In this document: positions 1 to 36,044 of the stretch, in pieces
How the letters are laid out: every line of letters begins with the position of its first letter
Numbering within the stretch: position 1 is the first letter of the stretch
NCBI GenBank assembly: GCA_028713995.1
Contig: JAQTNF010000041.1
Coordinates: 1-36,044, forward strand
Length of the DNA: 36,044 nucleotides
Direction of reading: 5' to 3'
DNA from: Deltaproteobacteria bacterium
Lineage (GTDB): Bacteria; Myxococcota_A; Polyangia; JAAYKL01
Program-made: the position numbers and the translations under genes
The notes under the pieces: generated by a model
The model's input: only the letters and a program-made list of their open reading frames with translations
Told to the model about the DNA's origin: nothing
Database searches by the model: none

Positions 1-57
1 CGACGGCGGCAGCAGGTACCGCTGCGTCGGCGTCCACTCCCGGTAGCTCTTCGTCAT
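1..57 (-). CDS. Probable IS1182-family transposase, N-terminal fragment cut by window edge
   Basis: Only the first 19 codons lie in the window: an ATG on the minus strand at 57, reading MTKSYREWTPTQRYLLPPS, open to the edge. The pattern 'Y-x-x-W/Y-x-P-x-Q-x-x-L-L-P-P-S' near the N-terminus resembles the opening of IS1182-type DDE transposases, which usually continue into a 'W-L-P-x-x-H-L' motif outside this window. The assignment rests on this short N-terminal match alone. No terminal inverted repeat could be fixed between here and the DUF202 gene. It could be a complete element, a remnant, or an unrelated gene with a chance match. Confidence 0.5.
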   Translation of the reverse strand, partial: MTKSYREWTPTQRYLLPPS

Positions 58-122
58 GCCGGGATCTTCGCACTCGGCTTCAGGTTTGTCGATCTTGCGG
101 AGCGTCTATGCGCAACAGACTC

Positions 123-494
123 CTAGCGCAGGCCGTTGACCACGTAGACAGTGAGACCTATCCCCAGGACGGCCAGCACCACGTTGGTGGCGACCGCGAG
201 GTTCACCCAGTAGCCGGAAGGGATCTCGTTCGGCTTCAGGCTCCTCACGAACAGGCGGTACTGCACGGTGGCGAGCGCGGCGGTCAGGGTCCCGAGCGCG
301 ATGAAGGCGAGCCCGACCCATAGGGACACGCCCCTGTAGGGCGGCCGCACCTGCGCCGCGGCGAGCATCTGGAGGAAGAGACCGAAACGTTCGATGAGGA
401 AGCCGAAGCCCATCAGGGCCAGGCTCGTCCGGCTCCAGGCGAGCAAGGTGCGTTCGGCCGCGAAGAGGACCCGGGGATCTTGCAAGTCCGACAT
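123..494 (-). CDS. DUF202 (YidH-type) small inner-membrane protein
   Basis: This 123-residue protein has the DUF202 layout. A cytoplasmic N-terminus 'DPRVLFAAERTLLAWSRTSLAL' carries the family's 'ERT-LAW-R-SLAL' motif. Three membrane segments follow, at about residues 22-45, 56-78 and 98-120, with a basic loop between the second and third. The start at 494 is set by a GGAGG Shine-Dalgarno 3 to 8 bases upstream; the frame stays open further upstream but without recognisable protein. The biochemical role of the family is unknown. It is divergent from ridA, with 135 bp between the two starts. The minus-strand upstream region contains an AT-rich CGTATTTTT stretch that may hold its promoter. Confidence 0.85.
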   Translation of the reverse strand: MSDLQDPRVLFAAERTLLAWSRTSLALMGFGFLIERFGLFLQMLAAAQVRPPYRGVSLWVGLAFIALGTLTAALATVQYRLFVRSLKPNEIPSGYWVNLAVATNVVLAVLGIGLTVYVVNGLR

Positions 495-570
495 CGTGTG
501 CCTCCGATCCGCACGAAAAATACGTTTGTTTCGAGCCGGTGTCCACGTGGTCCCACCCTCGCGCCCCCCG

Positions 571-610
571 CCCTTTGCACCCTCGCGCTCCTCGACTATC
601 CTTGGGAGCA
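571..610 (+). promoter_or_regulatory. Promoter of ridA, copy A of a 40-bp repeated promoter
   Basis: A -35-like TTGCAC at 575-580 is separated by 16 bases from a -10-like TATCCT at 597-602, which puts the transcription start near 609-610, 20 bases before the ridA ATG. The block is a near-exact copy of 7034-7073: 37 of 40 positions match, with differences at 580, 603 and 607. The identity covers the spacer as well as the hexamers, so this is more than two promoters sharing a consensus. Confidence 0.6.
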
Positions 611-629
611 CGGAAGGAGCCTTCTGAAC

Positions 630-1013
630 ATGGACAAGACGATCATCTCCACGTCCGATGCGCCGCGCGCCATCGGTCCTTACTCCCAGGCCGTGAAGGC
701 CGGCAATCTGCTCTTCGTGTCGGGCTGTCTCGGTCTCGCCCCGGCGACCTCCAGGATGGTCGACGGCGGCGTGACGGCACAGGCCGCGCGGGCGCTCGAC
801 AACCTCGCGGCCATCCTGGCGGCGGCCGGCGCGCGAACGGCGAACGTGGTGAAGACGACCATCTTCCTCGCGAGCATGGCCGACTTCGCGGAGGTCAACC
901 GGATCTACGGTGAGCGCTTCCCCGAGGCCCCGCCGGCCCGCTCCACCGTGGAGGTCGCGGGGCTTCCCCTGGGTGCGCTCGTCGAGATCGAAGCCGTTGC
1001 CCTGCTCGCTTGA
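630..1013 (+). CDS. ridA: RidA family enamine/imine deaminase
   Basis: This 127-residue protein matches the RidA (YjgF/YER057c/UK114) family over its full length. Visible motifs are 'IGPYSQAVKAGNLLFVSGCLGL' at the N-terminus and 'PPARSTVEVAGLPLGALVEIEAVAL' at the C-terminus; the second carries the Arg that binds the substrate carboxylate and the Glu typical of active members. RidA enzymes hydrolyse reactive 2-aminoacrylate and related enamines made by PLP enzymes, releasing ammonia and the keto acid, and so protect PLP enzymes in the cytosol. The family works as a trimer. The start is supported by GGAAGGA at 612-618. A PLP lyase that could make such enamines lies downstream at 5834-7015 and shares no operon with it, although the intervening genes are on the same strand. 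Confidence 0.92.
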   Translation: MDKTIISTSDAPRAIGPYSQAVKAGNLLFVSGCLGLAPATSRMVDGGVTAQAARALDNLAAILAAAGARTANVVKTTIFLASMADFAEVNRIYGERFPEAPPARSTVEVAGLPLGALVEIEAVALLA

Positions 1014-1091
1014 CATCACCGGCCTCCCGCGAGGAGAAGAGGGGGGAACAACCCGGGGCAGCCGGGTCCAAGGAGCGCAGGGAAGAGGAGC

Positions 1092-1568
1092 ATGACCACG
1101 GCGCCGAAACAGTCGCGTAGAGCACACCGGCAGTTGTTGGCCGGTGCGGCGCGGGTGGGGCTGCTCGCCTACCTTGTCGTGTGGCTCAGCGCGGGGATCG
1201 CCATCCAGCTCCTTCACGTCCGGTCCGCGGATCACGGCCACAGGTATTGTCCCGAGCATCAGCAGGTCGAGGACGTCATTGCCGCCGGCGCCGGGGATGC
1301 GATCGCCCGGGGAACCCCTCGCGGCGTTTTCCGCGGCGAGCGCGCCCTCGTGCAGGACGAAGCGACGACCCCAAGGCAAGGCCATGTGGCCTGCACCTTC
1401 CTGAACGCGTCCTCGTCACGCAACCTCCTCTCCCCGGGCGGGAGTCAATGCGCTGCGATTTTCAAAGAGCCGCCGGCGCCTGCCTCCGCGGTTTCCAAGG
1501 CGATTGCCGCATCCTGCCCGCTCCTCCTCATCGCGCCCAAGCACTCGCCTCCTCCGGCGTCCTGCTAG
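1092..1568 (+). CDS. Small membrane-anchored His/Cys-containing protein at the head of the zinc-uptake cluster
   Basis: This 158-residue protein is not recognised as a named family. It starts at an ATG with a purine-rich GGAAGAGGAG just upstream. A basic N-terminus (residues 1-13) leads into one hydrophobic segment (about 17-41) that would anchor or export it. Directly after that is a metal-ligand-rich stretch, 'HVRSADHGHRYCPEHQQVED', with four His and one Cys. The rest is low in order, with scattered Cys and a final Cys. Position, direction and ligand content suggest a periplasmic metal-binding accessory of the ZnuABC system. That role is inference; the reading frame itself is supported by the start signal and by continuity with the cluster. 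Confidence 0.6.
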   Translation: MTTAPKQSRRAHRQLLAGAARVGLLAYLVVWLSAGIAIQLLHVRSADHGHRYCPEHQQVEDVIAAGAGDAIARGTPRGVFRGERALVQDEATTPRQGHVACTFLNASSSRNLLSPGGSQCAAIFKEPPAPASAVSKAIAASCPLLLIAPKHSPPPASC

Positions 1569-1671
1569 GACAATCCACGTCATCAGCGAAGTGATTGGGC
1601 TCCGTGTGCGCCCGGGAAGGGCGCGCGGGCGATGTTCCGCCGCGCGAGCGGCGGAGGGAGGAATATGAACA

Positions 1672-2838
1672 ATGGTCCGCAATCCAGCGCTCCTCGCGAG
1701 CGTGGCGATGCTCCTCATTGCGAGGCAGGCTCTCGGGCAGGAGACGCCCGGCTCCATCCCCATCGACACCGTGCAACCGATCGTGTTGCCCATTGCCAAG
1801 CTCAACCCGGACATGAGCTTCATTCTCGACGTGGGCGGCGCCTGGTTCCGCAAGGCCGATCACCTGCAGCAGGGCGGCCACGCCATCGACGACAACGGCA
1901 TCGCGATCCAAGGGCTCGAGTTGGCCGCGTCGGCCTCGGTGGATCCGTACTTCCGGTTCGATCTCAACTTCCAGCTCACGGAAGCCGAGATCGAGGAGGC
2001 CTACCTGACCACGCTCGCGCTGCCGGGGAACATGCAGATCCGCGCCGGTCTGATGAACGCCACGTTCGGCCGCGAGAACTCCATGCACCTGCACGTGTGG
2101 AACTTCGCCAACCCGCCGCTTGCGCACACGCGCTTCATGGGCGAGGAGCACCTGCGCGGCCCGGGCGTGGAGCTGTCGGCGCTCATGCCCTTGCCCTGGT
2201 ACCTGAACCTGATCGGGCAGGCGCTCTCCACCACCGAGGAGCTGGGTTTCAGCTCAGCGAGCTTCGCCGCGAGCGAGATGACCGGCTCGGGGCGCATCAA
2301 CGGGCTTGAGGACTTCCTCTACATCCTGCGCATGGAGAACTTCTTCGAGCTCTCGAGGGACTGGTCGCTGCTCGTGGGTTTGAGCGAGGGATTGGGCCAG
2401 GGTCCGTACCGGCCGAGCGGCAGGGCGTACCTTCACGGCGGCGACCTGTACCTGAAGTGGCGGCCGATCTCGACGGGCGAGGGCGAGTACGCCCTCTCGC
2501 TCACCCTCGAGTACGTGCTGCGCGACGAGCCAACGGAGGAGGGACGCTTGCGCGACCATGGCGGCTACGCGGAGCTCGACATCCTCACCACCAACCGCTG
2601 GATGACCGGGCTCCGGTTCGACACCACCGACCTGTGGACCGGGACGTCCACCGACGTCGACGAGGTCCCGGGCTGGCAGCGGCGCGGGTGCGCGTCGCTG
2701 ACCTTCATGCCGACCCATTTCTCCAAGCTGCGCCTGCAAGGGGACCTCGTGCGCGACCAGGCCCGCGACGGGTGGGGCTACGCGATCTTCCTGCAGGCCG
2801 AGGTCAGCGCCGGCGAGCACGGCGCACACAAGTTCTGA
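1672..2838 (+). CDS. Outer-membrane beta-barrel protein of the zinc-uptake cluster
   Basis: The 388-residue product begins with a signal peptide (residues 1 to about 22, ending near 'ARQALGQE'). Alternating hydrophobic/polar strands follow, as in porin-like barrels, for example 'MSFILDVGGAWF', 'YFRFDLNFQLTEAEIEEAYLTT', 'MQIRAGLMNATFG' and 'YALSLTLEYVLRDE'. The Gly-rich 'IRAGLMNATFGREN' region resembles phosphate-selective-porin-like or zinc-regulated barrel proteins. A His-rich strand region 'MHLHVWNFANPPLAHTRF' could contact metal. There is no plug domain or TonB box, so it is probably a TonB-independent channel. GGAGGGAGG precedes the ATG by about 10 bases. It lies 14 bases upstream of znuA, which suggests it carries zinc or a zinc chelate across the outer membrane. 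Confidence 0.75.
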   Translation: MVRNPALLASVAMLLIARQALGQETPGSIPIDTVQPIVLPIAKLNPDMSFILDVGGAWFRKADHLQQGGHAIDDNGIAIQGLELAASASVDPYFRFDLNFQLTEAEIEEAYLTTLALPGNMQIRAGLMNATFGRENSMHLHVWNFANPPLAHTRFMGEEHLRGPGVELSALMPLPWYLNLIGQALSTTEELGFSSASFAASEMTGSGRINGLEDFLYILRMENFFELSRDWSLLVGLSEGLGQGPYRPSGRAYLHGGDLYLKWRPISTGEGEYALSLTLEYVLRDEPTEEGRLRDHGGYAELDILTTNRWMTGLRFDTTDLWTGTSTDVDEVPGWQRRGCASLTFMPTHFSKLRLQGDLVRDQARDGWGYAIFLQAEVSAGEHGAHKF

Positions 2839-2852
2839 AAGGAGCTTCAGCC

Positions 2853-3770
2853 ATGGAATGTCATCGATTGTTCAAGTTCGTCGTTGCATCGCTGCTGGGC
2901 ATGTGCTGCTGGCTCGGTGCATCAGGCGCTGAGGCCAGGCTCCGCGTGGTGGGCACGCTGCCGGATTTCGCAGCCATCGCCACCGAGCTCGGCGGCGATC
3001 GGGTGGAGGCCGAGTCGCTCATCTTGGGGACCGAGGACCCGCACTTCGTGGACGCGAAGCCCTCCCACATCCTGCGCGTCAACCGGGCCGACCTGCTCAT
3101 CTGCATCGGCATGGGGCTCGAATCGGGCTGGCTTCCGGTGCTGCTCACGCAGGCGCGCAACGGGAACGTGCAGGTGGGCGCGCCGGGCTACCTCGACGCA
3201 TCCCAGTTCGTCCGGGTGAAGGACATTCCGGCCAAGTCGGACCGCGCCATGGGCGACGTCCACGGCGGCGGCAACCCGCACTACTACGTGTCGCCTCCGG
3301 AGATGCTCGGGGTCTCGGAGGCCATCTACCACAAGCTCGTACAGCTCGATCCGGCCGGCCGGGCCGGGTACGACGGCCGCTGGCAGGCCTTCTCGAAGAA
3401 GTACCGACAGAAGATGGCGCAGTGGAAGGCCGCGCTCGCCCCGCTCGCGGGCAGCAAGGTCGTCGAGTACCACAGGAGCTGGGTCTACCTCCTCGACTGG
3501 GCGGGGTTCACCTCGGTCGGCGCGCTCGAGCCCAAGCCCGGGATCCCGCCCTCGCCCGGCCACGTCACCGAGCTCCTGATGCAGGTCAAGGACCAGCACG
3601 TGCGCTTCGTCTTCCGCGAGGTCTACCACTCCGACAGCCTGTCGCAGGTGTTCGCAAGCAAAGCGGGCGCCAGGCTTCTCGACCTGCCGACCATGGTCGG
3701 CGCCGAGCCGGGCATCAGGACGATCTGGGACAAGTGGGACCGCATCGTGCAGATGCTGACGGCGGGATGA
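2853..3770 (+). CDS. znuA: ZnuA-like zinc ABC-transporter substrate-binding protein
   Basis: This 305-residue periplasmic binding protein of the cluster A-I (ZnuA/TroA) type captures Zn(II) and hands it to ZnuB. It has a signal peptide (about 1-28). The expected ligand sites are visible: His in 'GTEDPHFVDAKPS', His in 'GGGNPHYYVSP', His in 'VVEYHRSWVYL', and an acidic residue late in the protein ('FREVYHSDS' region). The His-rich mobile loop of Gram-negative ZnuA proteins is reduced here to the short 'DVHGGGNPH', as in TroA/MntC-like proteins, so manganese or iron specificity cannot be fully excluded. AAAGGAGC lies 7 bases before the ATG. The next gene, the ATPase, begins 14 bases after the stop. 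Confidence 0.88.
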   Translation: MECHRLFKFVVASLLGMCCWLGASGAEARLRVVGTLPDFAAIATELGGDRVEAESLILGTEDPHFVDAKPSHILRVNRADLLICIGMGLESGWLPVLLTQARNGNVQVGAPGYLDASQFVRVKDIPAKSDRAMGDVHGGGNPHYYVSPPEMLGVSEAIYHKLVQLDPAGRAGYDGRWQAFSKKYRQKMAQWKAALAPLAGSKVVEYHRSWVYLLDWAGFTSVGALEPKPGIPPSPGHVTELLMQVKDQHVRFVFREVYHSDSLSQVFASKAGARLLDLPTMVGAEPGIRTIWDKWDRIVQMLTAG

Positions 3771-3784
3771 TTGCGAGGTGACGC

Positions 3785-4540
3785 ATGGGCGACGTGTTGA
3801 TCAGGCTCGACGAGGTGAGCATCGGTTACGGGCGGCCGCTGATGCGCCCGATCGACCTTGAGATCCGGCGAGGAGAGTTCTGGGGCGTGGTCGGTCCCAA
3901 CGGAGCGGGCAAGACCACGCTCGCGAGGACCATCCTCGGGCTCCTCGATCCGGTCGGCGGCCGGGTCGACGTGCGCGCCAAGGGCCTGCGGTACAGCTAC
4001 ACGCCGCAGCGCCACCGGCTCAGCGCGAGCTACCCCGTGTCCGCGTTCGAGGTGGTGCTCATGGGGCGGACCGCGTACCTGCCCGTGGGCCGCCGCCCGG
4101 GTCCCGACGACCGGAAGCGCGCCACCGAGGAGCTCGCGCGCCTCGACATGGCCGAGCACGGCAAGGCCCTGTTCCGCTCCCTGTCGGGCGGCCAGCAGCA
4201 GCGCGTGCTGTTCGCCCGGGCCCTGGCCGTGGATCCGGACGTCCTGGTCCTCGACGAGCCGGCCGAGGGCATGGACCTCCTCGGCACGAGCGACATCCTG
4301 CGCTTCCTGCGCCGGCTGAACGCGGACGGGCGCATGGCGGTGCTGATGATCAGCCACCGCATCGACCACGTGATCGACACCGTGGATCACCTCTGCATCA
4401 TCAACAAGGACTCTGACACGTTCGAGGCCGGGCCCGTCGCGACGATCGCCTCGCCCGAGAGGCTGAGCAGCCTGTACGGCCGCCCGATCACGACCCGCGT
4501 GCACGACGGCAGGACGCACGTCGAGCTCAAGGAGGTCTGA
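3785..4540 (+). CDS. znuC: ZnuC-like zinc ABC-transporter ATPase
   Basis: The 251-residue cytoplasmic ATPase carries all ABC motifs: Walker A 'GPNGAGKTT' (about 37-45), signature 'LSGGQQQR', Walker B 'VLVLDEPAEGMD', and an H-loop His in 'LMISHR'. It energises zinc import through ZnuB. It is shorter than enteric ZnuC at the C-terminus but of normal length for metal-type importers. GAGGTGA lies just before the ATG, and the stop codon abuts the znuB start with no spacer, so the two are almost certainly cotranscribed and coupled. Confidence 0.9.
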   Translation: MGDVLIRLDEVSIGYGRPLMRPIDLEIRRGEFWGVVGPNGAGKTTLARTILGLLDPVGGRVDVRAKGLRYSYTPQRHRLSASYPVSAFEVVLMGRTAYLPVGRRPGPDDRKRATEELARLDMAEHGKALFRSLSGGQQQRVLFARALAVDPDVLVLDEPAEGMDLLGTSDILRFLRRLNADGRMAVLMISHRIDHVIDTVDHLCIINKDSDTFEAGPVATIASPERLSSLYGRPITTRVHDGRTHVELKEV

Positions 4541-5386
4541 ATGCCCGCGGATATCGGTTTCTGGGCAAGCTCGTTCGTGTGGCGCGACGCCATGATCGTC
4601 GCGGTCCTCTCCGCGTCGGCGCTCGCCTACCTCGGCGTGTGGGTCGTCCTCAAGAGGGCGGTCTACGTGCCGCTGGCCCTGTCGCAGGTGTCCTCGGCGG
4701 GCGTGGTCCTCGCGTTCCTGATCGGAGCGTGGTTGGGCGTCGACGAGCACGACCGGCACGGTCTCGGAATGCTCTTCGATCCGTCGTGGATGTCGCTCCT
4801 GTTCGCGCTGCTCACCGCCTTCTGGTTCGCGAGGCCGCGTGGCGAGAGCTCCAACGCGGTGGTCGTGGCCTATCTCCTCGGGAGCGCGGCCGTGCTGGTG
4901 CTGGGCGGGTTCGTCCGCCAGGACCTGCACGACGTGCAGAGCGTGCTCTTCGGCAATGCGGTGCTCGTCGACACGATCCAGATTCTCTACGTCGGCGTGG
5001 CGGCCCTTGTCGCCGCGCTCGTCCACGCGCTCATGCACCGCCGCTTCCTGTTCGTGTCGTTCGACCCGGACGCGGCGGGCGCGGCCGGGCTCGGGCCCTT
5101 TCGAGTGGAGGTGGCGCTCTACGCGACCTTCGCGCTCATGATCTCGGTCGCGACCAGGGCGATCGGCGCGCTGCCCGCGTTCGGCCTCATGGTGCTGCCC
5201 GCGCTGACCGGCCTGCACCTCGGCCGCAGCATGCGCGCCGCCTTCGCGATCTCGGTCGCGAGCGGCGTGCTCGCCGCGGGCTTCGGGTACTACGCCTCAT
5301 TCGTGCTCGGGCTGCCGACCGGCGCGTCGATGGTCGCGCTGGCCGGGCTCGTCCATCTGGGATCGCTGGTCGCAAGGCGCGCCTGA
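4541..5386 (+). CDS. znuB: ZnuB-like zinc ABC-transporter permease
   Basis: This 281-residue polytopic protein of the ABC-3 permease family has about seven or eight hydrophobic segments spread over its whole length. Family motifs include 'VLKRAVYVPLALSQVSSAGVVLAFLIG' near the N-terminus and 'GALPAFGLMVLPALTGLHLGRSMR' in the second half; the latter is the conserved region around the coupling helix. A Gly/Ala-rich helix near the C-terminus ends the protein. It forms the membrane channel of the importer, probably as a homodimer with ZnuC dimers. The ATG directly follows the znuC stop, and GGAGG sits in the end of znuC. The uptake cluster ends here; a separate promoter follows at 5392. Confidence 0.9.
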   Translation: MPADIGFWASSFVWRDAMIVAVLSASALAYLGVWVVLKRAVYVPLALSQVSSAGVVLAFLIGAWLGVDEHDRHGLGMLFDPSWMSLLFALLTAFWFARPRGESSNAVVVAYLLGSAAVLVLGGFVRQDLHDVQSVLFGNAVLVDTIQILYVGVAALVAALVHALMHRRFLFVSFDPDAAGAAGLGPFRVEVALYATFALMISVATRAIGALPAFGLMVLPALTGLHLGRSMRAAFAISVASGVLAAGFGYYASFVLGLPTGASMVALAGLVHLGSLVARRA

Positions 5387-5391
5387 CGCTC

Positions 5392-5419
5392 TTGACAGTT
5401 ATGAGCATATGCTCATAAT
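5392..5419 (+). promoter_or_regulatory. Sigma-70 promoter of the DUF134-MGL operon
   Basis: A perfect -35 TTGACA (5392-5397) is followed after 16 bases by CATAAT (5414-5419), which is 5 of 6 from the -10 consensus. It is the strongest-looking promoter in this GC-rich window. A palindrome (separate entry) fills the spacer and overlaps the -10, so a bound protein would block polymerase. Confidence 0.7.
5399..5418. promoter_or_regulatory. Perfect 20-bp palindromic operator
   Basis: TTATGAGCATATGCTCATAA is a perfect inverted repeat with no central spacer, in AT-richer sequence than its surroundings. It covers the last 15 bases of the promoter spacer and five bases of the -10 hexamer, the classic layout for a repressor site. 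The adjacent DUF134 gene encodes a helix-turn-helix protein, so autoregulation is the simplest reading. No second copy was seen in the window, including upstream of the zinc cluster. Confidence 0.65.
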
Positions 5420-5438
5420 GGCGGCGGAGGTGCCGAGC

Positions 5439-5837
5439 GTGCCCAGGCCGCCATGCTGCCGCCGGGTTTCCGGCAAGCCGATCGCGTCGGTGTTCAGGCC
5501 CGCGGGGATTCCCGCGTGCAAGGTCGAGCACGTGACCGTGACCCTCGACGAGTTCGAGGCGCTGCGCCTGGCCGACACGGAAAACCTTTACCAGGAGGCG
5601 GCGGCCGTGCGCATGCGCGTGTCGCGCGCGACCTTCGGCCGGATCCTGGAAGCCGCGCACCGCAAGATCGCCGACGCTCTCGTCCACGGCAAGCTCCTCA
5701 AGATCGAGGGTGGCCCGGTCCACCAGGACGTCGACCCGGCGTTCTCGTGCCCGCACTGCTCGGCCATGTCGAGCGGGAAGCGGACGTGCCCTCATTGCGA
5801 ACCCGACGAAGGAGCCCGCAAGGGAAGGAAGACATGA
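5439..5837 (+). CDS. DUF134 family HTH regulator with C-terminal zinc knuckle
   Basis: The 132-residue protein matches DUF134: an N-terminal 'PRPPCCRRV', then 'VTVTLDEFEALRLADTENLYQEAAAVRMRVSRATFGRILEAAHRKIADALVHGKLLKIEGG', which is the family's sigma-region-4-like helix-turn-helix followed by its 'G-K-x-L-x-I-E-G-G' end. After that comes an extra tail with CPHC-(9 residues)-CPHC, a likely zinc knuckle. I chose the GTG at 5439 because GGAGG (5426-5430) lies 8 bases upstream and the product then begins like its family (M-P-R-P). In-frame ATGs at 5409 and 5418 fall in the promoter palindrome. The role is probably transcriptional repression of its own operon. Location after znuACB and the zinc knuckle suggest metal or thiol sensing, which is inference. 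Confidence 0.82.
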   Translation: MPRPPCCRRVSGKPIASVFRPAGIPACKVEHVTVTLDEFEALRLADTENLYQEAAAVRMRVSRATFGRILEAAHRKIADALVHGKLLKIEGGPVHQDVDPAFSCPHCSAMSSGKRTCPHCEPDEGARKGRKT

Positions 5838-7015
5838 AGGCTGGAGCAAGGGGGTTCGATTCGAAGCTCGTACACTCGGGCGCGCAGGATGACGCCCATG
5901 GCAGCGTCGTGACGCCCATCTACCAGACGTCCACGTTCGCCTTCGAGAGCGCCGCGCACGGCGCGGAGTGCTTTGCGGGCAAGACCGACGGGTACATCTA
6001 TACGCGCCTGGGCAACCCGACGATCCGGGCGCTCGAGGACTGCGTCGCCGCTCTCGAGGAGGGATGCGGGGCCGTCGCCACGAGCTCCGGCATGGGGGCC
6101 GTCACCACAGCCTACCTCGCCCTGCTGAAGGGCGGCGATCACGTCGTCAGCACCGCGTCGGTCTATGGTCCGTCGCGCATCCTGATGGAAGGGCACCTCG
6201 CCGGGTTCGGCGTGGCCTCAACCTACGCGGACACATCCGATCTCGATGCCATGCGCCACGCGCTGCGGCCCGAGACACGCATGGTCTACGTCGAGACGCC
6301 CTCCAACCCGCTCATGCAGATCACGGATCTGTTCGCCGCAGCCGAGCTCGCGCACGCGAATGGCGCGTTGCTCGTGGTGGACAGCACGTTCGCGTCGCCG
6401 TACCTGCAACGGCCACTCGCCCTCGGCGCGGACGTGGTGCTGCACTCGGTGACCAAGTTCATCAACGGTCACGCGGACGTGGTGGGCGGCATTCTGGCCG
6501 CCCGCGACGCGAGCCTGCTGCAGAAGCTGCGAAAGATGATGACCCTGACCGGGTGCAACATGGATCCGCACCAGGCGTTCCTGGTCCACCGCGGATTGAA
6601 GACGCTCTCCTTGCGCATGGAGCGCGCGCAGGCCACGGCCGGCCGCGTCGCACACTGGCTCGAGGCGCGTCCCGAGGTGGATTGGGTGCGCTACATCGGC
6701 CTGCCGAGCCACCCGCAGCACGAGCTCGCGGCGCGGCAGATGAGCGGCCCGGGCGCGATGATCAGCTTCGAGCTCAAAGGTGGGCTTGCGGCTGGCGAAA
6801 GCCTCATGAACCGCGTGAAGCTCGCCACGCTCGCCGTCTCGCTCGGCGGCGTCGAGACGCTCATCGAGCACCCCGCGTCGATGACGCACTCCGGGGTCGC
6901 GCCCAAGGAGCGCGCGCAAGCGGGCATCAGCGACGGTCTCGTCCGCCTGTCCGTGGGCATCGAGGACGCCGACGACCTCGTCGAGGATCTGCGGCAGGCC
7001 CTCGAGCCTGCTTGA
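5834..7015 (+). CDS. Methionine gamma-lyase-like Cys/Met metabolism PLP enzyme
   Basis: This 393-residue fold-type I PLP enzyme belongs to the Cys/Met metabolism family. The PLP Lys is K208 in 'SVTKFINGHADVVGG'; D183 in 'LLVVDSTFASPYLQ' and 'YTRLGNPT' (R58) form the cofactor site. Its C-terminus 'HPASMTHSGVAPKERAQAGISDGLVRLSVGIEDADDL' is closest to methionine gamma-lyases, which split methionine to methanethiol, ammonia and 2-oxobutyrate. However, the active-site Cys of classical MGL (in 'YGC') is Pro113 here ('YGPS'), so the substrate could instead be cystathionine, homocysteine or an O-acyl-homoserine. The ATG overlaps the DUF134 stop (ATGA), showing translational coupling. GGAAGGAAG precedes it. 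Confidence 0.85.
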   Translation: MKAGARGFDSKLVHSGAQDDAHGSVVTPIYQTSTFAFESAAHGAECFAGKTDGYIYTRLGNPTIRALEDCVAALEEGCGAVATSSGMGAVTTAYLALLKGGDHVVSTASVYGPSRILMEGHLAGFGVASTYADTSDLDAMRHALRPETRMVYVETPSNPLMQITDLFAAAELAHANGALLVVDSTFASPYLQRPLALGADVVLHSVTKFINGHADVVGGILAARDASLLQKLRKMMTLTGCNMDPHQAFLVHRGLKTLSLRMERAQATAGRVAHWLEARPEVDWVRYIGLPSHPQHELAARQMSGPGAMISFELKGGLAAGESLMNRVKLATLAVSLGGVETLIEHPASMTHSGVAPKERAQAGISDGLVRLSVGIEDADDLVEDLRQALEPA

Positions 7016-7033
7016 AAAGCCGGCGTCGCGCCA

Positions 7034-7073
7034 CCCTTTGCAACCTCGCGCTCCTCGACTATCCTGGGGCGCA
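7034..7073 (+). promoter_or_regulatory. Promoter of the PAS histidine kinase, copy B; leaderless
   Basis: TTGCAA (7038-7043), a 16-base spacer and TATCCT (7060-7065) match the promoter in front of ridA at 37 of 40 positions. The first base of the kinase ATG, A7073, aligns with the expected transcription start, so the mRNA would have no 5' leader. No Shine-Dalgarno is visible, which agrees with leaderless translation. Confidence 0.55.
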
Positions 7074-8134
7074 TGACCGCGCAGGCCCCCGATCCCGAGC
7101 TCTTCTCCCACTGCTTCAAGGACAGCTCGGACGCCATCGTCCTCACCGACACGGACGGCCGCATCGTGGCCGCGAACCGGGCGTGGCTCGACCTGTACGG
7201 GTACGCGCTCGACGAGGTCGTCGGAAAGACGACGCGCCTCATCAAGAGCGAGCACTCCACCCGCGAGGTGTACGAGCACATGTGGGCCCAGATCCGCGAT
7301 CCCGAGCGAGGGTTCTGGAAGGGCGAGCTCGTCAACCGCAAGCGCAGCGGCGAGGAGGTGCCGATCCTGCTCACGATCAACCCCATCCGCCACGAGGGGC
7401 GCATCGCGGGCTACACGGGCATCGGCATCGATCTCAGCGAGCGCAGGCGCTTCGACCAAATGCGCGAGCTCTACGAGCTGGTCGTGCGCCACGATCTCAA
7501 GGCGCCGCTCAGCTCGATGATGGCCGTCATCGACACGATGCTCGAAGGCTTCGCCGGAGAGGTGGAGCCGGAGCAACGGCGCCTGCTCGGGGTGGCCCGC
7601 GCCCAGGCCTCGCGCATGAACGAGATGATTGAGACGTCGCTCGATCTTGAGAAGCTGAAGGAGCGGAAGCTGCCGCTCCACCTCGCGGACGTGGATCTGT
7701 TCGCGGCGATCGCCGAGGCCGCGGCAACGCTGTCTTACCTCGCGCGACGCCTGGGGATCGTCGTGGACCTGCGCGCCGCGGACAGACCAGTCGCGCCGGG
7801 CGACCGCCTGATCCGCAAGCTCGATCCGATCCACGCGCGCCGCATCTTCGAGAACCTGCTCAAGAACGCCGTCGAGGCGTCACCTCGCAACGGCGTGGTG
7901 ACCGTCACCCTCGACGAGCCGGACGGCGCGGCCCGGGTGCGCGTGGCCAATGGCGGCGAGCCCATCTTGCCGCACGTGCGCGCGACGCTCTTCCACCCGT
8001 TTTCCACCTACGGCAAGCAGGGCGGCTCCGGGCTCGGGGTCTACGGCGTGAAGCTCCTCACCGAGGCCATGGGCGGGCGCGTGAGCTTCGAGAGCGGGGA
8101 ATCGGGGACCGTGTTCGAGATCGTGTTTCCGTAG
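7073..8134 (+). CDS. Cytosolic PAS-domain sensor histidine kinase (orphan)
   Basis: This 353-residue protein has one PAS domain (about 8-125; 'DGRIVAANRAWLDLYGYALDEVVGKTTRLIKS' with a 'GYTGIGIDLSERRR' PAC end). A dimerisation domain follows, with the phospho-acceptor His140 in 'VVRHDLKAPLSSMM', then a HATPase domain with N-box 'FENLLKNAVEA' (N261, N265) and G-box 'GGSGLGVYGVKLL' (317-329). No membrane segment or signal peptide is seen, so it senses a cytosolic ligand, redox state or light through PAS. No response regulator is adjacent. The DUF72 gene converges on it with 9 bases between stops. Confidence 0.88.
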   Translation: MTAQAPDPELFSHCFKDSSDAIVLTDTDGRIVAANRAWLDLYGYALDEVVGKTTRLIKSEHSTREVYEHMWAQIRDPERGFWKGELVNRKRSGEEVPILLTINPIRHEGRIAGYTGIGIDLSERRRFDQMRELYELVVRHDLKAPLSSMMAVIDTMLEGFAGEVEPEQRRLLGVARAQASRMNEMIETSLDLEKLKERKLPLHLADVDLFAAIAEAAATLSYLARRLGIVVDLRAADRPVAPGDRLIRKLDPIHARRIFENLLKNAVEASPRNGVVTVTLDEPDGAARVRVANGGEPILPHVRATLFHPFSTYGKQGGSGLGVYGVKLLTEAMGGRVSFESGESGTVFEIVFP

Positions 8135-8143
8135 GACGAGTTT

Positions 8144-8917
8144 TCACTCCTCCTCGTCCTCCTCATCTCCATCGTCGCCCCCGTCCTCACTCTCTTCGTC
8201 GCTCGGCTCGACCGCGCCGCCGGCGAGCAGGCTCTTCAGGTTGCGCGCGTCGTCGAGGGCGCGGGCCGTGGCGAACACGCACACGAGGCGCTCGAAGGCC
8301 ATCGCCGCTTCCGCGAGCCGCTCGAGATCGTACACACCCATGCGCGATCCCATGGCCGCGAAGGGCGGCAGGCGGAAGTAGGCCGCGTCGCCCGCGGGCG
8401 GCGGATCGCGCAGAGGGTCCACGGCCAGGACGATCCCGTGCTCCCGCGCAAAGGCCGCGGCGCGCTCGTGCTCCCACGCGCCGTGCGGCTCCCACACCAG
8501 ATCCATGTCGCCGCGATCCACGGCCGCGAAGAACGCGGACATCTGCGCCACGGACGACGGCGCCGGGGACACGGACGGCGGCGTGACGAGCACCATGGCC
8601 CGGGCCTCGACCGCGCGCGCGAAGGCCGCGGCCCGCGCAAAGAGCGCCACGTTCTCGCTCGACGGCTTGAGATCCCCGTAGGCCGAGCGATCGCCCGTCA
8701 CCGCGGTCCTCGGCCCTGGCGTCTCGACGAGGGCGCGGGGCGCGAGCATCGTGAAGCCCACCGTGGACGGCGCCTCGGCGCGCCACTTGTAGCCGATCGC
8801 GGCCTTGGGCAACGAGTCCTCGGCCTCGGTCAGTTCCACCACGTCCACGGCCGCGAGCACCCGCGAGCGCGCCATCGGGAAGCCGACCGTGCCCACCTTC
8901 CTTCCCACCTCGATCAT
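8144..8917 (-). CDS. DUF72 (YecE-like) TIM-barrel protein with acidic tail
   Basis: The 257-residue protein fits the compact DUF72 type: 'VGTVGFPMARSRVLAAVDVVEL' at the start, a 'LKPSSENVALFARAAAFARAV' helix, 'AMVLVTPPSV', and 'LVWEPHGAWEHERAAAFAREHGIVLAVDPL', matching the family's 'F-Q-x-P-P-S-F' and 'W-E-P-R-G' regions. The molecular function of DUF72 is not established. The last 20 residues are almost all Asp, Glu, Ser and Gly, an unusual acidic tail. The start at 8917 overlaps the stop of the upstream radical SAM gene by four bases (ATGA), so the two are translationally coupled. A longer frame start upstream lies inside that gene and is not preferred. Confidence 0.75.
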   Translation of the reverse strand: MIEVGRKVGTVGFPMARSRVLAAVDVVELTEAEDSLPKAAIGYKWRAEAPSTVGFTMLAPRALVETPGPRTAVTGDRSAYGDLKPSSENVALFARAAAFARAVEARAMVLVTPPSVSPAPSSVAQMSAFFAAVDRGDMDLVWEPHGAWEHERAAAFAREHGIVLAVDPLRDPPPAGDAAYFRLPPFAAMGSRMGVYDLERLAEAAMAFERLVCVFATARALDDARNLKSLLAGGAVEPSDEESEDGGDDGDEEDEEE

Positions 8918-9936
8918 GTCAAACCCTTCCCGGCGATCCGCTCGCCGCAGGCCGCGCACCGGCCCTTCTTAAGCCCCGCGAGGCTCACCTGATACCCGTG
9001 CCGATCGATGACCACGGCCCCGCACGCCGCGCAGCGCGTCTTCTCGCCGTCGCTGCCTGGGAGGTTACCCGTGTAGACGTATCGCAGGCCCTCGTCGCGG
9101 CCGAGCTCCCGCGCCCGATCGAGCGCAGCGGGCGGCGTCGGACCCCGGTCGAGCCACAAATGGTCCGGGTGGAAGCGCGAGACGTGCCACGGCATGTCTC
9201 GATCGACCCCCGCGATGAAGCGCGCCGTCGCGGCGAGCTCCTCGTCGCTGTCGTTGAACCCGGGCACCACCAGCGTCGTCACCTCCACCCACACCCCGCG
9301 CCCGTGCAGGATCTCGATGGTCCGCGTGGCGGCCTCGAGGCTGCCGCCGAGCACGTCCGAGTAGGACTTCGCCGAGAAGCACTTGAGATCCACGTTGGCC
9401 GCGGCGAGGAACGCGCCGAGCTCCTCGGCCGGCGCCCGTTCGGCCTGCCCGTTGGTCACGAAGACCACGTCGAGGCTGAGGGGCGCGGCGAGCGCGGCCA
9501 CGTCGCGCGCCAGCTCGAACGACAGGACCGGCTCGGAGTAGGTGAAGGAGATCGAGGCGCAACCCTCGCGGCGCGCGGCGGCCACGATCTGGTCCGCGGT
9601 CCACGGTCGGGCGCGCAGGCGATCCGGGTCGCACGAGCGCAGGGCCTGGGACAGGTCGTGGTTCTGGCAGAACGGGCACTCGAGGTTGCAGCCGGCCGAG
9701 GCCACGGAGAACGTGAACGTGCTGGGCCTGTAATGGAAGAGCGGCTTCTTCTCCACCGGATCGCTGGCCACGGCTTCGAGCAGGCCGTAGGTCGTCACCT
9801 CGAGCGTCCCGGCCTCGTTGCGGCGCGTGCGGCAGCGCCCGAGCGCGCTCGGGGCGATGCGGCAAGCGTGCGGGCACAGTCCGCAGCGAACGTATTCCAG
9901 GGGCAAGCTCTCGAAGTGGGCCGCGCGCGCGGTCAT
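8914..9936 (-). CDS. AmmeMemoRadiSam-type radical SAM enzyme (AmrS-like)
   Basis: This 340-residue radical SAM protein has the cluster motif C83-x3-C87-x2-C90 in 'AGCNLECPFCQN'. It also has the additional N-terminal Cys set typical of pyruvate-formate-lyase-activating-like and AmrS proteins ('CGLCPHACRIAPSALGRC', C18, C21, C25, C35). 'ISFTYSEPVLSFELA' and 'VDLKCFSAKSYSDVLGG' are characteristic AmrS stretches, as is the C-terminal zinc-ribbon end with CAAC and CAAC pairs. Its usual partners, Memo and AMMECR1, are not in this window. The family's product is unknown. Here it sits between a thioredoxin-like lipoprotein (4 bases upstream) and DUF72 (4-base overlap). Confidence 0.85.
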   Translation of the reverse strand: MTARAAHFESLPLEYVRCGLCPHACRIAPSALGRCRTRRNEAGTLEVTTYGLLEAVASDPVEKKPLFHYRPSTFTFSVASAGCNLECPFCQNHDLSQALRSCDPDRLRARPWTADQIVAAARREGCASISFTYSEPVLSFELARDVAALAAPLSLDVVFVTNGQAERAPAEELGAFLAAANVDLKCFSAKSYSDVLGGSLEAATRTIEILHGRGVWVEVTTLVVPGFNDSDEELAATARFIAGVDRDMPWHVSRFHPDHLWLDRGPTPPAALDRARELGRDEGLRYVYTGNLPGSDGEKTRCAACGAVVIDRHGYQVSLAGLKKGRCAACGERIAGKGLT

Positions 9937-9940
9937 GGCG

Positions 9941-10492
9941 TTATGGGGTTTCCCCGCGCAGGGTCTTCACGATCGCCTGCTCGAGCTTGATCTCGTCGCC
10001 CGGAACGAAGCCCTCGTGGCTCCACGCGATCTTCCGATCGCGGCCGATGATGAGGCTGTATGGCGCGGCGCGCCGCGGGTTGAGCTGCTGGGTGGCCTTG
10101 GACTCGGTGTCGAGCAGGACGGGATACGAAAATCCGCGCTGCTTGACGTACGACCGTACCTCTCCCTGCGTTTCGGGCTCATCCATGGAGACGGAAAGGA
10201 TCATCAGACCCTCGACTGCGTGCGCGTCGTACAGGGCCTGCAGATGGGACATCTCCTTCTTGCACGGCTCGCACCACGTGGCCCAGAAGGTGACGAGGAT
10301 CACCTTGGAGCCCAGGTCGTCGCTCAGGGCGTGGGTCTTGCCATCCACGTTTTTCAGCGCGAAGTCCGACACCTGTCCGCCCGCCGCGGGCTCGGCCGCG
10401 GGTCTGGCCTCGCGCGGCCCGGCGCCGCAGGCGGCGATGAGGAGCAGGGCGGCCGGAAGAGGTGCGAACGGCGCGATGCGAGCGATGTTCAT
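9941..10492 (-). CDS. TlpA/ResA-like thioredoxin-fold lipoprotein
   Basis: The 183-residue product has a lipoprotein signal ending at Cys22 ('LLLIAACGAG'), a short linker, and a TlpA-like thioredoxin domain. Its redox-active pair C74/C77 lies in 'FWATWCEPCKKEMSHLQAL', followed by 'RAAPYSLIIGRDRKIAWSHEGF', where the residue before Pro forms the cis-Pro site. It probably reduces disulfides in the periplasm, for example on apocytochromes or metalloproteins; the exact client is unknown. AAGGGAG precedes the ATG. A weak divergent promoter is possible (TTGCCG at 10559-10564 and TACTTT at 10535-10540 on this strand, 18 apart). The radical SAM gene follows after 4 bases. Confidence 0.88.
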   Translation of the reverse strand: MNIARIAPFAPLPAALLLIAACGAGPREARPAAEPAAGGQVSDFALKNVDGKTHALSDDLGSKVILVTFWATWCEPCKKEMSHLQALYDAHAVEGLMILSVSMDEPETQGEVRSYVKQRGFSYPVLLDTESKATQQLNPRRAAPYSLIIGRDRKIAWSHEGFVPGDEIKLEQAIVKTLRGETP

Positions 10493-10580
10493 GGTGTGCT
10501 CCCTTGGAACCGGGGGAAAACGAGTCCGGTGGGAAAAGTAGCACACGGCCCGAGGGTGCGGCAACGACTTGAGAAAACGG

Positions 10581-10609
10581 TTGACCGATACTGTCACTTT
10601 GATGAAAAT
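10581..10609 (+). promoter_or_regulatory. Putative promoter of the zinc-ribbon/FHA operon
   Basis: TTGACC (10581-10586), a 17-base spacer and GAAAAT (10604-10609) resemble a sigma-70 promoter (5/6 and 4/6). The start would lie near 10616, leaving a leader of about 35 bases before the FHA gene. The region is AT-richer than its surroundings. Confidence 0.45.
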
Positions 10610-10650
10610 GACTTTCCTGGCTCTGCTGGCGCGCGATTGAGTTGGTGGGC

Positions 10651-11652
10651 ATGACCCTGGAAACGGGCATCGTTTGTGGTGAGTGTGACAGGCTAAACCC
10701 GCGCGACAGCACGAAATGTGTCGAATGCGGCCACGATCTGGCGTTCGCCCTTGCGGGCCAGAAGCCCCGAGCCGAGAAAAATGGGGCGGCCGCGATGCCG
10801 GTGAGAGCCGGCGCCGAGAGTAACAGAACGCCGCCAAAAGCGGCCCAACAAGGAGCAGAGGGAAAGCCCATGGAGCAGGCACGCCACTACATATGCAAGT
10901 CGTGCTACAGCCCCGTCCCGTCAGGGCACAAGTTCTGCGGCAAGTGCGGAACGCCGTCGGACCCGAAGGCCGCGGGCGCGGAGCCGAACTATTTCGGGGA
11001 CATGCAGACGCCGGGCAAGGCCAAGTTGATCCTCATCAAGGGCGAGGGGATGGACGGGATTTCATACCACCTCAACTCCACCGAGCACCTCGCCGGTCGT
11101 TCCGAGGGGGCCATCCTCTTCCCTGAAGACAAATGGCTGTCTCCGAAGCACGCCAATTTCTTCTACGCGAACGGCTCGCTCATGGTGCGCGACGAGAACA
11201 GCGCCAACGGCGTGTTCGTATGCCTGCGGGAGCCCGCGGGCATGGCGCCGGGCACCGTGTTCATGGCCGGGGAGCAGGTGTTCCGCGTCGAGGAGTCGCC
11301 GGCCATCGACGATACGCCCGACGAGGAGGGGACCTTCTTCTTCGCCAGCCCGCGCCGCGACAGCGATTTCCGAGTCGTCCAAGTCCTCGAGGGCGGCGGC
11401 GGCGGTATGGTGGTCCACGCCAAGGAGGCCGAGGTCACCATCGGCCGGGAAGGGTGTGACATGAACTTTCCGAACGACCCGTACATCTCGGGCCACCACG
11501 TCAAGGTGAACCTCGTGCATGGCGTGCTCACACTCGCGGATCTGGGAAGCAAGAACGGGACGTACATTCGCATCACAGGGGACCAGCCGTTGAGCCACGG
11601 CGATTATGTTTTCCTCGGCCGGCAACTGCTGAGGGTCGAAATCACCCTCTAG
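10651..11652 (+). CDS. Paired zinc-ribbon, double FHA-domain protein 1
   Basis: This 333-residue protein has two N-terminal zinc ribbons, 'CGECDRLNPRDSTKCVECG' (about 9-27) and 'CKSCYSPVPSGHKFCGKCG' (about 84-102), separated by a charged linker. Two FHA domains follow, each with the phosphothreonine-reading residues. FHA1 (about 125-205) has 'GRS...LSPKHA...SANG'. FHA2 (about 245-333) has 'IGRE...ISGHHV...LGSKNGTY'. It is a cytosolic adaptor expected to bind Thr-phosphorylated proteins; no Ser/Thr kinase is in the window. ATG at 10651 has only a weak GGTGGG upstream; an in-frame GTG at 10645 is possible. The next gene encodes the same architecture 10 bases downstream. Confidence 0.85.
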   Translation: MTLETGIVCGECDRLNPRDSTKCVECGHDLAFALAGQKPRAEKNGAAAMPVRAGAESNRTPPKAAQQGAEGKPMEQARHYICKSCYSPVPSGHKFCGKCGTPSDPKAAGAEPNYFGDMQTPGKAKLILIKGEGMDGISYHLNSTEHLAGRSEGAILFPEDKWLSPKHANFFYANGSLMVRDENSANGVFVCLREPAGMAPGTVFMAGEQVFRVEESPAIDDTPDEEGTFFFASPRRDSDFRVVQVLEGGGGGMVVHAKEAEVTIGREGCDMNFPNDPYISGHHVKVNLVHGVLTLADLGSKNGTYIRITGDQPLSHGDYVFLGRQLLRVEITL

Positions 11653-11662
11653 GAGAGCCACG

Positions 11663-12763
11663 ATGATAGTCTGCCCGAATTGCGGAAAAGAGAATCAGGA
11701 TCACTATAAGTTCTGCCTGGGATGCGGGTCCGATCTGCCTCGCGCCGGAACCGAGGAGAAGCGCTACTCGAGTCCTACCCCGCCCGCCGGTATCCCGGCG
11801 GTGTCGCCCGAGCCGGTCCCGGCCGCGGCGCCGTCCGGACCCGAGCCCATGGCGTCGCCGATTTCGGCCAAGGCGCCCGCCACGACCAAGGCGCCGCAGG
11901 CAGTCTCGCAGCCGCGCGCGAGCAGGCCCGCTCCCGCGGCGACCCCGAGACAGGCCGAGCCCGATCGGTCCGCGCCTTCCGCCACGTCGGTGCCCGCGCC
12001 GCCGCCCGGTGCGGTAGGTGTCCAGTGCACGAACTGCAACGCCATGATTCCGCCGGGCTTCGCTTTCTGCGGCGCCTGCGGGGCGCCCGTCCCCGGAGCC
12101 CAGCCAGCGGCCCCGGTGATGGCGTTCTCGCCGGACTCGGCCCGCCTCACGCTCATCCAGCCCGACGGCACCGAGGGTGGCCAGGTCGAGATCCCCACGA
12201 CCGAAGTCGCCGTGGGACGCGCCGCCGGCGGCTTCTTCGCGACCGACCCCTACCTGTCGCCGACCCACGCCATCTTCCGGTCGACAGGCAAGGAGGTCAT
12301 TGTCAAGGACGCGGGCAGCCTGAACGGCATCTTCCTCAAGGTGAAGCCCAACGTGCCCATGGATATCCGGACGGGCGACATCTTCCGCATTGGGCAGGAG
12401 CTCATCCTGTTCGAGGCCATCGACCGGGGTTCGGCGGCACCGGACGGCACGGAGCGCATCGGCTCGCCGGTGACCGGGTTGTGGGGCCGTCTGTCGCTGA
12501 TCGTGGGCCGCAAGCGCCTCGGCAACGCGTTCCCGATCGGAGGCGACGGCGTGGTGCTCGGACGCGAGCGCGGCAACATCCTGTTCCCGGAGGACGGCTA
12601 CGTGTCGGGTATCCACATGCGGCTGTACACCGACAAGAACAAGTTCCTCATCATGGATCTCGGCAGCTCGAACGGCTCGTTCACCAAGATCAGGGGCGAA
12701 GTCCGCGTGAAGGCGGGAGATTTCCTTCTGATGGGCCAGCAGCTCTTCCGCGTCGACTTCTAG
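11663..12763 (+). CDS. Paired zinc-ribbon, double FHA-domain protein 2
   Basis: The 366-residue protein repeats the design of its neighbour. Zinc ribbon 1 is 'CPNCGKENQDHYKFCLGCG' (residues 4-22). A Pro/Ala-rich disordered linker (about 30-113) follows, then ribbon 2 'CTNCNAMIPPGFAFCGACG'. FHA1 ('VAVGRAAGG...LSPTHA...GSLNGIF') and FHA2 ('VVLGRERGN...VSGIHM...LGSSNGSF') both keep the Arg, Ser, His and Asn-Gly that contact phosphothreonine. AGGAG overlapping the upstream stop region serves as ribosome-binding site. The pair looks like a tandem duplication that diverged and is cotranscribed. Target proteins are unknown. Confidence 0.87.
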   Translation: MIVCPNCGKENQDHYKFCLGCGSDLPRAGTEEKRYSSPTPPAGIPAVSPEPVPAAAPSGPEPMASPISAKAPATTKAPQAVSQPRASRPAPAATPRQAEPDRSAPSATSVPAPPPGAVGVQCTNCNAMIPPGFAFCGACGAPVPGAQPAAPVMAFSPDSARLTLIQPDGTEGGQVEIPTTEVAVGRAAGGFFATDPYLSPTHAIFRSTGKEVIVKDAGSLNGIFLKVKPNVPMDIRTGDIFRIGQELILFEAIDRGSAAPDGTERIGSPVTGLWGRLSLIVGRKRLGNAFPIGGDGVVLGRERGNILFPEDGYVSGIHMRLYTDKNKFLIMDLGSSNGSFTKIRGEVRVKAGDFLLMGQQLFRVDF

Positions 12764-12769
12764 CCACCG

Positions 12770-13717
12770 CTAAATCGAAGGTCTCCGTCCCACGAAGCGC
12801 ACTTCGGGTGAGAGCTCGACGCCGAACCGCTCCTTCACACGCCGCGCCATTTCGGTCGTGAGAGTGAGCACGTCTCTGGCCGTGGCCCGCCCCCGGTTCA
12901 CCACGATGTTGGCGTGCCTTTCGAAGACCCCCGCGTCGCCGACCCTGAGCTCCTTGACGCCCACCGCGTCGAGCAGGGCGCCGGCCGCGATCCGCTGTCC
13001 CCCCGGCTCCGCGGGCGGAAGGTTCTTGAAGTACGAGCCCGCGCACGGGAGGATCCGCGGCGGGTGGCGCTCCTCGCGTGTCGCAACGTGGCGCGCGGCG
13101 ATCTCCTCAAGCTCTGTCCGATCCCCGGGTTCGAGCGCGAGGACCGCTTCCGCGAGCACCGCGCCCCGGTCGCCCAAGCCCGATCCCCGGTAGCGAAAAC
13201 CGAACGCCTCCGCATCGGCGAGCTCCACGACGGAGCCGTCCGGTTCCACGATCGTGGCCGACACGACATGCTCGCCGAATGATCCGCCGTAGCATCCGGC
13301 ATTTCCGGCCACGGCCCCGCCCACGGTTCCAGGCAGCCCGGCCGCGAACTCGAGGCCCTTGAGCGAGGCGGCGATTGTCCGTTCCACAAGATCTGCGCTG
13401 CTCGCGCCCGCGCCCACCCTGACTCGGCCCGATGCGGCGTCGATCGCCAAGCCACCGATGGCCAATCGCATCACGAGACCCGGAAACCCCTCGTCGCTCG
13501 CGAGCACGTTCGTGCCACCTCCGAGAACCAGCGTATCGATTCCCATCGAGCGCACGGCGGTGAGGAGCCGCGACAGCTTCGGCACGTCGGTCACCTCGGC
13601 GAACAGGGCCGCGGGTCCGCCGATGCGGAAGGACGTGTGCAGGGCGAGCGGGACATCCTCGAGGATCGCGAGAGCAGCGGCCGCCTCGAGGTCAATCCTG
13701 GCGTTGGGGGGGATCAC
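12770..13717 (-). CDS. murB: UDP-N-acetylenolpyruvoylglucosamine reductase MurB
   Basis: This 315-residue FAD enzyme reduces UDP-GlcNAc-enolpyruvate to UDP-MurNAc with NADPH, a cytosolic step of peptidoglycan precursor synthesis. Visible motifs are 'LALHTSFRIGGPAALF', the FAD site 'LVLGGGTNVLASDEGFPGLV', 'GLEFAAGLPGTVGGAVAGNAGCYGG', the substrate Arg in 'FRYRGSGL', the catalytic Ser in 'CAGSYFKN' and the C-terminal Glu in 'LSPEVRFVG'. The GTG start at 13717 is chosen because it overlaps the stop of the upstream lipoprotein gene (GTGA). No Shine-Dalgarno is visible, so translation probably depends on coupling. It is unusual that murB is joined to a lipoprotein gene rather than to the mur/fts cluster. 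Confidence 0.93.
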   Translation of the reverse strand: MIPPNARIDLEAAAALAILEDVPLALHTSFRIGGPAALFAEVTDVPKLSRLLTAVRSMGIDTLVLGGGTNVLASDEGFPGLVMRLAIGGLAIDAASGRVRVGAGASSADLVERTIAASLKGLEFAAGLPGTVGGAVAGNAGCYGGSFGEHVVSATIVEPDGSVVELADAEAFGFRYRGSGLGDRGAVLAEAVLALEPGDRTELEEIAARHVATREERHPPRILPCAGSYFKNLPPAEPGGQRIAAGALLDAVGVKELRVGDAGVFERHANIVVNRGRATARDVLTLTTEMARRVKERFGVELSPEVRFVGRRPSI

Positions 13718-14256
13718 GTATCGGTGGTGCAGGCCAAGGCCTCGGACGAGCAGTTGTTCAAAGCGCACTGCATGAGGGTCGCCGGATCCGTGCATCCGGC
13801 CTGGATCAGGCACAAGCCCAGGTCCATCAGAAGGGACTTGGCCTCGCTGTCGGCGTTGGCGTAGCACTGCATCAGGCTCGAGCCGGAAATCATGCACTGG
13901 AATGCCTCGGAGCAGGAGTAGCTGACCGAGCCGGTGTCCGTGTCCGAGTCCGAATCCGAATCCGAATCCGAATCCGAATCCGAGTCGGCATCTTCATCGA
14001 TATCGGAATCCGAGTCGGCATCGGAATCCGTATCGGTATCTGTGCCCGTGTCGATGTCTGTGGCGGTCGTATCCGTCCCCTCGCCGGTGTCGGTCTCTTC
14101 CGTTTCCGTGCCGTCGCCCGGGCAGCAGCCCGTAGCGCATTCCGGGGTGTCCGGGAAGCTCGGCGTCCATGAACCTGGTGGCGTGTCACACCCCATCGAG
14201 CCGAGGACGAACATCACGATTGTCGACAAAACCAGGACATGCGGCGCCTTGCCCAT
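13714..14256 (-). CDS. Ser-Asp repeat lipoprotein with Cys-rich C-terminal domain
   Basis: The 180-residue product starts with a lipoprotein signal (lipobox ending at Cys23, 'FVLGSMGCDTPP') after a near-perfect AAGGAGGT ribosome-binding site. A short Cys-containing part follows ('CATGCCPGDG'), then a linker of about 55 residues made of Asp, Ser and Thr (repeated Ser-Asp), and a C-terminal domain with seven Cys ('YSCSEAFQCM...QCYANA...LCLIQAGC...QCALNNC...LAC'). The layout is that of surface lipoproteins in Myxococcota-like bacteria, with the acidic linker acting as a spacer or calcium-binding stalk. Function is unknown. The 266 bases between this start and the FMN reductase start hold no gene; they should hold the divergent promoters. 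Confidence 0.8.
   Translation of the reverse strand: MGKAPHVLVLSTIVMFVLGSMGCDTPPGSWTPSFPDTPECATGCCPGDGTETEETDTGEGTDTTATDIDTGTDTDTDSDADSDSDIDEDADSDSDSDSDSDSDSDTDTGSVSYSCSEAFQCMISGSSLMQCYANADSEAKSLLMDLGLCLIQAGCTDPATLMQCALNNCSSEALACTTDT
13928..14100. repeat. Hexanucleotide-based Ser-Asp coding repeat
   Basis: The linker of the lipoprotein is encoded by degenerate hexamers. Five perfect tandem GAATCC units run from 13952 to 13981, flanked by one-base variants such as GAGTCC and GAGTCG and by less regular TCGGAATCC-like units up to about 14100. Because the unit is six bases, slippage would change linker length in steps of two residues without breaking the frame. Confidence 0.8.
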
Positions 14257-14522
14257 GGGCGACCTCCTTGCGATGAAGCTCAGCCTATCACAAATCTGGA
14301 CTGATGATTCCTCGGAAATTGTTTCAAAGCGAGGATGGGACGATCCGTCATCGAGGCGATGGCCGGGAACGGGTACTCCCTGGGATCTTCCCAAGGTGTC
14401 AGCAGCCAAGGACAGTGAGCCCCGACGCGCTCGACTCGGGTCTGTCTCCCGTTTCGACAAGGACGAGCGCGGCGCCGCACGGCGTTGTATGATGCCCGCG
14501 GGGCAGGGCAAGGAGGCACGGC

Positions 14523-15098
14523 ATGAAGGTCGTGGCGTTCAACGGGAGCCCGCGGGTCAAGGGCAACACCCGCATCCTCATCGGGCACGTGCTCACTGAG
14601 ATCGAGAAGGCGGGGGTCGAGACCGAGGTGGTGCAGGTCGGCGCGAAGGACCTCCACGGCTGTCGCGCGTGTTATGAGTGCAAGGAGCGACTCGACCGGC
14701 GCTGCGCGTTCGACGACGACATCGCCAACGAGTGCATCGACAAGATGATCGCCGCGGACGGCGTGCTGCTCGCCTCGCCCACCTACTTCTCGGACGTGAC
14801 GCCGGAGATCAAGGCGCTCATGGACCGCGCCGGGCTCGTCACGCGGGCGAACGGCGACCTGCTCAGGCGCAAGGCGGGCGCGGCGGTGGTGGCCGTGCGT
14901 CGCGCCGGAGCCATGCACGCCTTCGACACCTTGAACCACTTCTTCACCATCTCGCAGATGATCATCCCGGGCTCGAGCTACTGGAACGTCGGGATCGGCC
15001 GCGCGCCGGGAGAGGTGGAGGGCGACGAGGAGGGCGTGGCCACCATGCGCACGCTCGGGCAGAACATGGCGTGGCTTCTCGCGAAGCTGCGCGGCTGA
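14523..15098 (+). CDS. NAD(P)H-dependent FMN reductase / iron-sulfur flavoprotein-like
   Basis: This 191-residue flavodoxin-fold protein has the FMN phosphate loop 'FNGSPRVKGNTRILI' (residues 6-20), a Cys pair in 'DLHGCRACYECKERLDRRC', and the flavin-site 'LLASPTYFSDVTPEIKALMDRAG'. The Cys arrangement C-x2-C-x2-C with a further Cys downstream resembles the iron-sulfur-flavoprotein branch of the NADPH-dependent FMN reductase family, so it may carry a 4Fe-4S cluster beside FMN. It probably moves electrons in the cytosol; its substrate is unknown. AAGGAGG lies 6 bases upstream of the ATG, and a TATGAT (-10-like) is at 14488-14493. The lipoprotein gene follows 17 bases after the stop. Confidence 0.87.
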   Translation: MKVVAFNGSPRVKGNTRILIGHVLTEIEKAGVETEVVQVGAKDLHGCRACYECKERLDRRCAFDDDIANECIDKMIAADGVLLASPTYFSDVTPEIKALMDRAGLVTRANGDLLRRKAGAAVVAVRRAGAMHAFDTLNHFFTISQMIIPGSSYWNVGIGRAPGEVEGDEEGVATMRTLGQNMAWLLAKLRG

Positions 15099-15115
15099 GC
15101 CCAATGGAGGAACAC

Positions 15116-16048
15116 ATGCGCAAGACGGTCCAAGGATTCCTGTGCCTCGCGGCGCTCGCAACGGCGTGCGGCGCGGCGCCCGCGCCCAAGACGAATCAAC
15201 CTGCGCCGACTGTTGCAGCCGCCGGCGCCGGCTCGGCCGAGCCCGGGGCGCAGCCTGCCTGCGAGACCCCGCCGCCCGTTCCGGTCCCCGAGGCCGCCGC
15301 GAGCCCGTGCGACCGTCCTGCCGCGAACGCGCGCGAGGCGTGGAAGCGCATCGAGCTTGCGCGCGGCCTTCCGGAAGGGGAGCGCAAGGGAAGCTGCGGG
15401 CTCGGCTTCGTCGCGGCCGTGGCGCGTTTTCGGACCGTGCCGCAGGATCTGCTCCTGCCGATCGTCCTGCGCGCGGTCGCGGACCGGGCCGGGTTCGACG
15501 CGTGGATGAAGGCCGCGGCGGACCGTGCTCCCGAGGCCTTGGCGCAGGTGGCGGCCATGGACATCGCGCGCAGGTTCGAGGTCGGCAACGACCCCTCGGT
15601 CGTAACCACCGCCGCCTCCGAGTGGAAGAAGCGCCTTGCGGAGCTCCGCGCGGACGGCAAGCTCGCCGCGGCCGGGATCGACGGCGTGCTGTCCGGAGCC
15701 GACGCGCTCGCGGCGCTGCTCGCGCGCGTGAACGAGGTGTACCGCCTGCGCTGCCTGCTCGACGTGAACCCGCTCGGCTTCGCCGTGGCGTGCAAGCCCA
15801 TCCATCCGGCCGGCACGCCCGTGACCCTGAGCTGGAAGACCGCCACGCGCGACGGCCTCATCGAAAGCCTCGAGCTTGAGGAGTGCAAGGGCAAGAGCTG
15901 TACCGCGCTCAAGGCCGGCGCGGGCAAGCTGCTCGATGCCTACCTCGCGCTCGTCAAGGACGCCGAGCAGCTCAAGATGCAGGTGTACGCGGATCGCGTG
16001 AAGGCGTTGCTCGTCCTTCCCCCCTTGCGCAACGCGGGCCCGGGTTAG
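15116..16048 (+). CDS. Lipoprotein of unknown function
   Basis: The 310-residue product has a lipoprotein signal with Cys18 as the anchor ('LAALATACGAAP'), a Pro/Ala-rich linker to about residue 70, and a mostly helical, Ala-rich domain. The C-terminal third has a paired-Cys section ('YRLRCLLDVNPLGFAVACK' and 'LELEECKGKSC'). I do not recognise the family. ATG at 15116 is preferred because GGAGG sits 5 bases upstream; an in-frame ATG at 15104 would add four residues. It probably shares a transcript with the FMN reductase. Its stop overlaps the convergent PilZ stop by four bases. Confidence 0.75.
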   Translation: MRKTVQGFLCLAALATACGAAPAPKTNQPAPTVAAAGAGSAEPGAQPACETPPPVPVPEAAASPCDRPAANAREAWKRIELARGLPEGERKGSCGLGFVAAVARFRTVPQDLLLPIVLRAVADRAGFDAWMKAAADRAPEALAQVAAMDIARRFEVGNDPSVVTTAASEWKKRLAELRADGKLAAAGIDGVLSGADALAALLARVNEVYRLRCLLDVNPLGFAVACKPIHPAGTPVTLSWKTATRDGLIESLELEECKGKSCTALKAGAGKLLDAYLALVKDAEQLKMQVYADRVKALLVLPPLRNAGPG

Positions 16049-16443
16049 TCGCCGTTCCCGCCGGGCCCCATTCCCGGCAGCGGGGGCGGTTGTATCGAGT
16101 GGACCTTTGCCAGCTCCACGAGCCTGTCGATCTTGATCTGGGTGTCCTTGTCCACGTCGACGAACTGCACGCCGAAGCCCCGGCTCGCGCCGTCCACGCC
16201 CTCCTCGAGCCGTACGATGCGCCCGAAAACGCGGATGTTCTCGAGCTCCTCGGGCGTGAAGACGTCGAGCTCGATCCGCTGGCCCGCGCGGAACCACGGC
16301 ATGCGCGGCAGGCCCGCGGTGGAGACGAACAGGCCCACGACGCTGATGTTGCTCACGTCGAGGATGTAGTTCACCGTGCCGCGCAGGACCCGCACCTGAG
16401 CCATGATGTCGTAGCGCGGGTGCCTGCGGCGATCCGTGTCCAT
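16045..16443 (-). CDS. PilZ-domain protein (c-di-GMP receptor)
   Basis: The 132-residue protein is a single PilZ domain with the two cyclic-di-GMP motifs: 'RRRHPRYDI' (R-x3-R, residues 5-13) and 'DVSNISVVGLFV' (D/N-x-S-x2-G, about 29-40). The barrel continues through 'GQRIELDVFTPEELENIRVFGRIVRLEEG' and 'GFGVQFVDVDKD', ending in a helix and a Pro/Gly tail. Stand-alone PilZ proteins bind the messenger and act by contact with a partner, often in motility or exopolysaccharide control. It is the last gene of a minus-strand series, 59 bases after DUF3467. Confidence 0.88.
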   Translation of the reverse strand: MDTDRRRHPRYDIMAQVRVLRGTVNYILDVSNISVVGLFVSTAGLPRMPWFRAGQRIELDVFTPEELENIRVFGRIVRLEEGVDGASRGFGVQFVDVDKDTQIKIDRLVELAKVHSIQPPPLPGMGPGGNGD

Positions 16444-16502
16444 GATGAGCGGCTTCCTCGATGCCTCGCGGCGAACGGGGGAATTCTACACGAGCCGTGC
16501 GT

Positions 16503-16826
16503 TCAGTGGTAGGTCCCCTGTGGCGCGCCGGGCTCCGGCACCGGGATGGTTCCGAACCGTTCCTCGTAGCGCCGCACCAGCTCGCCGAGCCCGGTGAGGA
16601 GCCGCTTGACGGTCTTGGGGTTGGTCACGACGCGCGACACGACCTGTCCCGTGGGGCGCTGCGGCTCGACGAAAATGAAATCGAAGACGAACTCCGCCTC
16701 GTTGTTGTGGATGATCGCCAGGTTCGCGTAGCGGCCGCTCGCCTTGTCGTCCGCCACTCGGATGTTGAGGCGGGCCGGTTGCGCACCTTGCGGGGGCGTC
16801 CCGCCGTCCTTGGGCTTGTCGTCCAT
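16503..16826 (-). CDS. DUF3467 family protein
   Basis: The 107-residue protein matches DUF3467: 'GRYANLAIIHNNEAEFVFDFIFVEPQ' followed by 'GQVVSRVVTNPKTVKRLLTGLGELVRRYEERFG'. The N-terminal 20 residues are charged and disordered. The family is small and common in many phyla; its molecular function is unknown. The ATG is one base downstream of the stop of the large ATPase gene, and its GGAGG site lies inside the end of that gene, so the two are coupled. This fixed pairing suggests a physical or functional link to the ATPase. Confidence 0.85.
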   Translation of the reverse strand: MDDKPKDGGTPPQGAQPARLNIRVADDKASGRYANLAIIHNNEAEFVFDFIFVEPQRPTGQVVSRVVTNPKTVKRLLTGLGELVRRYEERFGTIPVPEPGAPQGTYH

Positions 16827-16827
16827 G

Positions 16828-19788
16828 CTAGTCCTCCGGTTCCATGTCCAGGTCCTCGGTCATGTCGGGGATGGGATCCTTGCCCTTGCGGGCGGACGCC
16901 CTCCTAGTCGGCTTCTTCTTTTCCTTTTCCTTCTCGGGCTGCGGCGCGCGCGCCTCGGCCGGGCCCTTCTGATCCAGGATCTCCTTGATGGTGCGGCTCA
17001 CCTTGTCGCCGGCCTTGGAGTCGATGCGCTGGAAGATGGCCCGCGCCTCCTCGAGACGCGCCCGGCTCGCGTCCACCTCGCCGCGCTCGAGGAGCCGGTT
17101 GCCGAAGGCGTGCAGGGTGCGCGCGGTCTCGAAGTCGTTGCCGATGGAGCGGAACACGGCGAGCGCCTTCTCGTAGAACGCGGCCGCCTCGTTCTCGCCG
17201 CGCACGTTCGACGCGTCGAACATGGTGGCGCCGGCCAGGTCGCCGAGCGCGCGCATCGTGAGCGCCTCCATCTCCTTGCCGCCCATCTCCTGGGCGAGCT
17301 TGAGCGAGCGCTCCAGGTGCACGCGAGCCTGCTCCAAGTTGCCCATCTTCTGGGCCAGGATGCCCATGTTGCGAGACACCTCGGAGTGCAGCAGCCGGTC
17401 GTCGAGGGTGGTCACCACCTCCTCGCAGGCCTCGAAGTGGCGCATGGACGCGGGGAGGTTGCCCTGGTCGCGGCGCGCCTCGCCCAGGTTGTTGTGCAGG
17501 ATGGCGAGCAGGCGCCGGTCGCCGACCTCCTCGGCCAGGGTGAGCGCGGCCTGCCAGCGCGTGACGGCCTTGTCGAGGTCGCCGCGGTTGAAGAGCACGA
17601 TCGCGAGCGCGGACAGGGTCTGGGCCAGGCCGCCCTTGTCGCCCGCCTCGCGGCGCAGATCGAGCGCCTCCTCCAGGTAGCGCTCGGCCTGCGCGTACCG
17701 GCCCCGCCCCGCCTCGATGTGCCCCAGGCTGTGCAGGCACACGGCGATCGAGGGCCGGTTGTCGAGCTTGCGCTGCAGCTCGAGCGCCTGGCTGACGAGC
17801 TTGAAGGCGCGATCGTACGAGCCCTGGCGCCTCGCCAGCTCGCCCAGATCGCCGAGGCACGCCGCCATGCCCTTCTCGTCGCCGGCCGCCTTGAAGAGCG
17901 CCATGCCGCGGTCGATGAAGGCGCGCGCCGCGATCGCGTCGCCGCGCGCCCGGTACAGCCGGCCGATGCGGTTGAGCGCCGCGCCGGCCTTGCCGCGGTG
18001 CATGACGATCCAGGCGTGCTTGAGCATCTCGGTGAAGCACACCTCGGCCGCCTCGTACTCGCCCAGGATCTCGTGCGCCGAGCCGAGGTCGTGCAGGGCG
18101 TCGGCGAGCGACAGCCGGTCGCGTCCATCGGCCAGATCCATGCCGAGCTCGAAGAGCTTGATGGCCTTCTGGTGCAGGTAGCGCGAGCGGGCATAGCGCG
18201 CCGCGCGGAAGTAGGCCATCGCCGCCCGATGGCGCTCGCCGGAACGCTCCCAGTTCTCGGCCTCGGCCTCGGCGAAGAGCGGCGCCGCGTCGAGCGTGGC
18301 GTGTCCGAGCCACAGGGCCACGACGAAGTGGCCCTTCTTGCGCTCCTCCGCGTCCATCTCGGAGAGGATCTGCGTCCGGATGCCGGAGCGCGAGAAGGCG
18401 TACTTGACGCAGCCCTTGATGTCCGATTCCGCGAGCTGCACCACGAACTGCCGCTCCACGAGCCGGGTCAAGGAGGAGGTCACGGACAGGCCGTCGGAAT
18501 CGTCGGACCAGATCTGCCCCGCTGCAATCTTCTCCTTGAGCCGCGCCCGGTTGCGCGCGAGGGCAACCACGGCCTCGTCCCAGAAGACCTCGCCCACGAT
18601 TGCCGCCTGCTCGAGCACGACGCGATCCCTGGGATCGAGGCGCTCTCGCCTCGCCTTGAGCGCGTCGAGCAGCCCCACCGGCATGTCGGTCATGTCGAGG
18701 CGGCTCGGATCCGCGGTCCATGGCTCCTTGCGCGTGTCGACCACGCCCGATTCGATGAGGAGCGACGCGATCTCGCGCATGGAGCCGGCGTTGCCCGCCG
18801 CGCGCCCCACCACGGCCTCGACCAGCTCGGACGGGGGGTCCGCGAGCTTGGGCATGAACGCCGAGAACAGCCTCCGCATGAGATCGTCGTCGAGGGGCTC
18901 GAGCGCGATGCGCACCACGGCCGGGTTGTCGCTGATGGACGCGATCTCGGGACGGCCGCCGGTCACGACCAGGACCGGCACCCCGCCCATGCCGTGGAAC
19001 ACCTCCATCATGAAGATCTTCGACTCGGGCGTGGTCTTCTGCAGGTCGTCGATGATGAGCGCCACGGGGCCGTCCTTGGCCTCGGCCTCGAGGAAGCGGA
19101 CCATGGCCTCGCGCAGGCGCTTGAGCAGGAGCTGGTGATCGGACTCGAGCGACATGAGCACGGGGCTCTGCGGGAACGGCACGCCCGCCATGTATCCGAG
19201 CAGGTGCGCGGTCTCGGTGACGAGCGCGGCCGACCCCATGCCCAGCACCTTGCCGACGTGGTTCGTGACGATCACGCGCGCCGCCGCGAGATCGCCGTCG
19301 TCGAGAATGCCGAACCTGCGCCGCAGCACGCCGCGCAAGGGGGCGAAGGCCTCGCCGTCGCCCCGGCACGTGATGAAAAAAATGCGGTTCTCCGGGATGC
19401 GGCCCGTCAGCCGCTCGGCGAAGGCCGAAAGGAGGGTGCTCGTGCCGAGCCCGGCCTCGCCCGTGACGATCACGCCGCCCACCATGCTCTTCTCCACGCA
19501 CACGTCGAAGCAGTCCTCGAGCACCTGCAGCTCGGCGCGGCGCCCGACGAGCCCGGCGACCGCGGGCTCCGGCTCGGACGCGGCGGACTCGGGCGCTCTT
19601 GCGGCCTGTAGCGGCGCGCCGCAGGATCCGCACACGCGGGCCGTGGAGACGTTGGCCGCACCGCACGCGCGGCACGGGACCATCGAGGTGCGATCCGTGG
19701 CTTCCTTCGCGCACACCGCGCACATGATCTCCTTGCGCCCGATGGGCACGCCGCATCTCGCGCACGTGTTTTCCTTACGCTCGGCCAT
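16828..19788 (-). CDS. Zinc-ribbon, AAA/STAND-like ATPase, TPR-repeat signalling protein with altered Walker A
   Basis: This 986-residue protein has two zinc ribbons ('CARCGVPIGRKEIMCAVC', 9-26; 'CRACGAANVSTARVCGSCG', 39-57), then an AAA_16/STAND-type ATPase domain starting at 'LVGRRAELQVLEDCF' (about 80). The Walker A loop reads 'GEAGLGTSTLL': the Lys that grips ATP phosphate is Thr116. Walker B 'VALIIDDLQ' (D247, D248) is intact. A helical module follows. About twelve TPR repeats occupy roughly 470-940 ('LGSAHEILGEYEAAEVCFTEML' and similar), then a Lys-rich tail ends the protein. It looks like a signal-scaffold NTPase. I chose the ATG at 19788, with GAGGGA 5 bases upstream, over one 36 bases earlier that lacks a site. 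Confidence 0.87.
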   Translation of the reverse strand: MAERKENTCARCGVPIGRKEIMCAVCAKEATDRTSMVPCRACGAANVSTARVCGSCGAPLQAARAPESAASEPEPAVAGLVGRRAELQVLEDCFDVCVEKSMVGGVIVTGEAGLGTSTLLSAFAERLTGRIPENRIFFITCRGDGEAFAPLRGVLRRRFGILDDGDLAAARVIVTNHVGKVLGMGSAALVTETAHLLGYMAGVPFPQSPVLMSLESDHQLLLKRLREAMVRFLEAEAKDGPVALIIDDLQKTTPESKIFMMEVFHGMGGVPVLVVTGGRPEIASISDNPAVVRIALEPLDDDLMRRLFSAFMPKLADPPSELVEAVVGRAAGNAGSMREIASLLIESGVVDTRKEPWTADPSRLDMTDMPVGLLDALKARRERLDPRDRVVLEQAAIVGEVFWDEAVVALARNRARLKEKIAAGQIWSDDSDGLSVTSSLTRLVERQFVVQLAESDIKGCVKYAFSRSGIRTQILSEMDAEERKKGHFVVALWLGHATLDAAPLFAEAEAENWERSGERHRAAMAYFRAARYARSRYLHQKAIKLFELGMDLADGRDRLSLADALHDLGSAHEILGEYEAAEVCFTEMLKHAWIVMHRGKAGAALNRIGRLYRARGDAIAARAFIDRGMALFKAAGDEKGMAACLGDLGELARRQGSYDRAFKLVSQALELQRKLDNRPSIAVCLHSLGHIEAGRGRYAQAERYLEEALDLRREAGDKGGLAQTLSALAIVLFNRGDLDKAVTRWQAALTLAEEVGDRRLLAILHNNLGEARRDQGNLPASMRHFEACEEVVTTLDDRLLHSEVSRNMGILAQKMGNLEQARVHLERSLKLAQEMGGKEMEALTMRALGDLAGATMFDASNVRGENEAAAFYEKALAVFRSIGNDFETARTLHAFGNRLLERGEVDASRARLEEARAIFQRIDSKAGDKVSRTIKEILDQKGPAEARAPQPEKEKEKKKPTRRASARKGKDPIPDMTEDLDMEPED

Positions 19789-19853
19789 CACGTCCCTCGC
19801 TTCCTCGTGCCTGCCTGGTTTCATAGGGTAGGCCCACGGCGACCCGCGCGCAA

Positions 19854-19894
19854 GGCCCGGGCCCGTCGGCCCGGGCCCGTCGGCTTCGGACGGG
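19854..19894. terminator. GC-rich tandem hairpins, possible terminator of the Cys-rich gene
   Basis: A 14-bp unit GGCCCGGGCCCGTC is directly repeated twice (19854-19881); it contains the palindrome GGCCCGGGCC. On the minus strand an extra hairpin forms first, with arms 19889-19894 and 19876-19881 and a 7-base loop. It lies 18 bases beyond the stop of the Cys-rich gene and before the ATPase start. There is no T-run, so it is at best an unusual terminator or an mRNA-stabilising structure. Confidence 0.4.
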
Positions 19895-19911
19895 TGGTGG
19901 TGGTGGCGCCC

Positions 19912-20721
19912 TCAGCCGAGGAGCGCGAGCGCGAAGGATGCGAGCGCGAAGAGGAGCCCGCGCCGGGAGGAGGCGTTGCCGACGTCGCACGTGAGCCCGC
20001 AGCTGCCCTTGGCCTCGCACGCGTTGCCCTGGCACTGCGCGTCGCCCTCATAAGTGACATCGAAATTCGTGTTCTCCTCCACCCACTGCACGGCGTCCTC
20101 GAGCGAAAAGTCGCCCATGAATTCGCCGTCGCACTCGAGCACGCCGTCCACGTCGCAGTAACCCTCGCAGTCCACCTGCAAGTCCGCGTTGCACGTCACA
20201 TTGGCGTTGATGGAGCAGTCCATGTGGCAGTCGAAGTCGGCCTCGGCCTGGCATGCGCCCTCGCACGAGGCGCCGCACGAGGCGTCGCAGTCCACCTCGG
20301 CCGGCGCGCCTTCGCACGACGCGCCGCACTCGGCGTCGCAGAACGACCCGCACTCGCCGTCGCAGTAGGCCGCGTCGCCGGTGGAGGCGCACTCGCCCTC
20401 GCACGAGGCCTCGCACCCGCCGCCGCAGTACCCGTCGCACGTGAATGAGCCCGGGCTCGCGCCGCACTCGCCCGTGCAGTCGGCCGTGCAGCCCGAGGTG
20501 CACGACGCGTCGATGGAGAGGCCGTCGCATTCGCCGTCGCACGCGGCGTCCACGGCTCCCCCGCACTTGGCGTCGAAGCTCATGTCGTCGCACTCGGCCT
20601 TGCACTCCACGCCCGAGTACCAACGGCACTCGGCCGAGATCTCCACGGACTTTGCCGCCGCAACGGTTCCGAAGAGGGCGACCGCGAGCGCGGCCGCGAC
20701 GGCAAGCGTGATCCTGCTCAT
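19912..20721 (-). CDS. Secreted Cys-rich repeat protein with C-terminal membrane anchor
   Basis: The 269-residue protein has a signal peptide (1 to about 23, 'AVALFGTVAAAKS'). A region of about 215 residues contains 34 Cys, mostly spaced C-x3-C or C-x2/4-C, in acidic, Gly-rich units such as 'CDGECDGLSIDASCTSGCTADCTGEC'. A short Cys-poor stretch ('LEDAVQWVEENTNFDVTYEGD') precedes the last Cys. The C-terminus is 'NASSRRGLLFALASFALALLG', a hydrophobic anchor after two Arg. Even Cys count fits 17 disulfides in an extracellular stalk-like domain. Such proteins occur in myxobacteria-like genomes and are often misnamed; no function is known. AAGGGGG precedes the ATG. It lies 14 bases downstream of ppnP. 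Confidence 0.8.
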   Translation of the reverse strand: MSRITLAVAAALAVALFGTVAAAKSVEISAECRWYSGVECKAECDDMSFDAKCGGAVDAACDGECDGLSIDASCTSGCTADCTGECGASPGSFTCDGYCGGGCEASCEGECASTGDAAYCDGECGSFCDAECGASCEGAPAEVDCDASCGASCEGACQAEADFDCHMDCSINANVTCNADLQVDCEGYCDVDGVLECDGEFMGDFSLEDAVQWVEENTNFDVTYEGDAQCQGNACEAKGSCGLTCDVGNASSRRGLLFALASFALALLG

Positions 20722-20735
20722 GGCGAGCCCCCTTT

Positions 20736-21053
20736 TCACTTGTAGGTGCAGCAGTAGTCGGCCACGCGGTCGATGCGCAGCTTGAACGACGCGTTGCCGG
20801 GAACTTCGTAGCTCTGGCCTTCCTTGAACGTCTTCCAAATCGCGTCGCCGGGCAGGAGCACCTTCATCTCGCCGCCGAGCACCTCCATCACCTCGGGCGC
20901 GCCCGTGTTGAACTCGTAGTCGCCCGTGAGCATCACGCCCAGGGTCTTGCGCGACCCGTCCGCGAAGAGCACGGTGCGGCTCGTCACCTTGCCGTCGTAA
21001 TAAACGTTGGCCTTCCTCACCACGGTCACGTTCTCGAAACGGTCTGTGCTCAT
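20736..21053 (-). CDS. ppnP: Pyrimidine/purine nucleoside phosphorylase PpnP
   Basis: This 105-residue single-domain cupin matches PpnP (YaiE, DUF1255): '[64 protein letters not shown]' and '[26 protein letters not shown]'. The family catalyses phosphorolysis of several nucleosides to free base and ribose 1-phosphate in the cytosol. The ATG at 21053 overlaps the stop of the upstream HEAT-repeat gene (ATGA). The longer frame upstream lies inside that gene. The pairing of a cytosolic salvage enzyme with two secreted proteins looks functionally unrelated and may only reflect gene packing. Confidence 0.92.
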
Positions 21054-23350
21054 TTCCCTACCCTTTCCCGGCACGGCCGGCCCAGGCCGGCGAGCGCCGC
21101 GTCGATGGCCCGGTCGGTGGCCGGGTTGGATCTCTTTCGTCGGGCCTCGAGGAGCTCCTTGGCCCTGTTCCCCCCGATGGCGCCCATGGCGCGCGCCGCG
21201 GCCAGCGCCGGCTCGATCTCGGTTGATGATGCGAGCGGCTCGGCCCCGCGGGCGAGCACGGCGTCGAGGGCGTCGAGCGCGCTTTGTTCGCAGCGGATCT
21301 CGGCCGCGCGAGCAGCGGCCACGAGCACTTCGGGCGTCTCCTTGTCCGCGCGCAGTCGTTCCGTGACGAGCCGCGCCACGTCCGCGCCCCCCGCGTGGGC
21401 CGCGGCGCGCATGGTGGCGAGCCGCACAGCGGGCGAGGCGTCACGCGAGAGCCGGGTGAGGATCCCGATCGCGACCTTTGGTTCGAGCCTGGAGGCGAGC
21501 AGGGCCACGGCGGCGCGGATCTCGGGCCACGGCTCGCGCGCGGCGAGGGCGTCGAGCCCGCCCGCGACCTCGGCCGGGATCGGACCCGACGACAGGACCC
21601 CGAGGGCGGCGAGGCGCACCTCCACCGCGTCGTCGGCGATCGCCCGCCGCAGGGCTTCCCGCGCCTGCCCGTCGTCCGAGGCGCGCGCCAGCCCGGCCAC
21701 GGCCTGCGCCCGGATCAGGGGATCCGGATCCTTTGTCGCGTCGACGAGGCGCGCGGACGGCTCGTTCCCGCCGAGCACGGCCAAAACCGGGAGGAGCCTG
21801 TGGCGATCCGCAAAGGACGTGCTCGCGCCGTACAGGCGCAGCGCGAGCGGGGCGAGCCTTCCGGCCAAGGCAGGGACGCCGGCCGCGGCCCGGATCAGGT
21901 CGAGGAGCGCCTCGCCCGAGCCGGACTCGACGGCGGCCCACAAGCGCAGGGCGCGCGCCTCGCCCGCGCTCGCGGCCATGGACACACGCTGCCTCAAGAT
22001 CTCGCGCCGCGCCGCGCCGCCCCGGCCCGTTGCCGCGCACAGGGCGTCGAGGGCCGCGTCAAAGTCCGCGCCCGCCAGCATGTTCGCGGCGGCCTTGAAG
22101 CGGTGGTCGTCCGCGTCGGCGAGGAAGCGCGCCAGGGCGGGCACCGCCGCCGCCCCGGCCCTCAAGAGCCCGCGTCGGCCCGCGTCGGCCGTAGCCTCGT
22201 CCGCGGACACGGTGGCTTCTGCGAGCAGGTCCGCGCTCGGGGCCGGAGCCACCTCTGCCAGAACCAGAACCGCGCGCCTGCGGCCCGCCTCGTCGAGCGA
22301 CGGCCAGGCCTCCTTGAGCGCCTGCGCGGATGCCTCCCCGGCCCGCGCCAGGAGCATCCCGGCCTGTCTGCGGCGCCCCTCGTCGTTGAGGTCGTGCGCC
22401 AGCCTTTCGAGCCCGCCATCGGCGTCTGCCTCGGTGAGGATCGCGATCTCGGCCACGGCCAGCCCGCGCGCGGCCTTCGGCGCGAAGCTCTCCTCGATGA
22501 CGAACGAGGCGCACTCGGTCCTCGACGAAGCGCCGAGGTCGAACCACACCGTGGCGCCGGGGCTCGCGGCCGGGTCGTCGGGGAAGCGCAGGCGGAAGAC
22601 CTTGCCGTCCACGGACAGGAGCAAAGAGCGCGGCCGATCGTAGCGCTTCGGATCGAGTCCCTCGGGCACGGCCCGCACGCCCACGCGCGTCACGCCGTAG
22701 GTCCCGGCCAGCACGTCGAACGAGACGAACTCGCCCGCGCCGTTGCCCGGGCCCGCGATCCACGCCGTTGCCGCGTTGCCGTCCGCCACCTGGTGCGGGA
22801 CCGCCAGCGTCCCGGGCTCGCCGCGCCCGCCGATCGAGACCGACGCCGAGGCGGGGGACGCGGCCTTGACGACGCTCGCAACAGGTCCGCCGGCCGGGTC
22901 GGCCTTGCCGATCACGTCCGTGGGCTCCGGCAACTCGGGCCTGCGCGCCAGCACGCGGCGCAGGGTGCCGGATACCGGATCGTAGACGCGGCGATCGAGG
23001 AGCGGAAGGTCCTTGGCGCCGCACAGGTGCACGGCCTCGGACACGCGGCCGACCGCGATCTCGAGGCGGCCGTCGCGGTTCAGATCCTCGAACCGCACGG
23101 CCTCGGCCACGCGCTCGCCCGGCTCGCCGCGCCAGGACGTGTCCGCCTTCCAGATCTCGCGCGGGATCTTGTCGCCGGCCTTGGACACGAGCACGGACTC
23201 GGTGGTCCTGCCGTCCTCGCCCGTGGTCAGCACGTGCGTGGCTGTGACGCCGTTGCCGAGATCGATTTCGGTTTGGGTCTTTGCGGCTCGGGCGATGGGC
23301 GCGACCGCGAGCGCGGCGATGAGGATGGCGAGCTTGGATGCTGAGTGCAT
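21050..23350 (-). CDS. Secreted protein with discoidin-like and HEAT-repeat domains
   Basis: The 766-residue protein has a signal peptide (1-23, '[16 protein letters not shown]'). Residues 25-130 form a domain with '[17 protein letters not shown]', like FG-GAP/VCBS calcium loops. A discoidin-like (F5/8 type C) domain with the '[13 protein letters not shown]' signature lies at about 175-340. From about 345 to the end are many HEAT-like repeats ('[27 protein letters not shown]', '[13 protein letters not shown]'). It is probably a periplasmic or surface scaffold; no enzyme motif is seen. AAGGAT lies near the ATG. It heads the minus-strand series ppnP/Cys-rich/ATPase and is divergent from hepT, with 91 bases between. 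Confidence 0.78.
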
Positions 23351-23405
23351 GATGGATCCTTGGCTAGGCAATCTCGGGCCCCGCGTCAAGCCGCTTGCCC
23401 CAACC

Positions 23406-23434
23406 TCGACAACATAGGGCGATTTGTCTATCCT
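23406..23434 (+). promoter_or_regulatory. Promoter of the hepT-mntA pair; probably leaderless
   Basis: TCGACA (23406-23411), a 17-base spacer and TATCCT (23429-23434) form a promoter with the same -10 as the two repeated promoters at 597-602 and 7060-7065. Seven bases separate the -10 from the hepT ATG, so transcription would begin at or next to the start codon. No Shine-Dalgarno is seen. Confidence 0.5.
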
Positions 23435-23441
23435 GATTTCT

Positions 23442-23846
23442 ATGAAGCTCGATCTTTCATCGCTGCATCTGGCGCTTGCTACTCTCGAGCGGGCGATCAT
23501 CCGCGCCTCGGCCGCACCGGCTGACGAGGAGCTTCGCGACGCGGTCATCCAGCGATTCGAGTACTCGTTCGAGTTGTGCTGGAAGATGCTCAAGCGCCAC
23601 CTTGAGCAGGTGCTGCCGAACCCGGCGGCCGTGGACCGGCTCTCCTTCAAGGAGCTCATCCGCGAGGCCGCGGAGCGAGGCCTCGTGGCGCGCGTAGAGC
23701 CGTGGTGGACCTACCGACACCAGCGAAATCTGACCTCGCATACTTACGACGCGAAGAACGCTTGCGCGGTGTTCGAGACGGCGCTCGCCTTCCATCCGGA
23801 CGCCGTGGCCTTGCTCGGCGAGATCGAGAAGCGAAATGTCGATTGA
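23442..23846 (+). CDS. hepT: HepT-like HEPN toxin (nucleotidyltransferase substrate-binding, HI0074 type)
   Basis: This 134-residue helical HEPN protein has the motif R95-x4-H100-x-Y102 in 'RNLTSHTY', the RNase active site of HepT toxins; the Tyr is the residue that MntA-type antitoxins modify with AMP units. 'IQRFEYSFELCWKMLKRHLE' is typical of the HI0074/substrate-binding branch. By family knowledge HepT cleaves RNA or tRNA and arrests growth unless AMPylated. ATG at 23442 is preferred over earlier in-frame codons because it begins with the family's 'M-x-L-D-L-S-S-L' and fits the promoter spacing. Its last 11 bases overlap mntA. Confidence 0.88.
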   Translation: MKLDLSSLHLALATLERAIIRASAAPADEELRDAVIQRFEYSFELCWKMLKRHLEQVLPNPAAVDRLSFKELIREAAERGLVARVEPWWTYRHQRNLTSHTYDAKNACAVFETALAFHPDAVALLGEIEKRNVD

Positions 23847-24147
23847 CCTGCAGACCGGTCACCTGGCCGAGGTGCGGAGGATCCTGGCCGCGCTCGTTCC
23901 GGACGTGGAGGCGTGGATCTTCGGATCGCGGGTGAGCGGCGCGGCCAAGGAGTTCTCGGACGTCGATATCGCGCTCGTGGCCGAGGGTCCACTCGATCCC
24001 GGGACGCTCGCGGCGCTTGACCTGGAGTTCGCGGAGTCGGATCTGCCCATGAAGATCGATGTCGTCGACTGGGCGCGCGTGGAGCCGGCGTTTCGCGCCG
24101 TGATTGAGAAGAATCACATGGTGCTGTCGAGCCCCGCCGCGCAGTGA
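23836..24147 (+). CDS. mntA: MntA-like minimal nucleotidyltransferase antitoxin
   Basis: The 103-residue protein has the full minimal-nucleotidyltransferase motif G30-S31-x10-D42-x-D44 ('FGSRVSGAAKEFSDVDIAL') and a third acidic residue in 'PMKIDVVDW'. Proteins with this motif are MntA antitoxins that transfer AMP from ATP to the HepT Tyr and silence it. The gene starts 11 bases before the hepT stop, so antitoxin translation follows toxin translation. Toxin-first order is usual for this type VII system. The stop is 11 bases from the convergent ABC transporter stop. Confidence 0.9.
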   Translation: MSIDLQTGHLAEVRRILAALVPDVEAWIFGSRVSGAAKEFSDVDIALVAEGPLDPGTLAALDLEFAESDLPMKIDVVDWARVEPAFRAVIEKNHMVLSSPAAQ

Positions 24148-24157
24148 TGCGCGGGCC

Positions 24158-25954
24158 TCACTGCCCGCCGAACAGCGCCACCAAGCGCGGGTCCGAGTCG
24201 AGCAGCGACGCCGAAGGGCCCGCGGCGCGCACGACGCCGTTGTCGAGCAGCACGACCCTGTCGGCCCAGCGCGCGGTCGAGAGCCTGTGCGTCACCGCGA
24301 GCACCGTGCGCCCCTCGAGGAAGCGGTCGAGGCTTCCGGTGAGCGCCTTCTCGGTCGCGCCGTCGAGCGACGCGGTCACCTCGTCGAGCAGGAGCACGGG
24401 CGCTAAGCTGACGAGCGCGCGCGCCAGGCACACACGCTGCCGCTGCCCGACCGAGAGCGCCCCGCCGCCGCGACCAACGGGCGCGTCGAGGCCGAGCGGA
24501 AGATCGCGGGCGAACTCGAGCACGCCCGCGGCCCGGCACGCGGACTCGACTTGCGCGGGCGAGGCGGACGACCTGCCGCACAGCACGTTGACGCGGATCG
24601 TGTCGTCGAACAGGTGGGGCTCCTGCGGCACGGGCGCGAAGAGCCGCCGCGCGGTGCAAGGATCGAGGGACACAGGCGCGCCGTCCACGAGGAGCGCGCC
24701 CCCGCGCAAAGGCAGAAAGCCCTGCAGCGCGTTGAGCAGGGTCGTCTTTCCAGCGCCCGACGGCCCGACCACGGCCACGCGTGCGCCGGCCTCGATCTCC
24801 AGGTCCACGCCCTTGAGCACGTCCTTGCCCTCCGCGTACCCGGCGCGCGCGGCCGACAGGCAGACGCGCTTCGGGGCGAGGGGCGGCGCGGCCTCGGCCT
24901 TGGGATCGGACGCCACGCCCGCGAGCAGGGGCTCGAGCCGTTCGAGCGCGGCCAGACCCGACTGCACCGCGTGCATGGCCTGACCCAGGGCCTTGACCGG
25001 TTGGTACAGGAGGAACAGCGCCGTGAAGAACGACAGGAACGAGTCGGGCGCGAGCGCTCCCTGCACGATGCGGCCTTTCGCGTACCAGAGGGTCGCGGCC
25101 AGGGCCGCGGCGCCCAGGATCTCGTTCAGCGGCGAGCTCAGCGCCCGCAGCCGGATGGCCGACACCGCGCTCGCGAGGCTTTGCGCACTGCGGTCCTCGA
25201 ACCTCCTCCCGAGCAGGCCCTCGGCGCCGAACAGGCGCACCGCAGGAAGCCCGGCCGCGGTCTCCTCCACGACCCCGGCAACCTCGGCCGCGTCCGCGTG
25301 AACCGCTCGTCGCCGCTCGCGCAGAGCGCGTCCGATGCGGACGATGGCGAGCGCCGCGGGCGGGAAGGCCACGAGGCCGACGAGGCCGAGCACGGGATCC
25401 AGGGCCAGGGCCAGGCCGGCCAGCGCGACGATCTGCAAGGCAGCGCCGAGCGCCGCCACGAGCCCGCCGGCGATCGCGCTCTCCACGGCCGCCGCGTCCG
25501 TGGTGAAGCGGCTGACGAGGTCGCCCCGGTTGCGCGCGATGGGGTCGAGCGGGTTCGAGGCCAGCAGGCCCGCGTACATCCGCGCGCGCAAGCGAAGCAG
25601 GATGCGTTGCCCGGCCTCGCCCGCGAGCGATGCCTCGCCGAAGAACGCGGCGCCCTTGAGCGCGGCCGCGGCCACGATGAGCCCGCCGAGGAGCAGGGGA
25701 TCCGCGGAGCCGAGGCGCGCGGACAGATCGCGCAGAACGCCCGCGCCCGCGCCGCCCGCGATTGGCAGGGGCCCGCCGCCGAACAGAGCGCGCACGACCG
25801 GCCCCACGAGCCAGGCATATCCGGCGGTGGCCGCAGCCGCGAGCGCCATGCACCCGGCCGCAGCCGCGAAGCGCCCGATCTCGGGTCGCGCGAGCCTCGC
25901 GAGCGAGGGCACGGACGCGAAACCGGCGCGTGCGTGTGACCCTGTAAGATCCAT
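24158..25954 (-). CDS. ABC exporter, fused membrane and ATPase domains (MsbA-like)
   Basis: The 598-residue half-transporter has six predicted membrane helices between about 28 and 330 and a C-terminal ATPase domain: Walker A 'GPSGAGKTT' (397-405), signature 'LSVGQRQR' (500-507, third residue Val instead of Gly), Walker B 'VLLLDE' (520-525) and an H-loop 'AVTHR'. It would work as a homodimer in the inner membrane and could export lipid, peptide or drug; nothing in the neighbourhood fixes the substrate. Start at 25954 is chosen because the coding character ends there, although the frame stays open for 63 codons into AT-rich sequence. No strong ribosome-binding site is seen. Confidence 0.87.
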   Translation of the reverse strand: MDLTGSHARAGFASVPSLARLARPEIGRFAAAAGCMALAAAATAGYAWLVGPVVRALFGGGPLPIAGGAGAGVLRDLSARLGSADPLLLGGLIVAAAALKGAAFFGEASLAGEAGQRILLRLRARMYAGLLASNPLDPIARNRGDLVSRFTTDAAAVESAIAGGLVAALGAALQIVALAGLALALDPVLGLVGLVAFPPAALAIVRIGRALRERRRAVHADAAEVAGVVEETAAGLPAVRLFGAEGLLGRRFEDRSAQSLASAVSAIRLRALSSPLNEILGAAALAATLWYAKGRIVQGALAPDSFLSFFTALFLLYQPVKALGQAMHAVQSGLAALERLEPLLAGVASDPKAEAAPPLAPKRVCLSAARAGYAEGKDVLKGVDLEIEAGARVAVVGPSGAGKTTLLNALQGFLPLRGGALLVDGAPVSLDPCTARRLFAPVPQEPHLFDDTIRVNVLCGRSSASPAQVESACRAAGVLEFARDLPLGLDAPVGRGGGALSVGQRQRVCLARALVSLAPVLLLDEVTASLDGATEKALTGSLDRFLEGRTVLAVTHRLSTARWADRVVLLDNGVVRAAGPSASLLDSDPRLVALFGGQ

Positions 25955-26027
25955 GGCAGCCGCACGGTAGAAGACCCGGGAATTCCGCGCAACCGCCAAC
26001 GTTGAACAATAGGGAAGGAAGGTAATA

Positions 26028-26051
26028 GCAATTATCGAAAGCAATAGTTGC
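26028..26051. promoter_or_regulatory. Imperfect dyad in AT-rich region upstream of the sigma factor
   Basis: Ten-base arms 26028-26037 (GCAATTATCG) and 26042-26051 (CAATAGTTGC) are inverted with 8 of 10 pairs and a 4-base spacer. They lie in the most AT-rich stretch of the window (about 26000-26095), between two divergent genes. It may be an operator or an upstream element of the sigma-factor promoter; exact promoter hexamers could not be settled. Confidence 0.35.
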
Positions 26052-26123
26052 AGAAGTCTATCAAAATGGTTAACAATGAACCCATAAGTAGGACGCGTCC
26101 AGTTGGCGCGCAGGGTGGTGACA

Positions 26124-27371
26124 ATGGAATATGCAGAAAACATTAAGAAAAACTGCGTTCATCCCGTGCCGTTGAAAGTCCGTGGCAAAGGCCGCGGCAG
26201 CTCGCGCGAAATCGCCATGTTGCGCAATGGGCGGTGCGATCCGTCCCTGACCAGGTATTTCCAGGAGCTGGCCAAGCACGAGGTGCTCGGCAGCGACGAG
26301 GAGGCTCGCGCCACGGCGCAGATCGCGGCGTTCGAGGTCGAGCGTTGGGCCGTGCTCCTCGGCGAGCCCCTGACCGCCGCGGCCGTTGCGGAGGCCGCGA
26401 CATCGCGGCTGGAAACGGGACGCAAGCTGCCGGCCCTCGCGAACGCGCTGCGGCTCGCCGGCAAGGAGGCGCGGTCGACGGACAAGTACAAGGAGAAGGT
26501 GGCCAGGGCCGCGGCCGAGCTCTACGAGGTGGACATCGATCGGGAATTGGTCGCCGCGGCGCACGCGGTGGCGGTCGATCTCTCCGAGGGCGCGACGAAG
26601 CGCAGCGGGGAGCGGATGCGGGAATGGGCCGCGCAGGCGTGCGAGATCGCCTCGCGCGTGGATCACGCCAAGCACGCCTTCATCCGGGCCAACCTGCGGC
26701 TCGTGGTCGTCATCGCGCGACGCTACGACCGCGGCCAGATGCCGCTCATCGACCTCATCCAGGAGGGCAACCTGGGCCTCATGAAGGCCGTGGAGCGCTT
26801 CGACTGCCGCCGCGGCTTCAGGTTCAGCACCTACGCGTCCTGGTGGATCCGCCACGCCATCGGCCGCGCGCTCGCGGACAAGGGCCAGGCCGTGCGCGTC
26901 CCGGTGCACGCCCTCGACACGCAGCACCGGCTGGCGCGCACCGAGGCGTCCATGGGCGTGCGCCTGGGCCGGAAGCCCACCGAGGAGGAGCTCGCGCAAG
27001 AGGTGGGCATGGATCGCCGCAAGATCGTGAAGGCGCGGCGCCACACGGTCGCGCCGATCTGCTCCCTCGACCGGGAGATCTCCGCGAGCGACGACCGGCG
27101 CTACGTGGATCTGCTCGCCGACGATCACGTGGGGAGCCCGTTCGAGTCCACCGTGCTCGCCGCGTGGAAGGACAACCTCAACACCGTGCTCGCCGCGCTG
27201 ACCCCCATGGAGCGCCGCATCATCTCGTGGCGCTTCGGGCTCGAAGACGACGACGAGCGCACGCTCAAGCAGATCGGCAGCTTCTACAACCTGTCGCGCG
27301 AGCGCATCCGCCAGCTCCAGGAGCAGGCCCTGCGAAAGATGCGCCGCCGCCTCGACGTCGACGCGGCGTGA
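26124..27371 (+). CDS. Group-2 sigma-70 factor (RpoD/RpoS/RpoH-like)
   Basis: This 415-residue sigma factor has a region 1.2-like start ('DPSLTRYFQELAKHEVLGSDEEARATAQI'), then about 100 residues of non-conserved helical sequence. Region 2 follows ('ANLRLVVVIARRYDRGQMPLIDLIQEGNLGLMKAVERFDCRRGFRFSTYASWWIRHAIGRAL'), then region 3 ('RLARTEASMGVRLGRKPTEEELAQEVGM') and region 4 ('LTPMERRIISWRFGLEDDDERTLKQIGSFYNLSRERIRQLQEQALRKMRRRL'). It lacks the long region 1.1 of a primary sigma and is therefore an alternative, group-2 type; which regulon it serves is unknown. ATG at 26124 is supported by AGGGTGG; an in-frame TTG at 26103 would add seven residues. Confidence 0.88.
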   Translation: MEYAENIKKNCVHPVPLKVRGKGRGSSREIAMLRNGRCDPSLTRYFQELAKHEVLGSDEEARATAQIAAFEVERWAVLLGEPLTAAAVAEAATSRLETGRKLPALANALRLAGKEARSTDKYKEKVARAAAELYEVDIDRELVAAAHAVAVDLSEGATKRSGERMREWAAQACEIASRVDHAKHAFIRANLRLVVVIARRYDRGQMPLIDLIQEGNLGLMKAVERFDCRRGFRFSTYASWWIRHAIGRALADKGQAVRVPVHALDTQHRLARTEASMGVRLGRKPTEEELAQEVGMDRRKIVKARRHTVAPICSLDREISASDDRRYVDLLADDHVGSPFESTVLAAWKDNLNTVLAALTPMERRIISWRFGLEDDDERTLKQIGSFYNLSRERIRQLQEQALRKMRRRLDVDAA

Positions 27372-27393
27372 GCGCGCGATCCGCGCAAGGCGC

Positions 27394-28758
27394 CTAATTC
27401 ACGCTCATCGCTTCGAGCCGCGCGCGCGCCTTCTCGGCCTGCAGGGAGTCCGGATAGTCGGTGAGGATGCGGTGCAGCATGCGCTCCTCGTCCACGCTTC
27501 GCCCCAGGCGGGCGAGCGCGCGGGCCGAGCCCCAGGCCGCCTCGGGCGCGAGCGAGCCCCTCGGAGAGCCGGCGAGGTACTGCCCGAAGCGATCGAGCGC
27601 AGACTGCGGCCGCTGCAGGTGCTCGAGCAGCACCGAGCCGAGCGACACCAGCGCCACGCGCGCCTCGGGGCTCGCACCGTGGGTCGCGATCAGCGTCTCG
27701 TAAGCCTCGGCCGTGCCCTTCCAGTCCTGGGCCGCGCGCCTCGACTGCGCGGCCTGCAGCAGGGACGCCGCATCCGGGACGTGTGCCTCCCGTACCGCGG
27801 CCGGACGGGACGGGCCCGCAGCCGCAACCCCGGCCGCCGGCGCCTCGGGGGTGAGGCGCATGTGCGGGATGCTGGCGACGGGGATGGTCGCCTCGCCGCC
27901 AGAGAAGAGGATGTCGAGGGCCAGGGCCAGGTCGAGCGCCCCTCGCGCGCGTTCGGCCAGAACGGGGCTCGTTCCCGGCCGCCCGAGCACGGCCGCGGAC
28001 CGCTCGCCCACGGCGCGCGCCTCGCCGGCGCCGTCGTCCACGGCCACTTCACCGCGGAAGACCTCCACGCGGTCGCCCGACGCGTCCCTGCTCACGGCGA
28101 ACACGGTCCCGCGCACCGTGACCCGGCCCGCGGGCGTGGCCACGGAGAAACGCGGCCCGCGGCGTCCGGGATCGACCGACGCCAGCACCTCGCCGTCCTC
28201 GAGAAGCACCTCGACGGCGCCCGTGTCGAGCCGGCCGAGGCGCAGCCGTGAGCCCGGCTCCGCGAGCAGACAGATGCCCGGATCGATGCCGAGCGCCAGA
28301 CGCCCGTCGGCCGCCGTCAGCGTGTCCCCGGCGGCCAGGCGATCGCCCAGGGAGAGCGGTGCGCCTTCTCGCGTGGGCGAGCCGGACGAGAGCAGCACCC
28401 TGGCCGAAGGCGCCTTGACGGCGACCGCCCGTGACGCGAGCGCGGCCTTCGGGGGTGAAGTCGGGGGTGAAGGCGGCGTGCGGCCCGTCACGATCGCGGT
28501 CGCGACGATTGCGGCCAGCGAGGCGGCGAGCGCCACGGCGAGCCCTGCCCCGCGAATACGCGCGCGGCGGCGATCCTCGGCACCGCCCGAGGTCGCGCTC
28601 GCGGCTCGCGCCAGGACCCCGTCCAGGAGGCGTCGCCTCGCCAGATCGTCGAGCGGCTCCAGGTGCGGCCGTCCATCCTCGTAACGCAGCAACGTCTCGG
28701 CCGCGTGCGCGAGCGCCTCGCCCGTCACCTTCCCGTCTTCGTTCTTCGAATCGCTCAT
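27394..28758 (-). CDS. FecR-domain, TPR-containing transmembrane protein (ECF sigma partner)
   Basis: The 454-residue protein has a cytosolic N-terminus (1-65, with 'LARRRLLDGVLARA'), one membrane helix (about 68-91), and an external FecR-like domain (about 135-265: 'LGDRLAAGDTLTAADGRLALGI', 'FSVATPAGRVTVRGTVFAVSRDASGDRVEVFRGEVAVDDG'). A TPR/YbgF-like C-terminus follows (about 335-454: 'LLQAAQSRRAAQDWKGTAEAYETLI'). The N-terminus would hold the ECF sigma and the outer part would sense the envelope. Its ATG overlaps the ECF stop by four bases. GGGAAG precedes the start. The TPR tail in place of a TonB-receptor partner suggests a different input from classical FecIRA. Confidence 0.85.
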   Translation of the reverse strand: MSDSKNEDGKVTGEALAHAAETLLRYEDGRPHLEPLDDLARRRLLDGVLARAASATSGGAEDRRRARIRGAGLAVALAASLAAIVATAIVTGRTPPSPPTSPPKAALASRAVAVKAPSARVLLSSGSPTREGAPLSLGDRLAAGDTLTAADGRLALGIDPGICLLAEPGSRLRLGRLDTGAVEVLLEDGEVLASVDPGRRGPRFSVATPAGRVTVRGTVFAVSRDASGDRVEVFRGEVAVDDGAGEARAVGERSAAVLGRPGTSPVLAERARGALDLALALDILFSGGEATIPVASIPHMRLTPEAPAAGVAAAGPSRPAAVREAHVPDAASLLQAAQSRRAAQDWKGTAEAYETLIATHGASPEARVALVSLGSVLLEHLQRPQSALDRFGQYLAGSPRGSLAPEAAWGSARALARLGRSVDEERMLHRILTDYPDSLQAEKARARLEAMSVN

Positions 28759-29381
28759 CGTCTTCCCGATTCCACCCAGTGCCTGAACACCGGGTCCCTC
28801 GTCAGCCTCCGCTCGAGCTCCCTTCGTCCGTGCGCCAGCCGGTCGCGCACCGTGTTGCGCGGCGCGCCGGTCATCTCCGCGATATCGTCGATGCCGTAGC
28901 CGTGGACCATGCGCAGGGTCACGACCGCGCGGCGCTCCGCGGTCAGGGCCCCGAGGTGGTGCGCCAGCCTGCGCCGCATGGCGAGGCGCGCGTGCTCTTC
29001 GTCGGCCGCCCACGACTCGGGAGGCGGCGCGTCGGTCCCGTCTTCGAGAGCCACGACGCGCTCGCGCCGCCTGCGCCGTGCGAGCTGCTTGAGCGCGGTG
29101 CGCACCGCGATGCGGTCGACCCAGGCCGAGAGCGCGCCGATCCCCTTGTACGCGCCGGCCGACCTCAGGATCTCCACCAGCGCGAGCTGGACCATGTCGT
29201 CCTGATCGCGGTCGTCGCCGGACACATAACGGATCGTGGCCCGGACCCGGTCGAGCACCCGGCCGAGCAGCTCACGCGCCGCTGCCGCGTCCCGGGTCGC
29301 GGCGGCTTGTGCGAGGCGCAGGTCGTCGGCGTGCGGGTTCGGCGACCCCATGGGTCCGGGCAGTGTGGCCTCCGTCACCAT
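28755..29381 (-). CDS. ECF-type RNA polymerase sigma factor
   Basis: This 208-residue sigma factor has region 2 ('LLGRVLDRVRATIRYVSGDDRDQDDMVQLALVEILRSAGAYKGIGALSAWVDRIAVRTALKQLARRRRRE') and region 4 ('LTAERRAVVTLRMVHGYGIDDIAEMTGAPRNTVRDRLAHGRREL') joined by a short linker, with no region 1.1 or 3. That is the ECF layout. It probably depends on the coupled FecR protein for control. The ATG at 29381 has GAGGAAG upstream. Target promoters cannot be told from this window. It lies 51 bases after an envelope-protein gene on the same strand, forming a likely three-gene operon. Confidence 0.9.
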   Translation of the reverse strand: MVTEATLPGPMGSPNPHADDLRLAQAAATRDAAAARELLGRVLDRVRATIRYVSGDDRDQDDMVQLALVEILRSAGAYKGIGALSAWVDRIAVRTALKQLARRRRRERVVALEDGTDAPPPESWAADEEHARLAMRRRLAHHLGALTAERRAVVTLRMVHGYGIDDIAEMTGAPRNTVRDRLAHGRRELERRLTRDPVFRHWVESGRR

Positions 29382-29432
29382 CTCGTCTTCCTCAGTGGCC
29401 GCCAGAACCGCCCAACGGATGTCCTTTCCCGC

Positions 29433-30521
29433 TCACCCCGCTAAAAAAGAGAGCGCGAGATTTGCGCGAGGCTGGACCACGAACGGCTCCTCCACGGTCT
29501 TCTCGCCATCCGCGGCGTCGAAGACGTAACGGACGCGGTTGAAATTGATCTCGACGCCCGCGGACAGGACCAGGGACAATCCCGCGCCCAGGGGGCAGCG
29601 CACCTCGAGGAGCGGCTCGGCCGAGACCAGCAGATCCTGGTTCCTGCGGGCCGTGGCGTCCGGAGCATCCCGCGGGAGCGACGCCTCCTGCATCACGTAA
29701 TCGAAGATGACCGACGCGCGCGGTCCGATGAGGAGCGGGCCTGCCTCCCACTCCACGGCCGCGCCCAGGTGCAGCGGGTGCCTGTACACGTCGACCGCCA
29801 CGGCCTCGGCGCGCAGCTCGATGGGAAGCCAGACCGTGTAGCCCACGGCGAGGAACAGGTGGCGCAAGGGCGAGACCGCCGCGTCGATGCGCACCCCGTG
29901 CACGGCCGGGGACTCAGCCGAGCGCACGGCAAAGGCGTACCCGACATCGAGGCCGACCAGGGGGCGCTCCGGGGCGGGCTCCTCGGGCGCAAGGGGCAAG
30001 GCCGCGGGCAACGGTGCGGGCTCGGGAACCGCGACCGGCGGGGGCGCCGCCACGCCGATGGTGCCGCCTTCGAGCAGGATCTCGACCGCCGAGCGCGCGA
30101 TGAGCGCCACGGCCTCGACCCGCCCTCCGCCGTCCTCGGGTCCCACGCGACGCACCAGGATGCGCTTCCACGGACCGTCGGCTATGAACAGCGCGATCTC
30201 CTCCTGCTGCACCGGAGCGAGCCAGCAGGTGGCCACGGCGCCGTCGCCCGACAGCGGCTTGTAGGAGGCGATCTGCTCGGCGATCGTCCCGGCCGGCGCG
30301 TCCACCCAGGCCACGTCGAGCACCACCTGGACATCGCTCAGCTGGGCGCGCAGGGTGCGCGCGAGATCCTCGCCGAACGTCGCGTCCACGCGCGAAGCGA
30401 CGAGCACCACGCGCTTGCCCGGTCCGGCCTCCGCCACGCCGGCCGCCGCGGCCGCGGACAGGGCGAGAAAGACCGCTGTGGCGAGCAGCGCCCGCGCGCG
30501 AGACTGTGAAGATGCACCCAT
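29433..30521 (-). CDS. Exported protein with C-terminal beta-barrel-like region
   Basis: The 362-residue product has a signal peptide (1-34), then an alpha/beta domain (about 35-170, 'RVVLVASRVDATFGEDLARTLRAQLSDVQVVLDVAWVDA...IAEQIASYKPL') that looks like a sugar- or peptide-binding-like fold but has no known motif. A Pro/Ala-rich linker (175-205) follows, then a region of alternating strands ('VGLDVGYAFAVRSAE', 'LFLAVGYTVWLPIEL', 'LSLVLSAGVEINFNRVRYVF') ending in 'PRANLALSFLAG', close to an outer-membrane beta-signal. The family is not recognised. It precedes the ECF sigma and may be the outer-membrane sensor or output of that unit. No clear ribosome-binding site; start chosen at the signal peptide. 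Confidence 0.75.
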   Translation of the reverse strand: MGASSQSRARALLATAVFLALSAAAAAGVAEAGPGKRVVLVASRVDATFGEDLARTLRAQLSDVQVVLDVAWVDAPAGTIAEQIASYKPLSGDGAVATCWLAPVQQEEIALFIADGPWKRILVRRVGPEDGGGRVEAVALIARSAVEILLEGGTIGVAAPPPVAVPEPAPLPAALPLAPEEPAPERPLVGLDVGYAFAVRSAESPAVHGVRIDAAVSPLRHLFLAVGYTVWLPIELRAEAVAVDVYRHPLHLGAAVEWEAGPLLIGPRASVIFDYVMQEASLPRDAPDATARRNQDLLVSAEPLLEVRCPLGAGLSLVLSAGVEINFNRVRYVFDAADGEKTVEEPFVVQPRANLALSFLAG

Positions 30522-30642
30522 GATGATCGAGGGTACCGACACCCAGGGCCGCGCGCAAGCGACACCCGGATCCGGATCTTCTTCGGGGCCGTCCTTGTTT
30601 GCAGTAGAATCCGTGGCGGATCCAGTCACGGAGGCCAGGGCG

Positions 30643-31506
30643 ATGACACGACATCTCCTCATTGCGATAGCGGCGCTTGGGGCGCTTTCCTGCGGGCGCG
30701 GGGACGGCTCCCGCGGCGACGACGACGCGGACGGCGGCGGCGGGGACGCGGACTCGGACGGGGATGCGGACACGGACACGGACACGGACTCGGACGGGTG
30801 CAGCGAGGCGGCCAAGAAGATCTACCTCGTCGACTCGGATCAGACGCTCTACAAGCTCGACCCGCCGACCAAGATCTTCGAAAAGATCGGCACCATCACG
30901 TGCGGCGCGAGCTCGCCCTTCTCCATGGCGGTCACGCGCGACGCGGTGGCGTACGTGCTCCTGTCGGGCGGCGCCATCTTCGAGGTGAGCACCTCGGACG
31001 CCGCGTGCAAGGCCACTCCGTATCAGAGCGGGCAGAACGGCTTCTCCACGTTCGGCATGGGCTACGCCACGGACGGGCCCGACGTGACCACCGAGAAGCT
31101 TTACGTGGCCAACTCGAGCCAGCTCGCGTGGCTCGACCCCGCATGGAAGATCAACGTCCTCGGGCCCATCGCGGGCGATCCGGAGCTGACCGGCAACGGG
31201 CTCGGCGAGCTGTGGGGCTTCTTTCCCACGGCCAGCCAGCCCCACGTCTCCAACATCGACAAGACGTCCGGCGGTCTCATCGCCACGTACCCGCTGCCCG
31301 CCTACATCACCAACAGCCCGTCCGCGTGGGCCTTCGCCTACTGGGGCGGCGCGTTCTACATCTTCTACGAGAGCTCGTCCGACACCTCGACCCAGGTCTA
31401 CCGCGTGGACGCCGCCAACGGCCAGACCGAGGTGTGGATGGCGGACACGGGCAAGCGCATCGTTGGCGCGGGCGTGTCCACCTGCGCCCCTACGACCGTG
31501 GAATAG
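30643..31506 (+). CDS. Asp-rich spacer lipoprotein with beta-propeller-like domain
   Basis: The 287-residue product has a lipoprotein signal with Cys17 ('IAALGALSCGRG'), a 35-residue linker made of Asp, Gly, Ser and Thr, then a domain of repeated short strands ('KIYLVDSDQTLYKLDPPTKIFEKIGTITC', 'AVAYVLLSGGAIFEVSTSDAAC', 'EKLYVANSSQLAWLDPAWKINVLGPI'), resembling a beta-propeller. It is probably surface exposed; no function is known. GGAGG is present, though 12 bases from the ATG, and a TAGAAT (-10-like, 5 of 6) lies at 30605-30610 with a weak -35. It is divergent from the 29433-30521 gene. Confidence 0.82.
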   Translation: MTRHLLIAIAALGALSCGRGDGSRGDDDADGGGGDADSDGDADTDTDTDSDGCSEAAKKIYLVDSDQTLYKLDPPTKIFEKIGTITCGASSPFSMAVTRDAVAYVLLSGGAIFEVSTSDAACKATPYQSGQNGFSTFGMGYATDGPDVTTEKLYVANSSQLAWLDPAWKINVLGPIAGDPELTGNGLGELWGFFPTASQPHVSNIDKTSGGLIATYPLPAYITNSPSAWAFAYWGGAFYIFYESSSDTSTQVYRVDAANGQTEVWMADTGKRIVGAGVSTCAPTTVE

Positions 31507-31533
31507 GAAGCCGGGCCCAGCGCGCGGCGCCCC

Positions 31534-32610
31534 TCACACCCACTTCTTCTTCTTGAGCCACAGGTAGCTCCCCACGCCCGCGGCCGTGAGCCCGGTCATG
31601 AAGAGCGGGTAGCTCCACCGCCAGTTCTCGGAGCCGGTCATCATGGTCCACTCGGACATGCCGCCGATGCCCGCCAGCACCGACAGGGGCATGAAGATGG
31701 TGGTGATGAGCGTCAGGCGCTTCAAGACGCTGTTCAGGTTGTAGGACATGCTCGACAGGTACATCTCGAGCAGACCGGTGACGATGTCGCGCATCACGTC
31801 TATCTGGTCGAGCGCCTGCGAGGTGTGATCGGACACGTCCTTGAGGTACGGGAACGTGGTCGGGGCGAAGAGCTCGTCCGCGTCGCGCGGCAGGCGGTCG
31901 AGGATGTCGCGCAGGGGCCAGGCGGACTTGCGCAGGAAGATGATCTCGTTGCGTAGCGCGTGCACCGCGTGCAAGGTGGCCGGCGTGGGTGAAGACAGCA
32001 TCTCGTCCTCGAAGTCCTCGATCTGCTCGTTCATCTTGTCGAGGACCTTGAGGTAGTTGTCGACCACCGCGTCGACGAGAAAGTACGCGAGGTGGTCGGC
32101 CCCGCTCCTGCGCACGCGGCCTTTGCGCGTGCGGATGGCGTCGCGCACGGGCTCGAACACGTCCCTGATGGGCCCCTGCTGGAAGGACAGCACCCAGCCG
32201 CGGCCGAGGATCAGGCTCACGTGCTCGGTCACGGTGCGGCTGCCGTCGTCGGCCAGGTACACCATCTTGAAGACGAGCGAGGCGTACTCGTCGAAGACCT
32301 CGAGCTTGGGGCGCTGCGTCACCGTGAGGGTGTCCTCCACGATGAGCGGGTGGATCCGGTACAGGCCGCAGATGCGCTCCACCACCCCGGGCGTGGCGAG
32401 CCCGTCCACGTCGATCCACACGACGCCGGGTCGGTCGCAGTAGGCGGCTACGTCCTCGACGGACACGCCGCGCCGCTCCTCGAACGTCTCTTCCGTGTAT
32501 GCGAACACCGAGACCTCGGACGGCCAGCTCTGTGGCTGCGCGTCGCCCGGGCTCTTTGCCGCCTGCTCAGCCGCTTCCCCGGCCCGGGCCTTCCTGTAGC
32601 GTTGTCTCAT
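31534..32610 (-). CDS. CorA-family divalent-cation transporter with GMS instead of GMN
   Basis: This 358-residue protein has a large cytosolic N-terminal domain (to about 290, 'VVWIDVDGLATPGVVERICGLYRIHPLIVEDTL'), a long stalk helix, and two C-terminal membrane helices (about 300-317 and 333-352), ending in the basic 'KKKKWV' typical of CorA. The periplasmic loop signature Gly-Met-Asn, which forms the pore mouth and binds hydrated magnesium, reads Gly317-Met318-Ser319; the Ser codon is at 31654-31656. It may transport magnesium, cobalt or another ion with changed selectivity. It lies 11 bases downstream of the sulfatase-fold gene and is likely cotranscribed. Confidence 0.88.
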   Translation of the reverse strand: MRQRYRKARAGEAAEQAAKSPGDAQPQSWPSEVSVFAYTEETFEERRGVSVEDVAAYCDRPGVVWIDVDGLATPGVVERICGLYRIHPLIVEDTLTVTQRPKLEVFDEYASLVFKMVYLADDGSRTVTEHVSLILGRGWVLSFQQGPIRDVFEPVRDAIRTRKGRVRRSGADHLAYFLVDAVVDNYLKVLDKMNEQIEDFEDEMLSSPTPATLHAVHALRNEIIFLRKSAWPLRDILDRLPRDADELFAPTTFPYLKDVSDHTSQALDQIDVMRDIVTGLLEMYLSSMSYNLNSVLKRLTLITTIFMPLSVLAGIGGMSEWTMMTGSENWRWSYPLFMTGLTAAGVGSYLWLKKKKWV

Positions 32611-32621
32611 GTCTCACCCGC

Positions 32622-35021
32622 CTACTGCATGTACCCGAGCGCGCGCAGCTGGGACTTCAGATCCTCGGGCACCTCGGTCTTCTCGTTTCGTGCCTCGGGC
32701 CTCGAGACGACCTCCTGCGCCAGCGCGCCGGAGGCCCATCGCCCCTTTTGCGGCGCGCCGATGAACTGCCCGAGGTGGATGCGCAGGGCGCGCAGCGCGA
32801 GCGGGTACTTCTCCTCGGCGTCGGTCGTCTCGCGCGGGTCCCCGGTGAGGTCGTAGACGAACGAGCGCGCGGGCCCGTGCATGCGCAGCTTCCACGGTCC
32901 CTTGCGCACGGCCCACGAGATGTTGCGGTCGTCGGCCTCGGAGAAGAAGCTCGAGAACGCGGCCGCCGTGGGATCGGGCAGGGCCCCGCGCGCCACCGGG
33001 ATGAGGTCGATGCCCTCGAGGCCGTCCGGCGCGGCCACGCCCGCGGCCGAGAGCGCGGTGGGCAGCACGTCCGCGAGCCCCACGTCGCGCGGGATGCGCG
33101 CGCCGGCAGGTACGATCCCGGGCGCCCGCACGATGAGCGGCACGTGCAGGAGCTCCTGGTGCAGCGTGTGGCCGTGGCCCACCGAGTCGTGCTCGAAGAA
33201 CTCCTCGCCGTGGTCCGCGCACACGATGATGGTGGTGTCGTCGAGCACGCCCGCGCGCTTGAGACCGTCGAGGAACACGCCGAACTCGCGGTCGTGGTAG
33301 GTCACCTCGCCGTCGTACAGCGCCATGAGGCGCTCCCGGTCGCGGGGCCCAAGCTCCACGCGCTTGCGCTTGAAATCCTCGAGCAGCGTGCCCGTGGAGC
33401 GCGGGCGCACCGGGCCCTCGTAGGGCAGGGGATCGTACATCTTGAGGTAGTCCTCGGGCGGATCGTAGGGCACGTGCGGATCGATGGTCTGGATGTAGGT
33501 GAAGAACGGATTCGCCTTGTTGGCCTCGATCCACGCAAGCGCTTCTCCGAACACCTTCTTGGCCTCGGTCGGCCGGTTCTCGCGGATGAAGTTGACGTAC
33601 TTCTTCCACCCGCGGTTGAAGCCGAACTCCGCGGCCAGGTAGCCGTTGGCGATGAACGCCGCGGTGGAGAAGCCCGCCGCGCCGAAGACCTCGGAGCCCA
33701 TGCGCACCGACGACGGGAGCCGCGCCGATTCGCTGCGCGCCTTGTGCGAGTCCGGGGTGAGGCCGGTCAGCACCGTGGCGCACGCGGGCTTGGTCCAGTT
33801 CGACGACGACTGGCAGCGCTCGAAGAGGGTGGACTCCTTGGCCACCTTCTCGATCACCGGCGAACGGACGCGCGTCTTGCCGTACACGGTCAGGTGGTCG
33901 GCGCGCTGCGTGTCGATGAGCAGGATGATGACGTTCCTCGCCTTGCGCGCGAGCGGTTCCACTCTCACCTTGGCCATGCGGATGGAGGGCTCTCCCAGGG
34001 CCACGCGCGAGCCCGGGTCGCCGTCTGTCGCGATGTCGATCCGTGCGAGCTTCCCCGCAACCGACGAGAGGTCCACCATCTCCTCGCTCCAGCCCTGGCC
34101 CGCGTACGTCCGCGACAGGAGCTCGACCGGCTGGCCCGTGTCGACCGGCGTGCACACGACCTTGACCGTGGCCTTGGGCACCTTGCGCGCGTCGTTCACG
34201 TCGATCACCGGCGCGGCCGCGAAGCACAGCCTCCCGCCCTGCGGGACGTCCATGTAGTAGGAGAGGGTCGTGGGCGAGGGCAGGAGCAACGCGTCGCGAT
34301 CCCGCTCCCCGGCCTTGTAGCGCTGCCTCAGGCCCTCGAGCCGCGGCGGGTTCGCGCCCGCCCTGGCCGGCGCGCCCCCCGCGTCCGGCGTGAGCCAGAT
34401 GTAGTCCACGGCGAACGACGCGGGCTTGCCGTCCATCTTGCGCTCCGCGGTCTCGTACACGAGCTTGAGCAGGTTCTCGCCCGCGATCGTGTCCTCCACC
34501 GGGCAGGTCGTCTCGTGCTCCTCCCAGCCGTCGCGGGTCAGCTTGATGCGCGCGAGCGGGTGGTCGTTCATGTAGACCGAGAACGACTCGCAGCCGCCGC
34601 GCTTTACGCGCAGGCCGATGTTGAGCGCCGCGGGCTCCTTGAGGGAGAAGTAGATGCGCGACGGGGACGCGGAGGCCCAGGTGAACGAGATCCCGTTCAT
34701 GGCCGTATCGTTGTCGAAGCCGCTCATCCAGCCGCCGAGGGTGTACTTGAAGCGCGCCGCCGTGCCGAAGTCGATGAACTGACCGTGGTGGTCGAGATCG
34801 GCGAGGTGCAGCGACTCGGCGAGGTCCATGATCTTGTCCGTGCCCTCCCAGGCCGACGGTCCGGCGGACGGCCCGGGGCCGGGTCCGGCCGCGGCCGGGG
34901 CGCCTGGCTTGCCCGGCTTGCGTTCGCCCTGGCAGCCGAGCACGGCACCGACCACGAGCCCACCTCCCGCTGCAAGGAACTCCCGGCGGCAAAGCAGCCC
35001 GCGGCTTGGGTTCTTTTTCAT
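32622..35021 (-). CDS. Tat-exported sulfatase-fold (alkaline phosphatase superfamily) lipoprotein with Thr nucleophile
   Basis: The 799-residue protein starts with a Tat-type signal ('CRREFLAAGGGLVVGAVLGC', Arg12-Arg13) that ends in a lipobox with Cys30. A beta-rich carbohydrate-binding-like region occupies about 65-355. The hydrolase domain runs from about 362: metal site 'NVIILLIDTQRADHL' (D370), a nucleophile segment 'NWTKPACATVLTGL' with Thr410 where sulfatases have Cys or Ser, and later metal ligands 'CADHGEEFFEHDSVGHGH'. Thr as nucleophile is known in phosphoglycerol transferases of this superfamily, so a phosphatase or phosphotransferase role is more likely than a formylglycine sulfatase. 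It lies 40 bases after mnmG on the same strand. Confidence 0.85.
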   Translation of the reverse strand: MKKNPSRGLLCRREFLAAGGGLVVGAVLGCQGERKPGKPGAPAAAGPGPGPSAGPSAWEGTDKIMDLAESLHLADLDHHGQFIDFGTAARFKYTLGGWMSGFDNDTAMNGISFTWASASPSRIYFSLKEPAALNIGLRVKRGGCESFSVYMNDHPLARIKLTRDGWEEHETTCPVEDTIAGENLLKLVYETAERKMDGKPASFAVDYIWLTPDAGGAPARAGANPPRLEGLRQRYKAGERDRDALLLPSPTTLSYYMDVPQGGRLCFAAAPVIDVNDARKVPKATVKVVCTPVDTGQPVELLSRTYAGQGWSEEMVDLSSVAGKLARIDIATDGDPGSRVALGEPSIRMAKVRVEPLARKARNVIILLIDTQRADHLTVYGKTRVRSPVIEKVAKESTLFERCQSSSNWTKPACATVLTGLTPDSHKARSESARLPSSVRMGSEVFGAAGFSTAAFIANGYLAAEFGFNRGWKKYVNFIRENRPTEAKKVFGEALAWIEANKANPFFTYIQTIDPHVPYDPPEDYLKMYDPLPYEGPVRPRSTGTLLEDFKRKRVELGPRDRERLMALYDGEVTYHDREFGVFLDGLKRAGVLDDTTIIVCADHGEEFFEHDSVGHGHTLHQELLHVPLIVRAPGIVPAGARIPRDVGLADVLPTALSAAGVAAPDGLEGIDLIPVARGALPDPTAAAFSSFFSEADDRNISWAVRKGPWKLRMHGPARSFVYDLTGDPRETTDAEEKYPLALRALRIHLGQFIGAPQKGRWASGALAQEVVSRPEARNEKTEVPEDLKSQLRALGYMQ

Positions 35022-35061
35022 CGGTCTTTCATACCAGAAGCGGCCGTCCGGGCCAAAGCCG

Positions 35062-36044
35062 TCAACGCGGGCCCTTGCGACAGAACACGTGCAGGATCTG
35101 GACAGCGGCGGGCGTGACGCCCGGGATCCGTCCGGCCTGGCCGAGCGTGGCGGGTCGCGCGGCCTCAAGCTTCTCCACGATCTCGGCGCGCAGCCCCGGG
35201 ATGCGGCCGAAGTCGAGCTCCCGGGGCAGGGGGAAAAGCTCCGCCCCGCGCAGGGCCAGGGTCTCGGCCTCCTGCCGCTCCACGTACTTCTCGTACTTCA
35301 CGTCCACTTCGAGCCTCGCGAGCACGCGCCCCGGAAGCTCCCCGAGCCAGGGTGCGAGCGGCGCGAGGTCCGCCGCGCGCACCTCGGCCCGCCGCAGGAA
35401 GTCCACGAGCGCGGTGGGCTTCCCCACGGCCGGCAGCCCGGCGTCCTCGAGCGCGCGACAGGTGGCCGCGGACGGCGTGAGCACGGTCGCCGCGAGCCGC
35501 GCCGAAGCCTCCTTGACCGCGTCGCGAAGGGCCCGCACCTGCGCGGCGCGTTCCTCGCCCACGAGCCCCGTGCGCACGCCCTCGTCGAGCAGGCGCTCGT
35601 CCGCGTTGTCCTCGCGCAGGAGCAGGCGGTACTCGGCGCGCGAGGTGAGCATGCGGTAGGGCTCGTCCACGCCGCGCGTCGTCAGATCGTCGATCATCAC
35701 GCCGGCGTAGGCCCGGTCGCGGCCGAGCACGATCGGTTCCGCGCCCCTCGCCGCGAGCGCCGCGTTGGCCCCGGCGAGCAGCCCGAGCGCGGCCGCCTCC
35801 TCGTAGCCCGAGGTGCCCAGGATCTGCCCGGCCAGGTAGAGCCCGCGGATGCCGTCCACCTCCAGGGTGGGCGCGAGGACACGCGGCTGGACCGCGTCGT
35901 ACTCCACCGCGTAGCCGTAGCGCACGATGCGCGCGCGCCGAAGCCCCGGGATGGTTCGCACGAGCGCGTCCTGCACGTCCGCGGGCAGGCTCGTGGACAG
36001 CCCCGAGGGGTAGACGACCTCGCCCCGGCGATCCTCGGGCTCCA
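35062..36044 (-). CDS. mnmG: tRNA uridine-5-carboxymethylaminomethyl(34) synthesis enzyme MnmG, C-terminal part
   Basis: The open frame continues past the window edge; about 327 C-terminal residues are visible. Family motifs include 'EDRRGEVVYPSGLSTSLPADVQ', 'RYGYAVEYDAVQPRVLAPTLEV', 'LYLAGQILGTSGYEEAAALGLLAGANAA' (FAD site), 'DLTTRGVDEPYRMLTSRAEYRLLLREDNAD' and a C-terminal helical domain ('KYEKYVERQEAE', 'PREL', 'RIPGVTPAAVQIL'). With MnmE it modifies U34 of tRNAs in the cytosol. It is the upstream gene of a likely mnmG/sulfatase-like/corA run. There is no sign of truncation other than the window edge. Confidence 0.95.
   Translation of the reverse strand, partial: EPEDRRGEVVYPSGLSTSLPADVQDALVRTIPGLRRARIVRYGYAVEYDAVQPRVLAPTLEVDGIRGLYLAGQILGTSGYEEAAALGLLAGANAALAARGAEPIVLGRDRAYAGVMIDDLTTRGVDEPYRMLTSRAEYRLLLREDNADERLLDEGVRTGLVGEERAAQVRALRDAVKEASARLAATVLTPSAATCRALEDAGLPAVGKPTALVDFLRRAEVRAADLAPLAPWLGELPGRVLARLEVDVKYEKYVERQEAETLALRGAELFPLPRELDFGRIPGLRAEIVEKLEAARPATLGQAGRIPGVTPAAVQILHVFCRKGPR

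Follow-up and report, generated by a model that had tools for sequence, protein, structure and literature searches.

STAND NTPases are considered to depend on their P-loop lysine for handling nucleotides. In those that carry TPR sensors, the AAA_16/MalT type represented by 6mfv, the NTPase domain is followed by the TPRs. Two described groups are the closest precedents for a protein of this organisation with a disabled P-loop. The SAMD9 family is presented in a passage of PMC5445408 as having a STAND-like NTPase and TPRs, with the Walker A lysine replaced by glycine (GGT/S). The iSTAND component of the MoxR-vWA ternary systems is, in an excerpt of PMC7159879, a bacterial STAND domain judged to be catalytically inactive; the ternary systems are defined by adjacent MoxR and vWA genes.

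The stretch of DNA analysed here, referred to as the window, is the 36,044-nucleotide contig JAQTNF010000041.1 from a Deltaproteobacteria bacterium (assembly GCA_028713995.1). On its minus strand, at 16831–19788, lies a gene for a STAND-type NTPase/TPR protein of 986 residues that lacks the P-loop lysine; direct reading of the frame places the start at 19788 and the stop codon at 16828–16830. An alternative ATG 12 codons upstream (19824) would give 998 residues; the orthologues start at the equivalent of 19788. The zinc-ribbon/ATPase/TPR architecture proposed in a preliminary description of the locus is borne out. The AAA_16 NTPase domain (residues 80–274) scores 60.2 bits against a Pfam cut-off of 32.6, and TPR_12 scores 158.8 bits against 30.1, with TPR_MalT also above its cut-off. 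The Pfam double zinc ribbon (DZR) reaches 22.2 bits, below its cut-off of 27.3, but the eight cysteines of two zinc ribbons are present as four CxxC pairs at residues 9–61 (19606–19764, minus strand) and are invariant in all seven full orthologues. In homologues from other families, at most one ribbon was seen when the aligned N-terminal stretch was inspected by eye.

The Walker A segment, GEAGLGTSTLL (residues 110–120; 19429–19461, minus strand), lies in the context TGEAGLGTSTL, and its codon 19443–19441 is ACG, specifying Thr116 where the pattern GxxxxGK[ST] has lysine. The earlier reading of GLGTST at this codon is thus correct, as is that of an intact Walker B motif: VALIIDD spans residues 242–248 (19045–19065, minus strand), and its Asp247 is kept in 8/8 orthologues. 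A winged-helix motif, KYAFSRSGIR (residues 462–471; 18376–18405, minus strand), containing K462 and R467, precedes the TPR superhelix (about residues 556–940; 16969–18123, minus strand), which is the most conserved part of the protein. The tail that follows the TPRs (16831–16968, minus strand) is disordered in the predicted model; it ends in a short acidic motif, IPDMTEDLE or alike, in six of the eight orthologues, the preceding tail being unconserved. Fold searches with the whole model gave matches dominated by TPR proteins, the TPR model resembling LGN, Rap and MalT, and a PDB sequence search with the region from the NTPase to the winged helix returned one weak, unrelated match. By homology only, through its AAA_16 domain, Walker B motif, winged-helix region and TPRs, the protein is assigned to the STAND/AAA_16 superfamily; with Thr116 in the lysine site, it does not carry the Walker A signature GxxxxGK[ST] expected of a catalytically competent member.

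Set against the AAA_16/MalT-type STAND NTPases, the protein has the same order of NTPase and TPRs, and a Foldseek match to 6mfv has an E-value of 3.2e-9 (rank 24, with a loose superposition); it differs in the loss of the P-loop lysine, in its second zinc ribbon and in having a DUF3467 partner. With SAMD9 it shares a STAND-like NTPase followed by TPRs and a replaced Walker A lysine, but the SAMD9 P-loop is GGT/S whereas here it is G[TVA][ST], and the AlbA, Sir2-like and OB-fold domains of SAMD9 do not appear among the best 25 of 26 Pfam families matched. On this comparison of sequences, we do not place it in the SAMD9 family. Neither MoxR nor vWA was found in 19 scanned proteins (14 of the window and five from loci L081, L084, L085 and L087), and among these proteins there is no iSTAND ternary system. 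Scores against the HaaT TPR protein (NF041717; 106.2 bits, NCBIfam cut-off 1125) and the TOMM kinase/cyclase (TIGR03903; 83.8 bits, NCBIfam cut-off 705.75) are below threshold. A defence system was considered and rejected, PADLOC matches being confined to the TPR and NTPase parts of the protein, with none for DUF3467. Our literature searches found no paper on the combination of zinc ribbon, TPR and AAA in myxobacteria and none on this lysine-less clade with DUF3467. As SAMD9 and iSTAND provide precedents and the protein belongs to neither, we conclude that lysine-less STAND-TPR proteins are already known as a kind, of which the present clade, paired with DUF3467 in an operon, is a new form.

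The order to which the window belongs comprises 14 genomes, all of one family, and an orthologue is present in eight of them, spanning six genera. Identities are 56–63% over the full or C-terminal length. In one genome (G007) the orthologue is split over two contigs and its halves were read apart, the N-terminal part, on a separate contig, being 49% identical. The counterparts are carried by the Deltaproteobacteria metagenome genomes CSMAG_220, CSMAG_306, CSMAG_2956 and S24.Bin071 and the Myxococcota metagenome genomes PL23a_bin.40, MO_167.B37 and Prado146. The residue at the lysine site is neutral in all eight proteins: threonine in the window, valine in three proteins from one genus, alanine in two, valine in another and threonine in G007. 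The preliminary description had considered a conserved threonine; this is ruled out by the alternation of Thr, Val and Ala. A sequencing error or a local mutation would require a single base change, AAG to ACG. We regard it as ruled out, since Thr, Val or Ala stands in place of lysine in eight genomes of six genera.

Homologues are widespread in the class, occurring at an E-value of 1e-80 or better in 215 of 317 genomes, including the order's own eight, with at most two candidates scored per genome. Among 102 homologues from other families of the class, the Walker A residue is lysine in 91, arginine in 11 and neutral in none. This set consists of 42 different homologues (35 Lys, 7 Arg) and 60 additional stretches (56 Lys, 4 Arg). 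Nine of the latter escaped the strict pattern and were read by eye; L229 and L248 gave the same reading, a few of the stretches are near-copies, and L201 and L192, which duplicate L010 and L011, were omitted from the counts. The arginine variants, with the pattern GxGR[TS], are at L182, L183, L187, L188, L194, L202, L203, L205, L225, L231 and L243. Had every homologue carried lysine, the earlier claim would have fallen; it stands, the orthologues being uniformly neutral at this site. In a tree of 49 proteins calculated with the lysine column omitted, the seven lysine-less rows form one clade (SH-aLRT 100), requiring one change at this site. The tree was built by a quick method; 27 of its 46 internal branches have good support, and the placement of the long-branched L016 and L030 is unsure. 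G007 was excluded from it, as from the dN/dS and identity-ratio calculations, so that tree and ratio represent seven of the eight orthologues. The best explanation of these sequences is a single loss of the P-loop lysine, either in the ancestor of one order of Myxococcota-type bacteria or earlier.

The remainder of the nucleotide-binding apparatus has been retained. The seven full orthologues all have Gly110, Gly113, Gly115, Ser/Thr117 and Asp247, as does the N-terminal portion of the eighth. Within one genus (g2; three genomes, three pairs), dN/dS is 0.031–0.053 for the NTPase domain and 0.06–0.10 for the whole gene, and in two of the three pairs the NTPase value is lower than that of the TPRs. 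We conclude that, within this genus, purifying selection acts on the NTPase domain. Between genera, the mean identity among orthologues is 0.54 for the NTPase domain and 0.72 for the TPRs, with 37 of 196 and 171 of 385 columns invariant, respectively. The ratio of NTPase to TPR identity is 0.68 for lysine-less orthologues from different genera (18 pairs, range 0.58–0.82), compared with 0.93 for Lys/Arg homologues of similar distance (250 pairs, range 0.67–1.24) and 0.90 for homologues with lysine only (161 pairs); the ranges overlap and the pairs share sequences, so the comparison serves as a description rather than a test. As judged from these alignments, constraint has shifted from the NTPase domain to the TPRs between genera. 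Taken with the purifying selection in g2, the lowered ratio suggests an NTPase domain that is kept yet less important than the TPRs, in the manner of pseudo-enzymes turned scaffolds.

In our best reading, to which we assign a probability of about one half, the protein is a disabled STAND-TPR scaffold, or pseudo-NTPase, with DUF3467 as its operon partner. Its starting point would be an AAA_16 NTPase of the STAND type that carries TPRs at its C terminus, a sort common in the class, which lost the P-loop lysine once and which in this order has the second zinc ribbon and the DUF3467 operon. ATP cycling would be gone, with Mg-nucleotide retained at most as a ligand in a structural or slow sensing role; partner binding, the working function, would fall to the surface of the TPR superhelix, and the zinc ribbons would dock the protein. 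The reading accommodates the observed loss of the lysine in all eight proteins, its single change on the tree, the adjacency of DUF3467 in 8/8 genomes, the kept glycines, Ser/Thr and Asp, and the shift of constraint. The proposal in the preliminary description of a weak ATP binder, sensor or regulatory scaffold is partly supported, in that it fits the clade-wide loss and the apparent shift of constraint to the TPRs. Two caveats apply: a functional enzyme would equally account for the low NTPase dN/dS in g2, and the new basic residues at K462, R/K467 and R558 may compensate for the loss. Since the lysine loss and the linkage to DUF3467 each have roughly one origin, their association amounts to one event and carries no statistical proof.

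The NTPase fold could have gone further, to a pure remnant, a spacer that binds nothing and leaves all of the work to the TPRs and zinc ribbons. Its greater divergence between genera and the drift of the lysine-site residue among Thr, Val and Ala would be expected of such a spacer; retention of the three P-loop glycines, Ser/Thr117 and Asp247 in every orthologue and the g2 dN/dS of 0.03–0.05 would not, and we think this unlikely.

Compensation for the lost charge was considered at the winged helix. Positions 462, 467 and 558 are basic in all eight lysine-less proteins and in none of the 42 different homologues, and position 387 is basic in all eight and in one of the 42. The motif reads KYAF(A/S/V)(R/K)SG(I/V)R in the lysine-less proteins and, for example, EYRFAYPP or EYRFLHS in homologues. 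Site 467 is histidine in eight of the 42, and an FxH motif (FRHALVRD-like) was recognised by eye in five of ten more distant AAA_16 proteins. In the plant NLR NRC1, an extract of PMC6713354 has the Walker A lysine and the histidine of the MHD motif both contacting β-phosphate oxygens of ADP. By analogy, the FxH histidine may face the β-phosphate, and a nucleotide-gated switch might have been retained here through relocation of the lysine charge to the winged-helix domain, with R/K467 replacing that histidine. The basic residues at 462 and 467 in the lysine-less proteins, and the preservation of the P-loop glycines and Mg ligands, are consistent with this. Several observations speak against it. 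No match at the winged helix occurs among the best 60 of 364 solved-structure matches to a profile of 29 relatives, many of them P-loop ATPases; the equivalence of FxH to MHD is therefore one of motif only. The predicted model has a pLDDT below 50 over residues 355–470, and R/K467 could not be placed. A lysine-bearing protein in the same genome (L265) also has arginine at the site equivalent to 467, conserved basic residues were gained at two further positions (387 and 558), and the NTPase domain has become less constrained when compared with the TPRs. We consider a relocated charge improbable. A fuller version, in which R/K467 together with K462 takes over the lysine charge, only the closed state holds phosphate and DUF3467 is a dedicated reader of that state, seems more improbable still; if true, it would be a STAND switch with a different geometry of phosphate contact.

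The second gene of the proposed scaffold operon encodes DUF3467 (PF11950; 77.4 bits against a Pfam cut-off of 25), a protein of 107 residues at 16503–16826 on the minus strand. Its ATG at 16826 is one base past the upstream stop codon (16830–16828), and its ribosome-binding GGAGG sits within the final codons of the preceding gene, exactly as first described. DUF3467 is directly downstream on the same strand in all eight genomes with an orthologue, with gaps of 1, 18, 18, 17, 48, 2, 35 and −8 nt. What comes after it varies across the order: a PilZ gene, an ABC transporter gene or an Lnb-like gene. In the window a PilZ-domain gene (16045–16443, minus strand) begins 59 bp downstream, and the three g2 genomes have a PilZ gene (by Pfam, L081) or a look-alike (by eye, L082 and L083). 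A DrrA-like ABC transporter ATPase takes the place of PilZ at L084 and L085 (genomes G002 and G009).

DUF3467 itself is more widely distributed: 34 of 59 relatives carry a single copy each. Five of the six members of the order without the lysine-less protein have it, so DUF3467 can do without this partner. In a survey of the genome collection that yielded 78 loci with DUF3467 and covered up to 8 kb per side, with some contigs ending sooner, the lysine-less protein was nearby in seven, all from the window's order, and absent from 71 within the DNA examined. In 20 genomes of other families that have a clear homologue of the protein as well as a DUF3467, the two are on different contigs among the matches listed, the assemblies being fragmented. 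The suggestion that DUF3467 always follows therefore stands for the eight orthologues and fails as a general rule, the tie being seen in the window's order only. That DUF3467 is an unrelated neighbour on a shared message, the two products never meeting, would agree with its presence alone in five genomes of the order and with the 71 loci lacking the protein. Such an arrangement sits poorly with an adjacency maintained on the same strand, within 48 nt or overlapping, in eight genomes of six genera while the downstream genes vary, and we regard it as doubtful.

A DUF3467 tree of 29 rows, which leaves out the G003 protein (one of the five stand-alone proteins) and five of eight further rows from the class, places the order's DUF3467 proteins in a clade of their own (100/99), inside which four stand-alone proteins group together (95/89). 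The ATPase-linked proteins are not one clade in it: two changes are required, and 2% of 200 bootstrap trees unite them. A single ancestral pairing followed by loss of the ATPase fits this tree, in which branching within the order is poorly supported. At L061–L065, the loci of order members without the ATPase, DUF3467 adjoins other genes, and the tree points to loss of the ATPase in these members. Elsewhere in the class, at 10 of 21 loci from other families (L067–L091), a simple pattern picks up a RuvX-like motif near DUF3467. The idea that DUF3467 follows rpoC in Bacteroidota was unsupported, by motif scan and reading frames, at the two loci examined, L164 and L170. In the literature searched, DUF3467 is named only in PMC11986949, a portion of which lists it as an unknown protein increased in chlorhexidine-treated Porphyromonas gingivalis.

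DUF3467 is predicted to fold as β-β-β-α, with three strands followed by a single long helix (pLDDT 85). Its best structural neighbours by VIA-align are COMM domains (Z 5.0–5.5, the best superposing at 3.4 Å over 58 residues), followed by Pur-alpha (Z 4.8) and PC4 (Z 4.7), all of these scores being too low for a match to carry much weight. Foldseek gave a best E-value of 0.31, to a target that is none of the three, and no sequence relatives were found in the PDB up to an E-value of 1. COMM, Pur-alpha and PC4 families self-associate, and it is from this that we guess DUF3467 to be a dimeric subunit. Made from the same message as the disabled scaffold, it would be a small self-associating subunit working with it.

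The order thus offers eight diverged natural lysine-less proteins beside about 100 Lys/Arg relatives in one bacterial class, a natural series that makes the role of a STAND protein without ATP turnover directly testable, and DUF3467, a widespread family, gains a candidate partner. Upstream of the operon in the window, a gene at 19912–20838 (minus strand) encodes a cysteine-rich repeat protein with no Pfam match up to an E-value of 0.01. The same window that holds the zinc-ribbon pseudo-NTPase also contains, at 10651–12760 on the plus strand, two tandem genes that each encode zinc ribbons and FHA domains.
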